Part shown: positions 1 through 64,000 of the stretch, piece after piece
How positions within the stretch are numbered: position 1 is the first letter of the stretch
How the letters are laid out: the number at the start of each line of letters is the position of its first letter
Assembly: GCA_029264955.1 (NCBI GenBank)
Contig: JARHYC010000020.1
Coordinates: 124,001 to 188,000 of the forward strand
From: Faecalibacterium sp.
GTDB taxonomy: Bacteria > Bacillota > Clostridia > Oscillospirales > Ruminococcaceae
Length of the DNA: 64,000 nt
Direction: 5' to 3'
Made by a program: the position numbers and the translations under genes
The notes under the pieces: generated by a model
The model's input: only the letters and a program-made list of their open reading frames with translations
Told to the model about the DNA's origin: nothing
Database searches by the model: none

Positions 1-2
1 TG

Positions 3-80
3 ATTTGGTCCGAAGCTGGCGGTATTGCAAGAGCTGTGTATCAGTTTTTGCGGGAAGCAGCGCTGCCCACCGCCGCTTAA
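3..80 (+). CDS. C-terminal fragment of an unidentified protein (…IWSEAGGIARAVYQFLREAALPTAA), truncated by window edge
   Basis: Open frame from the window edge to TAA at 78-80, followed by an intrinsic terminator hairpin (GCCGCCCG/CGGGCGGC + T-run, 98-124). Confidence 0.45.
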   Translation: MWSEAGGIARAVYQFLREAALPTAA

Positions 81-224
81 ATCTAAAAACAAAGAACGCC
101 GCCCGCAAGTCGGGCGGCATTTTTGTTGGTCGAAAAGCACATCTTTTCGCACAAGTGCGCCTTTTCGCCAATTTTATGCTATACTAATATACTGAAAATA
201 CATCACAGCAAGTAGGAGACTATC

Positions 225-881
225 ATGGTAGAAGCGGTTATTTTTGATATGGACGGCTTGATGTTCGACACGGAAAGTGTGTGGACCTCTTTGTGGGAGC
301 CGGTTTTGAAAACTTTTGGTATTCCGCTGCCCGCTGGGCTTGCTGACGCAACCCGTGGTACGGCAGGCGTACAGTTGCGCAACATTGTAGGTCAGTATTG
401 CGGACCAAACCACGACCCCCAAGAAATTCTGGAGGAAATGTGGCGTCAGGGCGATTTGGTTTTTGCCAAGGGCGTTGCCAAAAAGCCCGGCCTGGATGCA
501 CTGTTGGGCTGGCTGAAGGAACATAGCATCCCGGTTGCGGTTGCCAGCAGCAGCCTGCCTCATTACATCCACCAGAATTTGAAGAACGGCAACATCGAAT
601 CGTACTTTTCTACGATTGTCAGCGGCGATATGATCGAGCACTCCAAGCCTGCACCGGATATTTTTCTGAAAGCTGCTGAGCTTCTGGGCGCAGACCGCCA
701 CCGCACACTGGTTTTGGAAGACAGCTACAACGGTGTGCGCGCGGGTCGTGCCGGCGATTTTATTACTGTCATGGTTCCAGATTTGATGCCGGCAAACGAA
801 GAAATGGCAAAACTGTACGACGCTTGCTGCAAGGATTTGTTTACAGTGCGTGACCTTCTGGAGCAGGGTAAACTAGGCTGA
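225..881 (+). CDS. HAD-superfamily hydrolase (beta-phosphoglucomutase/phosphatase-like)
   Basis: N-terminal IFDMDGLMFDTE motif, VASSS and SKPAPDIFLKAAELLG…VLEDSYNGVRAG motifs; RBS-like AGTAGGAG upstream. Confidence 0.9.
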   Translation: MVEAVIFDMDGLMFDTESVWTSLWEPVLKTFGIPLPAGLADATRGTAGVQLRNIVGQYCGPNHDPQEILEEMWRQGDLVFAKGVAKKPGLDALLGWLKEHSIPVAVASSSLPHYIHQNLKNGNIESYFSTIVSGDMIEHSKPAPDIFLKAAELLGADRHRTLVLEDSYNGVRAGRAGDFITVMVPDLMPANEEMAKLYDACCKDLFTVRDLLEQGKLG

Positions 882-936
882 TTTTTGACCTGATTGCAAT
901 ACAAACGCCATCCGCCTTGGCGGATGGCGTTTTCTT

Positions 937-1335
937 TTATTGGAAATCCCGCAGGTCGCCCTTTTCTTCAATGGTCAGGAATACACCATTCGGCACACAG
1001 GATGCAAACGAGGCGTGTTTATCCAGCCAGCCAAACCCTTCGCACACATGGTCGGGGCAAGGGCTGTTGACGAAAGCTGCCGCTCCGTCTTTGACCTGAA
1101 TATGTACCGTGTCAAATACCGTTTCGATATCATAGGTTTTGTCCACATCCAGCGGAAGAATCATCTGCTGGGAGCCATCTTTGTTTTCGTACTGCACAAA
1201 CGCGCACAGCTCGTGGGCATCCTTTTGATCCAGCCAGTACCAGCCCGCCAGTACTGCTGCCAGCACCAACACCACCAGTACAAAAATCAAATTCATTTTC
1301 TTGCCGCTTACCGGCTTTTTCTCTTTTGCGTCCAC
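937..1335 (-). CDS. NusG domain II-like membrane-anchored protein
   Basis: Single N-terminal TM segment followed by NSPCPDHVCEGFGWL… motif typical of NusG_II proteins. Confidence 0.75.
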   Translation of the reverse strand: MDAKEKKPVSGKKMNLIFVLVVLVLAAVLAGWYWLDQKDAHELCAFVQYENKDGSQQMILPLDVDKTYDIETVFDTVHIQVKDGAAAFVNSPCPDHVCEGFGWLDKHASFASCVPNGVFLTIEEKGDLRDFQ

Positions 1336-1426
1336 TGAAAATTTCCTTTCTATGATACATAGTATACAAGAGTTTTACAGAAAAATGCTCGCCGAATCAC
1401 TCCGGCGAGCACGATAGAAACAGTGC

Positions 1427-2719
1427 TTACTCCTCGATGGTGCTATGTGCCCAGACATATTCGCGGGCACGGTCCAGCATCATTTCGTGGCGCAGATTCT
1501 TCACAAAAGGCTGTGCCTTGTATTCTTCCACCGTTTTCTTTGCCTTCTCTGCACGCGCTGCAATCTCAGCATCCAGCTCGGCATCGGTCGGGACCAAACC
1601 CTTTTCCTGTGCCAGCAGCTCCAAAGCAAAGCCGGTGCGCATTTCCAGCGCACCACGCTGACGCAGCTGTGTATCAAACTCTTCCTTGGTGCGGCGGGTA
1701 CGCTGCAGGAACTGCCCCAATGTAGTGCGCATCATCTGTAGCTGAATCTGGAACTGATTCAGCTTCTTCTGGTATGCTTCTTCCAGCAGCGGAGTGGGCA
1801 GCTCGCCTTCGCAAGCCTGACCCAGCTGATCCAGCAACTGACCGCGTGCAATGTTCATTGCGTTTTCACGGCGACTTTCTGCCATCTTGGCACGAATCTG
1901 TGCGCGGTATTCTTCCATGGTATCCACGCCGCCAACCTTCTTAGCAAAGTCTGCGTTCAGTGCGGGAATCTGGCGTACATTTACGCTATGCAGCACAATG
2001 TGGAACACCGCTTCCTTACCAGCCAGCTCACGCGCCTGATAATTGGTGGGGAAGGTAACCGTGATATCGAACGCCTCCCCTGCACTGTGGCCCAGAATGC
2101 CTTCCTCAAAGCCGGGAATCATACGGCCAGCCCCCAGCGGGATCTGTGCATTCTTTGCGCTGCCGCCCTGGAATGCTTCACCATTCAGGTAGCCGGTATA
2201 GTCTGCAATCGCAATATTGCCCTTTACTGCCGGTCCCTTATGAGGAACCAAATCTACATTTGCGCTGCGGGTACGCTCGATCTGCTGGTCCACATCTTTT
2301 TCTGCTACAGGGATAGGCTCACACTTTACGGTAAAGCCTTCGGTGCAGGTCAGGGTCAGCTCCGGACGCAGGGCAACGGTAGCGCAGGCAACAAAGCCAT
2401 CCTCTTTATTTACGCTGATCAGATCGTAGGCAGGTTCAGTTACGAAATCGAACTTGTTTGCCTCCGTCACTGCATCAATCAAGGACTGTACCTGTGCGTC
2501 CATCACGTCGTTAATGGCATCATACCAGAAGACGTGCTCGCCCTTTTCTGCTTCGATGGCGGCACGGTCTGCTTCGCCCTTTTCAAAGCCCTGGACCGTG
2601 TAATCGCCACGGGTACGCTCGTAGACAGCCTGTGCTGCATTTTCCAGCTCTGCTGCATCCGCAGTAAAGGTCATTTTGACCACATATTTTTCCGGGTATT
2701 CCAGTTTTTCCAGTTTCAT
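1427..2719 (-). CDS. tig: Trigger factor-like peptidyl-prolyl isomerase/chaperone (start chosen at MKLEKLEYPEKY)
   Basis: FKBP-type PPIase domain (GNIAIADYTGYLNGEAFQGGSAKNAQIPLGAGRMIPGFEEGILG) plus trigger-factor N- and C-terminal architecture; ribosome-binding signature is divergent (GFEKGEAD). Confidence 0.85.
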   Translation of the reverse strand: MKLEKLEYPEKYVVKMTFTADAAELENAAQAVYERTRGDYTVQGFEKGEADRAAIEAEKGEHVFWYDAINDVMDAQVQSLIDAVTEANKFDFVTEPAYDLISVNKEDGFVACATVALRPELTLTCTEGFTVKCEPIPVAEKDVDQQIERTRSANVDLVPHKGPAVKGNIAIADYTGYLNGEAFQGGSAKNAQIPLGAGRMIPGFEEGILGHSAGEAFDITVTFPTNYQARELAGKEAVFHIVLHSVNVRQIPALNADFAKKVGGVDTMEEYRAQIRAKMAESRRENAMNIARGQLLDQLGQACEGELPTPLLEEAYQKKLNQFQIQLQMMRTTLGQFLQRTRRTKEEFDTQLRQRGALEMRTGFALELLAQEKGLVPTDAELDAEIAARAEKAKKTVEEYKAQPFVKNLRHEMMLDRAREYVWAHSTIEE

Positions 2720-2941
2720 GGATGACGTCCTCCGTAAACCTGCCTGTGCAGGTATTTTTGCTTTTCTTGGTGTGCCATAGCACACAGAAAGAATCACCCA
2801 AACGGTGATTTTTCTGAATATTTCAAAGCATATTATAGTTATTATAGCACAATCCGAAAAAAAGCGGTATAATAAATCAAAAGAATTGCCTGATATACAG
2901 GCATTTTTGCATTTTATCGACCATTCGCCAAGGAGGACAGA

Positions 2942-3610
2942 ATGCGCTTATTTGATGTTTTGGGTCCGGTTATGATCGGCCCTTCCTCCAGCCACACCGC
3001 GGGTGCTGCCCGTATCGGCTATACAGCCCGCAAACTACTGGGGGAAACTCCTGTACGGGCTGAAGTTTATTTGCACGGCAGCTTTGCAACAACCGGCCGC
3101 GGCCACGGTACAGACCGTGCCATCATTGCCGGTTTGCTGGGAATGCACCCGGACGATGCCCGCCTGCCCGACAGTTTTTCGCTGGCGCGAGAGGCAGGGC
3201 TGGAGTTTTCCATCCACGCCATTGAACTACGGGATGCCTACCCCAACACCGCCCAATTGCGGCTGTGGGGCAGCGATGGGCGTCGGCTGGAGCTGCAGGC
3301 AGCCTCGATTGGCGGCGGGCGTATTCGCGTTACTCATATTGATGGCGTTCCGGTAGATTTTGGGGGAGACACCAATACGCTGATCATTCACAACACCGAC
3401 ACTCCCGGCTATGTGGCGGAGGTCAGTACCGCTGTGTCGAAACAGAGCATCAACATTGCGTCTATGCAGTTGTTCCGTGCAAGCCCGGGAGGTTATGCAG
3501 TTATGGTATTGGAATGCGACCAGCCGATCCCTGTGGAACTGACCGAATCACTGCGGCAGGTTCCCGGTATTTTGAAAGTAACCAGCCTGAATGTAGGGGA
3601 GGACCGCTGA
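2942..3610 (+). CDS. sdaAB: L-serine ammonia-lyase, iron-sulfur-dependent, beta subunit
   Basis: FDVLGPVMIGPSSSHTAGA motif and C-terminal ACT domain; overlaps the next gene by TGATG. Confidence 0.93.
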   Translation: MRLFDVLGPVMIGPSSSHTAGAARIGYTARKLLGETPVRAEVYLHGSFATTGRGHGTDRAIIAGLLGMHPDDARLPDSFSLAREAGLEFSIHAIELRDAYPNTAQLRLWGSDGRRLELQAASIGGGRIRVTHIDGVPVDFGGDTNTLIIHNTDTPGYVAEVSTAVSKQSINIASMQLFRASPGGYAVMVLECDQPIPVELTESLRQVPGILKVTSLNVGEDR

Positions 3611-4482
3611 TGAGTTTTGTTTCTGTATCCGAAATGCTGGCGGCTGTCTCGTCTGGTCGTGATCTGGCACACACCATCATGGCAAGCGATTTGGCAGAAA
3701 GCCGCATCACCGAAGAAGAATCTCAGGCACAGATGCGTCATCTGTGGCAGGTCATGCAGGCAACCAGCTTGCAGTATGATCCGGCGCGCCGCAGTGCCAG
3801 CGGATTGACCGGCGGCGATGGCGGAAAGCTGCTGGACGCTGCTGCACAGAACAGCCTGTTCGGCGGTGAATACCTGAATCATGTCATTGCCGAAGCATTG
3901 AAAACCGCCGAATGCAATGCCTGTATGCAGCGCATTGTTGCTGCCCCGACGGCAGGCAGCTGTGGTGTTCTACCCGCTGTTTTGCTGCCCTTGCGAGACA
4001 GTGGCTATACCGAGCAGCAGTTCTGTGATGCTTTATATGTAGCGGCTGGTTTTGGTCAGGTCATTGCCGCACGCGCAACGCTGGCTGGTGCTGAGGGCGG
4101 CTGTCAGGCCGAAGTAGGTTCTGCCAGCGCAATGGCAGCTGCTGCACTGGTTCAGCTGGGCGGTGGTACGCCCGATCAGTGCAGCCATGCAGCAGCTATG
4201 GCTCTCTCTGGGCTTTTGGGTCTGGTTTGTGATCCGGTAGCCGGTCTGGTGGAAATCCCCTGCGTAAAACGCAACGTAACCGGTGCTGTCAACGCTGTTG
4301 CTTGTGCCAATATGGCGTTGGCTGGTATTCCTTTCCAGATTCCCTGCGACGAAGTGATTGACGCCATGGGGCGCATCGGCAATCAGATGTCCTCTGATTT
4401 GAAAGAAACAGCTCAGGGTGGTCTGGCACAGACCCCCACCGGAAAAGCCATCGCCGAGCAGATGGCTGGCCAGGAACTGTAA
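3610..4482 (+). CDS. sdaAA: L-serine ammonia-lyase, iron-sulfur-dependent, alpha subunit
   Basis: APTAGSCGVLPAVL and VEIPCVKRN motifs; ATG overlaps stop of sdaAB. Confidence 0.93.
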   Translation: MSFVSVSEMLAAVSSGRDLAHTIMASDLAESRITEEESQAQMRHLWQVMQATSLQYDPARRSASGLTGGDGGKLLDAAAQNSLFGGEYLNHVIAEALKTAECNACMQRIVAAPTAGSCGVLPAVLLPLRDSGYTEQQFCDALYVAAGFGQVIAARATLAGAEGGCQAEVGSASAMAAAALVQLGGGTPDQCSHAAAMALSGLLGLVCDPVAGLVEIPCVKRNVTGAVNAVACANMALAGIPFQIPCDEVIDAMGRIGNQMSSDLKETAQGGLAQTPTGKAIAEQMAGQEL

Positions 4483-4487
4483 AAAGC

Positions 4488-4533
4488 AATCCCTCTGCCT
4501 TGTGGTTTTACGCCGTAGGCAGAGGGATTTATT
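4488..4533 (+). terminator. Intrinsic terminator of sdaAB-sdaAA
   Basis: AATCCCTCTGCC…GGCAGAGGGATT inverted repeat. Confidence 0.75.
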
Positions 4534-4540
4534 CATATAA

Positions 4541-4577
4541 TAAAAACAGCATCCGTTTGTTGCGGATGCTGTTTTTA
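4541..4577 (-). terminator. Intrinsic terminator of the NhaC-family gene
   Basis: AAAAACAGCATCCG / CGGATGCTGTTTTT. Confidence 0.85.
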
Positions 4578-4606
4578 TCTTTATATTGCAAAGCTATCTT
4601 AGGAAA

Positions 4607-6256
4607 TCAAATTTCAGACGTTTCGCGTTTCTTGACAAATGCACGAATCACCAGCAGCGTACCAACCATCAATGCGATGGACAGAGGCAGCATGATGAAT
4701 ACATTGCGCACCATACCAGCAATCAGGTAACATACAAAGCTGACTGCGGCTACTGTCAACGCATACGGCAGCTGGGTGGACACATGGTTGATATGGTCAC
4801 ACTGCGCACCTGCGGAAGCCATGATCGTGGTGTCCGAAATGGGAGAGCAGTGGTCGCCAGCCACAGCACCAGCCATGCAGGCAGAAATGGCAATGATCAT
4901 CATTTCATTGTTCATATCATACTGGAATGCATAGGTAACAATGGGAATCAGAATGCCGAACGTGCCCCAAGAAGTACCGGTAGAGAATGCCAAGAACACA
5001 GCAATCACAAAGACGATTGCGGGCAGCAGATTCAACACCGCACCTGCGCTGGACTGCACCAGTGCGCCAACAAACTCGCGTGCCCCCAGAGAATCCGTCA
5101 TAGCCTTCAGCGTCCATGCCAGAGTCAGAATCATAATAGCGGGAACCATGCTCTTAAAGCCTTCGGGCAGGCTTTCCATGCACTCGCGGAAATTCAAAAT
5201 ACCGCGGCACAGATAGTACACAACCGTGAACAGGAACGCAACGGCAGAGCCGTAAACCAGACCTTCGGATGCAACCGAGTTTGCAAAAGCATCCACAAAG
5301 TTCACGCCGGAGAAGAAACCGCCGGTGTACAGCATACCCACGATGCAGCAAACAATCAGCACTGTAATGGGAATCAACAGATCATACACACGACCCTTCG
5401 GGTTGGGCTGTTCGCCTTCGGTGCTGCTGTCGGGGTGCTTTCCGCTGGTGTAAAGGTCACCGTTCAGGCGAGCATTTGCCTCGTGCAAAGCCATGGGACC
5501 GTAATCGAACTTGCCAGCAGCCAGCGTAATCAGCATGACCAGCGTCAGGAATGCGTAGAAGTTATAGGGGATTGCGCGAATGAACAGCTCCAGGCCGTTG
5601 ACACCTTCCACAAAACCCGTAACCGCAGCAGCCCAGGAAGAAATCGGGGCGATGATGCAGATGGGCGCCGCCGTAGCATCAATGATGTATGCCAGCTTTG
5701 CGCGGCTGACTCTGTGACCATCGGTGACGGGACGCATCACGCTGCCAACTGTCAGACAGTTGAAGTAGTCATCGATGAAAATCATCACGCCCAGTGCCAC
5801 AGTAGCGAGCTGTGCACCCACACGGCTCTTAATGTGGTTTTCTGCCCAGCGACCGAACGCAGCCGAACCGCCGGCTTTGTTCATCAGGTAAACCATCGAG
5901 CCCAGCAGAACCAGGAACAGCAGAATGCCTGCGTTTCCTGCATTTGCCAGCGAGGACTTTACCATGCCCCAAGTAAATACATGCTCCATGGTCATGCTGA
6001 AATTGAAATTGGCATACAGAAGACCGCCTACCAAAATACCCACGAACAGGGAAGAGTAGACCTCTTTCGTGATCAGTGCCAGACCGATTGCAACAACCGG
6101 GGGCAGCAGCGACCATGCGGTGCAGAAAAAGGGGCTGACATACTCTGCCGCAGCAGGTTCACCCTCTGCAAACGCGCATACGGTCAAAGCAGCCACTGCC
6201 AGCAGCACGCCCAGGGCGATACGGCCGACTTGTCTCGAACGACTGTGATTTTCCAT
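4607..6256 (-). CDS. NhaC-family Na+/H+ antiporter-like transporter, predicted lysine transporter because of its riboswitch
   Basis: Multi-TM protein with FIDDYFNCLTVGSVMRPVTD, GDHCSPISDTTIMASAGA motifs of the NhaC superfamily; preceded by lysine riboswitch; start at MENHSRSRQ has GGAGGAAATC RBS. Confidence 0.9.
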   Translation of the reverse strand: MENHSRSRQVGRIALGVLLAVAALTVCAFAEGEPAAAEYVSPFFCTAWSLLPPVVAIGLALITKEVYSSLFVGILVGGLLYANFNFSMTMEHVFTWGMVKSSLANAGNAGILLFLVLLGSMVYLMNKAGGSAAFGRWAENHIKSRVGAQLATVALGVMIFIDDYFNCLTVGSVMRPVTDGHRVSRAKLAYIIDATAAPICIIAPISSWAAAVTGFVEGVNGLELFIRAIPYNFYAFLTLVMLITLAAGKFDYGPMALHEANARLNGDLYTSGKHPDSSTEGEQPNPKGRVYDLLIPITVLIVCCIVGMLYTGGFFSGVNFVDAFANSVASEGLVYGSAVAFLFTVVYYLCRGILNFRECMESLPEGFKSMVPAIMILTLAWTLKAMTDSLGAREFVGALVQSSAGAVLNLLPAIVFVIAVFLAFSTGTSWGTFGILIPIVTYAFQYDMNNEMMIIAISACMAGAVAGDHCSPISDTTIMASAGAQCDHINHVSTQLPYALTVAAVSFVCYLIAGMVRNVFIMLPLSIALMVGTLLVIRAFVKKRETSEI

Positions 6257-6345
6257 GATTTCCTCCTTGCCATCGATGTGTGCCAGCACACCGACGGCGA
6301 TTTCTGTTTTTTCCTACTTTATTTCCTCGTCCTGAAAAAACACAT

Positions 6346-6384
6346 AAAAAAACGGGAGCCACGGCACGTTGCCATGACTCCCGG
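6346..6384 (-). terminator. Riboswitch expression-platform terminator
   Basis: CGGGAGTCATGGCA…TGCCGTGGCTCCCG followed by T-run, between aptamer and transporter start. Confidence 0.85.
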
Positions 6385-6418
6385 AATTTACTCTGCTACA
6401 AGTACACGTTCCCAAGAC

Positions 6419-6594
6419 CACGACAGCGCTCCACAGGCCGCAAAGACCCGTGACAGACCAGAGGATATTATCCCAAGATCCGGCAATTTTCTGTCAGGCA
6501 ACAGAAAACACCTCGGCAACGGCCCCTTTCACTTTTCCCGGCTGCCTGCCTTAACTTGGAAAAGCTACTCTTGACGCGTCGCGCCTCTATCATG
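6419..6594 (-). promoter_or_regulatory. Lysine riboswitch (L-box) aptamer
   Basis: Minus-strand CATGATAGAGGCGCGACGCGTCAAGAGTAGC … GAAAGGGGCCGTTGCCGAGG … GGCCTGTGGAGCGCTGTCGTG; P1 pairs CATGATAG/CTGTCGTG. Confidence 0.92.
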
Positions 6595-6854
6595 TAATTT
6601 TTCGATTGGACAAGTCTGATTATAACCACTTCTCCGAGAATGTCAACCTGCTTTGATAAATTTTCTGTTTTTTCTTTTGCAGGCACGGTTTTGATATTTT
6701 TTGCTTTTCAACGCGATTTTTCAAAATCTTTGCTTGCGCACAGCTTTTTTTATGCCTTGCGCAAACAAACGTGAATATCTTCCAGCGGGTCAAAATTCCT
6801 CTTCCACTTGTTGGAATCTGCGTTTTCTCTTCTCGAAAAAGGTTTCAGATAAAA

Positions 6855-6886
6855 CAAAAAAGACACATCTTTCGATGTGTCTTTTT
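6855..6886 (-). terminator. Intrinsic terminator of tRNA-Arg
   Basis: AGACACATC/GATGTGTCT with flanking T-run on minus strand. Confidence 0.8.
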
Positions 6887-6962
6887 GGTGCGATGGGAGG
6901 GACTCGAACCCCCGACCTACTGGTTCGTAGCCAGTCACTCTATCCAGCTGAGCTACCAACGC
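6886..6962 (-). tRNA. tRNA-Arg (anticodon ACG), CCA encoded
   Basis: Minus strand GCGTTGGTAGCTCAGCTGGATAGAGTGACTGGCTACGAACCAGTAGGTCGGGGGTTCGAGTCCCTCCCATCGCACCA; cloverleaf with ACTGG-CTACGAA-CCAGT anticodon arm. Confidence 0.93.
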
Positions 6963-7231
6963 AAACCGCTTCGCTTGAAGCTCCATTATAATACCAAACT
7001 GGGAAGGTGTTGTCAAGCTTTTTTCAAAAGTTTTTTATTTTTTCTGATAATTCTGCTTTTATGGAAATTCTACAAAAACAACTTTTGCTCTTTTTGCGTT
7101 CTGCCAGCAGTTCACATGCGCACCAAGCCATCTGTTTTTATGCGCTGACAAGGCATTTTATAAATTCACCTGATTTTTTCACAACGAAACGATACCGAAC
7201 CTGCTTTTCGGTCGGGTGTTGCTGTAAATAC

Positions 7232-7270
7232 AAAATCGGCGGTAACGCACTTTGCGTTACCGCCGATTTT
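7232..7270. terminator. Bidirectional terminator hairpin downstream of galE
   Basis: AAAATCGGCGGTAACGC / GCGTTACCGCCGATTTT. Confidence 0.85.
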
Positions 7271-7348
7271 ACCGCAATTTTTATACACCTGCCAGGCGTA
7301 CAGATTTTATAAGCTCACACAAACCGCTGGATTTTCTCCTTGGCGCAA

Positions 7349-8374
7349 TTAGCCCTGAGTCTTGTAGCCGTCGGGGTTCTTGCTCTGCCAGTTCCAGCTG
7401 TCACGGCACATTTCCTCAATGCCGTACTTTGCCTTCCAGCCCAGCTCGCGCTCTGCCTTAGTGGGATCTGCCCAGCACTCAGCGATGTCGCCGGGACGGC
7501 GGGGATCGATCTGGTAGGGAATCTCATGGCCACAAGCCTTTTCGAAGGCATGAATCACCTGCAGCACACTGTAGCCGTTGCCGGTACCCAGGTTGCAGAT
7601 GAACAGACCGCACTTGGTCTCCAGTTTGCGGATTGCACAAACGTGGCCTGCTGCCAAGTCAACAACATGGATATAGTCACGAATGCCGGTGCCGTCGGGC
7701 GTGGGATAATCATCACCAAAGACATGAACCTTCTCCAGCTTGCCTGCTGCCACCTTAGCGATGTAAGGAACCAGGTTGTTGGGAATACCATTGGGATCTT
7801 CGCCGATCAAACCGCTTGCGTGTGCACCGATGGGGTTAAAGTAACGCAGGATTGCCACGTTCATCTCCGGATCTGCCTTGCAGACGTCCTGCAGGATACG
7901 CTCGGTGAAAGCCTTGGTTGCACCGTAGGGGTTGGTGGTCTCGCGCAGGGGAGAATCCTCGGTCAGAGGCACCTTTTCGGGATCGCCGTATACGGTTGCG
8001 GAAGAGCTGAACACAAAGTTCTTCACGTTGTAATCACGCATGACGTCCAGAATGTTCAGCGTGCAGTTGAAGTTGTTGCTGTAGTACTCGATGGGCTTCT
8101 GGCAGCTTTCGCCAACAGCCTTGTATGCAGCAAACTGAATTACTGCATCGATGTCGGGATACTGTGCGAAAACCTTCTGTACATCTTCCTTCTTGGACAT
8201 ATCTGCTTCGATGAAACGGAGGTCCTTGCCGGAAATCTGGCGCACACGCTCCAGCGCCAGAGGACAGGAGTTGTAATAGTTGTCTGCTACGATAACGTCG
8301 TAACCTGCTGCCAGCAGCTCGACACAAGTATGGCTGCCAATGTAACCAGCACCACCAGAGACCAAAATTGCCAT
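7349..8374 (-). CDS. galE: UDP-glucose 4-epimerase
   Basis: GGAGYIGSHTCVELLAAGYDV, SSSATVYGDPEKVPLTED, NPYGATK motifs. Confidence 0.96.
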   Translation of the reverse strand: MAILVSGGAGYIGSHTCVELLAAGYDVIVADNYYNSCPLALERVRQISGKDLRFIEADMSKKEDVQKVFAQYPDIDAVIQFAAYKAVGESCQKPIEYYSNNFNCTLNILDVMRDYNVKNFVFSSSATVYGDPEKVPLTEDSPLRETTNPYGATKAFTERILQDVCKADPEMNVAILRYFNPIGAHASGLIGEDPNGIPNNLVPYIAKVAAGKLEKVHVFGDDYPTPDGTGIRDYIHVVDLAAGHVCAIRKLETKCGLFICNLGTGNGYSVLQVIHAFEKACGHEIPYQIDPRRPGDIAECWADPTKAERELGWKAKYGIEEMCRDSWNWQSKNPDGYKTQG

Positions 8375-8560
8375 AATGAAACACTCCTTTTACCTGTTTG
8401 AGAAATCGTTCTTTTGTATTTTCAGCATACCGCTGTCACCCAATAAAATCAAGAGGAAACATGTATACACAGCATATCCTTTTGTTGCACATTTTTACCA
8501 AAAGCCGTTTTATATCGGGAAATTAAACAGTTTTGCAATGGATATTTGTGTGGAAAGACA

Positions 8561-8606
8561 AAAACAACGGCTTCCCCCTGCATACAGTCGGAGAAGCCGT
8601 TGTTTT
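8561..8606. terminator. Terminator hairpin downstream of galM
   Basis: AAAACAACGGCTTC / GAAGCCGTTGTTTT. Confidence 0.8.
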
Positions 8607-8619
8607 TCCTAATGTAATT

Positions 8620-9678
8620 TTACAGCTTTCCGCACTGCTTTCCGGTAAAGAACCGCAGCGTAGTGGTTGCGCGGAACACCTTGCCCGCATGCAGCACTGT
8701 GCTTGGGAAATTGGGGAAACTGGGCGAACAGGGAAAGTGCTGGGTTTCCAACGCAAAGCCAGCATATTTCTGCGCCTTTGCGCCATCCTTCAGCGGTGTT
8801 TTTACATCGCCGTAGAAGTTGGCGGTATATAACTGCACACCCGGCTGGGTGGTATATACTTTCATGCTGATACCAGTCTTTTCACTGAACGCCCACGCAC
8901 AAATGCTCTGGGATGCGCCGCGGGGACGATCAATTACAAAGCAATGGTCGTAGCCGTCGCCCACCAACTCCATCTGTGGGTAACCACTGCCGAAATCCTG
9001 ACCAATGTACTTGCCAGCCGTAAAATCCATCGGCGTACCCTTAACTGGCAAAATACGGCCGGTGGGACAAGTCTGCTCGTTTCCCTCCAGATACTGGGAG
9101 CAATACAGGCGCAGCTTTTGCTTTTCAATAGTGCCTTCGCCGTCCAGATTGAAATAGCTGTGGTTGGTCAGATTGACCAGCGTATCCGCATCACTGGATG
9201 CACGATACTCCATGCGGAATGCATTATCCGGGGTCAGTGTATAACGCACTGAAATCTTCATATTGCCGGGGAAACCATCTTCGCCGTCAGGGCTGTCCGC
9301 TTCCAGCAGCAGCGAATCTCCAAATACTTTTACCCGGAACATCTTTCTGGAAAAACAGCCATGCAGATGATTGGGGCCATTGTTGGCTTCCAGCTGGTAG
9401 GTTTTGCCCGCCAGAGTAAACTGTGCATCCTGAATACGGTTTGCATATCGACCCACGAAACTACCGGTAAATGCATCTTCGTTTTCATAATCAGCCAGCG
9501 TATCATGGCCCAGCACCACATCCACCACACCGGTCTTTGCAGGCACGACGATTGAGCGGATGATACCACCATAATCCAGAACCGACACAGCCAAGCCGTT
9601 CGGGTTTGCAAGCGTATACTCTGTTACCGAGGCGCCAGCCTGATTGACACCGAAAGGCCGGGAAGTGATCTTTGCCAT
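8620..9678 (-). CDS. galM: Aldose 1-epimerase (galactose mutarotase)
   Basis: YGGIIRSIVVP, FVGRYANRIQDAQF, NGPNHLHGC, NLTNHSYFNLDG, TQPGVQLYTANFY motifs. Confidence 0.95.
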   Translation of the reverse strand: MAKITSRPFGVNQAGASVTEYTLANPNGLAVSVLDYGGIIRSIVVPAKTGVVDVVLGHDTLADYENEDAFTGSFVGRYANRIQDAQFTLAGKTYQLEANNGPNHLHGCFSRKMFRVKVFGDSLLLEADSPDGEDGFPGNMKISVRYTLTPDNAFRMEYRASSDADTLVNLTNHSYFNLDGEGTIEKQKLRLYCSQYLEGNEQTCPTGRILPVKGTPMDFTAGKYIGQDFGSGYPQMELVGDGYDHCFVIDRPRGASQSICAWAFSEKTGISMKVYTTQPGVQLYTANFYGDVKTPLKDGAKAQKYAGFALETQHFPCSPSFPNFPSTVLHAGKVFRATTTLRFFTGKQCGKL

Positions 9679-9840
9679 AATGTAAGCCTCCTATCTAAAG
9701 GAAATGTCACAAATTAGCATTCTCTATATTGTTATCATTGTATCACAAAATTATATAATTTCCAATGAATACTCATGGTCATTCAGCACAAAATTCCGCC
9801 TATTTTTTGTAGTCCTATCCGCTTATGTTTGCTACCAGAT

Positions 9841-10446
9841 TTAGAGTGTCACACCCAGACCCCGGCTAAGTAGCTGTACTGCATCCTGACGCAGGGGTTC
9901 TGCATATATTTTTCCATTGCGGCGCAGCCCGGCTGCAAACCCGGCCTGTGCAGAAATAATACAGAAATCAAAGTAATCCTTTGAAATATGTGGATCCATG
10001 CCAGCCTGCACAGCCTTCTGGTAGGCACAGCGCAGCAATGCGTCCAGCGTTTGTGCAAAGGGAGTATTGGGACCTAAAAGCTCCTGCTCACCAGCTTTCG
10101 GCTCGCCATGCTGTAAGACGCGCATGACCAACTCGTACACAGCAAAGCGGTGTCCAACCAAATCCTGAATATAATCCATGACCTGACCCGTCAGTTCGGT
10201 AAAATCTTCAGCTTCTTCTACGCAGGCCGTCAGGCGGGTTACTTCCTGACGCAGGCAATAAGACAAGGTTCCTCGCAAAATCTCCTCTTTGGAAGAAAAG
10301 TATTCGTACAGGGTCCCTTTACCCATGTCGGCAGCATCCGCAATCTGCTGCACGCGCATTCCATGCAGGTCTGCGCCCTGATCCGCCAAAGTCAGGACTG
10401 CACGGTACACCTGCTGTGCCTTGGGGCTTTGCATTTTATCCATCAT
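9841..10446 (-). CDS. TetR/AcrR-family transcriptional regulator
   Basis: N-terminal HTH (VQQIADAADMGKGTLYEYFSSKEEILRG); start overlaps stop of RND gene (ATGA). Confidence 0.92.
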   Translation of the reverse strand: MMDKMQSPKAQQVYRAVLTLADQGADLHGMRVQQIADAADMGKGTLYEYFSSKEEILRGTLSYCLRQEVTRLTACVEEAEDFTELTGQVMDYIQDLVGHRFAVYELVMRVLQHGEPKAGEQELLGPNTPFAQTLDALLRCAYQKAVQAGMDPHISKDYFDFCIISAQAGFAAGLRRNGKIYAEPLRQDAVQLLSRGLGVTL

Positions 10447-13400
10447 TTTGCTGTTTCCTCCTCCGATTTGACATTCCTGTCGCCCATATGGGCTGCAGCC
10501 AAAAATTCTGCCGCATCATCCAGCTCGGTATCCAAATCGTCCTCACCCAGATCCACATTCAGTGGCTGGTGCTTGAACAAAATATCGTACATAATCGGCA
10601 CGATATACAGGGTCATAATGGTTGCATACAGCAGACCGCCCGCAATGACGACTGCCATACCGCCGCCCAGCTGGCTGCCCATATCGTCACCGAAAATCAG
10701 CTGTGCCATTGCCAGAATTGTGGTCAGTGCTGTCATAAAGATCGGACGCATACGAGTGCAGCCTGCTGCAATCAGTGCGGGTCTGCGTTCCATACCGCCC
10801 ATGCGCAGCTGGTTGGTGTAGTCTACGAATACGATACCATTGTTGACGACCGTACCCATCAGCACCAAAAAGCCCATCAGGCTCAACATACTCAGCTGCT
10901 GGCCGTACAGCATCAGGCCCAGCAGACCGCCGGTAAATGCCAGCGGAACCGTAAACAACACGATAAACGGCGACAGCAAACTCTGGAACTGTGCTACCAT
11001 AACCAGATAGACAAAAATTAGTGCGACCACAAGCAACAGCAGCATCTGCCGCATCATTTCCTTGACCTGCTCGGTTTCGCCGCCGATATGCAGGCGGCAG
11101 CCATCCGGCATACGGTCGGATGCAGCATACTCGTCCAGCTTTTGCTGCAACTCACGAGACAATAGGGTAGTGTTGTAACCCGGCATAGTTTCGGCTGTAA
11201 CCGTCATATAGCGGGTCTGGTTTTCTCTATGCACGGTATCCACGCTGGTGGTATGCTCCATCGAAGCGAACTCGCTCAGCGTATGCTGTTCGGTGGTCTG
11301 ACCGCCCATACTGTCCATAACCGTGCAGTTGAAGGGAATCTCCATCAGATTTTCCACTGTGACCAAATCAGTCATATCCTGCACAGTAACCTGCATTGCC
11401 ACACCGTCCACCGTAATGCTGGTAGAGGATGCTGTCGTGGTCATACGGTTGGAAATCTCCTGATAAATCTGTGCCACCGTCAAACCATAACGCATTGCAG
11501 CATCCCGGTCGATGTTCAACTGAATGGTCTGGTCGCCATTTTCTTCCAAGCCATTGGATGCGTTGGTAAAGCCTTCAACACTGTTCACGATATCTACAAC
11601 ATCTTCCGTGACCTGTGTAATGGTTTTCAAGTCATTGCCGTACACTTCCAGCGACAGACCGCCGCCCATCATGCCGGACATATCCGCCATACCGCCAGCA
11701 CCCGCCTGAATAGTACAGTTCAATCCCTCTGCGGCAGCTGTCAAATCCTCGCACAGCCGGGCAATTTCATCTGCGCCGGGGTTTTCATTTTCCGTGGTCA
11801 CATAACCCATATAGCTGCGGATGATGCCATCCTCGCCGGCGCTGTTGCTCATAATACCCACATCCTGTACACCGGACACCTGCATCATTGCATCCATTGC
11901 CGCATCGACCGCTTCATAGGATTCAGTCTGGCTCAAATCTTCATTGGTCATAATCATGACCTGAACTTCGCTGGAGGTCATTTCCGGCAGAATCACCACG
12001 CCCATCACCGTCACACGATACACGCAGAACACCAGCAGACCGCCTGCAATCGCCAGCGGAACCGCACGATGACGCAAGCACCAATCCAGCGATTTGCCGT
12101 ACAGATTCTGTACTTTATCAAACAGGGGATGCGGGCGGTTTTTGCTGTTTTTCAAAACGGTACTGCCAGCCGCAGGTACAACCGTCATTGCCACGATCAG
12201 CGATGCCACCAGACAATAGGTAATGGCCAGCCCCATAGGCATCAGCAGCTCACGCACCGTGCCCTTGGTAAACACCATGGGCAGGAACACGCAAATTGTG
12301 GTCAGGGTACTGGCAATAATAGACCCCGCCACCTGTTTGGTACCCTGTACCGCAGCACGAGCAGGCGAAACACCGCGTGCACGCAGCCGGTAGATATTCT
12401 CGATGACGACCACCGAGTTATCCACCAGCATACCGATACCCAGCGCCAGACCAGACAGGGTCATCATATTCAGGGAAAGGTGGGAGAAGTACATCAACAC
12501 GATAGCGAACAAAACGCTCAGCGGGATGCTGATACTAACCACCAGCGTCGGTTTAAAGTCCTTTAGGAACAAAGCCAGAACAAAGATTGCCAGCAGTGCA
12601 CCCAGTACCATACTGGACACAACGCTGTTCACAATCAGGGTAATGTAGTCGCCCTGGTCCATCAGCACAACAGAGGTAAATCCATCGTATTTTTCGGTCA
12701 GCTCCTTCAGCGCATTCTTGCACTGGCGGGACACCTCGTTTGTGCCTGCTGTGGAGCCTTTATACACGCTCAGAACCACAGCATTGCTGCCATTCAGGCG
12801 GGTGTAGCTGTCCAGTGCGTTGTCGATGACCGTAATATCTGCCACGTCGGACAAGCGCACGTCACCGATGCCGTCCACATGGCACAAAAGAGCCTGAGAA
12901 ATATCCTCGCTGCTTGTGTATTCCTCACCGATTTTCAGAAGCCAAGCGTTATCATTTTCATCGTCAATGTAACCCGCCGGCATAGAGAAGTTCTGAGCGT
13001 AAATCATACCGGAGAGGGTAGAAACATTCAAAAGCGTGTCCAGATTGGCGTGTTCCAGTGCCTGCTCGCGTGCGGTTTCGTACTGTTCCCGCGCAGCTTT
13101 CAGCTGGGCTTCCAGTGCAATCAGCTGGTTCTGTCCAGTAGCAAAGCCAACCGCAGCTTCCAGCTGTGCCTGACCCAAACCGCCAATAGCTGCTTTCAGC
13201 GCTTCTACCAGTTGAGGAACGGCTTCTACCTGTGCGGCCAGCTTTTCCAAGGTCTGCGCCACGGCATCCACTACGGTATTTAAGGCCGAATCCTGTGCCG
13301 GGGTTTCATTTTCCGCCGGGGTATCCGTTTCCGATACAGAGGTACGCACCGCATCCAAAACTGTTTTCATGTTTTCCTGAATGCGCGCCGCCAGCACAAT

Positions 13401-14342
13401 GACCTGTGCGGCATCTTCCGGCGAAGCCGTACCGGCTTTGATTTGATCCAACAGAGTACGCATATCCCGAACATCTGTTTGCACCTGTGTTAGTGCCTGC
13501 TGTACCTGCGGGTCTGAAATATTATCCTGCAAAGCGCTTGCCTGCTCGGTCAGCGCATCCAGAATCGGCTGAATCCGGGTTGCCTGCTGGGTCAGCTGCT
13601 GCTGTACAGGCCCCATCACACCGGATGCCAACGCCGAACCGAACGAGCCTTTCTGCTGTTCCAGTGCAGCTTTGCCATCCTTGAGCTGCTGTTCCGCTTT
13701 ATCCAGTTCCCGACGTGCATCCGCCAGTTTTTGGTCAGTAAGACCCAGCAGTTGGTCGTTCAGACGGTCGATTTTATTCCGATTCAGGTCCACTTGTACG
13801 CTTTTTTCTACCAGACCTGCCGCCGAAACACTGGCGACACCAGGCTGACGCTCAATGTACGGTACGACTTCATCCCGCACAAAAGCGGTAGTTTCGTACA
13901 CGTCATAGCCCTCACGACCCACACCCAGATACATGGTTGCCATCATATCCGGGCTCATTTCCATAATGGAAGGGGTACCGCACATTTCCGGCAGCTCTGC
14001 CGAAACTCGCTGTACGGCGCTGGACACCTTGACCATGGCGGAATCCATGTTGGTGTCCTCTTCAAATTCCAGCTGTACCATAGATACATTTTCGCTGGAT
14101 GTGGAGTACACATTGGTTACGCCGGTCACGGTACCTAAGCTGTCCTCCATCGGTTTTGTGACGGCATCCTCCACTTTTTCGGGGCTTGCGCCAGGGTAAG
14201 CAGTGATGACCAACAAATACGGCAGATTGATGGGCGGCAAAAGGTCGGTTGTCATGTTCGTCAAGGACACGAATCCCAAGACCAGCACCATCAATACCGC
14301 CACCAGTACGGTATAGGGCTTTTTTACACTGAAACGCTCCAT
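10443..14342 (-). CDS. RND-family (AcrB/SwrC-like) efflux transporter with a long coiled-coil insertion
   Basis: MERFSVKKPYTVLVAVLMVLVLG…AYPGASPEKVEDAVTKPME, GLALGIGMLVDNSVVVIENIYRLRARG motifs; ~12 TM; insertion of helical repeats after LTDQKLADARRELDKAEQQLKDG. Confidence 0.93.
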   Translation of the reverse strand: MERFSVKKPYTVLVAVLMVLVLGFVSLTNMTTDLLPPINLPYLLVITAYPGASPEKVEDAVTKPMEDSLGTVTGVTNVYSTSSENVSMVQLEFEEDTNMDSAMVKVSSAVQRVSAELPEMCGTPSIMEMSPDMMATMYLGVGREGYDVYETTAFVRDEVVPYIERQPGVASVSAAGLVEKSVQVDLNRNKIDRLNDQLLGLTDQKLADARRELDKAEQQLKDGKAALEQQKGSFGSALASGVMGPVQQQLTQQATRIQPILDALTEQASALQDNISDPQVQQALTQVQTDVRDMRTLLDQIKAGTASPEDAAQVIVLAARIQENMKTVLDAVRTSVSETDTPAENETPAQDSALNTVVDAVAQTLEKLAAQVEAVPQLVEALKAAIGGLGQAQLEAAVGFATGQNQLIALEAQLKAAREQYETAREQALEHANLDTLLNVSTLSGMIYAQNFSMPAGYIDDENDNAWLLKIGEEYTSSEDISQALLCHVDGIGDVRLSDVADITVIDNALDSYTRLNGSNAVVLSVYKGSTAGTNEVSRQCKNALKELTEKYDGFTSVVLMDQGDYITLIVNSVVSSMVLGALLAIFVLALFLKDFKPTLVVSISIPLSVLFAIVLMYFSHLSLNMMTLSGLALGIGMLVDNSVVVIENIYRLRARGVSPARAAVQGTKQVAGSIIASTLTTICVFLPMVFTKGTVRELLMPMGLAITYCLVASLIVAMTVVPAAGSTVLKNSKNRPHPLFDKVQNLYGKSLDWCLRHRAVPLAIAGGLLVFCVYRVTVMGVVILPEMTSSEVQVMIMTNEDLSQTESYEAVDAAMDAMMQVSGVQDVGIMSNSAGEDGIIRSYMGYVTTENENPGADEIARLCEDLTAAAEGLNCTIQAGAGGMADMSGMMGGGLSLEVYGNDLKTITQVTEDVVDIVNSVEGFTNASNGLEENGDQTIQLNIDRDAAMRYGLTVAQIYQEISNRMTTTASSTSITVDGVAMQVTVQDMTDLVTVENLMEIPFNCTVMDSMGGQTTEQHTLSEFASMEHTTSVDTVHRENQTRYMTVTAETMPGYNTTLLSRELQQKLDEYAASDRMPDGCRLHIGGETEQVKEMMRQMLLLLVVALIFVYLVMVAQFQSLLSPFIVLFTVPLAFTGGLLGLMLYGQQLSMLSLMGFLVLMGTVVNNGIVFVDYTNQLRMGGMERRPALIAAGCTRMRPIFMTALTTILAMAQLIFGDDMGSQLGGGMAVVIAGGLLYATIMTLYIVPIMYDILFKHQPLNVDLGEDDLDTELDDAAEFLAAAHMGDRNVKSEEETAK

Positions 14343-14375
14343 AAAAGGAAATCCTCTCTTTAGTACTTACTCTTT

Positions 14376-14393
14376 CGACCGACTAGTCGGTCG
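14376..14393. promoter_or_regulatory. Putative TetR-regulator operator (18-bp perfect palindrome)
   Basis: CGACCGACTAGTCGGTCG, 34 bp upstream of the RND start. Confidence 0.7.
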
Positions 14394-14496
14394 GTTTTTT
14401 TACAGTTCAAAGTATACGCTTTGAGGGCATCCAATACCATGAATGTTCTGTAAAAATACTGTTGTTTTCTTTTGTATATCCCCATTTTCGGCAAAC

Positions 14497-14539
14497 AAAA
14501 AAGCCGCAGCGTAACACTCGGTTACGCTGCGGCTTTTTT
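14497..14539. terminator. Bidirectional terminator between dacA and RND gene
   Basis: AAAAAAGCCGCAGCGTAAC / GTTACGCTGCGGCTTTTTT. Confidence 0.88.
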
Positions 14540-14559
14540 AATCAGAGAAATTTCTTATC

Positions 14560-15900
14560 TTATCTATGCACTGTGGTTCTTCTTCTGCCGCGTGCCTGCG
14601 GATGACGCTTGCGGAGCAACACCACAAAGTTCACTCTGCTGTGGCTCAACTGAGCCGTCAGATAACCTAATGCAGCCACAACCACCAGCACCGCGGGCAC
14701 CAGCAGCAACGCACTCATGCTACCTTTCAGCAGGGCAGATTCATATGTTTTGTCTGCAATCAGCGACACACGACCTACTTCACTGCCGTCCAGCTTTACG
14801 ATTGCCGTACCCAGAGATTCCCCCTCCTTAATAGGTGCTTTGAACTCTTCCGGTGCTTCGATGTCAACGGTCAGGCTGGCATCATCGTACGCGTGCTGTA
14901 CCAAATCTGTATTGGCGTGCAGGGTCACTACTTCACTTTCATCGCAGCCGCGCAGTGGAACTTCACCTACTTTTTCCCCCTTGGTCAGCAGGGTACGGTC
15001 CGAATAGCGGGCAAACGCCCAATCGAAAATGGAATTTGCTTCCGGGTAAATATAAAAAGGCTCATTCTTCTTTTCTTTTTTCGCGCCCAGAATGGCCAAC
15101 ATGTAGTTATGCCCTTCGTGGCTGGAGGTGGTGACAAAGCAGCGACCGGCCAGCGTGGTAAAGCCAGTTTTCACACCGGAAATACCTTCGCGATAATAGT
15201 CGCCATCTGGCAGCAGCATCAGGTTGGTTGCTTCCAAATCTCGCGGCTGATCGTGTTTATTGTTTGCAGGGACAGTATACTTGACGGTATTGGCGATTTC
15301 CATGTACTGCTCGTTCTGCCAGCAGGCGGTGGCAATCTTAACGATATCCTGCGCAGTAGAAACATTGCCCTGATCATACAAACCATGGGGGCAGCCAAAC
15401 TGGGTATTGGTACAGCCCAAAGCAACAGCCTTCTGGTTCATCTGATCCACAAAAGCGGGAATGCTGCCATTGCCAAAGTAATCCGCCAAAACGCTGGCTG
15501 CATCGTTGGCACTTGCCACCAGCAGACCATACATCAAATCAATCAGGCGGATTTCTTCGCCCACAATCAGGCGCATATCCGATCCGTTAGCATTCTGAAT
15601 ATCTTTGAACTCCTGTGTCAGGCTTTCCGGCACAGTGATGGTCTTTTCCAAATCCTCGCCGCTTTCCAATACAAGCAGCGCCGTCATCATCTTGGTCAGG
15701 CTGGCTACATAGCGGGATTCGGTGCTGTTCTGATCCAACAGAACCGTACCATCATCCAGATTTACCATGTAAACCGATTCATCATCCATACTGGTCGTGA
15801 TAGGCATATCGTATGCGGCACTTGCCGGTACAGCCATCGCCACCACCAAAACCAGCACCAACGCCAAAGCGGTCAGGCGGTTAAAAAGTGTCTTTTTCAT
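14560..15900 (-). CDS. D-alanyl-D-alanine carboxypeptidase (PBP5/DacF-type)
   Basis: Signal peptide; SLTKMMTALL (SxxK), SANDAASVLADYFG, KTGFTTLAGRC (KTG) motifs; C-terminal TM. Confidence 0.93.
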   Translation of the reverse strand: MKKTLFNRLTALALVLVLVVAMAVPASAAYDMPITTSMDDESVYMVNLDDGTVLLDQNSTESRYVASLTKMMTALLVLESGEDLEKTITVPESLTQEFKDIQNANGSDMRLIVGEEIRLIDLMYGLLVASANDAASVLADYFGNGSIPAFVDQMNQKAVALGCTNTQFGCPHGLYDQGNVSTAQDIVKIATACWQNEQYMEIANTVKYTVPANNKHDQPRDLEATNLMLLPDGDYYREGISGVKTGFTTLAGRCFVTTSSHEGHNYMLAILGAKKEKKNEPFYIYPEANSIFDWAFARYSDRTLLTKGEKVGEVPLRGCDESEVVTLHANTDLVQHAYDDASLTVDIEAPEEFKAPIKEGESLGTAIVKLDGSEVGRVSLIADKTYESALLKGSMSALLLVPAVLVVVAALGYLTAQLSHSRVNFVVLLRKRHPQARGRRRTTVHR

Positions 15901-16266
15901 GCTGCTTTCGCTCCACTTCTTTCTTTTTCAGGGATTACCCCCGCATCCATTTCAGAACATTATTAGTAAGCATACCACATTTTTTCAGAAAGCGAAAGCC
16001 GCCGGGCTGGAGATTATCGCAATCCGCTTTGGCTTTTCTTTCGCCCTTTATATCTCAACCGTCAAACAATGAAATAGCCCCCTGCGCTTGCGGTACGCAG
16101 GGGGCTTAATTGCTTGGGGTATTCGTTTGGTGTGAGGAGGAATCATGTGCAAGGTATCGGTTGCGGCTCCGAACCTTGTGACTTTAGTATACTCACTTTC
16201 CTGTGTGAATTGATGAAGTTGGTGTGAAGATTTTGTAAAAACGGGAAGGAATCTGGCACACAATTT

Positions 16267-17019
16267 TCACAAAACGCCATAAATGCCCTGTACCGATACT
16301 TCGCCTGTGAATATTTCATTCGTTCCTGTGTCAGTTTCTACCACCAGACGACCCATGTCATCCACGTCTGCACATTTGCCTGTGGCTGTATTTTCTCCGG
16401 CTTGCCAAGTAACATGGCGGCCCAGATTCACACAAGCAGCGCAGTAGTCTTTGCGCAAGGGCGCAAAACCTTCTTTCGCGAAATCTTCCAACCGATGTGC
16501 CAAACCCGTTGTAATGCGAGTAACCAATTCCGGTACATCTCGCTTGGTATCCACTGCATAACCAGCCATCGCCAACGAACCGGCATGTGGCAAATTCTGA
16601 GCATCAAACTGTTGCTTAGGCTGTGCCAGATTGATGCCAATGCCCAATACCCATATCCGCACATCAGGATTTTTCGGGTCAGCGGTACTTTCGCACAGAA
16701 TGCCGGCAATCTTTTTGCCCTGCAAAAGCAGGTCATTGGGCCATTTGATCTGACATACCGCGCCATACTGCTGACGCAGCGCATCTACCGCTACCAAACT
16801 CATCAGCTGGGGCAAAGTTTCTGGTTGGACCATTGGCATAGACACTACCGCAGTATAATACAATGCCTGATTGGCAGCGTTTTCCCAACGACGTCCCAGC
16901 CGCCCCCGACCACAAGTTTGATTCAGGGTATACACCGCACCATACGGCATCAGCTGATTATAATTTTCCTTTGCCCAGCGGTTTGTACTATCACACTGGG
17001 ACAGATAATGCACCTGCAT
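16267..17019 (-). CDS. birA: Biotin-[acetyl-CoA-carboxylase] ligase
   Basis: DSTNRWAKE, CGRGRLGRRWEN, IKWPNDLLLQGKKIAGILCE motifs. Confidence 0.93.
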   Translation of the reverse strand: MQVHYLSQCDSTNRWAKENYNQLMPYGAVYTLNQTCGRGRLGRRWENAANQALYYTAVVSMPMVQPETLPQLMSLVAVDALRQQYGAVCQIKWPNDLLLQGKKIAGILCESTADPKNPDVRIWVLGIGINLAQPKQQFDAQNLPHAGSLAMAGYAVDTKRDVPELVTRITTGLAHRLEDFAKEGFAPLRKDYCAACVNLGRHVTWQAGENTATGKCADVDDMGRLVVETDTGTNEIFTGEVSVQGIYGVL

Positions 17020-17063
17020 CCAAGCACCTCCAAAAAAAGCGGACCACTTGGTCCGCCGTTTCT

Positions 17064-17561
17064 TTATTTTTCTGCTGCACTGGGCACAAATTTATGCTCG
17101 GCAGAAACAATTTTACCCGCATCGACAAGAATTACGCCGTAAGTATCCATGCCGGTATAAGTGCGTCCACAACTGCCGGGATTGAACAGCAGCACACCGT
17201 CCCGCTGCTCACAGCAGGCATGATGGGTATGACCGAACAAGGCTACATCCGCACCGCGTGCTTTTGCTGCCTGCGCAATCGTATCCAAATCGTATTTTAC
17301 GCCATACATATGTCCGTGCGTATAGAAAAAGAGCACTTTGTCGAAGGCTGCCAGACCCTCGTTGGGCTCCAGCACATTGTAATCACAGTTACCTGCTACA
17401 CCGTACAGCCGTGCTTTCCCAGCAAAAGACGCTGCACGGTCATAGTCTCGCAAACCATCGCCCAGAAAAATGGCAACATCCATATCCGGCTCTGCCTTAA
17501 AAATGCGTTCCAATGCAGGCTCGGCACCGTGGCTGTCGCTGCAAATAATGAGCTTGGTCAT
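17064..17561 (-). CDS. YfcE/MJ0936-type metallophosphoesterase
   Basis: CSDSHG, GDGLRDYD, GNCDY, FGHTHHA, NPGSCG motifs. Confidence 0.9.
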   Translation of the reverse strand: MTKLIICSDSHGAEPALERIFKAEPDMDVAIFLGDGLRDYDRAASFAGKARLYGVAGNCDYNVLEPNEGLAAFDKVLFFYTHGHMYGVKYDLDTIAQAAKARGADVALFGHTHHACCEQRDGVLLFNPGSCGRTYTGMDTYGVILVDAGKIVSAEHKFVPSAAEK

Positions 17562-18406
17562 ACTTCCTCCTCATTTTGTGCCAGCAGGGCACGGTAAATT
17601 TCGCTCTTGGCAAAGGGCGTACCCTTTGCGGCTTCACGGGCTGCGGCACTGGCGGGCATACCCTCGTTTTCCATTAAAGCGCGCGCATGAGCGGCTACAC
17701 CATCCAACGTCTGGGCTGCCTGTGCATCTGCCTGCGCCGCGCCCGCCATAACCAGCACATACTCACCACGGGGTGTGTTTTCTTTATAATATGCAACCGC
17801 TTCGCCCAGTGTGGTTTTGACCACTTCTTCATGCAGCTTAGTCAGCTCACGGCACAGGGTCACGCTGCGGTCAGCACCAAAGGCATCACACATATCATCC
17901 AGTGTATTGCGTAGTTTGTGGGGTGCTTCATAGAAAATAATGGTTCGCTTTTCGTGCAGCAATTCTTCCAATCGGGCACGGCGCTGGCGCTTTTCCACCG
18001 GAATAAAGCCCTCGAACACCCAGCGGTCGGTTTTTTGGCCGGACACCGCCAACGCCGTAACTGCAGCGCTAGCTGCCGGAACCGGAACTACCGGGATACC
18101 GCGCTCCATGGCATCGCGCACAATCACTTCGCCGGGGTCCGACACGCAGGGCATACCGGCATCACTGCATAGCGCGCAATTTTCTCCCGCTTCGATGCGC
18201 TGCAAGATGGCTTCGCCCTTTTGCAAAGCGTGTTCATAATAGCTGACCAGTGGTTTTTTCAAACCCAGATGGTTCAGCAGTTTCAGGGTAACACGAGTAT
18301 CTTCCGCAGCGATAAAATCCACCATCCCAAAGGTTGCCGCCGCACGGGGTGTCATGTCCTCCAGGTTGCCGATAGGGGTAGCGACAATATATAGGGTACC
18401 GGGCAT
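17558..18406 (-). CDS. rsmI: 16S rRNA (cytidine(1402)-2'-O)-methyltransferase
   Basis: MPGTLYIVATPIGNLEDMTPRA, AAEDTRVTLKLLNHL, SDAGMPCVSDPGE motifs. Confidence 0.95.
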   Translation of the reverse strand: MPGTLYIVATPIGNLEDMTPRAAATFGMVDFIAAEDTRVTLKLLNHLGLKKPLVSYYEHALQKGEAILQRIEAGENCALCSDAGMPCVSDPGEVIVRDAMERGIPVVPVPAASAAVTALAVSGQKTDRWVFEGFIPVEKRQRRARLEELLHEKRTIIFYEAPHKLRNTLDDMCDAFGADRSVTLCRELTKLHEEVVKTTLGEAVAYYKENTPRGEYVLVMAGAAQADAQAAQTLDGVAAHARALMENEGMPASAAAREAAKGTPFAKSEIYRALLAQNEEEV

Positions 18407-18423
18407 ATTTTTGCCTCCTATTA

Positions 18424-19122
18424 TCATTTTTGTGCGGCAGGACCGTATAAAGCCGCACCTGCCGAAATCAGTACATCCGGTTCCACAATCAAACCGGGGC
18501 GGCGGTTCTTTTGGGCTTCCACCAAAAAGAGCCAAGGCGTACCGCCAGCTTTATTTTTTACGAATGCCAGACGTTTCGGCTCCAGCCGAGCTGCTTGCAA
18601 AGCAGCGAACACTTCTGCTAAGCGCTGAGGGCGGTGACACATGGCAAAGCGACCACCATCCCGCAAAAGCCGTGCGCCACAGCGGCATACATCATTCAAG
18701 CTGCACTCCAGTTCATGGCGGGCAGTTGCGCGGGCAGCGCTGGCACTTTGCTGGCCGGACGTGAAATAAGGCGGATTGCAGGCTACCACGTCATACAATC
18801 CGGCATCCGGTGGGGTCCAGCCACGCAAATCTGCCAAAATCGGCGTAATGTGGGACAGTTCAACCTGTTCCTGCACCGCCCGGCGCAGCAAAGCCGAACC
18901 TTCAAGGGCAATTTCTACCGCCATGCACGAGCCACGATGTCCAGCATCATGCCATTCCAGGCTTACGATACCACATCCACTGCACAAATCCACTGCACGC
19001 TGTGCCCGATGAGGCGGGCAAAACCGCGCCAATAGCAGCGCATCCGTGCCGAAGCGATGCTCCGTATTGCAGTACACCTGTGTACCGTTTGTCAAAATTT
19101 CCTTGGTATTACTCACGCGCAC
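18424..19122 (-). CDS. tRNA1(Val) (adenine(37)-N6)-methyltransferase-like
   Basis: FGTDALLLARF, VDLCSGCGIVSLE, VACNPPYF (NPPY) motif. Confidence 0.88.
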   Translation of the reverse strand: MRVSNTKEILTNGTQVYCNTEHRFGTDALLLARFCPPHRAQRAVDLCSGCGIVSLEWHDAGHRGSCMAVEIALEGSALLRRAVQEQVELSHITPILADLRGWTPPDAGLYDVVACNPPYFTSGQQSASAARATARHELECSLNDVCRCGARLLRDGGRFAMCHRPQRLAEVFAALQAARLEPKRLAFVKNKAGGTPWLFLVEAQKNRRPGLIVEPDVLISAGAALYGPAAQK

Positions 19123-19248
19123 CGCCCCTCCGCTCTGTTTGAGAAATCGTTATGAAGGTACATTCCTCCCATATGACATACAGGAATATTATACACGCTA
19201 TTGTCCGCTTTTTCTACCGGGAAAGGGGATTTGACGCTTTCCCACATA

Positions 19249-19287
19249 AAAAATAAGGGCGCACCCAATGGGTGCGCCCTTATTTTT
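19249..19287. terminator. Terminator downstream of ferredoxin
   Basis: AATAAGGGCGCACCC-AAT-GGGTGCGCCCTTATT. Confidence 0.85.
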
Positions 19288-19315
19288 GCTTGTTCAAGCG
19301 CAATCGGCTGATTGA

Positions 19316-19483
19316 TTATTCAGCAACGATAGCACCAGTGGGGCAAACGCCCTCGCAAGCGCCGCAGTCGATGCAAACATTTGCGTCAACAGAAGCGGTG
19401 CCCTCAACGGTGATAGCGCCAACGGGGCAAGCGGACTCGCATGCGCCACAGCCGACGCAAGACTCAGTAACCTTGTGTGCCAT
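19316..19483 (-). CDS. 2[4Fe-4S] ferredoxin, 55 aa (absent from supplied ORF track)
   Basis: Translated directly: MAHKVTESCVGCGACESACPVGAITVEGTASVDANVCIDCGACEGVCPTGAIVAE; two CxxCxxCxxxCP motifs; AGGAGAAAC upstream. Confidence 0.95.
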   Translation of the reverse strand: MAHKVTESCVGCGACESACPVGAITVEGTASVDANVCIDCGACEGVCPTGAIVAE

Positions 19484-19646
19484 AGTGTTTCTCCTTTACT
19501 CCGTGCGTTGCAATTCTGGGGCAGAAACAGCACGGCAGTCAATCTGCCCCACAGGAATACTCCCTAGGGGCAGTGTATCATAAAATGCCCTTTTGGTGCA
19601 AGTGGTAACGCCTTTGCTGCGCATGATGTGCAAGAAATTTTACATC

Positions 19647-20558
19647 TTATTCCGCATCTTCCTCGGATTCAAAACCAGGGTGGGGAATCGGCTTCGGGTT
19701 CATGCCGGAAAAATCATCATACGGGTCCGGTGCTTTAGGGGTACGCTTACCGCCGGAAATATACTGACACTGGCTTGCTTTATAGGTTTTCGGCGCTAGG
19801 CTGTCGGTTCCGGTACGGACACGCAGCGTAGCGGAAACCGGGCTGACCTCTACAACGGTACCCACGCCGTCCGGGGTGCGAACGGTAGATCCAACCATGG
19901 GCAGAACACCATTCAGATACTCATAGGTTTTCTGCTCGTAAGCCAGGCAGCACATCAGACGACCGCAGCAGCCGCTGATTTTGCTGGGGTTCAAAGACAG
20001 GTTCTGCTCCTTTGCCATCTTGATGGACACCGGCTGGAAATCCTTCAAGAAGCGGCTGCAGCAGAACGGCTGGCCGCAGATGCCCAGACCGCCCAGCATT
20101 TTACTTTCGTCACGCACGCCAATCTGGCGCAGCTCAATACGGGTATGGAATACACCCGCCAAATCCTTGACCAGCTCACGGAAATCCACACGTCCGTCTG
20201 CCGTAAAGTAGAACAGAATCTTGGATCGATCCAGATTATATTCCACTTCCACCAACTTCATGTCCAGACCGTGCTTTTCAATGCGCTCCTGGCACAGCTG
20301 GAATGCTTTTTCCTCATCGGCACGATTCTGCTTCATGCGGCGCACATCCACTGCGTCCGCCATACGCACAACCGGTTTCAAATCACGGTTGCAGTTGCTG
20401 TCTGCCACTTCATGGATGCCCTGCACAACCTCACCGCACTCCGTGCCGCGGGCAGTGGTGACGATAACATACTCACCGGTCTTGATATCCATGTCACAAG
20501 GGTCAAAATAGTAACTCTTGCCATTGGGTTTGAATCGAACAGATACGATTTTTTTCAT
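19647..20558 (-). CDS. ricT: PSP1-domain protein, RicT/YaaT
   Basis: MLGGLGICGQPFCCSRFL … KISGCCGRLMCCLAYEQKTYE motifs. Confidence 0.92.
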   Translation of the reverse strand: MKKIVSVRFKPNGKSYYFDPCDMDIKTGEYVIVTTARGTECGEVVQGIHEVADSNCNRDLKPVVRMADAVDVRRMKQNRADEEKAFQLCQERIEKHGLDMKLVEVEYNLDRSKILFYFTADGRVDFRELVKDLAGVFHTRIELRQIGVRDESKMLGGLGICGQPFCCSRFLKDFQPVSIKMAKEQNLSLNPSKISGCCGRLMCCLAYEQKTYEYLNGVLPMVGSTVRTPDGVGTVVEVSPVSATLRVRTGTDSLAPKTYKASQCQYISGGKRTPKAPDPYDDFSGMNPKPIPHPGFESEEDAE

Positions 20559-20655
20559 ATGCTTTTTCGCTTTGCCGCTGCCGTGGGCGGCGTTTTTTCA
20601 CAGCCTGTGCCTCGGCAGATATCAGCACAGGGTCAAAAAAGGAAAGAATATCCCA

Positions 20656-21660
20656 TTACAGGGAGGCAAACTCTGCTGCCGCTACGCTCAACACCAATTT
20701 GGCGTTGCCATTGGCGTGCAGTCGCTGGCGCACTGTATCTACTGTTCGGATGGCCGCAACTGCTTTTTCTCCGTGCAAGGGGCACAGCATTGGCTGACGC
20801 AATGTGGCGGCAGCCAACGCTGCAAGATCCTCCAGCACTTCGTCGGTACCAGCGCGGTCTTTTTCCAGACCAGCAAGAACAGTTGCCAGCAGGTAGCCGT
20901 CTCCGTCCGCAGCAGCTTGGGCCAGCGTGCGCGCAGTTTCCAAGCGGGCGCGTCGGCTTTTATTCTGCGCTACGGCCAGCACCGTGCCGATGCGACCATC
21001 AAACACGGCACTGAGCAACTCTGCTTCGTCCTGCGCCACACCTTGCTTGGTGCAATAGACGGAACATTCAGCCGGGGAGACCGGCGCCAGCGTAAAATCA
21101 TAACAGCGGCTGCGAATGGTGGGGAGCACCCCCGCCAAACTGGACGCTGTCAGCAAAAAGGTTACATTTTCCGGCGGCTCTTCCAACACTTTCAAAAGAG
21201 CGTTTGCACTGGCTTCGTTCATGTGTTCCACATGATACAGCAAAATCACACGCCCCTGGGTGGATAAGCCGGAGTTGAAACACTCGCTGCGGGCTGCCAT
21301 GACCTGACCGACCAGATAATCGCCGTTTTTTGCACCACCGCGCACAGCGATGGCTTCCCGCACGATACCGGTTTCGATGTGTCCGCTGGAACGGTCACCG
21401 GATTTTGCCACCGCGTAGCAGCAATCGCCCTGCACCATATGTTCCGCAGCCGAACCGCCTTGTGGGTACAGCAAATCTGCAGCAATACACCGAGCCGCAA
21501 ATCCTGCACCTAAGCCGGATTCGCCCACCAACAGCAGACTGTGACCCATCCGACCGCTTTGCATCATGTGCATAACAGACTGTTTCAGTGGGGCATTTCC
21601 CACCAGACGTTCTTCCAGCATCATAGCCCACACCTCGCCGACCCTTTGTAAGTATTTCAC
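20656..21660 (-). CDS. holB: DNA polymerase III subunit delta'
   Basis: AAA+ clamp-loader-like: HSLLLVGESGLGAGFAARCIA, VILLYHVEHMNEASANALLKVLEEPPENVTFLL; next to ricT. Confidence 0.88.
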   Translation of the reverse strand: MKYLQRVGEVWAMMLEERLVGNAPLKQSVMHMMQSGRMGHSLLLVGESGLGAGFAARCIAADLLYPQGGSAAEHMVQGDCCYAVAKSGDRSSGHIETGIVREAIAVRGGAKNGDYLVGQVMAARSECFNSGLSTQGRVILLYHVEHMNEASANALLKVLEEPPENVTFLLTASSLAGVLPTIRSRCYDFTLAPVSPAECSVYCTKQGVAQDEAELLSAVFDGRIGTVLAVAQNKSRRARLETARTLAQAAADGDGYLLATVLAGLEKDRAGTDEVLEDLAALAAATLRQPMLCPLHGEKAVAAIRTVDTVRQRLHANGNAKLVLSVAAAEFASL

Positions 21661-21855
21661 TGTTTTATTTTAGCACGAAACCCCAAACTTGCCAATGCAT
21701 TCCGCTTTTTTCCCGCAGAAAGTGACAAAATGTGGTTTTTTGACGCCAAAGCCCGCCCTTTATGTTCTATTGTTGCAAAATTTAGCAACTTGCGTTACTT
21801 TGCAAAGAAACAGGAACTTTAGGTTACTATTTCCTTTTTAAACGAATGGGATAAA

Positions 21856-21948
21856 CTATCCACTTTCTCCACAGAGTTTTCCACTCGAAAAGTGGAAAGA
21901 GAAAGTTAAATTCACCATCTTTCCACTTTATCCACAGAGTTTTCCACA
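21856..21948. promoter_or_regulatory. Cluster of ~7 DnaA-box-like 9-mers
   Basis: CTATCCACT, TTCTCCACA, TTTTCCACT, CTTTCCACT(-), CTTTCCACT, TTATCCACA (perfect consensus, 21928-21936), TTTTCCACA; 17-bp direct repeat TCCACAGAGTTTTCCAC at 21868 and 21931. Confidence 0.8.
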
Positions 21949-22314
21949 AAGATGGGTTTTTGCGCATTATACCTTTTGTAATCAAAATACATCAACTCCA
22001 GACGACAAAAGTGTAAACCAGGGAAATTCCATAGATTTTTTGCGCACAAAATCGTATTCCTGTCTTTTTGTGCACCCCCAAAAGAGATATCGCAGAGATA
22101 CAGCTTTCTGTTGTATTTTCAAGGTTTTTTGCGCTTCCAACACGCAAAAAACAACCATTCTTTTTCTTTCCTAGGGAGATTCGATTATCTGCTGCATGAA
22201 ACTGTACCGTAAGAAAATCTTTCCACTACTGAAAATAAAACAAGACCCAGCTTTTTACAGCCGGATCTTGTCGAACGAAAAGGAATTTTGTCAACTGAGA
22301 AACTTATTATTCAC

Positions 22315-22764
22315 TTATTCCAGGGCAGGAAGTTGTTCACTACCGATTTCCACAGTTTGTGTAGAACTGGTCGTTGCACTGCTGAATATAAGACCTCCAC
22401 TCAGTGCCAAAACAATCATCAGCACCCATCCCAGCAGGAAAGCCAGCAAAATACCTTTCAGCCATTTGCTCAGCGTATGGGCTCTTTGGTTTTTAATTGC
22501 GATCTCTTGGCTGATACGTGCCAGTTGATTCGCAATCTGATTTTCTATTGCTGTGTCTTGTGTCTGTTCTGCTTCTGCACCCAAGAGCGCGCTGACCGGA
22601 ACCTGCAAAACTTGTGCCATCTCCTGCAGACATTGCACATCCGGCACAGAAAGATTTTTCTCCCACTTAGAAACGGTCTGTCGCACAACGTGCAGTCGAA
22701 CAGCAAGTTCCTCCTGTGTCATCCCTTGTTTCTGGCGGGCATTGCGGATGTTTTCTCCTAGCAT
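22315..22764 (-). CDS. XRE-family helix-turn-helix regulator with C-terminal TM segment
   Basis: IRNARQKQGMTQEELAVRLHVVRQTVSKWEKNLSVPD HTH; hydrophobic C-terminal segment. Confidence 0.88.
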   Translation of the reverse strand: MLGENIRNARQKQGMTQEELAVRLHVVRQTVSKWEKNLSVPDVQCLQEMAQVLQVPVSALLGAEAEQTQDTAIENQIANQLARISQEIAIKNQRAHTLSKWLKGILLAFLLGWVLMIVLALSGGLIFSSATTSSTQTVEIGSEQLPALE

Positions 22765-23022
22765 AAATCGAATCTCCCCTTGTGTTTGATGGCATCATTG
22801 TATCGTATTGCACCCCGTTTCTCAAGCAACGTTGGTGCGCAACTGCGCAACGACCGTGCGCATTGCTGCAAAACACCGCCTTTTCTGGGATTTTTGCCAA
22901 AATTATGCCGGAAAGATTTACAGCCTCCTACCGGGGTTTTGCTTGCCGTTTCCTGCAATTGTAGCTATACTGAAAACAATAGAAAAGCCCTTATAAAAGG
23001 CAAATGAATGGAGGTTATTTTA

Positions 23023-23763
23023 ATGCTTTTGGAAGGTAAAGTTGCGATTGTTACTGGTGGTACCCGCGGCATTGGCATGGCTATTGTAAAGACATTTTTG
23101 GACAACGGCGCCAGCGTTGTACTGACCGGCAGCCGTCAGGCCACAGTCGACAAGGCTATGTCTGAACTGACCGCATACGGCGACCGTGTCATGGGTCTGT
23201 GCCCGGATTTGGGCGATGCTGCTCAGGTTGCTGATCTGGTAGACCAGGCCGTCAAGAAGTACGGCAAGTTGGACATCATGGTCAACAACGCCGGTATTTC
23301 TGCTCGCGACAGCCTGTATGACTACGCACCGGAAGATTTTGATAAAATCCTGGACGTGAACCTAAAGTCCGTGTTTAACGGCTGTCAGGCTGCCGCCCGC
23401 GTGATGAAGCCCCAGGGCGGCGGCGTTATCCTGAACACCAGCTCTATGGTTTCTCTGTATGGTCAGCCTTCCGGCTGTGGCTATCCTACCACTAAGTTTG
23501 CTGTAAATGGTCTGACTCGTTCTCTGGCTCGTGAGCTGGGCCGTGACCACATTCGTGTAAATGCAGTTGCTCCAGGCGTGACTCGCACCGACATGGTTGC
23601 TGCTCTGCCCAAGGATGTTGTCGAGCGCATTTCTGCCCCCATTCCGCTGGGGCGTGTTGGCGAGCCGGAGGAAGTGGCAAACGCGTTCCTGTTCCTGGCA
23701 AGCGATTTGGCCAGCTATGTAACCGGCGAAGTACTGAGCGTTGACGGCGCAGCCATGACCTGA
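23023..23763 (+). CDS. SDR-family oxidoreductase (FabG-like)
   Basis: VAIVTGGTRGIG, NNAGIS, YPTTKFAVNGLTRSLA, C-terminal YVTGEVLSVDGA. Confidence 0.93.
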   Translation: MLLEGKVAIVTGGTRGIGMAIVKTFLDNGASVVLTGSRQATVDKAMSELTAYGDRVMGLCPDLGDAAQVADLVDQAVKKYGKLDIMVNNAGISARDSLYDYAPEDFDKILDVNLKSVFNGCQAAARVMKPQGGGVILNTSSMVSLYGQPSGCGYPTTKFAVNGLTRSLARELGRDHIRVNAVAPGVTRTDMVAALPKDVVERISAPIPLGRVGEPEEVANAFLFLASDLASYVTGEVLSVDGAAMT

Positions 23764-23788
23764 TTTTACAGGACAAAGCATAATACAT

Positions 23789-23826
23789 AAAAAATCCCCC
23801 GACAGAAATTTCTGTCGGGGGATTTT
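23789..23826. terminator. Bidirectional terminator between SDR gene and YitT gene
   Basis: AAAATCCCCCGACAGAAATTTCTGTCGGGGGATTTT. Confidence 0.9.
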
Positions 23827-23829
23827 CTT

Positions 23830-24726
23830 TTACTTATTTGCGTCCTGGAAGCCTTCGCCCACCAAGTCATTTGCCTCACATACCATCATAACCACACCAG
23901 GGTCCACACTGTTTACGGCATGGCGTACATGGTATACCTCGCTGTTTGAGCAAGCACAGTACAGCATTTCACGCGCTTCGCCTGTGTAGCTGCCGCGTGC
24001 TTGCACAATCGTTGCTCCACGACCGACATTTTCCGAAATAGCATCGGCGCAAGCCTGACCATGGTTGGTAATGGCGATAACCAGCTTGCCACCGCCGGCA
24101 CCGTACATGATTTTATCCATCACAAGGCTGTACGTCATGCAGGCAATCAGGCCATACAAAACAGCGTCCAAAGAACCGAACACCGGCCAGCCCATCAGGA
24201 TAATGACCGCATCCATAGCAACAGTTACCTGACCAAAGGACAGATGGGGATTCTTCTTTTTGATGGCTGCCACAATAAAATCGCTGCCGCCTGTATTGGA
24301 GCCGCGCATATAAATCAGGCCCAGACCGATACCAGCAAACACACCGGTAAACAAGCTGGCAAGCAGCGGATCCCCGCCATAAATGGGGAAGCGCGCCAGC
24401 ACACCGTCCATGATAATCGTGACCCAAATCAAGGTGCGCAGGCTGCGCAGAATATAGCGCTTGCCCAGCAGTGGGCCGCAAATTAAAATAATGGGAACAT
24501 TGATCGAAAAGCTCAACAAACCCAGCGGCACCTGAGGCAGAAATTCGCGGATCAGAAGTGCCATGCCGGTCACACCACCGGGGGCAAAGCCCGCATTTTC
24601 AGCAAAGGTATAAAAACCAATTCCAAACATCAAAGCGCCCAAAATATCATACAGATTATCTATCAGAAAATCTTTCCAGTTATCCGCGTCCCATTTCCAT
24701 GGCATCTTCCATACACACCCTTTCAT
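23830..24726 (-). CDS. YitT-family (DUF161/DUF2179) membrane protein
   Basis: FAENAGFAPGGVTGMALLI, MRGSNTGGSDFIVAAIKKK motifs; C-terminal DUF2179-like domain. Confidence 0.9.
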   Translation of the reverse strand: MKGCVWKMPWKWDADNWKDFLIDNLYDILGALMFGIGFYTFAENAGFAPGGVTGMALLIREFLPQVPLGLLSFSINVPIILICGPLLGKRYILRSLRTLIWVTIIMDGVLARFPIYGGDPLLASLFTGVFAGIGLGLIYMRGSNTGGSDFIVAAIKKKNPHLSFGQVTVAMDAVIILMGWPVFGSLDAVLYGLIACMTYSLVMDKIMYGAGGGKLVIAITNHGQACADAISENVGRGATIVQARGSYTGEAREMLYCACSNSEVYHVRHAVNSVDPGVVMMVCEANDLVGEGFQDANK

Positions 24727-24774
24727 ACGCTATCTGGTGACGATGATTCTATCCTTGCTGCACAGACAACTGCG

Positions 24775-26403
24775 TTACGACAACATCCCGAACACTGTCA
24801 TTGCGATACGGAAGTACAGCAGCAAGCTGCAAGCATCCACAATAGTCGTAATGAAGGGAGAGGCCATCAGCGCAGGGTCCAGACCAATCTTCTTTGCCAG
24901 CAGCGGCAGTGCACCGCCTACCAGCTTTGCCAGCACAACCGCACAGAAAAGCGATAGGCTAACGGTGATTGCATAGCCGAACACATGTTCATACTGACCC
25001 GCATAGAAAACGCCGTACATCAGCAAAATGCGTGCGCCGTTGACGACACCCAAAATGGCACCAATGATGACAGCGATACGAAGTTCCTTATTCAGAACCT
25101 TCATAATATCGCTGGGGGTCACCTGATCCAGCGCCATACCACGAATCATTAGGGTACTGGTCTGGTTACCACAGTTACCGGCGGTATCCATCAGCATGGG
25201 CATGAAGGAAACCAGCAGCGGCATGGTAACAAACGCTGCTTCGTAATGGGTCGTGACCATACCGGTCACGGTAGCGGACAGCATCAAAATCAACAGCCAA
25301 GGCAAACGCTGTTTTGCCTGCTGCCAGACGGAAGTACCGAAGTAAGTTGCTTCTGCGTCTTCAGTCATAATAGCAGCCATCTTGTGCATATCCTCGGTGG
25401 ATTCCTGGGTCAAAACGTCCACTGCATCGTCGATGGTAACAATACCGACCATCATCCCTTCTGCATCCAGAACCGGCATCGCGGTCAGGTCGTAGCGCTG
25501 CATCTCACGAGCAACATCTTCCTGGTCATCGGTGACACGGACGCAAATCACATTGTCATCCATCAGCTCGGTAATAGGGGTGTCAAACTGGGACAGCAGC
25601 AAATCCTTTGCGGAAACAACACCCAGCAGGCGGTTCTTTTCCACAACATAGCTGGTGTATACCGTTTCGGCGTTCTCGCCCTGCTCACGAATGGCAGCAA
25701 TGGCTTCACGCACCGTCATATTTTCTTTCAGCCGGACATACTCCAGCGTCATGATCGAGCCTGCGCTGCTTTCCGGATAGCGCAGCAGCTTGTTCAGGCT
25801 GTCACGGGTTTCCTTGCTGGATTTTGCCAGCACGCGCTTTACAACAGCTGCGGGCATATCTTCCAGCAGGTCAGCCGCATCGTCCAGGCTCATTTCTTCC
25901 AATGCGCCTACCAGCTCAGTATCCGAGAAGGCTTCTACCAAATCGGTACGGGCTTTATCCGACATATAGGCAAAGGCTTCCGCTGCAACCTCTTTTTTCA
26001 GCAGACGGAAAATTACCAGACGGTTGTTTTCGTCCAGCTCTTCCAACAGCTCTGCCAAGTCAACGGGGTTTTCTTCCTCCGTTGCTTCCCGCAGATCCAG
26101 ATACTGCTTTTTCATCAACAGCTTCAGAATCTGAGACTTTGTCAGACGCTCACGATCATCGGGTTCTTCTTCGTGTTTTTCCTCCCACTCCGCCTGCTGG
26201 ATATCATCGCGGATATCCTCCAAGGTTTCCGCAATGTCTTCTTCCAGCGCTACCTTGATTTCAGGCGCCAGATCCTCAGGCAATTCTTCGGGCGGCAGCT
26301 GGGGTAAATCTGCCTCGTTGGTTTCGGTCGGGGTGGGGATGCGCTCGCGTGCCAGATCTTCAATCTGGTTAATGGTTTCTTTCTTCTGCTTTTCCATGGG
26401 CAA
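24775..26403 (-). CDS. mgtE: Magnesium transporter MgtE
   Basis: MgtE_N repeats, CBS domains (LLGVVSAKDLL…MVGIVTIDDAVDVL), TM domain with LMDTAGNCGNQTSTLMIRG. Confidence 0.95.
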   Translation of the reverse strand: MPMEKQKKETINQIEDLARERIPTPTETNEADLPQLPPEELPEDLAPEIKVALEEDIAETLEDIRDDIQQAEWEEKHEEEPDDRERLTKSQILKLLMKKQYLDLREATEEENPVDLAELLEELDENNRLVIFRLLKKEVAAEAFAYMSDKARTDLVEAFSDTELVGALEEMSLDDAADLLEDMPAAVVKRVLAKSSKETRDSLNKLLRYPESSAGSIMTLEYVRLKENMTVREAIAAIREQGENAETVYTSYVVEKNRLLGVVSAKDLLLSQFDTPITELMDDNVICVRVTDDQEDVAREMQRYDLTAMPVLDAEGMMVGIVTIDDAVDVLTQESTEDMHKMAAIMTEDAEATYFGTSVWQQAKQRLPWLLILMLSATVTGMVTTHYEAAFVTMPLLVSFMPMLMDTAGNCGNQTSTLMIRGMALDQVTPSDIMKVLNKELRIAVIIGAILGVVNGARILLMYGVFYAGQYEHVFGYAITVSLSLFCAVVLAKLVGGALPLLAKKIGLDPALMASPFITTIVDACSLLLYFRIAMTVFGMLS

Positions 26404-26514
26404 TTCCTCCTTTTACATATTGGGAGGTATCCGGCAGAAAACAAAAAGCGCACAGCCCATCACCGCTTTTCAGCCGCAATAAACCGTGCCCCATTTTGCC
26501 GCAAACTCGCAATC

Positions 26515-26607
26515 TTACACTGCGGCTCTCCGGTAAAATAAGGTGTACGCATTCTTGCTGTTTTTCCTGCCAGACACACTGGCTTGCGGACTATGATCAG
26601 GGTCCAT
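26515..26607 (-). CDS. Putative 30-aa leader peptide in mgtE 5'UTR (MDPDHSPQASVSGRKNSKNAYTLFYRRAAV)
   Basis: Complete small ORF with full-length Shine-Dalgarno AGGAGGTGA upstream of ATG; Asp-Pro/acidic N-terminus resembles MgtL (MEPDPTP...). Confidence 0.5.
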   Translation of the reverse strand: MDPDHSPQASVSGRKNSKNAYTLFYRRAAV

Positions 26608-26771
26608 AAAAATGCGTTCACCTCCTGCAATTACTTCATAAAAATCCAGTCCTTAGTTATTGTAACACCCGCTTTTTATTGGGTCAACCCCGCACGGAAC
26701 AGATTTTGTTTTCCACTGATTTTGATTTTTCCGTGGAAAACTTTCCGCTTCGATCGCCCGCAAACATAGCC

Positions 26772-27449
26772 TTAAATATTTGCCTGACTGCGAAGCCTAT
26801 CCATCTTTTGATCCAGTTCCATACAGTTCTGGGCGCACAAAAGCAACTCCTGCTGCATCTCTGCAGTAAACTCTGTTCCCTTTTTATAGCGCAGCTGGTG
26901 TTCCAAAGATGCCCAACAGTCCATCGCAATCGTTCGCAGCTGAATTTCCACCTTCATCATGCGTTTTTCCTTTTCCAAAAAAATAGGAATTTCCACAATC
27001 AGATGCAAGCTGCGGTATCCATTTGGTTTCGGATTTGCAATATAATCCTTCATCTCAATCAGGGAAATGTCATCCTGATTGAGCAGCGCTTCTGCTAAGG
27101 TATAAGCGTCCTTTACAAAGGAACATACCACTCGTATGCCGGCAATATCATTCAAGTTCTCTTCCATGGATTCCACGCTGACCGGCATCTTCTTACGCTC
27201 CAATTTTTCGATGATACTGGGCAGCGATTTTAGGCGGGACTTAATGCTGTTAATGGGATTGCGGTCATTCTGCAGAGAGGACTCCTCGTCCAGCACTTCA
27301 AACTTGGTCTGCACCTCCTTGATGGCACAGCGATAATAAGACATCAGCCGACGAAATTCCAGTGTACGGCTGCGGGTCCATTCCAGACGCTCGATTTCCG
27401 CTTCTGACAAAGTTTCATTTTTATCTTTTCCTCGAATAATCGTTTCCAT
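26772..27449 (-). CDS. Small alarmone synthetase (RelA/SpoT synthetase domain, RelQ/YjbM-like)
   Basis: IKSRLKSLPSIIEKLERK, DIAGIRVVCSF, YIANPKPNGYRSLHLIVEIP, EIQLRTIAMDCWASLEHQLRYKK motifs. Confidence 0.93.
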   Translation of the reverse strand: METIIRGKDKNETLSEAEIERLEWTRSRTLEFRRLMSYYRCAIKEVQTKFEVLDEESSLQNDRNPINSIKSRLKSLPSIIEKLERKKMPVSVESMEENLNDIAGIRVVCSFVKDAYTLAEALLNQDDISLIEMKDYIANPKPNGYRSLHLIVEIPIFLEKEKRMMKVEIQLRTIAMDCWASLEHQLRYKKGTEFTAEMQQELLLCAQNCMELDQKMDRLRSQANI

Positions 27450-27555
27450 GGCATCTCCTTATGTGAACAGCGCATCTACGCCGATTTTTTATCATTTTTT
27501 GCATTGTGTTGCGTACTTTAACGCGGTGTTGAACATCCAGAACTATTCAACAAAA

Positions 27556-27598
27556 AAAGACAGTCCTTTCTTTATTGTAACGGAAAGGACTGCCTTTT
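27556..27598. terminator. Terminator hairpin upstream of the alarmone synthetase gene
   Basis: GACAGTCCTTTC…GAAAGGACTGCC flanked by A7/T5. Confidence 0.8.
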
Positions 27599-27612
27599 TC
27601 AATTTATTTGCC

Positions 27613-27654
27613 AAAAAAACACCTCCCGATTGCCCGTTGCAGCAAAAGGGAGGC
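27613..27654 (-). terminator. Intrinsic terminator ending the structured region downstream of PFOR
   Basis: Minus strand GCCTCCC…GGGAGGTGTTTTTTT. Confidence 0.8.
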
Positions 27655-27655
27655 T

Positions 27656-28034
27656 AAAAACGATATTCGTTTTTTCCGTCGGCAAGATTTCCGTAAAAGC
27701 GGATCTTATGCAGACGTTGAAGCAAGGTATCCGCACACGGACCTTATGCTTCTGGTACGAGCTTGTCGTACTCTCAAGGGCCCTCACGGGCGCTTTTGGT
27801 ATTTTATGCGCTCAGCCTGCCGGGATGAACCAGAATCCTTCGTGCTGCTCTCTCCGCGCGATCAGAACAGAGCTGCGATTGGATTTCGTTTTATTACCGA
27901 GGTATCACGCGTAAAATCATAGTTTGACGGTTCGCTCCGCGCGATCAGAATCGAACTGTCATTTTATGCGGCAGGGGGATACAGCGTACCCAGCGAATCC
28001 GCGCGATCAGAACCAACTGGGTTTGCTGTATCAA
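27656..28034 (-). ncRNA. Candidate large structured RNA: at least seven consecutive hairpins, three with identical 15-nt loop (minus strand TTCTGATCGCGCGGA). Strand inferred from terminator and flanking gene orientation
   Basis: Loop copies at 27853-27867, 27936-27950, 27998-28012, each enclosed by unrelated complementary stems (e.g. GACGGTTCG/CGAACTGTC; GATACAGC..ACCCAG/CTGGGT..GCTGTATC). Confidence 0.6.
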
Positions 28035-28060
28035 CTGCACACCTTTTGTCCTAAGACAAA

Positions 28061-31000
28061 TTACTTATACAGGTCAACCAGACGAGTCAGGTGCTCGTAG
28101 CGTGCCTCAGCAGCCTTCTGGTTACGATCGAACAGTTCCTGTGCACGATCGGGGAAGGCACGGCTCAGACGGCTGTAACGAGTCTCCGTTGCCAGGAAGT
28201 CCTGGTACTTGTCGTAGCTGCCGGGCTTGCTGGTCAGGGTGAACGGATTCTTGCCCTGTGCCTTCAGTGCCGGGTTGAAGGTGAACAGGTTCCAGTAACC
28301 AGCCTCAACTGCCTTCTTCATCTCGTTCTGGCAGTTGGTCATGCCGCCCTTAATACCATGCAGCTCGCAAGGTGCATAGCCGATGATCAGGGACGGGCCG
28401 GGGTAAGCCTCAGCCTCTGCGATAGCCTTGACAGCCTGGGTCATGTTAGCGCCCAGAGCGATCTGTGCAACGTAGATATAGCCGTAGGTCATGCAGATCT
28501 CAGACAGGCTCTTCTTGCTGATTTCCTTACCAGCAGCAGCGAACTGGCAAACCTCACCGATATTGGAAGCCTTGGAAGCCTGTCCGCCGGTGTTGGAGTA
28601 CATCTCGGTATCGAAGACCATCACGTTGACGTCCTCACCGGAAGCCAGAACGTGGTCCAGACCGCCGTAACCGATGTCGTATGCCCAGCCGTCACCGCCG
28701 AAGATCCAGACGGACTTCTTGGAGATGTACTGCTTCTCAGTCAGGATTTCCTTAGCCAGAGCATTGCCGGAAGCTGCCAGCTTCTCCAGCTCAGCAGTGA
28801 TTGCCTTTGCGGGCTCATCATTTGCCTTGGTGTTGTTCTTGGTAGCGATGTACTGCTCATATGCTTCCTTGTAGGATGCAGGAGCAGTTTCATCAGCTGC
28901 GATCTCTGCCATACGCTTAATCAGATTCTCGCGGATGGTCTTCTGGCCCAGGTACATACCCAGACCGTGCTGTGCGTTATCCTCGAACAGGGAGTTGCAC
29001 CATGCGGGACCGTGACCGGAATCCTTGTTGACAGTGTAGGGAGAGATTGCTGCGGTACCGCCCCAGATGGAGGAGCAGCCGGTAGCGTTGGAAATGTACA
29101 TCTTCTCACCAAACAGCTGAGTGATCAGACGTGCATAGCTGGTCTCGGCACAGCCGGCGCAGGAGCCAGAGAACTCCAGCAGGGGCTGGTTGAACTGAGA
29201 ACCGATAACCGTGTCATCCGCAAAGCGGGTAGGCTTCTTGGAGATGTTGGCAACGCAGTAGTCGAAGACTTCCTGCTGATCTGCCTGGCTCTCCTGCGGC
29301 TGCATGGTGATAGCCTTGGTGGGGCAAACGGTAACACACTCGCCACAGCCCATGCAGTCCAGCGGAGAAACAGCCATAACGAACTTGTAGTCGTTAGCAG
29401 GCTTGTTGTCGCGGCAGGTGATCTGCTTGGGTGCGTTTGCCAGCTCCTCAGCGGTCAGCTGGAAGGGACGGATGGTAGCGTGAGAGCAAACAAAAGCACA
29501 CTGGTTACAGCCAACACACTTCTCTGCTTCCCAAGCGGGAACGGTAACAGCGATACCACGCTTTTCATAAGCGGATGCGCCCTGCTCCCACTCGCCGTCG
29601 GGGTTCTTGCTGAATGCAGAAACCGGCAGGCTGTCGCCGTCCATGCGAGCGATAGGCTCGGTAACCTCGCGAATCTGCTTGACCAGTTCGGGTGCGCCCT
29701 GCAGCTCTGCGGGTGCAGGATCAGCAGCCGGGTTGGACCAATCTGCGGGGATTTCTACCTTGTGGATCGCTTCCAGACCAGCGTCGATAGCCTTCCAGTT
29801 CATCTCGACAACTTCCTGGCCCTTCTTGCCGTAGGACTTCTCAGCTGCCTTCTTCATGAAGGTAACAGCGTCGTCGATGGGCATGACGTCAGCCAGCTTG
29901 AAGAATGCGGACTGCAGGATGGTATTGGTGCGCTTGCCCATACCAATCTCGATTGCCTTGTCGATAGCATTGATGGTGTACAGCTGAATGTTGTTGTCAG
30001 CAATGTACTTCTTAGCAGCAGCGTTCAGGTGCTGGCTCAGCTCTTCATCTGTCCACTGGCAGTTTACCATAAAGATACCGCCGGGCTTAACGTCCTGCAC
30101 CATCTTGATGCCCTGGTTGATGTAAGAAGGAGTATGGCAAGCAACAAAGTCAGCCTGGTTGATGTAGTAGGGGCTGTGGATCGGGTTGTCACCGAAACGC
30201 AGGTGGCTGATGGTTACGCCGCCGGTCTTCTTGGAGTCATACTGGAAGTATGCCTGAACATACTTATCCGTGTGGTCACCGATGATCTTAACGGAGTTCT
30301 TGTTTGCGCCAACGGTGCCGTCGCCGCCCAGACCCCAGAACTTGCACTCCTTGGTGCCCTTTGCTGCGGTGATGGGTGCGGGCTTGACCTCAGGCAGGGA
30401 CAGGAAAGTCACGTCATCAGTGATGCCCAGGGTGAAACGTGCCTTAGGCTCGTCCTTAGCCAGCTCAGCAAACAGAGCGAAGATAGAGGACGGGGGCGTA
30501 TCCTTGCTGCCCAGACCATAACGGCCGCCGGTCAGAACGATGTCGTTCAGGCCAGCCTCACGCAGGGTAGCAGCAACATCCAGGTACAGGGGCTCGCCCA
30601 GAGAGCCAGGCTCCTTGGTGCGATCCAGCACTGCAACCTTCTTAGCGGTAGCAGGCAGAACCTTCAGCAGGTGCTTTGCAGACCAGGGACGGAACAGGCG
30701 AACCTTGATCAGGCCGACCTTCTCACCCTTTGCCACCAAGTAATCGATGACTTCCTCTGCCACATCGCAGATAGAACCCATAGCGATGATGACACGCTCT
30801 GCGTCAGGTGCACCGTGGTAGTTGAACAGATCGTAGTTGGTACCCAGCTTCTCGTTGACCTTGCCCATGTACTTTTCGACAACTGCGGGCAGAGCATTGT
30901 AAGCGGAGTTGCAAGCCTCACGATGCTGGAAGAAAACGTCGCCGTTTTCGTGAGAACCACGCATCTTGGGGTGCTCGGGGTTCAGTGCCTTGTTACGGAA

Positions 31001-31606
31001 GTCCTCAACGGCCTCCATGTTGCACATTTCTTTCAGATCCGCGTAATCCCACTTTTCGATCTTCTGGTATTCGTGAGAAGTACGGAAACCATCGAAGAAG
31101 TTAACAAAGGGTACACGGCCTTCGATTGCTGCCAGGTGAGCAACAGGGGACAGGTCCATGACTTCCTGCACGGAACCTTCAGCCAGCATTGCGAAGCCGG
31201 TCTGACGGACAGCCATAACGTCGCTGTGGTCACCGAAGATGTTCAGGGACTGAGTAGCAACGGTACGTGCAGAAACGTGGAAAACGCTGGGCAGCATTTC
31301 GCCGGCAATCTTGTACATGTTGGGGATCATCAGCAGCAGGCCCTGAGATGCGGTAAAGGTAGTGGTGATAGCACCAGCACCCAGAGAGCCGTGAACGGCA
31401 CCTGCAGCACCGCCCTCAGACTCCATCTCAACAACCTTAACCTGGTTGCCGAAGATGTTCTTCTGGCCGGCAGCAGACCACTGATCACAGAAGTCTGCCA
31501 TAGGAGAAGACGGGGTAATGGGATAGATGGCAGCTACGTCGGTAAAGGCGTATGCTACATGAGCAGCAGCGGTATTGCCATCCATGGTTTGCTTTGCTCT
31601 AGGCAT
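28061..31606 (-). CDS. nifJ: Pyruvate:ferredoxin (flavodoxin) oxidoreductase
   Basis: MPRAKQTMDGNTAAAHVAYAFTDVAAIYPITPSSPMAD; two [4Fe-4S] motifs; TPP-binding region GGDGWAYDIGYGGLDHVLASGEDVNVMVFDTEMYSNTGGQ. Confidence 0.97.
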   Translation of the reverse strand: MPRAKQTMDGNTAAAHVAYAFTDVAAIYPITPSSPMADFCDQWSAAGQKNIFGNQVKVVEMESEGGAAGAVHGSLGAGAITTTFTASQGLLLMIPNMYKIAGEMLPSVFHVSARTVATQSLNIFGDHSDVMAVRQTGFAMLAEGSVQEVMDLSPVAHLAAIEGRVPFVNFFDGFRTSHEYQKIEKWDYADLKEMCNMEAVEDFRNKALNPEHPKMRGSHENGDVFFQHREACNSAYNALPAVVEKYMGKVNEKLGTNYDLFNYHGAPDAERVIIAMGSICDVAEEVIDYLVAKGEKVGLIKVRLFRPWSAKHLLKVLPATAKKVAVLDRTKEPGSLGEPLYLDVAATLREAGLNDIVLTGGRYGLGSKDTPPSSIFALFAELAKDEPKARFTLGITDDVTFLSLPEVKPAPITAAKGTKECKFWGLGGDGTVGANKNSVKIIGDHTDKYVQAYFQYDSKKTGGVTISHLRFGDNPIHSPYYINQADFVACHTPSYINQGIKMVQDVKPGGIFMVNCQWTDEELSQHLNAAAKKYIADNNIQLYTINAIDKAIEIGMGKRTNTILQSAFFKLADVMPIDDAVTFMKKAAEKSYGKKGQEVVEMNWKAIDAGLEAIHKVEIPADWSNPAADPAPAELQGAPELVKQIREVTEPIARMDGDSLPVSAFSKNPDGEWEQGASAYEKRGIAVTVPAWEAEKCVGCNQCAFVCSHATIRPFQLTAEELANAPKQITCRDNKPANDYKFVMAVSPLDCMGCGECVTVCPTKAITMQPQESQADQQEVFDYCVANISKKPTRFADDTVIGSQFNQPLLEFSGSCAGCAETSYARLITQLFGEKMYISNATGCSSIWGGTAAISPYTVNKDSGHGPAWCNSLFEDNAQHGLGMYLGQKTIRENLIKRMAEIAADETAPASYKEAYEQYIATKNNTKANDEPAKAITAELEKLAASGNALAKEILTEKQYISKKSVWIFGGDGWAYDIGYGGLDHVLASGEDVNVMVFDTEMYSNTGGQASKASNIGEVCQFAAAGKEISKKSLSEICMTYGYIYVAQIALGANMTQAVKAIAEAEAYPGPSLIIGYAPCELHGIKGGMTNCQNEMKKAVEAGYWNLFTFNPALKAQGKNPFTLTSKPGSYDKYQDFLATETRYSRLSRAFPDRAQELFDRNQKAAEARYEHLTRLVDLYK

Positions 31607-32134
31607 TGTTCTTCCTCCATTTAGATTTTTATTTTTTAATATAGTCATGCCTTCTGGGGGAGTTCCCCCGGGAGCCTCCCCCCTGAAAGGCCCCATTTTC
31701 CCTAAAAAATGGCGCACTTTCAGTAAAGGCACTTTGGCTTATACCTATTCTAACAAAATGTAGTGCGCTTGTAAACGTGCCGTATTCGGAAAAAAGTGAC
31801 AAGATTTGATAATTAAACCAGACAATCTGTACAAATCCACAAAAGAATAATTGTATCTTTTTTACACACCACACCTTTTTGAGCAATTTGTATAGTTTTG
31901 ATTATTTTTTTCGTCATTACGCACATTTTAAGAAAATACAGAACATTCCATATTTCTTTTTCATTCTTTTTTTCATCTTTTGAAAAGAAGAAAAAAAGAA
32001 GTATATTCGTTCTTTTTTCTTTTTCCGCGTCTTTTTTCCAAATTTTCTACAACGGAAATCCTTTTCAGGCTTTTTTCGCAGTGATATGACCAAGATGTTT
32101 AGATTGATTTTTGAAATCTTGTCATTTTCGTCAA

Positions 32135-32163
32135 TTTACAAGAGAACGCCTAATCGTTATAAT
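32135..32163 (+). promoter_or_regulatory. Sigma-A-type promoter upstream of the CaCA antiporter
   Basis: TTTACA-N17-TATAAT. Confidence 0.7.
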
Positions 32164-32172
32164 GATTAAGTT

Positions 32173-32201
32173 ACAGGGCGCACAGCGCCCTGTGCTTTTT
32201 T
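32173..32201 (+). terminator. Perfect hairpin plus T-run immediately downstream of the promoter
   Basis: ACAGGGCGC-ACA-GCGCCCTGT-GCTTTTTT. Confidence 0.7.
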
Positions 32202-32279
32202 ATGTATTCTTTTTTCGCCTAGCCAAGTAAAAAAGAGTGTTCGTTCGTTATCACTATAAAACAAACAGGAGGATTTCCT

Positions 32280-33263
32280 ATGCTCATTCCCGTTTTGCTG
32301 TTCATCGTCGGTCTGCTGTGCCTGATTAAAGGCGGCGACTGGTTCGTCGACGGTGCTGTTGGCATTGCCCGCAAGTTTCACCTGCCCGAACTTCTGATTG
32401 GTGCTACCGTTGTTTCCATCGGCACCACCCTGCCTGAGGTTATGGTTTCTACCACTTCCGCTCTGGGCGGTCACGGTGAGATTGCCTATGGCAACGCAAT
32501 CGGCTCCATCATCTGCAACACTGCACTGATCGCCGCAATCACCATTTCTCTGCGCCCGGGCAAGGTTGACCCTAAGACCCTGAAGACTCCTGTCCTGTTC
32601 TTCTTTACCGCAGCGATTATCTATTCTGCGGTGGCTTATACCACCGGCTACTTCAGCCGCCCCATTGGCCTGCTGATGTTGGCTCTGTTCGTTGTTTACA
32701 TGATTGTCACGGTCAAGCAGATGAAGAGCAGCCCCGCCTCCGCTGCTGACGCTGCATTGGAAGCAGCTGAAGAGCCTGCAGAAGAAGATCGCCCCCTGTC
32801 CAAGAACCTGCTCCTGTTGGTACTTGGCGCTGCGCTGATTGCTGTGGGTGCCGACCTGCTGGTCGACAATGGCACTCTGATTGCCGAAGCGCTGGGCGTT
32901 CCGGAATCTGTCATCGCGCTGACCTTTGTTGCTCTGGGCACCAGCCTGCCCGAGCTGGTCACCGCTATCACCAGCCTGGCAAAGGGGCATGGTTCTTTGT
33001 CTTTGGGCAATGTCATCGGCGCAAACCTGTTCAATCTGGTTCTGGTTTCCGGTGTTTCCGTCACTCTGGCACCCTTCGCAATCCCCGCAAACAGCATGAT
33101 TGCAGGCATCAACGCCTCTCTGCTGATTGACATTCCCGTCATGCTGTTCGTTATGGCATTTATGACTCTGCCCCCGCTGTTCCGTGGTAAGCTGAGCCGT
33201 TTCCAGGGCATCACCCTGCTGTGCATCTACGCAGCATTCTGCGTATTCCAGTTTGTGATGTAA
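32280..33263 (+). CDS. Calcium/sodium antiporter (CaCA family, YrbG-like)
   Basis: Duplicated alpha-repeats (VVSIGTTLPEVMVSTTSALGGHGEIAYGNAIGS; FVALGTSLPELVTAITSLAKGHGSLSLGNVIGANLFN). Confidence 0.93.
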   Translation: MLIPVLLFIVGLLCLIKGGDWFVDGAVGIARKFHLPELLIGATVVSIGTTLPEVMVSTTSALGGHGEIAYGNAIGSIICNTALIAAITISLRPGKVDPKTLKTPVLFFFTAAIIYSAVAYTTGYFSRPIGLLMLALFVVYMIVTVKQMKSSPASAADAALEAAEEPAEEDRPLSKNLLLLVLGAALIAVGADLLVDNGTLIAEALGVPESVIALTFVALGTSLPELVTAITSLAKGHGSLSLGNVIGANLFNLVLVSGVSVTLAPFAIPANSMIAGINASLLIDIPVMLFVMAFMTLPPLFRGKLSRFQGITLLCIYAAFCVFQFVM

Positions 33264-33288
33264 TCACTCTGCACAAAATGCATTTCTG

Positions 33289-33316
33289 CACCCGTCGGCT
33301 TCGGCGGGTGTTTTTT
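33289..33316 (+). terminator. Terminator of CaCA antiporter
   Basis: CACCCG…CGGGTG + T6. Confidence 0.75.
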
Positions 33317-33406
33317 ATTTTGCCTGTGCTTGACGCACTCTACCCAGACGGCTACAATATAGAACGTACCAAACAACACCAAAAATCTGAAAAGGAGCGA
33401 TGCAGC

Positions 33407-33961
33407 TTGACTACTCATCACTACACCGAAGACAAGCTCTCCAGCGAGGAAATCTTCCACGGACGCATCTTTACCGTTACCCGCGATACGGTCTGTTTGG
33501 AAGATGGGCGTGAGCGTTCCCGCGAGGTCGTCCACCACCACGGCGGCGCCTGCATCCTGCCGTTGTTTGACGATGGCACCATCTGCCTGGTGCGCCAGTA
33601 CCGCTATGCCATGCAGCAGGAACTGTGGGAACTGCCCGCCGGCAAGCTGGAACCCGGCGAAGACCCCTTTGAAGCCGCTAAACGTGAGCTGGAAGAAGAA
33701 TGCGGTCTGGTTGCAGACAACTTCATCTCTCTGGGTGCGTTTTACCCCACCGTCGGTTACTGCACCGAAGTGATCTACTGCTGGATTGCCACCGGTCTGC
33801 ACGAAACCCAGATGCATCTGGATGACGGTGAATTTTTGACACCGGAACGGGTACCGCTGGATGAAGCCATCGCCATGGTGATGGACGGCCGCATCAAGGA
33901 CGGCAAAACCGTCGCCGGTATTTTGAAGGCACAGTATCTGCGTGCCAACGGCGCTCTGTAA
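33407..33961 (+). CDS. NUDIX hydrolase (ADP-ribose pyrophosphatase-like), TTG start
   Basis: Nudix box GKLEPGEDPFEAAKRELEEECGLV; AAGGAG upstream of in-frame TTG. Confidence 0.9.
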   Translation: MTTHHYTEDKLSSEEIFHGRIFTVTRDTVCLEDGRERSREVVHHHGGACILPLFDDGTICLVRQYRYAMQQELWELPAGKLEPGEDPFEAAKRELEEECGLVADNFISLGAFYPTVGYCTEVIYCWIATGLHETQMHLDDGEFLTPERVPLDEAIAMVMDGRIKDGKTVAGILKAQYLRANGAL

Positions 33962-34647
33962 TGCGCGCACCCACTACTTTGACAAGGATAAATAACGCAA
34001 TGCTCCAAATCGTTTACGAAGATCAGAATATTACTATTTGTATCAAGCCCATTGGTTATTCCAGTGAAGATAGTGCTTTTGCACCTTGTGTTCCTGCATT
34101 GCTGCGAGAACACTGGAACAAACCCGCTGCTTATGTGGGTGTGGTACACCGTCTGGACATGGGTGCTTCCGGTCTGATGGTGTATGCCCGCACCAAAGCT
34201 GCGGCAGCAGCACTGTCTCGCCAGATGACAGACGGCAGCTTCCACAAGGAATACCTGTGTGTTTGTGCCGGGGTTCCCCAGCCGGATGTGGGCACTATGG
34301 AGGACTGGCTGTTTAAGGACAGCCGCCAGCACAAGGTGTTCCCCGTTAAGAAGGAACGCAAAGGTGCCAAGAAAGCCTTGCTGGATTACGAAGTTCTGGA
34401 AAAAAACGAAGAATCTTCTTTGTGCCGTGTGCAGCTGCACACCGGCCGTACTCACCAAATCCGCGTGCAGTTCGCCAGTCGTCGCCACCCTTTGTATGGT
34501 GACGGAAAATACGGCAGCCGCATTAAATGCGCGTTGGGGCTTTGGTGTGCCCGACTGGAATTTATCCTGCCAGGGGAAGATCAGCCCCGCATTTTCTTTC
34601 AGGAACCGCCTGCCGCAGGCGCATTTGAGCCGTTCTTTCCGGAATAA
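33961..34647 (+). CDS. RluA/RluD-type pseudouridine synthase
   Basis: VVHRLDMGASGLMVYARTKAAAAALSRQM, HTGRTHQIRVQFASRRHPLYGD motifs; possible alternative start at 34000. Confidence 0.93.
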   Translation: MRAPTTLTRINNAMLQIVYEDQNITICIKPIGYSSEDSAFAPCVPALLREHWNKPAAYVGVVHRLDMGASGLMVYARTKAAAAALSRQMTDGSFHKEYLCVCAGVPQPDVGTMEDWLFKDSRQHKVFPVKKERKGAKKALLDYEVLEKNEESSLCRVQLHTGRTHQIRVQFASRRHPLYGDGKYGSRIKCALGLWCARLEFILPGEDQPRIFFQEPPAAGAFEPFFPE

Positions 34648-34683
34648 TCTCCTGTGCGATTATTTATCGCGCTTTGAATACAC

Positions 34684-34720
34684 AAAAAAATGCCGACTGC
34701 GTAATGCAGTCGGCATTTTT
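34684..34720. terminator. Terminator between pseudouridine synthase gene and pflA
   Basis: AAAAAATGCCGACTGC-GTAAT-GCAGTCGGCATTTTT. Confidence 0.85.
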
Positions 34721-34732
34721 ATTTATTTCAGA

Positions 34733-35491
34733 TCACCCGTTCAGGGCCTTTTTGCGAGCAGCCAAGATGACCTCGCGTGCGCGCACCGCTGTCTTTTTAT
34801 CCAGCGCCGGTACACCTTGCAGCGGGTAGTCAATACCCAGCTTTTCGTATTTCGCCACGCCCATGGTGTGGTAAGGCAGTACTTCCAACGCTTTCACGTT
34901 GGGCAGCTCTGCCAGCAAGGTTCCCAGTGCGGTCCATTCTGCTTCGCTGTCAGTGATGCCCGGCACAACAACGTGCCGCACCCACATTGGCTGGTTTTTC
35001 GCCGCCAGATAACGGGCGAAAGCCAGAATGTTATCGTTGCACTGACCTGTCAGCTCTTTATGCGCTTCAGATTCTGCGTGCTTGATATCCAGCAAAAACA
35101 GGTCTGTCACTTCACACAGCGCATCAAAACGAGCAAGCTGTGTGGGATCATCCGCGCGGAAGGTGATACCAGAAGTATCCACACAGGTGTGGATCCCCTT
35201 AGCCTTCGCTTTGCGGAACAGCTCAAGCACAAAATCCATCTGCAACAGCGGTTCGCCCCCGGTGCAGGTGATACCGCCACGCTTATAAAACGAAGCGTTG
35301 CGTGCGTACTGAGTCAAAATCTCGTCTGTCGTCATTTCGGTACCCAGACCCGGCTGCCAAGTATCGGGATTATGGCAATACTTGCAACGCATGGGGCATC
35401 CCTGTAGAAACACCACAAAGCGCACGCCGGGACCGTCTACGGTACCAAAACTCTCCAGAGAATGGATGTGTCCTTTGATTTCCGCTGCCAT
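34733..35491 (-). CDS. pflA: Pyruvate formate-lyase-activating enzyme (radical SAM)
   Basis: CKYCHNPDTW radical-SAM motif, FGTVDGPGVRFVVFLQGC. Confidence 0.96.
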   Translation of the reverse strand: MAAEIKGHIHSLESFGTVDGPGVRFVVFLQGCPMRCKYCHNPDTWQPGLGTEMTTDEILTQYARNASFYKRGGITCTGGEPLLQMDFVLELFRKAKAKGIHTCVDTSGITFRADDPTQLARFDALCEVTDLFLLDIKHAESEAHKELTGQCNDNILAFARYLAAKNQPMWVRHVVVPGITDSEAEWTALGTLLAELPNVKALEVLPYHTMGVAKYEKLGIDYPLQGVPALDKKTAVRAREVILAARKKALNG

Positions 35492-35495
35492 CGAA

Positions 35496-35738
35496 TTAGA
35501 TTGCGTCGTGGAAAGTACGAGAGATGACCTCGTCCTGCTGTGCCTTGGTCAGCTTATTGAAGTTGACTGCATAGCCGGAAACACGAACGGTCAGCTGGGG
35601 GTACTTCTCAGGATGCGCCTGAGCATCCAGCAGGGTGTCGCGGTTAAAAACGTTAACATTCAGGTGATGGCCGCCTTCGGCTGCATAGCCATCCAACAGG
35701 TCAACCAGGTTGTCGATTTGCTGCTTATTTGCTTCCAT
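35496..35738 (-). CDS. Stand-alone glycyl-radical domain of pyruvate formate-lyase (GrcA-like), 80 aa
   Basis: [54 protein letters not shown]; contains RVSGYA glycyl-radical motif, own RBS and ATG. Confidence 0.95.
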
Positions 35739-35764
35739 AGTAGCTTTTCCTTTCTTTCTTTCGG

Positions 35765-35947
35765 TTATTTCTTAACCGGTGTATTGCAGGCGACGTCAGA
35801 AAATTCGCCGCAGCAAGTTGTGCAGCGGGTTTCAGAGGCTTCCCCCTCACCGCCGGTAACTTTCATGTGGCCGCCGCCTTTTGCCATAAACGCATCAATG
35901 TGAGCAATCAGCTCGTCGATGCGCTGCTCTTCGTTTTTCTCCTGCAT
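35765..35947 (-). CDS. Small Cys-containing protein resembling the N-terminal part of the glycyl-radical domain, 60 aa
   Basis: [22 protein letters not shown] aligns by eye with [22 protein letters not shown] of the next gene; C-terminal [25 protein letters not shown]. Confidence 0.75.
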
Positions 35948-35982
35948 TGGGATTCGCCTCGATTCTCAAAAGTAGTTTTGGA

Positions 35983-38037
35983 TTAGTTCTCAGACTCGAA
36001 CTCGTCCATCTCCACGCTCAGGTCGCCAGCAAAGATCTGATCGTCCTTGCCCAGTGCGCCGGGGATGATGGAGAAGGTATTGGAAATGCCATCCTGTGCT
36101 TCGCTGAAGGGCAGCTTTGCAACAGATGCCAAGCTAGCAACTGCGCCGTGGGTATCACGACGGTGCATGGGGTTCGCACCAGGTGCAAACGGTTCGCCAC
36201 GCTTACGGCCATCGGGGGTAGAACCAGTGTTACGGCCATAAACAACGTTGGAGGTGATAGTCAGGATGGAGGTGGTGGGGATACCGCCACGGTAGGTGTG
36301 GTTGCCCTTGACGTAGCTCATGAAGGTATCAACCAGATCAGCTGCGATCAGGTCAACACGATCGTCGTCGTTGCCGTACTTGGGGAAATCACCCTCAACT
36401 TCGTAATCGACCACGATGCCATCCTCATCACGGATGCACTTGACCTTAGCGTACTTGATAGCAGACAGAGAGTCCGCAACAACAGACAGGCCAGCGATAC
36501 CGGTTGCGAACCAGCGGGTGACCTTCTTGTCGTGCAGGGACATCTGCAGCTTCTCGTAGCAGTACTTGTCGTGCATGTAGTGGATGATGTTCAGGGTATT
36601 GACGTACACCTGAGCCAGCCACTTCATCATTTCCTTGTACTTAGCCATAACATCGTCGTAATCCAGGTAGTCGCCTACAACGGGGCGATATGCGGGACCG
36701 ACCTGCTTTTTGCTGATTTCATCAACACCACCGTTGATCGCGTACAGCAGGCACTTTGCCAGGTTAGCACGAGCGCCGAAGAACTGCATCTCCTTGCCGA
36801 TGCGCATAGAAGATACGCAGCAAGCGATGGCATAGTCGTCACCGTGGGTAACGCGCATCAGGTCATCGTTCTCGTACTGGATGCTGGAAGACTCGATCGA
36901 AGTCTTAGCACAGAAACGCTTGAAGTTTTCCGGCAGGCGAGTAGACCACAGAACTGTCAGGTTGGGTTCCGGAGCGGTGCCCAGGTTGGACAGAGTGTGC
37001 AGGTAACGGTAGCTCATCTTGGTGACCATGTGACGGCCGTCGATGCCTACGCCGCCAATGGACTCGGTAACCCACTGGGGATCGCCAGAGAACAGATCAT
37101 TGTACTCGGGGGTACGAGCAAACTTGATCAGGCGCAGCTTCATAATGAAGTGATCGACGAACTCCTGGATCTGATCCTCAGTAAAGGTGCCGTTTGCCAG
37201 GTCGCGCTGTGCATAGATGTCCAGGAAGGTGGAGGTACGGCCCAGGCTCATCGCAGCGCCGTTCTGCTCCTTAACAGCCGCCAGGTAGCCAAAGTACAGC
37301 CACTGGATAGCTTCCTTGACGTTGGTAGCGGGCTTGGAAATATCGAAGCCGTAGATTTCACCCAGCTTCTTCAGTTCCTGCAACGCACGGATCTGCTCGC
37401 TCAACTCTTCACGCTCACGAATAACATCAGAGTACATGATGACACGGGTGGTGTCCTTCTGGTGCTGCTTGTCCTCGATCAGGCGATCCACACCATACAG
37501 AGCAACACGGCGGTAGTCACCAATGATACGGCCACGGCCGTAAGCGTCGGGCAGACCGGTGATGATGTGGTTGGAACGGCAAGCACGCATCTCAGGGGTG
37601 TAAGCGTCAAAAACGCCTGCGTTATGGGTCTTGCGGTGAACGGTAAAGAACTCCTCGATTTCGGGGTCCAGCGTGTAACCGTTATCCTCGCAAGCTTTCT
37701 TAGCCATACGGATGCCACCATAAGGCATCAGCGCACGCTTAAAAGGCTTATCGGTCTGGAAACCAACAATCGTTTCCTTATCCTTGTTCAGGTAACCGGG
37801 GCCATGGGAGGTGATGGTAGAAATGACACGAGTGTCCATATCCAGGACACCGCCGGCCTCGTGTTCTTTCTTGGTCAGGTCCATAACCTGATCCCATAGA
37901 TCCTTGGTGTCCTGGGTAGGACCAGCCAGGAATGCATCATCTCCATCATAAGGAGTATAGTTCTTCTGGATGAAATCTCGCACATTGATTTCGCGTTCCC
38001 ACACACCGGGAACAAAGCCTGTCCATTCGTTTTTCAC
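35983..38037 (-). CDS. pflB: Pyruvate formate-lyase core lacking the C-terminal glycyl-radical domain (GTG start)
   Basis: Full PFL homology including catalytic IACCVS Cys-Cys, ending …[29 protein letters not shown] before the RVSGYA domain; GAGGAGG RBS before GTG. Confidence 0.95.
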
Positions 38038-38368
38038 AATTGGCCTCCTCAATTCCTCTAACACATTATGTAATCGGACAACCAGGCAAGCGCCTTGTTA
38101 TGCCGCATGATACTTTTTTAGTGTACAGGCTCACAAAGGAATGTCAAGCAAATGACAAGCATTTCACGAATCTTTTTTGGCATCCTTTTGTCCATGATGC
38201 ACACGGCAGAACATAGCTACTAGTTTTCTCCTCTTTCGCGACTTGGTTTTTTATGTTTTTCACAAAAGGTGGTCTTGCCCATCGTATTGCAGAGAAAACA
38301 GCTGTCGGTTGGTTTTTATCTCTCTTTTTCGGCAAAAGAATGAAAGCAATGCGTTTTATTTTTCTTTG

Positions 38369-38478
38369 AAAAAGCCGTGCAGTGGTAGGCACGGCCTCAA
38401 AGAAACCCGCGCTTTTCTTCCGATTGGGGGAAATCGTCTGACAAAAGGCGCGTGTTAGTTAGTCTTTGCTAACTTACG
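38369..38478 (-). ncRNA. Candidate ~110-nt small RNA: promoter, three hairpins, intrinsic terminator
   Basis: Promoter TTGCCA-N17-TAAAAT (minus, 38512..38484); hairpins CGCGT-A-AGTTAG…CTAACT-AAC-ACGCG, CGATT…AATCG and terminator GCCGTGC…GCACGGC-TTTTT. Confidence 0.55.
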
Positions 38479-38614
38479 CGTTCATTTTACCAGATTCCTT
38501 CTGGCATGGCAATACTTTTCCTGGATTTTCAAAAAATTTTTTCTTTCTTTTCACGTCTGTCTATACCCGGCCGTCATGCAACAAAAATCCTTGTTATATG
38601 GTTCGTATATAACA

Positions 38615-38654
38615 AAAAAGGATGACGCAACCACGGTCACGCCATCCCTTTTTC
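38615..38654. terminator. Terminator downstream of DUF6773-like gene
   Basis: AAAAAGGATGACG…CGCCATCCCTTTTT. Confidence 0.75.
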
Positions 38655-38692
38655 AATCTGTTTTTCTGCGCCAAAGTGTACGGATCAAACGC

Positions 38693-39166
38693 TTATCCTT
38701 CGTTTTCTTCCTCGTCAATCTTGGCATCCAACTGATCTTTTCTGCGCTTGCAAATACCTGATGTAAACGTCAGCACAAGCATCGTCAGCACGCTGATCGA
38801 GAGGAACATCACCACAAAGGTTGCCACAGAACCTGCCAGTGCATGGTATCGAACGTAGCTGATAATCCCCCAGAAACCGCCGAATGCAAGACCCGCTAAT
38901 GAGCTGAGGCCCAGATTGGTTTTGCCATTCGGCTTGAGATTTCTATCCCAAATGCCATTCTTCAGACAGGTAAACAGGATATATCCGCTAGCAATCAGCA
39001 AAATCAAGCTTTCTCCGCCAATAGCGCGAATATCGTTGTTTCCCATTGCCATCTGGATATAAATTACAGCCAGCAGACCCCAGAAGCACAGCCAGCATGC
39101 ATTGTGTTCGATGCGCAGCAACTTCTGCTCCTGCATCTCGTCCAGATTACTTTTACGCTTCTTCAT
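38693..39166 (-). CDS. Four-TM membrane protein (DUF6773-like)
   Basis: MKKRKSNLDEMQEQKLLRIEHNACWLCFWGLLAVIYIQ…; paired with overlapping HTH gene. Confidence 0.65.
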   Translation of the reverse strand: MKKRKSNLDEMQEQKLLRIEHNACWLCFWGLLAVIYIQMAMGNNDIRAIGGESLILLIASGYILFTCLKNGIWDRNLKPNGKTNLGLSSLAGLAFGGFWGIISYVRYHALAGSVATFVVMFLSISVLTMLVLTFTSGICKRRKDQLDAKIDEEENEG

Positions 39167-39404
39167 CGCTCTCATCCTCCCAAAACAGTTCATCCAGCTG
39201 TGCATCCAACGCCCAGCAGATTTTCAGGCATAATTTAATGGTGGGGTTGTATTCGCCTTTTTCGATTGCGTTGATGGTCTGGCGTGATACGCCTATTTTT
39301 TCCGCCAGCTCTTTCTGGGTCATATCTTTTTTGGTTCGTGCGAGTTTCAATGCCATATTTCTTGCCACATCGAAGCCCCCTTTCTTGTGCCTAAATAGTA
39401 TCAT
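39153..39404 (-). CDS. Small XRE/Cro-type HTH regulator
   Basis: MALKLARTKKDMTQKELAEKIGVSRQTINAIEKGEYNPTIKLCLKICWALDAQLDELFW; real start may be in-frame GTG or internal ATG. Confidence 0.9.
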   Translation of the reverse strand: MILFRHKKGGFDVARNMALKLARTKKDMTQKELAEKIGVSRQTINAIEKGEYNPTIKLCLKICWALDAQLDELFWEDESDEEA

Positions 39405-39564
39405 ATAGTTTTCTTCAAGTCAAGTATATATTACATTTATTCCAATAAAAGTTACTTTTACAGAAGCTATTTCCGCTTTCTACGCATTGCTTTGTTGCGT
39501 TTTGACACCAGGTCTGCTATGATACCCATATCCTAAACATCATAGTTCTTTCAGGAGGCAAACG

Positions 39565-40374
39565 ATGCATTTACTGAAAAAACTTGCCGCAGTGCTGGCT
39601 GGGCTTGTACTGTTTTTTGCTTTTCTCTGTGGAATTTTTGTATTCGAAATGGATTATGTGATTCATACCGTTGATATTTCTCACAGCCCTGACATGCGCT
39701 GCGAACTAAAACTGCAATCCATAGGACAACCGTTTCTGTTTGGCTGGACAAAAGGTCGTTTGATTCTAAAACACGGTTCGAAAACCATTGCCAAATATCG
39801 CTTCCGTGTAGCCGATGACGGTGCTATGCTTCGCCCCACCACTTGGCAGGTACACTGGCGGGATCACTGGGTAGAAGTGTTGCTGGATGGTTCCGAACAG
39901 GAGCCCGCCTGCATTCAAATAGGCTATGATGGCTCCATCAAAACAATTCCGATGGAAACCGCATCTTCTCCGGTAGAAGCTCAGCCGGAACTTCCACCGG
40001 AGATCGAAGGCCACGAAATGTCTTTCGGTGTAATGGATGGCTACTATGCCATTTACGACTTATTCTTCGATGGGCAGAACAAGAACTGTATCGAACAATA
40101 TACCGCCAAGGGCAACAGCTATGTGATACTGGCAGAAGATGATACCCACATTGAGTACCTGATGTATGACAGGGATTCCAAAAACGGAAAATGCGGTCTG
40201 TATGTATACTATATCTGCCAAAAGGCAGAGGATGGCTCTTGGTCTGTTGCGGATTCTGAGATTCGGAACAGCTATGGCTTCTGCTACGAAACCGGCGATC
40301 TGTATCCCAGCGGCAAAACCGGCTGGGGCCAGCCGGGTACACCGGGCTATCAAGAAGCAACCGGCGAAAACTGA
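39565..40374 (+). CDS. Membrane-anchored/exported protein of unknown function
   Basis: N-terminal hydrophobic segment (LLKKLAAVLAGLVLFFAFLCGIFVFEMDYV), RBS AGGAGG, long ORF with own terminator. Confidence 0.75.
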   Translation: MHLLKKLAAVLAGLVLFFAFLCGIFVFEMDYVIHTVDISHSPDMRCELKLQSIGQPFLFGWTKGRLILKHGSKTIAKYRFRVADDGAMLRPTTWQVHWRDHWVEVLLDGSEQEPACIQIGYDGSIKTIPMETASSPVEAQPELPPEIEGHEMSFGVMDGYYAIYDLFFDGQNKNCIEQYTAKGNSYVILAEDDTHIEYLMYDRDSKNGKCGLYVYYICQKAEDGSWSVADSEIRNSYGFCYETGDLYPSGKTGWGQPGTPGYQEATGEN

Positions 40375-40391
40375 CAGCGCTTATTCGACAC

Positions 40392-40429
40392 AAAAAAGCG
40401 GCATAGCTTCCACGCTATGCCGCTTTTTT
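40392..40429. terminator. Bidirectional terminator
   Basis: AAAAAAGCGGCATAGC…GCTATGCCGCTTTTTT. Confidence 0.85.
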
Positions 40430-40436
40430 CTTTGCT

Positions 40437-40958
40437 TTAGAGTTTCTGAATGGGTTTGCCTGTCTTTTCCTCAATAAAGGTGCGGAACTCGTCCAGTGTA
40501 CCGCCGGTCATGCTGGCTTTTGTATAGATCTGGCCATGGTTCTTGGAATAAAGAAACACAAAGTAGTTGCCGGTTTCTGCAACCAGTAAGACATTCTCGT
40601 AATTCCACTCGGTAGTTCCTACTTCGCATACTGTTGTAAAGTTGTTTTCACCAAAGACCGCCGTATTCTTCTCTGTACCGGGCATCAAACGTTTGCGGGC
40701 GATAGATCCGTTGAGCCGATCCTCAAACCACAGGGTTGCAGTCAATACCACAGCAACCGCCAAGTTCAGGAATGTAATCGTGTTCCAAACAAAGATTTTA
40801 TCCCCAAACGGGACAACCGCAATCAATGTCAGCACAATGATCACAACCGCAAAGATATGCGAAATGCGGCTGTGTTTTTTCCGAAGCGTCTTGCGCATTG
40901 CGTATGCCAGCGCAGTCATGGCTTTTGTATCATATTCACTTTGAAACGTAAATTCCAT
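40437..40958 (-). CDS. YcxB-like two-TM protein
   Basis: Two central TM helices followed by a domain with NYENVLLVAETGNYFVFLYSKNHGQIYTKASMTGGTLDEFRTFIEEKTG. Confidence 0.65.
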   Translation of the reverse strand: MEFTFQSEYDTKAMTALAYAMRKTLRKKHSRISHIFAVVIIVLTLIAVVPFGDKIFVWNTITFLNLAVAVVLTATLWFEDRLNGSIARKRLMPGTEKNTAVFGENNFTTVCEVGTTEWNYENVLLVAETGNYFVFLYSKNHGQIYTKASMTGGTLDEFRTFIEEKTGKPIQKL

Positions 40959-40973
40959 ACGGTACCCCCTTTT

Positions 40974-41666
40974 TTAAATTGACAGCTTGTCTCGATACAA
41001 TTGTTGAATTCCTTGGCAGTATTTACTGTGTTGACCCAACTCCACGCCGATTTTTTCTAGATTTTTCGTCAGCCAAGCCGGGGGAGCCGTCCGATATTTT
41101 ACTTCCAGCACAATCGGGCTGTCCGGGTCCGGTGTAAGTGTTTGTCCCGGATGCCAAAAGGCTTCCGGCGCACCATAAGCAATGTCCCAATCCAAGGTCA
41201 GACGGAAATCATCTTCCGGTAGATAAAACACATCCCGCCAGTAATTTACTGTCAGCGCGGGGCGGTAATCATCCCGCTGCAAAATCTTTGCCAGCCGAGG
41301 ACCGTAGGGGACTGTTTGTTCCAGATGAGTATAGTTGCCCGCTGCCACTTCATGTGCCTGCTCTGGGGTGAGCAGACTATCACGCTTGCCGGAAAGACCG
41401 TTCTTTTTATACTTTTCCTCCAGCCGATAAAAGGCTTCGTCGGTGTCGTAGGTGCGCAGACGCATTTTGTGACGTGCCAACTCGCCGTGCATGGCAGCAT
41501 GATAGTCCTTACCGCTCCATGTATCGAAGTACAGGCTTCTAACCAGGTAAATACCATCTGTGGTGTGTGGATCGCACAGCAAGGTACGCCGCCCCATCTC
41601 CCGCAGTTGGCGGTATTGCTCCGGCGTGACCGGGTATTTTTCTTCATGGCGCAGCATCCGACTCAT
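40974..41666 (-). CDS. VTC-domain (polyphosphate polymerase-like) protein
   Basis: RHEEKYPVTPEQYRQLR, YLVRSLYFDTWSGKDYHAAMHGELARHKMRLRTYD, LEEKYKKNGLSGKRD, PIVLEVKY motifs. Confidence 0.85.
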   Translation of the reverse strand: MSRMLRHEEKYPVTPEQYRQLREMGRRTLLCDPHTTDGIYLVRSLYFDTWSGKDYHAAMHGELARHKMRLRTYDTDEAFYRLEEKYKKNGLSGKRDSLLTPEQAHEVAAGNYTHLEQTVPYGPRLAKILQRDDYRPALTVNYWRDVFYLPEDDFRLTLDWDIAYGAPEAFWHPGQTLTPDPDSPIVLEVKYRTAPPAWLTKNLEKIGVELGQHSKYCQGIQQLYRDKLSI

Positions 41667-41848
41667 GCAGCATCCCTCTTTTCTTTCTATGCAGTTTAGT
41701 ATAACATGGGAATCATTTTCTTTTCACCATAAACACGTTATTTTTCACAGAATCTCCGTAGATTATGCGCATTGCGTAAAATTTTGTCTCATAACTTTTT
41801 TATATTGTCCAGACAGCCGGATGCACATTCCTGCAACGAGGCTGCATC

Positions 41849-42398
41849 GTGCTGGATAGTCGCAAATCCATTTGCATCGCATATCTTTCCCCTGAAATCA
41901 CTGCCCGCACCATGGCGGTTACCGTACCCAGAAAAACTTTTGATCCGGCTGGTTTGCAATCCTCCAACATCCCATTTGGCACTGTGGCACACCGCCTGAC
42001 CTATGATGAAGATGTTCAACGGGATGACTGTTTTCACAGCAACTGCTTTGCTCGGTAGCTACCATGGCAGCTTACACCGACGAAAGTGCCGACTGGCTGG
42101 ACCAGCTGCTGGTATATCTGTCCGGCAACATGGCTTTTGTGCGGAACTTTTTCGCGAAACATCTGCCGAAACGGATTCCCAACACGCCCGAAGGCACCTA
42201 TCTGAACTGGATCGATGCCCACGCACTGGGCATGGACCCCTGAAGCGTTTCATTTTCAACGAAGCTGGCGTAGCTTTCTCCATGGGCACCGAATTTAGCG
42301 CAGAGGGCGAAGGCTTTTTGCGCATGAACACCGCCTGCCTACGCTCTGTGCTGGAGCGTGCTTTGACCCAGATCAAACACGCCGTACACAATCGCTGA
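41849..42398 (+). pseudogene. Remnant of a MalY/PatB-type PLP aminotransferase (C-S lyase), frameshifted
   Basis: Three frames: SRKSICIAYLSPEITARTMAVTVPRKTFDPAGLQSSNIPFG; AYTDESADWLDQLLVYLSGNMAFVRNFFAKHLPKRIPNTPEGTYLNWIDAHALGMDP; KRFIFNEAGVAFSMGTEFSAEGEGFLRMNTACLRSVLERAL. Confidence 0.8.
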
Positions 42399-42416
42399 GC
42401 CACGGATAAAACAATA

Positions 42417-42464
42417 AACAGCCACGCACAAGTACCCGTTGGCAACTGTGCGTGGCTGTTTTTA
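42417..42464. terminator. Terminator shared by gyrA and pseudogene
   Basis: ACAGCCACGCACA…TGTGCGTGGCTGTTTTT. Confidence 0.8.
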
Positions 42465-42496
42465 TTTGCTGAAATCCAACTGTTTTGACGTACTAC

Positions 42497-45061
42497 TTAG
42501 TCCTCAGCAGGAGTTTCGCTGTTGGTTTCTGCTGCTTCTTCTGCGTTCAGTGCAGCCAGCTCTTCCTCGGACAGATCCGGCTCTGCATCGTCCGCTTCCG
42601 GCTTGGACACTTCTGCGTCCTCCACAGGTGCCGTGCGTGCCAGCACAGCGACCTTATCGCCGTCATCCACACGCATCACGCGGACACCGCTGCCGTAACG
42701 GCTCTGTACCGGAATATCCGCTGCGTGCATACGAATCAGGATGCCTTCCTGGCTGATGAGGATAATATCATCCGTTTCATCCAGAACCTTAACGCCGGCA
42801 ACCATGTCACGTTCCTTATCGTAGTTGCGGACACCCTTACCACCACGGCCGGTGATACGGTAATCCTCAATACGGCTGCGGCGACCCTTACCGCCTTCGG
42901 TAACGGTAAAGATGGTTGCATCCGGGCGGCAGATGGATACGCCGATGACTTCATCGCCTTCGGCCAGCTTGATGGCACGCACACCGTGACCGTTACGGCC
43001 CATAGCGCGTGCATCGCTTTCCTTAAAGCGGATTGCCTGACCAAAGCGAGTGCAGACAATCAGGTAATCTTCGCCGGTAGTCAGGCGGGTCCATGCCAGC
43101 TGATCGCCTTCATTCAGTGCAATCGCGTTCAGGCCGGACTTACGGATGTTGGCGTACTGGCTCAGCGGCGTACGCTTGATCAGACCCTTACGGGTGACCA
43201 TTGTCACAAAGCCTTCCTTCTCCTCATCCTTGGTGCAGATCATGTTAGTGACCTTTTCGCCCTCCTGCATCTGCAGCAGGTTCACGATATTCATGCCCTT
43301 GCTGGTACGGCTGCCCTCCGTAATCTGATAGCCCTTCAAGCGGAAGATACGCCCCAGATTTGTCACAAACAGGATATAGTCATGGGTCGAACCCACATTC
43401 AGTTCTTCCACGAAATCTTCTTCCTTATGGGTCAAACCCGCTACACCACGACCGCCGCGATGCTGTGCCTGATAGGTTGCTTCGGGGGTACGCTTGATGT
43501 AGCCTGCATGGGTCAGGGTGTAGACACACTGCTCCTCAGGAATCAGGTCCTCGATATCTACTTCGCCGGAAACCGCCATGATTTCGGTGCGGCGATCGTC
43601 ACCGAAACGACGCTTCATCTCCAGCAGTTCTTCCTTGACGATTTCCATGATGCGGCTCTCGTGTGCCAGGGTATCCTTCCAGTCTGCGATCTTTTCACGC
43701 AGCTCAGACAGCTCGTTCTCGATCTTCAGGATTTCCAGACCCGCCAGACGACCCAACTGCAGCTTTACGATTGCATCTGCCTGCGGGTCATCAAAGCCGA
43801 ATTTCTCAATGATAGCAGCCTTTGCCTCGCTCATACCGCCCTTGCAGGAACGGATAGTAGCAATCAGCTCGTCCACAATGTCGGTAGCCTTCTTCAAGCC
43901 TTCCAGAATGTGGGCACGATCTTCTGCTTTCTTCAGGTCATATTCGGTACGACGGCGCACGATCTCGCCCTGGAACTCCACATACTTCTGGAGCATCTGC
44001 TTCAGGGTCATGACCTTGGGAGTCTTTTTATCCAGCGCAATCATAATGACGCCAACGGTGTCCTGCAACTGGGTGTAACGGTACAGCTGGTTCAGAACGA
44101 CTTGTGCATTCGCATCCTTCTTGACCTCGATGACGATACGCATACCCTTGCGGTTTGTTTCGTCGTTCAGGTCACTGATGCCCTCGATACGCTTTTCCTT
44201 GACCAGGTCAGCGATATGCTCAATCAAGCGAGCCTTGTTGACCATGTAAGGAATCTCGGTAATGATGATCTGTGAGCGACCGTTCTTTTTCTCCTCGATA
44301 GTAGCACGACCCCGCAGGGTGATCTTGCCACGACCGGTAGCGTATGCTGCACGGATACCGCTGCGGCCCATGATGATGCCGGCAGTGGGGAAGTCCGGTC
44401 CCTTGATGTGCTCCATCAAACCAGGCAGGTCGATTTCCGGGTTGTCGATCAATGCCACACAACCGTCCACGACCTCGCACAGGTTGTGGGGCGGGATGTT
44501 GGTTGCCATACCGACAGCGATACCCTGACTGCCGTTGCACAGCAGGTTGGGGAAACGGCAGGGCAGAACGCTGGGTTCCTTCTTGGTTTCGTCAAAGTTG
44601 GGGTCCCAGTCGATGGTGTCCTTTTCGATGTCGGTCAGCATTTCGACCGCCATCTTGCTCATACGCGCTTCGGTGTATCGATAAGCAGCGGCCGGGTCAC
44701 CGTCCACGCTACCGAAGTTACCTTGACCGTCAACCAGCGGGTAACGCAGGCTGAAGTCCTGTGCCAGACGAACCATTGCATCATAAACCGAAGCGTCACC
44801 GTGGGGGTGATAAGAACCCAGCACCGCACCAACCGTATCGGCGGACTTGCGATAAGGGTGGCTGGGATCGTTGCCACGCTCATGCATGGTGTACAGAATA
44901 CGGCGGTGTACCGGCTTCAGGCCGTCGCGCACATCGGGCAATGCGCGGGCCACAATAACAGACATCGAGTAATCCAGGAATGCAGCCTCGATTTCCTGCT
45001 TAACGTCACGGACGATTTTTTTCGTGCCCGTGCCAGGGATCATAACAACATTTTCTTCCAT
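42497..45061 (-). CDS. gyrA: DNA gyrase subunit A
   Basis: [63 protein letters not shown]. Confidence 0.98.
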
Positions 45062-45083
45062 TCTCTGCTCCTTGCTTCACGCA

Positions 45084-47102
<2,019 letters not shown>

Positions 47103-47178
47103 TTAGCATAAGGAGCGGGAAAATGAATCCTTGTAGTTACTTATCAGTTACTTGATTATATCTTGCAATTCTCCGCTG

Positions 47179-47427
47179 TCAAACGGTGATGCGCCGCTCC
47201 ATCGCAGCAGGAGAAAGGTCGGACAAATAAACGGTATCCACCATTATGCCGGTGGTCAACACATAGCTTTTCGGGATGTCATCAGAAAGGGCAACCACTG
47301 CACCTTCTTTTTGCGAGCGGTTCAAAAATTCCTGCCCCCGCTTGGAAATCGTGGTTGTTTCCATATCAAACACGCCTACCACATCCCTGGTATTGATGAC
47401 ATAATCCTGCCCCAAATGCAAATACAT
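47179..47427 (-). CDS. remB: Extracellular matrix regulator RemB-like (YaaB, DUF370)
   Basis: MYLHLGQDYVINTRDVVGVFDMETTTISKRGQEFL; position between recF and gyrB. Confidence 0.88.
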   Translation of the reverse strand: MYLHLGQDYVINTRDVVGVFDMETTTISKRGQEFLNRSQKEGAVVALSDDIPKSYVLTTGIMVDTVYLSDLSPAAMERRITV

Positions 47428-47470
47428 GATAGGCCCCTTTCTTTTCTATTATAGCTTTATCATCCAAAGC

Positions 47471-48565
47471 TCAATCTCTTACTTTTGTCAGTACGCCGCC
47501 ATCCATACGGTAAATCACGCCATCGGTCTTTAAGAAATCTGCGTCATCGCAGCTGGTCACAAAGGTCTGCTTTTCCTCCATACGGGTAAGCAGATATGCC
47601 TTACGACTTTCATCCAGCTCACTCAGAACATCATCCAGCAGCATGACCGGCCATTGCCCAGTGATTTCTTTTACACAGGCCGCTTCTGCCAGTTTCAAAC
47701 TCAGCACCGCACTGCGCTGCTGACCTTGGCTGGCGTAAACTTTTGCGCTGTGCCCATCCAGCGAGATTGCAAAATCTTCCCGGTGGGGACCATACAAACT
47801 CATACCAGCCCGGATCTCCTCGCCTCGGTGCTGATGCAACGTATCCAGTAACTTGCCTGGCTCAAACATCGGCTCATAAGCAAGCGACAGGGTTTCTGCC
47901 CCATGGGAAAGCCGCGCATAATTTTCTACGGCAAAGGGACTCAGTAACTCCAAATAGGCGAGGCGTCTGCGCTGGATTTCCTCGCCCCGCGCTGCAATTT
48001 CGCAGTTCAAAGCTTCCAGAATGTCCGCAGCACCAGTAGTGATTTCATATTTTTTTAAGAGAGCGTTTTTCTGGGTCATTGCTCGGGTATAGCGGCGATA
48101 TACCGCCAAGTAACCGGGATACATCTGACACAACGCGGCATCCAAAAATTTTCGTCGTCCGTCGGGGCTGCCTTTTACCAGGCTCAAATGTCCCGGGTCA
48201 AACACGACAGCAGGAAAACTGCCGGCAATACTGGCCGCACGACCTCGATCCACATCGTTCACTTTTGCGCGGCGACCGGGCTTTTCACTGCCCGGTGGAC
48301 CAACTGTAATACGCACATTACTTTCAACGCCATCATCCCGCTGAGTGACAGCATCCAAAGCAGCAAAAGGTGCGTCTCGTTTTATGAGTTCTGTATCTTT
48401 TCCGCCGCGAAAACTCTTGCCGCCCGTCAAAAGCCAGACCGCCTCCAACAGGTTAGTTTTGCCTTGTCCGTTGTTACCACAGATAACGGTAAGCTCCCGG
48501 CCGGGTATCAAAGTCGCCTGTTCGATGTTGCGATACTGTACTGCTCTCAAAGACAAAAGCCGCAT
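47471..48565 (-). CDS. recF: DNA replication/repair protein RecF
   Basis: Walker A CGNNGQGKTNLLEAVWLLTGGKSFRG; MLLDDVLSELDESR. Confidence 0.96.
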   Translation of the reverse strand: MRLLSLRAVQYRNIEQATLIPGRELTVICGNNGQGKTNLLEAVWLLTGGKSFRGGKDTELIKRDAPFAALDAVTQRDDGVESNVRITVGPPGSEKPGRRAKVNDVDRGRAASIAGSFPAVVFDPGHLSLVKGSPDGRRKFLDAALCQMYPGYLAVYRRYTRAMTQKNALLKKYEITTGAADILEALNCEIAARGEEIQRRRLAYLELLSPFAVENYARLSHGAETLSLAYEPMFEPGKLLDTLHQHRGEEIRAGMSLYGPHREDFAISLDGHSAKVYASQGQQRSAVLSLKLAEAACVKEITGQWPVMLLDDVLSELDESRKAYLLTRMEEKQTFVTSCDDADFLKTDGVIYRMDGGVLTKVRD

Positions 48566-48568
48566 CGC

Positions 48569-48784
48569 TTACTGCCCCGCACGCACAGTGACAGACTGGC
48601 CATCCAATTCAACTACATCGCCGGGTACACACTTTTTACCGCGCATGGTGCAAACTTCACCGTTCAAAGTTACCGCACCAGCCTGAACAGCCTCTTTTGC
48701 TTCACCACCGGTTTCGCAAATGCCTGCAAATTTCAGCAGTGCGTCCAGCTTGATAAAAGGCGTATGGATCTGAATATATTCCAT
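48569..48784 (-). CDS. yaaA: S4-domain RNA-binding protein YaaA
   Basis: [34 protein letters not shown]; position between dnaN and recF. Confidence 0.93.
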
Positions 48785-48866
48785 GATCTTTTCATTCCTT
48801 TTTGTATAGTGTATTAAGAATCTACAAAATGCAATTTTATAAATTACGTATTTCCGTTATTTTAGA

Positions 48867-49976
48867 TCAATCGTTCTTGAAGCGGACCGGCAGAACCAGA
48901 TAGATGAAATCTTCGCCTTCTACCGGTAAAACCTTAACCGGGCTCAGCGGACCGCTGATCGCAAAGCGAACCTTATCCGTATCAGCATAGCGCAATGCGT
49001 CCAACAGGTAGCGGTTGTTGAAACCGATCTCGACGGTTTCTCCTTCGGTCTTGGCATCGAATTCGTCCACAACACGGCCCAGATTGGTCTGGCAACGCAC
49101 CGTAACATGTCCGTCCTCGAACAACACACGCAACGGATTCTTCAGTCGCTCGGTAATAATCAGAGAAGCGCGCTCGATAGTATCGATGAACTCCTTGCAG
49201 TCCACAATGACCTCGGTGCGGCTGCCAGAAGGAATAACATTTCGATAGTTCAGGAACTCGCCTTCGATCAGGCGGCTCAAGATGGTATAACCATTGGTCT
49301 TGAACACCACATAGCGGCGGTTTGCAAACAGGTAAACGTCCTCGTTTTCATCATCGGGCAACAAACGGTTCACTTCATTCATGGTCTTTGCCGGAATGAT
49401 AATGCGAATTTCTTTGGTTGCCATCACAGGGCGTTCTACAATTGCCAGGCGATAACCGTCCAAAGCAACAACGGTCAATTTATCCGGTTGAATTTCGAAT
49501 AGTTCACCGGTATGTGCAGGTTTTTTGTCATCCTGGCTGACTGCGTATAGGGTATGGCCGATGATTTCTTTCAGCATACCGGCTTTCATAATCAGGGTGT
49601 GTTCTTCTGCTACTGCGGTAGGTAGCTCAGGGAAATCACTAGCAGACATACTTTGAATTTCAAATTCTGCAACGCCACCGCGAATCAGTGTTTTGCCGTT
49701 TTCTGCTACAGCAATGGTAACGTCGCCCGCCGGCATACGGTGAATCATATCGCTGAGTAACTTGGCATTTAGTACGATTTCGCCGGTTTCTCGAACATTG
49801 GCTTCAATGGTTTTCGTGATACCCATTTCCAGATCGTAACCGGTCAGCGTTAATTGAAATCCATTGGCCTGCAAAAGAATGCCTTCCAGCACAGGAATGG
49901 ACGAGCGCGCGGTGACTGCTTTAGACACACCGTCGATTGCATTACTTAGAGTAGATTTATCACAGACAATATTCAC
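48867..49976 (-). CDS. dnaN: DNA polymerase III beta subunit (GTG start)
   Basis: NIVCDKSTLSNAIDGVSKAV…SPVKVLPVEGEDFIYLVLPVR; AAAGGAG RBS before GTG. Confidence 0.97.
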   Translation of the reverse strand: MNIVCDKSTLSNAIDGVSKAVTARSSIPVLEGILLQANGFQLTLTGYDLEMGITKTIEANVRETGEIVLNAKLLSDMIHRMPAGDVTIAVAENGKTLIRGGVAEFEIQSMSASDFPELPTAVAEEHTLIMKAGMLKEIIGHTLYAVSQDDKKPAHTGELFEIQPDKLTVVALDGYRLAIVERPVMATKEIRIIIPAKTMNEVNRLLPDDENEDVYLFANRRYVVFKTNGYTILSRLIEGEFLNYRNVIPSGSRTEVIVDCKEFIDTIERASLIITERLKNPLRVLFEDGHVTVRCQTNLGRVVDEFDAKTEGETVEIGFNNRYLLDALRYADTDKVRFAISGPLSPVKVLPVEGEDFIYLVLPVRFKND

Positions 49977-50065
49977 AATAGGGGCTCCTTTCGTTTGGTA
50001 GAAATGCTGTTGTATGAACAAGCGCCTATTTGAAAGCGCAGCGGAATAAAACTTACTTGTTGCAG

Positions 50066-50321
50066 TATTAGTAGTAGGGGGTGGGGAAACTGTGGAAAAC
50101 TAAAAAAAATGGCAATCGCTTGCGGAGAAAGAGCACTTTTCCCTTTGGGGATTTTCACAGGAACAAGTTGTTGAAAGTTACTTGTATATTTTTCTTTCCA
50201 CAAAAACGGTGGAAAGAATTTTCAACTTGTGGAAAAACTGGGTGAAAAAGTGGAAAACTGTATTTAGGGATGTATCAAAAATACATATGCGCATTTCCTT
50301 GCTGCTGCCGCTTGTGGAAAA
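50066..50321. promoter_or_regulatory. Origin element in dnaA-dnaN intergenic region: DnaA boxes plus putative DnaA-trio
   Basis: DnaA-box-like 9-mers at 50091-50099(-), 50194-50202(+), 50209-50217(-), 50228-50236(-), 50249-50257(-), 50313-50321(-); TATTAGTAGTAG + G-rich spacer adjacent to first box. Confidence 0.75.
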
Positions 50322-50338
50322 TAAGGCGTTTCACGTTT

Positions 50339-51661
50339 TTACGCGCGTATATTGCTAATAATATCGTCTACCGTTTCTTTTAGTCTTTGGTCGTCGCGCA
50401 TTTCCCGTTCAATGGTTTTCAGGGAATAGACAATGGTAGAGTGGTCACGACCACCAAATTCACGACCGATTTCCTCCGTGCTCATGCCGGTGATTTCCCG
50501 GAGGATGTAAATAGCAGCGCGGCGTGCGCCGGAAACTGCCGCATTACGCTTTGCGCTGCGCAGGTCCTCGGCGGAAACATTGAAGGTACGGCTGACCTCA
50601 CTCAAAATCTTATCAATAGTGACGGGAATCGGCTGAGTTTCATTTAAAATATCCTTAATTGCATTCTGCGCGACACTGATCACTGGCTGAATGCCTTCCA
50701 GCATATGATAGGCGTTCAGCTTTTTCACGGCACCCTCCAGCTGGCGGATGTTATTTTTCAGGTGATGTGCAATATATTCAGCCACATCTTCGGGAAGCTC
50801 CAGGTTGAGCAGTTCAGCTTTACGCTTTACGATAGCCACCCGGGTTTCAAAATCAGGGGGCTGTACATCTGCGTTCAGACCCATCTCGAAGCGGGTACGC
50901 AGGCGCTCTTCCAAGCTCTTGATTTCCTTGGCGGGGCGGTCGGAAGCAATAACGATCTGCTTGTGTGCATCGTACAGGGTGTTAAATGTGTGGAAGAATT
51001 CTTCCTGAGTAGATTCCTTGCCGGCGATAAACTGAATATCGTCGATCAGCAGCAGATCGGCTGCACGGTAGCGCAGACGGAATTCTTCGGTGCTGCCGTT
51101 ACGGATGGATGCGATCAGATCGTTGGTGAACTGCTCACAGGTGGTGTAAATGATCATATAGTCCGGGTGGGTACGCTTGATTTCGGTCTGAATTGCCGTC
51201 AAAAGGTGGGTTTTGCCCAGTCCGGAACCGCCGTAGATGAACAGCGGGTTATAGGCAAAAGCTGGGTTGGCTGCAACTGCCTGTGCTGCCGCAAATGCAA
51301 AGGAGTTGGAAGAACCCTTGATAAAATTGTCGAAAGTAAATTCATAATTGCCTTGCGGGCTGAGGGGATTGTTGTCATACTGCTGAGACAAAATCACCTC
51401 GTGGGGCGGGGTGGAAGGCACGACTAGACTGATTTCTACATCAAAGCCCAAAACGGATTTGAACGCTTCTTTCAAAAGATCCAGATAGCGGTCGGAAACG
51501 ATCTTGCAGATGAAGTCGTTTCGAACAGAAAGCGTAATGTGGCTGGAATCTTCAAAATTGACCGGCTCAAGTCCGTCGATATACAGGTTGTAGGTGGCTT
51601 CCGCCAGATGTTCTTTGCAGTAGGCCTGGGCGGCCAGCAAAACGTCCTTAAATGAATCCAT
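50339..51661 (-). CDS. dnaA: Chromosomal replication initiator protein DnaA
   Basis: YGGSGLGKTHLLTAI Walker A, LLIDDIQFIAGKESTQEEFFHTFN, GGRDHSTIVYSL DNA-binding signature. Confidence 0.98.
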   Translation of the reverse strand: MDSFKDVLLAAQAYCKEHLAEATYNLYIDGLEPVNFEDSSHITLSVRNDFICKIVSDRYLDLLKEAFKSVLGFDVEISLVVPSTPPHEVILSQQYDNNPLSPQGNYEFTFDNFIKGSSNSFAFAAAQAVAANPAFAYNPLFIYGGSGLGKTHLLTAIQTEIKRTHPDYMIIYTTCEQFTNDLIASIRNGSTEEFRLRYRAADLLLIDDIQFIAGKESTQEEFFHTFNTLYDAHKQIVIASDRPAKEIKSLEERLRTRFEMGLNADVQPPDFETRVAIVKRKAELLNLELPEDVAEYIAHHLKNNIRQLEGAVKKLNAYHMLEGIQPVISVAQNAIKDILNETQPIPVTIDKILSEVSRTFNVSAEDLRSAKRNAAVSGARRAAIYILREITGMSTEEIGREFGGRDHSTIVYSLKTIEREMRDDQRLKETVDDIISNIRA

Positions 51662-51743
51662 GGCATTCCCTTCTTCACGTATTTTTAGTGACCAACGGTA
51701 AGCACCCCGCGGTATCGGAAAAAATTTTCGAAAAATAAAATAC

Positions 51744-51911
51744 TTTTCCACGGAGTTTTCCACAGAAAAGTCTATCTTAACGAATTATAGCAAAAATTTG
51801 ATATTCTGTCCATATATATATAAGGTAGAGAAATGGCAGAAATCCGCTCCAAAATGGATGCAAAAGCAGTTCAGCCACAAGATGTAGTGGCTGAAAAATA
51901 AGTTTTCCACA
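51744..51911. promoter_or_regulatory. DnaA boxes and AT-rich region upstream of dnaA (probable oriC part)
   Basis: TTTTCCACG (51744), TTTTCCACA (51756), TTTTCCACA (51903) flanking ATATATATAA; gene-orientation switch here. Confidence 0.7.
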
Positions 51912-51974
51912 GCATGGTGCCCATTTGTGAAAAAGTTTTTAGCACAGCAGCGATAAAAAATAGAAAAGAGGGGC

Positions 51975-52004
51975 TTGACAAATTGTCCGCCTATATATTA
52001 TAAT
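51975..52004 (+). promoter_or_regulatory. rpmH promoter
   Basis: TTGACA-N18-TATAAT. Confidence 0.85.
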
Positions 52005-52093
52005 TTCACTTTGCAAGACTGTCCCCATTTTTAGGGGCCGGAAAAGCGTATACGCACCCCCGTTCCGGGGACAAGTTTTTAGGAGGAGCGACT

Positions 52094-52228
52094 ATGAAGA
52101 GAACGTTTCAGCCCAAGAAGCGCCAGCGCAGCCGCGTACACGGTTTCCTGAACCGCATGAGCACTAAGAACGGCCGTAAGGTCATCAATGCTCGTCGTGC
52201 TAAGGGCCGCAAGAGCCTGACTGTCTAA
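52094..52228 (+). CDS. rpmH: 50S ribosomal protein L34 (absent from supplied ORF track)
   Basis: [55 protein letters not shown]. Confidence 0.99.
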
Positions 52229-52258
52229 TCGACAGGGCATTTGAAAGCGCAAAAATAG

Positions 52259-52301
52259 ACCGCCGATGCACCCAAGATGGTGCGGGAGCGGTCTTATTTT
52301 T
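52259..52301 (+). terminator. Terminator of rpmH
   Basis: GACCGCCG…GAGCGGTC + TTATTTTTTT. Confidence 0.65.
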
Positions 52302-52419
52302 TTGTCGAAATCGAAAAAGGGCTTGCGCCTTGCGGGGCAGTTGTTCTATAATGCAATATAAGCGTCTATACGCAAAAGGAAAACTGCGAAAGTTTCCCAA
52401 GGAAAGGGAGGTTGTGACC

Positions 52420-52785
52420 ATGCGCTATCGGCCTATTTGCCGGAATACCGAATTCAGCCGAGTATATACCAGGGGCAAAAGCTATGTAACGCCCCAGCTG
52501 GTGCTGTATGTGCTGAAGAAAAAGAGCGGTCGCACCCGCGTGGGTTTGACAGCCACCAAAAAAGTGGGCAAGGCAGTAGCACGCAACCGGGCACGCCGTG
52601 TAATGCGCGTAGCCATTGCGGAGCATTTGGATTATGATATCGGCAAGTATGATCTGGTTTTTGTGGCCAGAGGAAAAACGCCGCATTTGAAAAGCCAGCA
52701 GGTGAGCAAGGCTGTGGCAAAGCTGTTCAAGATGGCAGGTTTGCCCGACAAAGCTCTCGCTGCAAAGGAAGAACCTCTTGTTTGA
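52420..52785 (+). CDS. rnpA: Ribonuclease P protein component
   Basis: RTRVGLTATKKVGKAVARNRARRVMRVA; position downstream of rpmH. Confidence 0.96.
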   Translation: MRYRPICRNTEFSRVYTRGKSYVTPQLVLYVLKKKSGRTRVGLTATKKVGKAVARNRARRVMRVAIAEHLDYDIGKYDLVFVARGKTPHLKSQQVSKAVAKLFKMAGLPDKALAAKEEPLV

Positions 52786-53053
52786 AAAAATGCGCCTGGG
52801 TGCGCGGCGCATTTTGATTGTGCCCATTCGGGTATATAAAAAATGCATCAGCCCGGGTCTGGGGCATCGGTGCCGATTCACTCCGACCTGCAGCGAATAT
52901 GCGATGGAAGCAATTTGGGTCCATGGCTGTGTCAAAGGGATGATTTTATCCATTTGGCGCATTGCGCGCTGCAATCCGCTGTGTCGATGGGGTTATGATC
53001 CGGTACCCGAAAAGGGAAAATGGATCAATGAAAAACGGCGGCTGATCAAATAA
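52778..53053 (+). CDS. yidD: Membrane protein insertion efficiency factor YidD
   Basis: YKKCISPGLGHRCRFTPTCSEYAMEAI…RCNPLCRWGYDPVP; start TTG 52778 or ATG 52790. Confidence 0.95.
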   Translation: MFEKMRLGARRILIVPIRVYKKCISPGLGHRCRFTPTCSEYAMEAIWVHGCVKGMILSIWRIARCNPLCRWGYDPVPEKGKWINEKRRLIK

Positions 53054-53145
53054 TTTTGCTACTTGTGACTTTCCTGTCTGCGGCGGGCAAAGTCCTACGA
53101 TAAAAAATAAAAGCTTTGGCCGCAGACAAAGCGAAAGGAAGCAAT

Positions 53146-54213
53146 ATGAATCTGTTTTACATCCTAGGCACCCCCCTCGGCTATGTGATGGAGTGGATCT
53201 ACAACCTGATCCCCAACTATGGCTGGGACATTATCCTGTTCACGCTGCTGATTCGCCTGATCAGCCTGCCGCTGGATATTTACCAGCAGAAGAGTATGGC
53301 AAAGATGTCCGCTTTCCAGCCCATCGTCATGGACATCCAGAAAAAGTACAAGAATAATCAGGACAAACAGGCTGAGGAGCTGACCAAGCTCCAGCAGGAC
53401 TTTGGCTACAACCCCATGTCCGGCTGTCTGCCTATGCTGCTGAACTTCTTTGTTATGTTCGGCGTCATCGAAGTTGTGTACCGTCCCCTGCAGCGCATCT
53501 TCCACATTCCGGCTGCTACGCTGAATGCTGCAAGTGCTGCACTGACCGGTCTGGGCATCAATGCAACCGTTGTTACCCGTGACACCCACATCATTCACCA
53601 GATTCTGGCAGGCGAAAGCTCTGTGATCAACTGCTTCACCGCAGGTCAGCTGGAAACTATTACCGGCTTCTCCGGTGCCATGAATTTCTTTGGCATTGAC
53701 CTGACTCAGGTACCTTCTTTCAACCTGTCTCCGGCAAACCTGCCTCTGCTGATTTTCCCCATCCTGTCCTTGTTGACCATGTTCCTGTCCACCCACTACT
53801 CCATGAAGGCTTCTGGTCAGGAGGTCAAGGGTGCCATGAAGATCACCATGTACATGATGCCCCTGATGATGGTTTACTTCTCCTTTACCGTTCCCGTGGC
53901 ATTCTCCCTGTACTATACCGTTTCTAACGTTCTGATGATGGTTAAGAGCGAGGCAATGCGCCGCGTTTACGATCCCGTCAAGATGAAGGAAAAAATCGAA
54001 GCAGAAATCAAAGAAAAGCGCAAGCAGCAGCGACGCGGTGTGAAAGAAACCGTCGTTAAAGTCAAGGATAACGATGGCAATGTGGTCGAAAAGCACGTTT
54101 CTGCCAGCGAAATGAACCGCCTGCGCCTGGAATACGCGCGCAAGCTGGATGAAGAACGTTACAAGGATGAGCGTACAGAACCCCTGTCGAATCCGGACAA
54201 AAAGGAGGACTAA
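53146..54213 (+). CDS. yidC: Membrane protein insertase YidC/OxaA
   Basis: 60KD_IMP domain; GWDIILFTLLIRLISLPLDIYQQKSMAKMSAFQP…. Confidence 0.95.
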   Translation: MNLFYILGTPLGYVMEWIYNLIPNYGWDIILFTLLIRLISLPLDIYQQKSMAKMSAFQPIVMDIQKKYKNNQDKQAEELTKLQQDFGYNPMSGCLPMLLNFFVMFGVIEVVYRPLQRIFHIPAATLNAASAALTGLGINATVVTRDTHIIHQILAGESSVINCFTAGQLETITGFSGAMNFFGIDLTQVPSFNLSPANLPLLIFPILSLLTMFLSTHYSMKASGQEVKGAMKITMYMMPLMMVYFSFTVPVAFSLYYTVSNVLMMVKSEAMRRVYDPVKMKEKIEAEIKEKRKQQRRGVKETVVKVKDNDGNVVEKHVSASEMNRLRLEYARKLDEERYKDERTEPLSNPDKKED

Positions 54214-54219
54214 TCTGAC

Positions 54220-55323
54220 ATGAAGAAGGAACTGTTTGCAACGGGTGCTACGGTCGAGGAGGCTTATGCTGCTGGCTGTGCACAGTTGGGCGTATCTGCA
54301 GATGATTTGAACGTCAGCTATGAGGTTGTGGATTTTCCTGTTGCAGAAAAGAAATTCTTGTTCTTCACGACCAAAAAGGCAGAGCAGGCAAAGGTAAAAA
54401 TCATTGTGGATCTGCCCGATCCGGTCAAATCTGCGCAGAAGGCAGAAAAGGCCGAAAAAGCAGGAAAACCTGCCGCTAAGCCCGAAAAGAAGGCGGAAAA
54501 GCCGGTTGCTCCGGCACCCAAGAAAGAAAAGCTGGTTAAGAAGGCGGAAAAACCCGCAGAGGTGGAGCAGGTTTCTGCAGAGGAAATTGATATCGATATC
54601 CAGGCACCTGAAAACGCAAAGATCAAGGCTGCTGTGGATTACTTGGCAGAAATCGCTGGTCTGATGGGTGCAGAAAATGCAACCTTCAAGGCTGTTAAGA
54701 ACGGCGAAGCAATCATCATCAAGGTGGACGGCGATAAGCTGGGCGCCTTGATTGGCCGCCGCGGCGAAACGATGGAGAGTCTGTCCTATCTGGCAAGCCT
54801 GGTGGCAAACCGCATGGAAGGCGACTATCTGAAACTGGGTCTGGACGTTGCTGGCTACCGTGGCAAGCGGGAGCAGGATCTGACTGCTCTGGCACAGCGC
54901 ATTGGTGATAAGGTGCGCCGTACCGGTCGTGCTTTTGCAATGGAGCCGATGAATCCGTATGAGCGCCGCATCATTCACAGCGCAATCACCGAGATGGAAG
55001 ACCTGCGCAGCGAGAGCCGCGGTGAGGGCAAGGATCGCCGTGTTGTGATTTACTCTACCGCGCCCGACGCTTCTACCGAAGAGCCGGAAATCGAGCGCAG
55101 CCATTCCGGCAACCGTAACCGCCGCGATAACAATCGCAAGGGCGGTCGCCGAGATAACCGCAGTCGCAATAACAGCCGCCGTGATCGTGGCGCTCGCCCC
55201 AACGCTGTGCCAGAGCGTGAGTATGAGACCGTGACCACTGAGGAAGCTGCACCTGTAGCACCCAAGCGCACCGAGCGCGTGGACGACTTTGCAGATTTTG
55301 GCTTCGGTAAGATCGAGCTGTAA
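54220..55323 (+). CDS. jag: Jag/KhpB (EloR) RNA-binding protein
   Basis: Jag_N domain, KH (IGRRGETMESLSYLASLVAN), R3H (AFAMEPMNPYERRIIHSAI). Confidence 0.94.
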   Translation: MKKELFATGATVEEAYAAGCAQLGVSADDLNVSYEVVDFPVAEKKFLFFTTKKAEQAKVKIIVDLPDPVKSAQKAEKAEKAGKPAAKPEKKAEKPVAPAPKKEKLVKKAEKPAEVEQVSAEEIDIDIQAPENAKIKAAVDYLAEIAGLMGAENATFKAVKNGEAIIIKVDGDKLGALIGRRGETMESLSYLASLVANRMEGDYLKLGLDVAGYRGKREQDLTALAQRIGDKVRRTGRAFAMEPMNPYERRIIHSAITEMEDLRSESRGEGKDRRVVIYSTAPDASTEEPEIERSHSGNRNRRDNNRKGGRRDNRSRNNSRRDRGARPNAVPEREYETVTTEEAAPVAPKRTERVDDFADFGFGKIEL

Positions 55324-55339
55324 GCTTAAAACAAAAAAT

Positions 55340-55377
55340 ACGCCGGAGAGCGCGAGACGCTTTTCCGGCGTTTTTTT
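55340..55377 (+). terminator. Terminator downstream of jag
   Basis: ACGCCGGAGAGCG…CGCTTTTCCGGCGTTTTTTT. Confidence 0.75.
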
Positions 55378-55575
55378 GTGCGTTAACCGAGGCGGGAAAC
55401 GTGATTTTTGGAGCTTTGACTTTTCAACAGGAAATGGTCTTTTGGTGGAAAAATTAAGATCCCGCAAAATTGGCACATGGGTTTTACTGAGAAAATGTTG
55501 TGCAAGCACGCAGATTTGTGTTACAATGCAAACTGTATACATATGCGTTTTTCTACCCAAAGGAGGCAGGGTTTT

Positions 55576-56955
55576 ATGTCCAGCACGTTGATTTCCACGA
55601 TTGCAGCAATCGCTACTGCACCCGGTGCGGGCGGCATTGCTGTTGTGCGCTTGTCCGGTCCGGAAAGCTATGCCGTTGCGGAAAAAGTGTTTCAGCCCAT
55701 GAATTCGGCTAAATCGGTGCGGGATGCCAAGGGCTACACAGCTTTGTTTGGCAGCTTTCTGGGGCAGAATGGAGTGTTTGATAATGGCGTGGCACTGTTC
55801 TTCCGTGCACCTCACAGCTATACCGGTGAGGATGTGGTGGAATTGAGCTGTCACGGCGGAACTGCTGTTGCACAAATTCTGCTGGAAAGCTGTATCGCAG
55901 CGGGTGCAGAACCTGCAGGTCGTGGTGAATATACCCGCCGTGCGCTGCTGAATGGAAAGCTTAGCCTGACTCAGGCAGAAGCAGTAGCGGATATGATCAG
56001 CGCAGACAGCCGTCAGGGTGTGGCATTGGCAAATGCGGCACTGGATGGTGCATTGGCAAAAGAAATTCGCACCCGACAACAGCAGCTCACCAGCCTGCAG
56101 GCGCATCTGACCGCATGGGTGGATTACCCCGAAGAAGATGTTCCTGCGCTGGAGGATGACCAGCTGACGCAGACCCTTTCGGCAGTAGAGCAGGCTTTGG
56201 ATCAGCTGATTTGTAACTATGGTGCGGGCGCAGTACTGCGGCAAGGGGTCGATTGCGCCATTGTGGGGCGTCCTAATGCAGGTAAATCCACCTTGCTCAA
56301 CCTGCTGGCGGGCTTTGACCGCGCCATTGTGACCCCGGTAGCGGGCACGACCCGTGATGTGGTGGAACAGGCGGTCATGGTAGGTGACATTCGCCTGAAC
56401 CTGTTTGATACGGCAGGGGTGCGGGAAACCGAAGATATTGTGGAAGCAGAAGGCATTCGCCGCAGCTGGAAAAAGCTGGAGGAAGCGGGTCTGGTATTGG
56501 CTGTCTTTGACGGCAGCGAACCTACAAACGAAGAAGACTTGCGTTTGGCACAAGCTTGTAAAGGCCGTCCGGCAATCGCCCTGATCAACAAAGAAGATAA
56601 AGCGCTGATGTTTGACACGAAAGCAGTAGAGGGGTGCTTTGCCAAGCTGCTGTATGTAAGTTGCAAAGAACCTTCAGCACGACAGGGAATTGCAGATGCG
56701 GTGGAAAAACTGCTCTGTACCCATGTGATCGACCCCCATGCAGCATCGCTGGCGAATGAACGCCAGTTATCTGCGGCCACCCGTGCCCGGGATGCGGTAA
56801 AGAGTGCGCAGGAAGCGGTAGCAACAGGCTTTGGCCTGGATGCAGTAAGCGTCTGTGTAGATGATGCGCTGGACGCGTTGTACAGCTTGACTGGAGAAAA
56901 TGCCACCGACGCAGTCATTGAGCAGGTATTCGAGACCTTCTGCGTAGGCAAATAA
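55576..56955 (+). CDS. mnmE: tRNA modification GTPase MnmE
   Basis: TIAAIATAPGAGGIAVVRLSGP, GRPNAGKSTLLNLLAG, C-terminal CVGK; start ATG 55576 with RBS. Confidence 0.97.
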   Translation: MSSTLISTIAAIATAPGAGGIAVVRLSGPESYAVAEKVFQPMNSAKSVRDAKGYTALFGSFLGQNGVFDNGVALFFRAPHSYTGEDVVELSCHGGTAVAQILLESCIAAGAEPAGRGEYTRRALLNGKLSLTQAEAVADMISADSRQGVALANAALDGALAKEIRTRQQQLTSLQAHLTAWVDYPEEDVPALEDDQLTQTLSAVEQALDQLICNYGAGAVLRQGVDCAIVGRPNAGKSTLLNLLAGFDRAIVTPVAGTTRDVVEQAVMVGDIRLNLFDTAGVRETEDIVEAEGIRRSWKKLEEAGLVLAVFDGSEPTNEEDLRLAQACKGRPAIALINKEDKALMFDTKAVEGCFAKLLYVSCKEPSARQGIADAVEKLLCTHVIDPHAASLANERQLSAATRARDAVKSAQEAVATGFGLDAVSVCVDDALDALYSLTGENATDAVIEQVFETFCVGK

Positions 56956-56975
56956 GAGAAACCAAACAGCAAAGA

Positions 56976-58865
56976 GTGAAAAGATATATGAACCATTTGG
57001 GAGATTATGACGTTATCGTAATTGGTGCAGGTCATGCCGGCATCGAAGCTGCCCACGCAGCGGCAAAGCTGGGGGTAAAAACAGCTATTTTTACCATGAG
57101 CCTGGACAGTATTGGCAATTTGCCTTGTAACCCGTCTATCGGCGGTACCGCAAAGGGTACGCTGGTGCGTGAGGTGGATGCGCTGGGAGGTTTGATGGGA
57201 ATTGCTGCAGACGCAACCTACCTGCAAAGCCGTATGCTGAATAAGGGGAAGGGACCGGCTGTTCATGCACTGCGCGTACAGACCGATCGCCGACGCTATC
57301 AGGAGTATATGAAGCACGCCCTGGAACAGACCCCAGGTCTGGATGTAAAACAGGCGGAAATCGCCTCTATTCGGGTGGAAAACGGACGTGTAGTGGGGGT
57401 TGAGACCACATTGCATGGTGTTTATGGGGCAAAGTGTGTCGTTTTGGCAACGGGAACCAATCTGGGCGGTAAAATTTTCGTGGGCGACGCTTGGTATTGG
57501 TCTGGTCCGGATGGAATGCACGCTGCGCGTCAGCTAACCGAAAGCCTGGTTCAGGCCGGACTGCCTTTGCGTCGCTTCAAAACAGGTACACCCGCCCGTG
57601 TACATCGCCGCAGCATCGACTTTTCCAAGCTGGAGGTGCAGCCCGGTGACCCGGAAAATGAATTACAGCCTTTCAGCTTTATGACAGATGCCCCTATGCA
57701 CAATAAGCTGGACTGCTATATCGCATATACAAACCCGACAACCCATAAAATTATTCTGGATAACATCCAGCGCAGCCCACTGTACGGTGGTATGATCGAA
57801 GGTGTTGGTCCTCGATATTGTCCGTCCATCGAAGATAAGATCGTGCGCTTTGCAACAAAAGAACGTCATCCCATCTTTGTGGAGCCCTGTGGTGAGGATA
57901 CCGAGGAAATGTATTTGCAGGGCGCTTCCAGCAGTTTGCCGGAAGATGTACAAAATGCTTTTTATCGTAGTATCGTAGGTTTTGAGAACATTGAAATCAT
58001 GCGTCCGGCATACGCCATTGAGTATGACTGTGTAGACCCCACCAGCTTGGAACCCACGTTGGAAAGCAAAATTGTGGGCGGTCTGTATGGTGCAGGTCAG
58101 TTCAATGGCACATCTGGCTACGAGGAAGCTGCTGCGCAGGGCTTACTGGCAGGCTTGAATGCGGCACGTCAGGTAAAGGGTGAGGAACAGCTGACACTGC
58201 CCCGCCACACCAGCTATTTGGGTACCCTGGTGGATGATCTGGTGACAAAAGGTGTTATGGATCCTTACCGTATGATGACCAGCCGCAGCGAATATCGTTT
58301 AACTTTGCGTCAGGATAACGCAGATGAGCGCCTGACCCCTATTGGCCGAGAGTATGGCTTGGTGGACGATGCACGCTGGGAGCGCTTCACAGCCCAGCAG
58401 GAAGCCAAGAAAAAAGAGATTGCTCGCCTGAAAGAAGCGCGTGTTCGCACAGCTGATTTATGTGAGGCACTGGACAAGGAGGGCCTTACTGCTGCGTCGG
58501 TGAAGCGGGAAGGTGGCCCAGCATATGATTTGCTGCGCCGACCGGAAATTACCTATTCACTGATCGAGCGTTTGATTGGTGCGGGGGAGGATATGAATCC
58601 GCTTTTGGCAGAGCGTATCGCTACAGAAATCAAGTATGAGGGCTATATTGCGCGACAGGAACGTATGATTCGGGATGTGGCACGACATGAGCAAACTCGC
58701 ATTCCGGTGGATTTTGACTACTCGGTGCAGACGGGGCTAACGCTGGAGGCGAGAGAGAAGCTGGCGAAGATTCGCCCGCATAATTTGGCACAAGCAGGAC
58801 GTATTCCCGGCGTTTCCCCCAGCGACATTGCGCAGCTGAGCGTGGTTTTATTTGCAAAGAAATGA
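56976..58865 (+). CDS. mnmG: tRNA uridine-5-carboxymethylaminomethyl modification enzyme MnmG (GidA)
   Basis: DVIVIGAGHAGIEAAHAAAKLG, NPSIGGTAKGTLVREVDALGG motifs. Confidence 0.97.
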   Translation: MKRYMNHLGDYDVIVIGAGHAGIEAAHAAAKLGVKTAIFTMSLDSIGNLPCNPSIGGTAKGTLVREVDALGGLMGIAADATYLQSRMLNKGKGPAVHALRVQTDRRRYQEYMKHALEQTPGLDVKQAEIASIRVENGRVVGVETTLHGVYGAKCVVLATGTNLGGKIFVGDAWYWSGPDGMHAARQLTESLVQAGLPLRRFKTGTPARVHRRSIDFSKLEVQPGDPENELQPFSFMTDAPMHNKLDCYIAYTNPTTHKIILDNIQRSPLYGGMIEGVGPRYCPSIEDKIVRFATKERHPIFVEPCGEDTEEMYLQGASSSLPEDVQNAFYRSIVGFENIEIMRPAYAIEYDCVDPTSLEPTLESKIVGGLYGAGQFNGTSGYEEAAAQGLLAGLNAARQVKGEEQLTLPRHTSYLGTLVDDLVTKGVMDPYRMMTSRSEYRLTLRQDNADERLTPIGREYGLVDDARWERFTAQQEAKKKEIARLKEARVRTADLCEALDKEGLTAASVKREGGPAYDLLRRPEITYSLIERLIGAGEDMNPLLAERIATEIKYEGYIARQERMIRDVARHEQTRIPVDFDYSVQTGLTLEAREKLAKIRPHNLAQAGRIPGVSPSDIAQLSVVLFAKK

Positions 58866-58933
58866 AGCAGGTATGATGTTATCATTTACTTGATTCTGCG
58901 CAAAATGACAAAAAGGCGAAAAAGGAAGAAAAA

Positions 58934-58949
58934 TGTTCCACGTGGAACA
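58934..58949. promoter_or_regulatory. parS site
   Basis: TGTTCCACGTGGAACA. Confidence 0.92.
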
Positions 58950-58962
58950 TAAGGAGAACAGA

Positions 58963-59670
58963 ATGATTGATAAAAGCAGATTGGAAGCAAAAGCTGCTGC
59001 CTACGGCATTGCTTTAAGCGGTATCCAGTTGGATCAGCTGGACCGATATGCAGAAGTTTTGGTGGAGTATAACCAAAAGGTCAACCTGACCGCAATTACC
59101 GATCCGGAAGGGATTGAAGACAAGCACTTTGTGGATAGCCTGTTATTTGCCAGCCAGCCGCAGGTAGCCGGGCATATGGTAGATGTAGGTACCGGCGCAG
59201 GTTTTCCCGGTATTGTAGCAAAGATTTATAAGCCGGATTTGGATCTGACATTGATGGAGCCGACAGGCAAGCGTGTGACTTTCTTGCAGTATGCTTGTGA
59301 ACAGCTGGGTTTGGCAGGTGTGGAATTTGCCAAGGAGCGTGCCGAAGAAGCAGCACGCAAACAGTGGAGAGAAGCATTTGATTTGGCAGGTGCGCGCGCA
59401 GTTGCTTCGCTGCCGGTTTTGGCAGAGTACTGCCTGCCGCTGGTGAAAACGGGCGGTTCTTTTTTGGCGATGAAAGGCTCTGCGGCAGCAGATGAATTGA
59501 CCGCTGCGCGGGGTGCAATTCAAAAACTGGGCGGTAAATTGGTTACCATGCAGGATTTGACATTGCCTAATGGAGATCCACGCAGTCTGATCTTGTGTGG
59601 AAAAGTGACAGAAACACCGAGCGTATATCCACGTAACGGCGGTAAAATTGCGAAGGCTCCGCTGAAATAA
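58963..59670 (+). CDS. rsmG: 16S rRNA (guanine(527)-N7)-methyltransferase
   Basis: YNQKVNLTAITDPEGIEDKHFVDSLL, VDVGTGAGFPGIVAKI; AAGGAG RBS precedes ATG 58963, so the upstream MFHVEH start is parS-derived. Confidence 0.95.
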   Translation: MIDKSRLEAKAAAYGIALSGIQLDQLDRYAEVLVEYNQKVNLTAITDPEGIEDKHFVDSLLFASQPQVAGHMVDVGTGAGFPGIVAKIYKPDLDLTLMEPTGKRVTFLQYACEQLGLAGVEFAKERAEEAARKQWREAFDLAGARAVASLPVLAEYCLPLVKTGGSFLAMKGSAAADELTAARGAIQKLGGKLVTMQDLTLPNGDPRSLILCGKVTETPSVYPRNGGKIAKAPLK

Positions 59671-59738
59671 GAAAAGAACACACCATTTTTACATGGATTT
59701 CTGTTGTCAGAGTTGATGCGCAGGATGAATAAATATAC

Positions 59739-59780
59739 GAAAGGAATGGCTGAGCGTATGACTCGGTTATTCCTTTTTTG
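59739..59780 (+). terminator. Terminator downstream of rsmG
   Basis: AAGGAATGGCTGAG…CTCGGTTATTCCTTTTTT. Confidence 0.7.
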
Positions 59781-60085
59781 TTTATCCTACAGCGACACAA
59801 GGCACTACTCGACAATGAAAAAACGACGAAAAAACGTGGGAAATGTCGTCTTCCTAGGGGAAATAAATCGCATACTTTGCCTTAATGTTTGCATTTTTTC
59901 CATTTAATGGGCGATACCGACAACCTTGATGTCATTTTTTGCAGGATTTGGTCAGGAAACGACGAACGCTTTTCCGTGCAGAAAGAGTGGTTTTGTGGTA
60001 AAGTGTTCCCGTAAACCATAATACCTTGTCCAATCTTGAACGAGGAGCCGGAATAGGGGTGGATTGTTGGAAAGGAGGTCTTGGA

Positions 60086-60895
60086 ATGAAGTTTCGGCGA
60101 GAAAAGTCAGCAGGGAAACTCTTGTTATTGCCACCGGATCAAATCGCGCCCAGTCCCTGGCAGGCTAGAACAGAGTTCTCGCAGGAAGAGATTGATTTAC
60201 TTGCGGAAAGCATTCGGCAAAATGGTCTGTTACAGCCGATTTCTGTACGCTGGCATGAGGAGAGGTATCAGTTGATTGCAGGGGAACGGCGGTTGCGCGC
60301 CTGTATACGAGTGGGTTTAGAGAAAATACCGGCTATTTTATACGATCAGGAGGACGATCAGGTAGCTGCGCTGGGGCTTTTGGAAAATATGCAGCGGCGC
60401 GATTTAAATCCGTTTGATCAGGCAAGAGGTATCCGAGATGTTATGGAACTTTGGGGATGTAGTCAGGCAGAAGCGGCGGCACGCTTGGGTTTGGCACAAC
60501 CAACGCTGGCCAATAAGTTGCGGCTTTTGCAGTTGTCAGATGCGCAACAACAGTACATATTGGATTATAATCTGACAGAGCGCCATGCCAGAAGTATTTT
60601 ACGTCTGCCAAACAAAGAGCGGATGGCTGCGTTAGAGCATATTGCGCGGCACAAGATGACAGTCCGTGCGACAGATGTATATATAGATCAATTACTGAGC
60701 CAGAAAAAAACGCCGCCTAGGCGTACGGCAATGGTGCGGGATGTGCGGATTTTTCTCAACACTATCAATAATGCCATTCGCTTGATGACAGATAATGGTG
60801 TTCAAGCTAGTACAACTAAGCGAGAAGGGAAAGGATACATCGAATATACGATAAAAATTCCCACAACGGCTGGTTCTGGCTCGTCAGAACGATAG
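60086..60895 (+). CDS. noc: ParB/Noc-family nucleoid occlusion-like protein
   Basis: LLLLPPDQIAPSPWQARTEFSQEEIDLLAESIRQNGLLQPISVR, IAGERRLRACIRVG; located rsmG-noc-soj-parB. Confidence 0.88.
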   Translation: MKFRREKSAGKLLLLPPDQIAPSPWQARTEFSQEEIDLLAESIRQNGLLQPISVRWHEERYQLIAGERRLRACIRVGLEKIPAILYDQEDDQVAALGLLENMQRRDLNPFDQARGIRDVMELWGCSQAEAAARLGLAQPTLANKLRLLQLSDAQQQYILDYNLTERHARSILRLPNKERMAALEHIARHKMTVRATDVYIDQLLSQKKTPPRRTAMVRDVRIFLNTINNAIRLMTDNGVQASTTKREGKGYIEYTIKIPTTAGSGSSER

Positions 60896-60951
60896 AATAG
60901 GTTCGTCCCTGCTTGGCAGGGTGCAAATAAATATTAGTATCGACCCTTAAC

Positions 60952-60996
60952 ACACAAAAAGCCCAATCCCTGCCGGGAGAGGGCTTTTTGTGTAGA
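60952..60996. terminator. Bidirectional terminator downstream of noc
   Basis: ACACAAAAAGCCC…GGGCTTTTTGTGT. Confidence 0.85.
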
Positions 60997-61000
60997 GAAA

Positions 61001-61016
61001 TGTTCTACGTGGAACA
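61001..61016. promoter_or_regulatory. parS site (one deviation)
   Basis: TGTTCTACGTGGAACA. Confidence 0.85.
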
Positions 61017-61592
61017 TTTTGACTGCTTTAGGAACTATGGCATGTTGGGGGGACAAACAAAAGGCAAGATAAGAAAAGAAAAGGTGCATAGTGACAATTC
61101 TATCAAACGATATTAAAAGAAGAAGCGCTAGGAACTGCTCGTCAAATATTTGATTTATTGAATGTGCTTGTGCAACATTAAGACATGAAGATGCCAGCGG
61201 TATAGCGATGGAGATTAGCATTGCTTTTCGTAAAACAGGTGACCAAACTTAGGGAAATGAAAATTACAAATAATACAGATAATAAGCACAAAAATATTCT
61301 ACAAGATGTGAGATACTGAGAATCTTATCAGACTTGATCAAAGATTATTTTACAAGGAACATAATGAGAGATAAAAAAGGAAATAAAGAGAAACACATGA
61401 GAAATGATAGAATGAAAAAAAGAAATTCTGCATACCTTAAAAAATGAAGCAAACAAATGAGATGACGGAGAGAAAGTCAGAAAATTCTGCTGTGATATAA
61501 TGCGGCTTTTCCCTTGGAAATGGGCTATCATATAGAATATGAGGCTAAGAGTTTCGAGAAAAAGAGTGCTTTGCGACAAAGGCGTCAGAAAA

Positions 61593-61608
61593 TGTTCCAT
61601 GTGGAACA
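61593..61608. promoter_or_regulatory. parS site (one deviation)
   Basis: TGTTCCATGTGGAACA. Confidence 0.85.
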
Positions 61609-61660
61609 TTTTCATCAAGGAAATTATCTATAAATAGAAAAATGTCTGAAAAAGGCCAAA

Positions 61661-61676
61661 TGTTCCACGTGGAACA
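61661..61676. promoter_or_regulatory. parS site
   Basis: TGTTCCACGTGGAACA. Confidence 0.92.
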
Positions 61677-61785
61677 AAATAAAAAAGTCGGAGAGCATTT
61701 CAAAGGCTGTGTTTTTGTGATATACTATAAAAACAGCGCAGAAAAGTAATAGAATACATGAAAAGACAACCAAGGGAGGAAAAGC

Positions 61786-62556
61786 ATGGCAAAAATCGTT
61801 GTAGTAGCAAACCAAAAGGGCGGTGTAGGGAAAACTACCACCGCGGTGAATCTTTCCTCCTGCGTGGCGGCACTGGGGAAGCGTGTTCTGATCGTTGATT
61901 TGGACCCGCAGGGCAATACAACCAGCGGTTTCGGTGTTGCCAAGCGCAGCGTAGAAACTGGTGTGTACGAACTTTTGATTGGCGAGGCTACAGCCGAGCA
62001 GGTGATCCGTAAAACGGATTTCCGTGTCGATCTGATTCCGTCCAATACCCAGTTGGCAGGTGCTTCGCTGGAGTTGGTTGATGTACCCGAACGCCAGTTC
62101 TGCTTGCGTAAAGCGCTGGCGCCGATTACGGATAACTACGATTTTATCTTCATTGACTGCCCGCCCAGCCTGGATCTGCTCACGCTGAACGGACTTTGCG
62201 CTGGTGACAGCGTTCTGATTCCCATTCAGTGCGAATATTACGCGCTGGAAGGTCTAAGTGAACTGATGAGCACGCTGAAAACTGTGCGGAAAAAGTATAA
62301 TCCGTACCTGGATGTGGAAGGCGTTGTGTTTACAATGTTTGCAGGTCGGCTGAATCTGACCATTCAGGTTGTGGAGCAGGTCAAGAAGTTTATGGGCGAT
62401 AAAGTGTACAAAACCACGATTCCCCGTTCCGTACGCCTGTCGGAAGCACCCAGCTACGGCCAGCCAATCAATTTTTATGATCCGAATGGTAAAGGTACCG
62501 AGGCTTATCTGGATTTAGCGTTGGAATTTGTGCGCAATAACCGTCATCTAGAGTAA
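61786..62556 (+). CDS. soj: ParA-family chromosome partitioning ATPase Soj
   Basis: VVVANQKGGVGKTTTAVNLSS deviant Walker A; FIFIDCPPSLDLLTLNGL. Confidence 0.97.
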   Translation: MAKIVVVANQKGGVGKTTTAVNLSSCVAALGKRVLIVDLDPQGNTTSGFGVAKRSVETGVYELLIGEATAEQVIRKTDFRVDLIPSNTQLAGASLELVDVPERQFCLRKALAPITDNYDFIFIDCPPSLDLLTLNGLCAGDSVLIPIQCEYYALEGLSELMSTLKTVRKKYNPYLDVEGVVFTMFAGRLNLTIQVVEQVKKFMGDKVYKTTIPRSVRLSEAPSYGQPINFYDPNGKGTEAYLDLALEFVRNNRHLE

Positions 62557-62574
62557 AAGGGAGGTTTTGAGAGA

Positions 62575-63450
62575 ATGGCAAGAGGAAAAGGTGGTCTGGG
62601 TCGCGGTCTGGACAGCCTGTTTGAAGATGCAACCCCCAGTGCATCCGGCGGCGTTGATATGCTGCCACTGCGAGAAATTGAACCGGATCCGGATCAGCCC
62701 CGCAAGACATTTACAGACGAAACATTGTATGAATTGTCCGCTTCTATTGCAGAACACGGCCTTTTGCAGCCGATTGCGGTACGTCCTCGTCCGCAAGGTG
62801 GATATATTATTATTGCAGGTGAGCGTCGCTGGCGTGCAGCCCGTATGGCAGGCCTGACCGAAGTTCCGGTTGTAATCAAAGATGTAACCGAGCAGCAGGC
62901 AATGGAATTGGCGCTGATCGAGAACATCCAACGGGAAGATTTGGACCCGGTAGAGCAAGCAATGGGCATTCAGGAGCTGATGGCTCGCTGTGATTTGACT
63001 CAGGAAACAGCTGCAGCACGTCTGGGCAAGAGTCGATCCTCATTGGCAAATAGTCTGCGACTGCTGAATCTGCCTGCCGATGTGCTGGAAAAGTTGAAAA
63101 ACGGCGAACTTTCCATCGGTCATGCAAAGGTGATTTTGGGGTTGCCCACACCGGATTTGCAGAGTATCGCGGCTGCGCAAATTGTCGAACTGGATTTGAA
63201 TGTACGCCAGACAGAAATGTTGTGCAAGAAATTGCAGGAAGAACCGAAGGCGGAAAAAGTCGAAATTTTGCGCCCAGCTTTGCCCACTGAGGTAGAGTTA
63301 AGCCTGAAAGAAGTTTTGGGCAATGAGGTAAAGGTTACTTATAAAAAGGGAAAAGGTGCGCTGACAGTGCATTTCTATTCGGATAATCAGCTGCGCGCTT
63401 TTGCAAACCTGCTGGGTCAGTACGACAAGACCGGTGAGTTGAATAAATAA
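62575..63450 (+). CDS. parB: Chromosome partitioning protein ParB (Spo0J)
   Basis: RGKGGLGRGLDSLFED, IEPDPDQPRKTF, IAGERRWRAARMAGL. Confidence 0.97.
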   Translation: MARGKGGLGRGLDSLFEDATPSASGGVDMLPLREIEPDPDQPRKTFTDETLYELSASIAEHGLLQPIAVRPRPQGGYIIIAGERRWRAARMAGLTEVPVVIKDVTEQQAMELALIENIQREDLDPVEQAMGIQELMARCDLTQETAAARLGKSRSSLANSLRLLNLPADVLEKLKNGELSIGHAKVILGLPTPDLQSIAAAQIVELDLNVRQTEMLCKKLQEEPKAEKVEILRPALPTEVELSLKEVLGNEVKVTYKKGKGALTVHFYSDNQLRAFANLLGQYDKTGELNK

Positions 63451-63490
63451 GAAAAAATAGCGTACAAATGCTATTTCAGGAGGAAAAACC

Positions 63491-64000
63491 ATGCTGGATA
63501 TCAAGTTTGTCCGTGACAATGCGGACGCTGTAAAGGAAAACATCAAGAAGAAATTTCAGGATGCAAAGCTGCCCTTGGTCGATGAAGTCATCGAGCTGGA
63601 TGCAAAGCATCGTGCAATCCTGAAGGAAGCAGAAGCGCTGCGTGCTGAGCGTAACGCTCTGTCCAAGAGCATCGGTCGTTTGATGGGCGCTGTCAAGCAG
63701 GCTGCTACCGAAGAGGAAAAGGCAGCTGCTATGGCAACCGTCGAAGAGACCAAGGCAAAGGTTACCGCTGAGGCTGACCGCCTGAAGGAGCTGGAAGACG
63801 AGCAGGGCAAGCTGGCTGCACGCATTCAGGAAATCATGTACACCATCCCTAACATGATCGACCCCAGTGTGCCCATCGGTCCGGACGACAGCTGCAACGT
63901 TGAAGTGCAGCGCTTCGGTGAGCCCGTTGTGCCGGATTTCGAGATTCCTTACCACACCCAGATCATGGAGCGCTTTGACGGCATTGATATGGACGCTGCA
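63491..64000 (+). CDS. serS: Seryl-tRNA synthetase, N-terminal part (runs off window)
   Basis: MLDIKFVRDNADAVKENIKKK… coiled-coil arm …EIMYTIPNMIDPSVPIGPDDSCNVEVQRFGEP. Confidence 0.96.
   Translation, partial: MLDIKFVRDNADAVKENIKKKFQDAKLPLVDEVIELDAKHRAILKEAEALRAERNALSKSIGRLMGAVKQAATEEEKAAAMATVEETKAKVTAEADRLKELEDEQGKLAARIQEIMYTIPNMIDPSVPIGPDDSCNVEVQRFGEPVVPDFEIPYHTQIMERFDGIDMDAA

Follow-up and report, generated by a model that had tools for sequence, protein, structure and literature searches.

A conserved structured RNA downstream of nifJ in Faecalibacterium with a lineage-specific 5' part

OLE, ROOL, GOLLD and raiA are ornate large or oligomerising bacterial RNAs with many hairpins, and REPs are dispersed elements in which the stem is conserved. 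In Faecalibacterium, a genus that ranks with the most abundant and health-associated bacteria of the gut, nifJ (PFOR) encodes a central enzyme of fermentation, and this gene is followed by a series of hairpins in the window, as the whole analysed stretch of 64,000 nucleotides from a Faecalibacterium sp. contig is called here. How does this element compare with the described systems? It resembles OLE, ROOL, GOLLD and raiA in its many hairpins and possible loop-loop contacts but differs from them in having no Rfam match, and it resembles REP/BIME sequences in consisting of intergenic hairpins with shared sequence but differs in being confined to a single locus and in keeping its tips constant while the stems vary. 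Closer are the bacterial regulatory 3'UTRs and 3'UTR-derived sRNAs reviewed in PMC5502269, which like the element are structured, non-coding and placed between the stop codon of a metabolic gene and its intrinsic terminator. From a typical 3'UTR sRNA the element is set apart by its restriction to one genus. It also shows far stronger structure and covariation than is usual for such RNAs. Candidate structured RNA motifs, as presented in the main texts of two surveys (PMC8040213; PMC8632094), are similarly intergenic, covarying, narrow in range and without an assigned function. The main text of PMC8632094 mentions neither Faecalibacterium nor nifJ, and that of PMC8040213 mentions neither F. prausnitzii, Ruminococcaceae nor an oxidoreductase; either survey may contain the locus as an unnamed entry. 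Rfam 15 gave no relevant match to the element, by gathering score or E-value, over the window, the hairpin interval and 11 related loci, the best score being mir-515 with 25.7 bits against a gathering cut-off of 68, located on the second terminator. This agrees with the original prediction, made from the sequence of the window, that no known RNA class is present. The element is accordingly filed as a new RNA family within structured bacterial 3'UTR RNAs, the literature compared being the main texts of the two surveys. At gathering level only two Rfam matches occur in the window, a lysine riboswitch (97 bits) at 6416-6597 and a tRNA gene at 6889-6962 (minus strand).

The nifJ gene, coding for pyruvate:ferredoxin oxidoreductase (28061-31732, minus strand; Pfam domains POR_N, POR, EKR and PFOR_II) and the presumed host transcript of the element, ends with a stop codon at 28061-28063, and the hairpin block lies 3' of this stop. 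On the same minus strand, to which all following coordinates of the element refer, fold energy and conservation in the genus delimit a structured RNA spanning the whole nifJ 3'UTR (27613-28060), made up of a lineage-specific 5' part, a core and a terminator; a 501-nt region folds 6.8 standard deviations below shuffled sequence (z -6.8). The conserved core (27677-27811) comprises helices P1 to P5 and is followed by one hairpin and the intrinsic terminator. P1 is formed by a 5' strand GAUUUUACGCG (27908-27918), recognized from the fold and from homologous P1 helices in relatives, and a 3' strand GCGCAUAAAAU (27801-27811; alignment and fold), after which comes an invariant AUACC. The covarying helices P2 (27776-27796), capped by a GNRA tetraloop that reads GUGA in the window and GCGA in most relatives, and P3 (27755-27771) precede P4 (27719-27752), in which alignment and covariation reveal a near-invariant double-bulge motif, GC-[AU]-AAGG ... 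[UA]-CCUU-GC. A second copy of this motif, GC-[AU]-AAGA ... [NA]-UCUU-GC, is found in the covarying helix P5 (27677-27716). By sequence, an A/U-rich hairpin P6, AAAAACGA/UCGUUUUU, occupies 27656-27674. The terminator itself, CCUCCC...GGGAGG followed by U7 (27613-27653), was found by folding, having been missed by a terminator scan that allowed loops of 3-8 nt only. About 17 nt past it, sequence and fold indicate a second terminator-like hairpin, again followed by U7 (27552-27596), located before a gene for a RelA/SpoT-domain protein. In addition, an extra GCAUAAAAU segment at 27961-27969 equals the P1 3' strand in sequence, and it could be imagined that either copy of GCAUAAAAU pairs with AUUUUACGC in the 5' strand of P1, which would provide an alternative to P1 and a bistable structure.

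Do these hairpins represent a selected RNA structure? The core alignment contains 18 distinct sequences and takes in P2, P3, P4, P5 and the 3' strand of P1. In this alignment 99.1% of the cells of the proposed structure are paired, and 17 pairs have changed on both sides, as compared to 4.7 ± 1.5 in column shuffles. When the partners are slid by 1-3 columns pairing falls to 30-49%, a control that is weaker than the shuffle control since the aligned sequences had partly served to derive the structure; in compensatory base-pair changes the core exceeds both. Moreover, with 37 G-U cells against 4 A-C cells, the RNA can be assigned to the nifJ strand. No reading frame of the core stays open across all sampled relatives, each being interrupted by a stop in one or more of them, indicating that there is no conserved coding frame. 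A chance collection of hairpins is ruled out by covariation and synteny, and that a conserved RNA exists at this locus is close to certain. The covariation check on regions downstream of nifJ, proposed together with the original prediction, thus strongly supports the core. Selection on RNA structure, which the prediction had claimed, is borne out by covariation and strand polarity, but the signal resides in hairpins that had been treated as secondary, while the triple tips at the centre of the claim occur in a single genome. These secondary hairpins (27719-27752, 27684-27707, 27755-27771 and 27776-27795) are real and kept in relatives, where they correspond to P4, P5, P3 and P2, respectively; the first of them had been thought to carry a loop related to the repeated 15-mer discussed below, but as helix P4 of a genus-wide RNA it is no relative of that sequence. 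The terminator said to end the block is present as well, just beyond the predicted interval of 27656-28034.

Among 31 Faecalibacterium genomes, conservation after nifJ is limited to the 3' half of the block (approximately 27653-27805) and does not extend to the triple-tip part. Searched with a covariance model of the core, 19 of the 31 give a single strong site each, every site directly 3' of nifJ. With strict filters, under which weak matches may be lost, no credible site was detected outside the genus in 398 genomes of the family and 394 of the order, nor was the core found downstream of nifJ in 23 sister and outgroup genomes. Several matches to the core model outside the genus were set aside: those in L067, L175/L176 and the related G138 represent a common stretch, which in L067 lies antisense to a peptidyl-prolyl isomerase gene, and the one in L068 is a partial match to a GC-rich stretch; a partial match also occurs in G560, outside the genus. 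A search of 85,462 species genomes with the P4 pattern returned 12 Faecalibacterium matches and two others (L072 and L073), both of them chance matches in apparently coding sequence. One apparent phage match (L140, MT836144.1), filed as 'Bacteriophage sp.', proved to be a mislabelled chromosomal contig of F. prausnitzii; it contains the end of nifJ, mgtE and other housekeeping-type genes, and over its first 3 kb it shares 99% identity with G007. In a nifJ tree, the window sequence clusters with G018 and G019, and its lineage is a deep-branching Faecalibacterium. Presence and absence of the element take three label changes on this tree, in which deep branches are weakly supported and one of the changes depends on L055 (G018), whose contig stops short of the element. 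From this pattern the element is probably ancestral and was lost in one clade of seven genomes and in G009. Loss in a whole clade implies that its members can do without the RNA.

The sequence after the element differs between species. The window has the RelA/SpoT-domain gene here, on the nifJ strand, and other species have opposite-strand genes, mgtE or further unrelated frames (identities by eye from reading frames). Since the downstream sequence varies in identity and orientation and nifJ is constant, the element is part of the nifJ 3'UTR, one of the possibilities named with the original prediction, and its position between the stop codon and the terminator of the mRNA, on the nifJ strand, agrees with this. 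It would be very improbable, then, that the element is a riboswitch-like leader that regulates a downstream gene in cis, as might be supposed from its compact aptamer-like core with an intrinsic terminator immediately after it and from the RelA/SpoT-like gene and mgtE located downstream in the window. The constant neighbor is the upstream nifJ, no constant same-strand gene was found downstream, and in L041 and L047, which do not carry the element, mgtE is preceded by a promoter-like sequence of its own and a leader ORF.

Is the RNA transcribed together with nifJ? The dedicated terminator and the self-contained core would also fit a separate small RNA gene that has a promoter of its own and merely happens to be sited after nifJ. 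In the window, however, no promoter-like site was found on the nifJ strand between the nifJ stop codon and the terminator (scan of 28300-27620), and the distance from the stop codon to P1 is as short as approximately 10-25 nt in L035 and L044, a spacing compatible with a promoter inside nifJ. A promoter hidden in the 3' end of nifJ would be expected to conserve synonymous sites, and no extra conservation of such sites is seen near this end. An independent gene is for these reasons unlikely, and because of the missing promoter-like site and the short spacers, transcription probably continues from nifJ into the element and ends at the terminator at 27613-27653.

An intergenic unit that resembles a small RNA is located elsewhere in the window, at 16085-16225 (minus strand), and consists of a TATACT -10-like box, a hairpin, an exposed anti-Shine-Dalgarno sequence AUUCCUCCUCA and a terminator. 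It is present in 30 of the 31 Faecalibacterium genomes, usually in two copies, and in prausnitzii-type genomes one of these directly follows the nifJ element; in Rfam it remains below the gathering score, with a weak similarity to ar14 (E 0.04). A kinship between P4 and this unit (AAGG...GAUACCUUG) was considered and rejected, as by eye that stem varies between the copies and the CCUCCUC part is constant. Another observation concerns mgtE (24775-26403), upstream of which, at about 26540-26607 (minus strand), a short leader ORF MDPDHSPQASVSG... with a strong ribosome-binding site is found. The ORF is kept as MDPDHS in the relatives L041, L047 and L140. E. coli MgtL starts with MEPDP..., and the resemblance of the leader peptide to this acidic and proline-containing start suggests, by analogy, that mgtE may be controlled by Mg2+-dependent ribosome destabilisation.

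Which property of the core could be relevant for its function? The motif common to P4 and P5, 5'-GC-[AU]-AAGR ... [NA]-YCUU-GC-3', is a helix of four pairs with a two-base bulge flanking each strand. In P4 all four pairs and both bulges are invariant among the 18 distinct sequences while the surrounding stems covary, and over both helices the bulges and the AAGG/CCUU pairs are near-invariant amid covarying neighbor stems. Islands of this kind are usually signs of recognition sites or of tertiary contacts, and either may apply here. The main rival explanation is that stacked hairpins act as a stabilizer of the mRNA end, blocking 3'-5' exonucleases and protecting the abundant nifJ message with no specific partner. 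The position of the element directly before an intrinsic terminator and the many stable hairpins, of which the added ones differ by lineage, are consistent with such a role, but a plain barrier needs no near-invariant sequence, and the P4/P5 bulges, the AUACC and the GNRA loop are conserved. Furthermore, in species that do not carry the element, nifJ is followed by a simple terminator. We regard a pure stabilizer as a doubtful possibility.

The part between nifJ and the core is lineage-specific. It measures 10-25 nt in L035 and L044, is a hairpin region of 70-80 nt in L037 and L057, and forms a branched domain of approximately 200 nt in 14 prausnitzii-type genomes. In this clade the branched domain together with P1 covaries, with 53 double-change cells versus 18.2 in shuffled alignments. 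The clade-specific domain, GCGGCACC...GGCGGUUACUGCGCAACGCAGC..., extends for about 200 nt after nifJ in L048, L036, L040 and 11 other loci, has no match in Rfam, and takes the place of the triple-tip hairpins of the window. In the window, hairpins B (27978-28032) and A (27926-27960) are situated upstream of P1, and hairpin C (27830-27885), with the outer pairing AAUCC/GGAUU, is inserted within P1. Folding and a search with the 15-mer TTCTGATCGCGCGGA show that the three carry it as tip, B as UUCUGAUCGCGCGGA at 27998-28012, A at 27936-27950 and C at 27853-27867, without a mismatch, confirming the prediction of three identical copies on three different stems at these positions. Allowing up to two mismatches the window contains no fourth match, and three matches were reached in none of 100 shuffles; the three identical tips are non-random. 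Equal or better folding of the stems under the three copies occurred in 0, 4 and 29 of 1000 flank shuffles. Because different stems carry identical tips, the array cannot have arisen simply by recent duplication of entire hairpins, and selection for the tip would be the simplest reading, for hairpins that one genome carries. Relatives that were searched do not have the triple-tip hairpins, and 34 matches to the 15-mer at one mismatch in 150 relatives, 31 of them outside the nifJ locus, include no array; by our estimate chance would give about 0.2 matches per genome, with which the 31 matches at other sites roughly agree. Paired 15-mers were not found in the viral contigs searched. Judging from these comparisons, the triple-tip array is the window lineage's version of an often elaborated region.

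In the whole genome (1.88 Mb) only the three sites 3' of nifJ match the 15-mer with up to one mismatch, the next best site being two mismatches away. Intergenic hairpins with a repeated 15-mer had also been considered as a possible dispersed repeat; confinement of all three copies to one locus, with chance excluded by covariation and synteny, makes a REP/BIME- or MITE-like repeat or a fortuitous set of hairpins as good as excluded. In the predicted folds the 15-mer is not the loop of 15 nt that it had been taken for: UCUG and CGGA are paired within it, so that the tip is a mini-stem of 4-5 bp closed by the hexaloop AUCGCG, its only open part. In each unit of the window the constant tip is thus set on a variable lower stem, with an unpaired base or mismatch between the two. 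The loop had further been described as self-complementary through CGCGCG, and of this palindrome CGCG is free, but not the full six bases unless the mini-stem opens. Palindromic tips could pair within or between molecules to form a kissing-loop multimer, or could capture complementary RNA as a sponge. CGCG is unpaired in all three tips in folding and a CGCGCG self-duplex is computed at about -9.9 kcal/mol, but the open palindrome has four bases only, no relative has the tips, and no complementary 15-mer exists elsewhere in the genome with up to one mismatch. A kissing-loop multimer or a sponge appears quite improbable.

Beyond the observed structure, strand, conservation and restriction to the nifJ 3' end, we propose that the core acts post-transcriptionally as a compact fold to which a cellular partner binds, the likeliest candidate being an RNA-binding protein that contacts the P4/P5 motifs. 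The core would do so either within the nifJ message or in the form of a stable RNA that remains after decay of the message. We consider the chances about even that the element is a partner-binding structured module of the nifJ 3'UTR in one of these two forms; in function it is probably a protein-binding or a processed regulatory 3'-end RNA. Lineages would have added their own recognition hairpins upstream of P1, and in the window species three hairpins with one tip (bulge plus UCUG-AUCGCG-CGGA) may offer a trivalent binding surface. Going further, the element could be the founding member of a modular class of 3'UTR RNAs in which each lineage grafts a recognition domain of its own onto a conserved scaffold that ends the mRNA of a central metabolic enzyme, the domain here being a trivalent display of identical tips that would bind a protein or self-assemble through kissing loops; this we consider fairly unlikely. 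Studies of post-transcriptional control could readily turn to this covarying RNA, which most of the genus carries at the 3' end of the nifJ mRNA, and its lineage-swapped 5' domains provide a natural series on how new RNA modules join an old scaffold.
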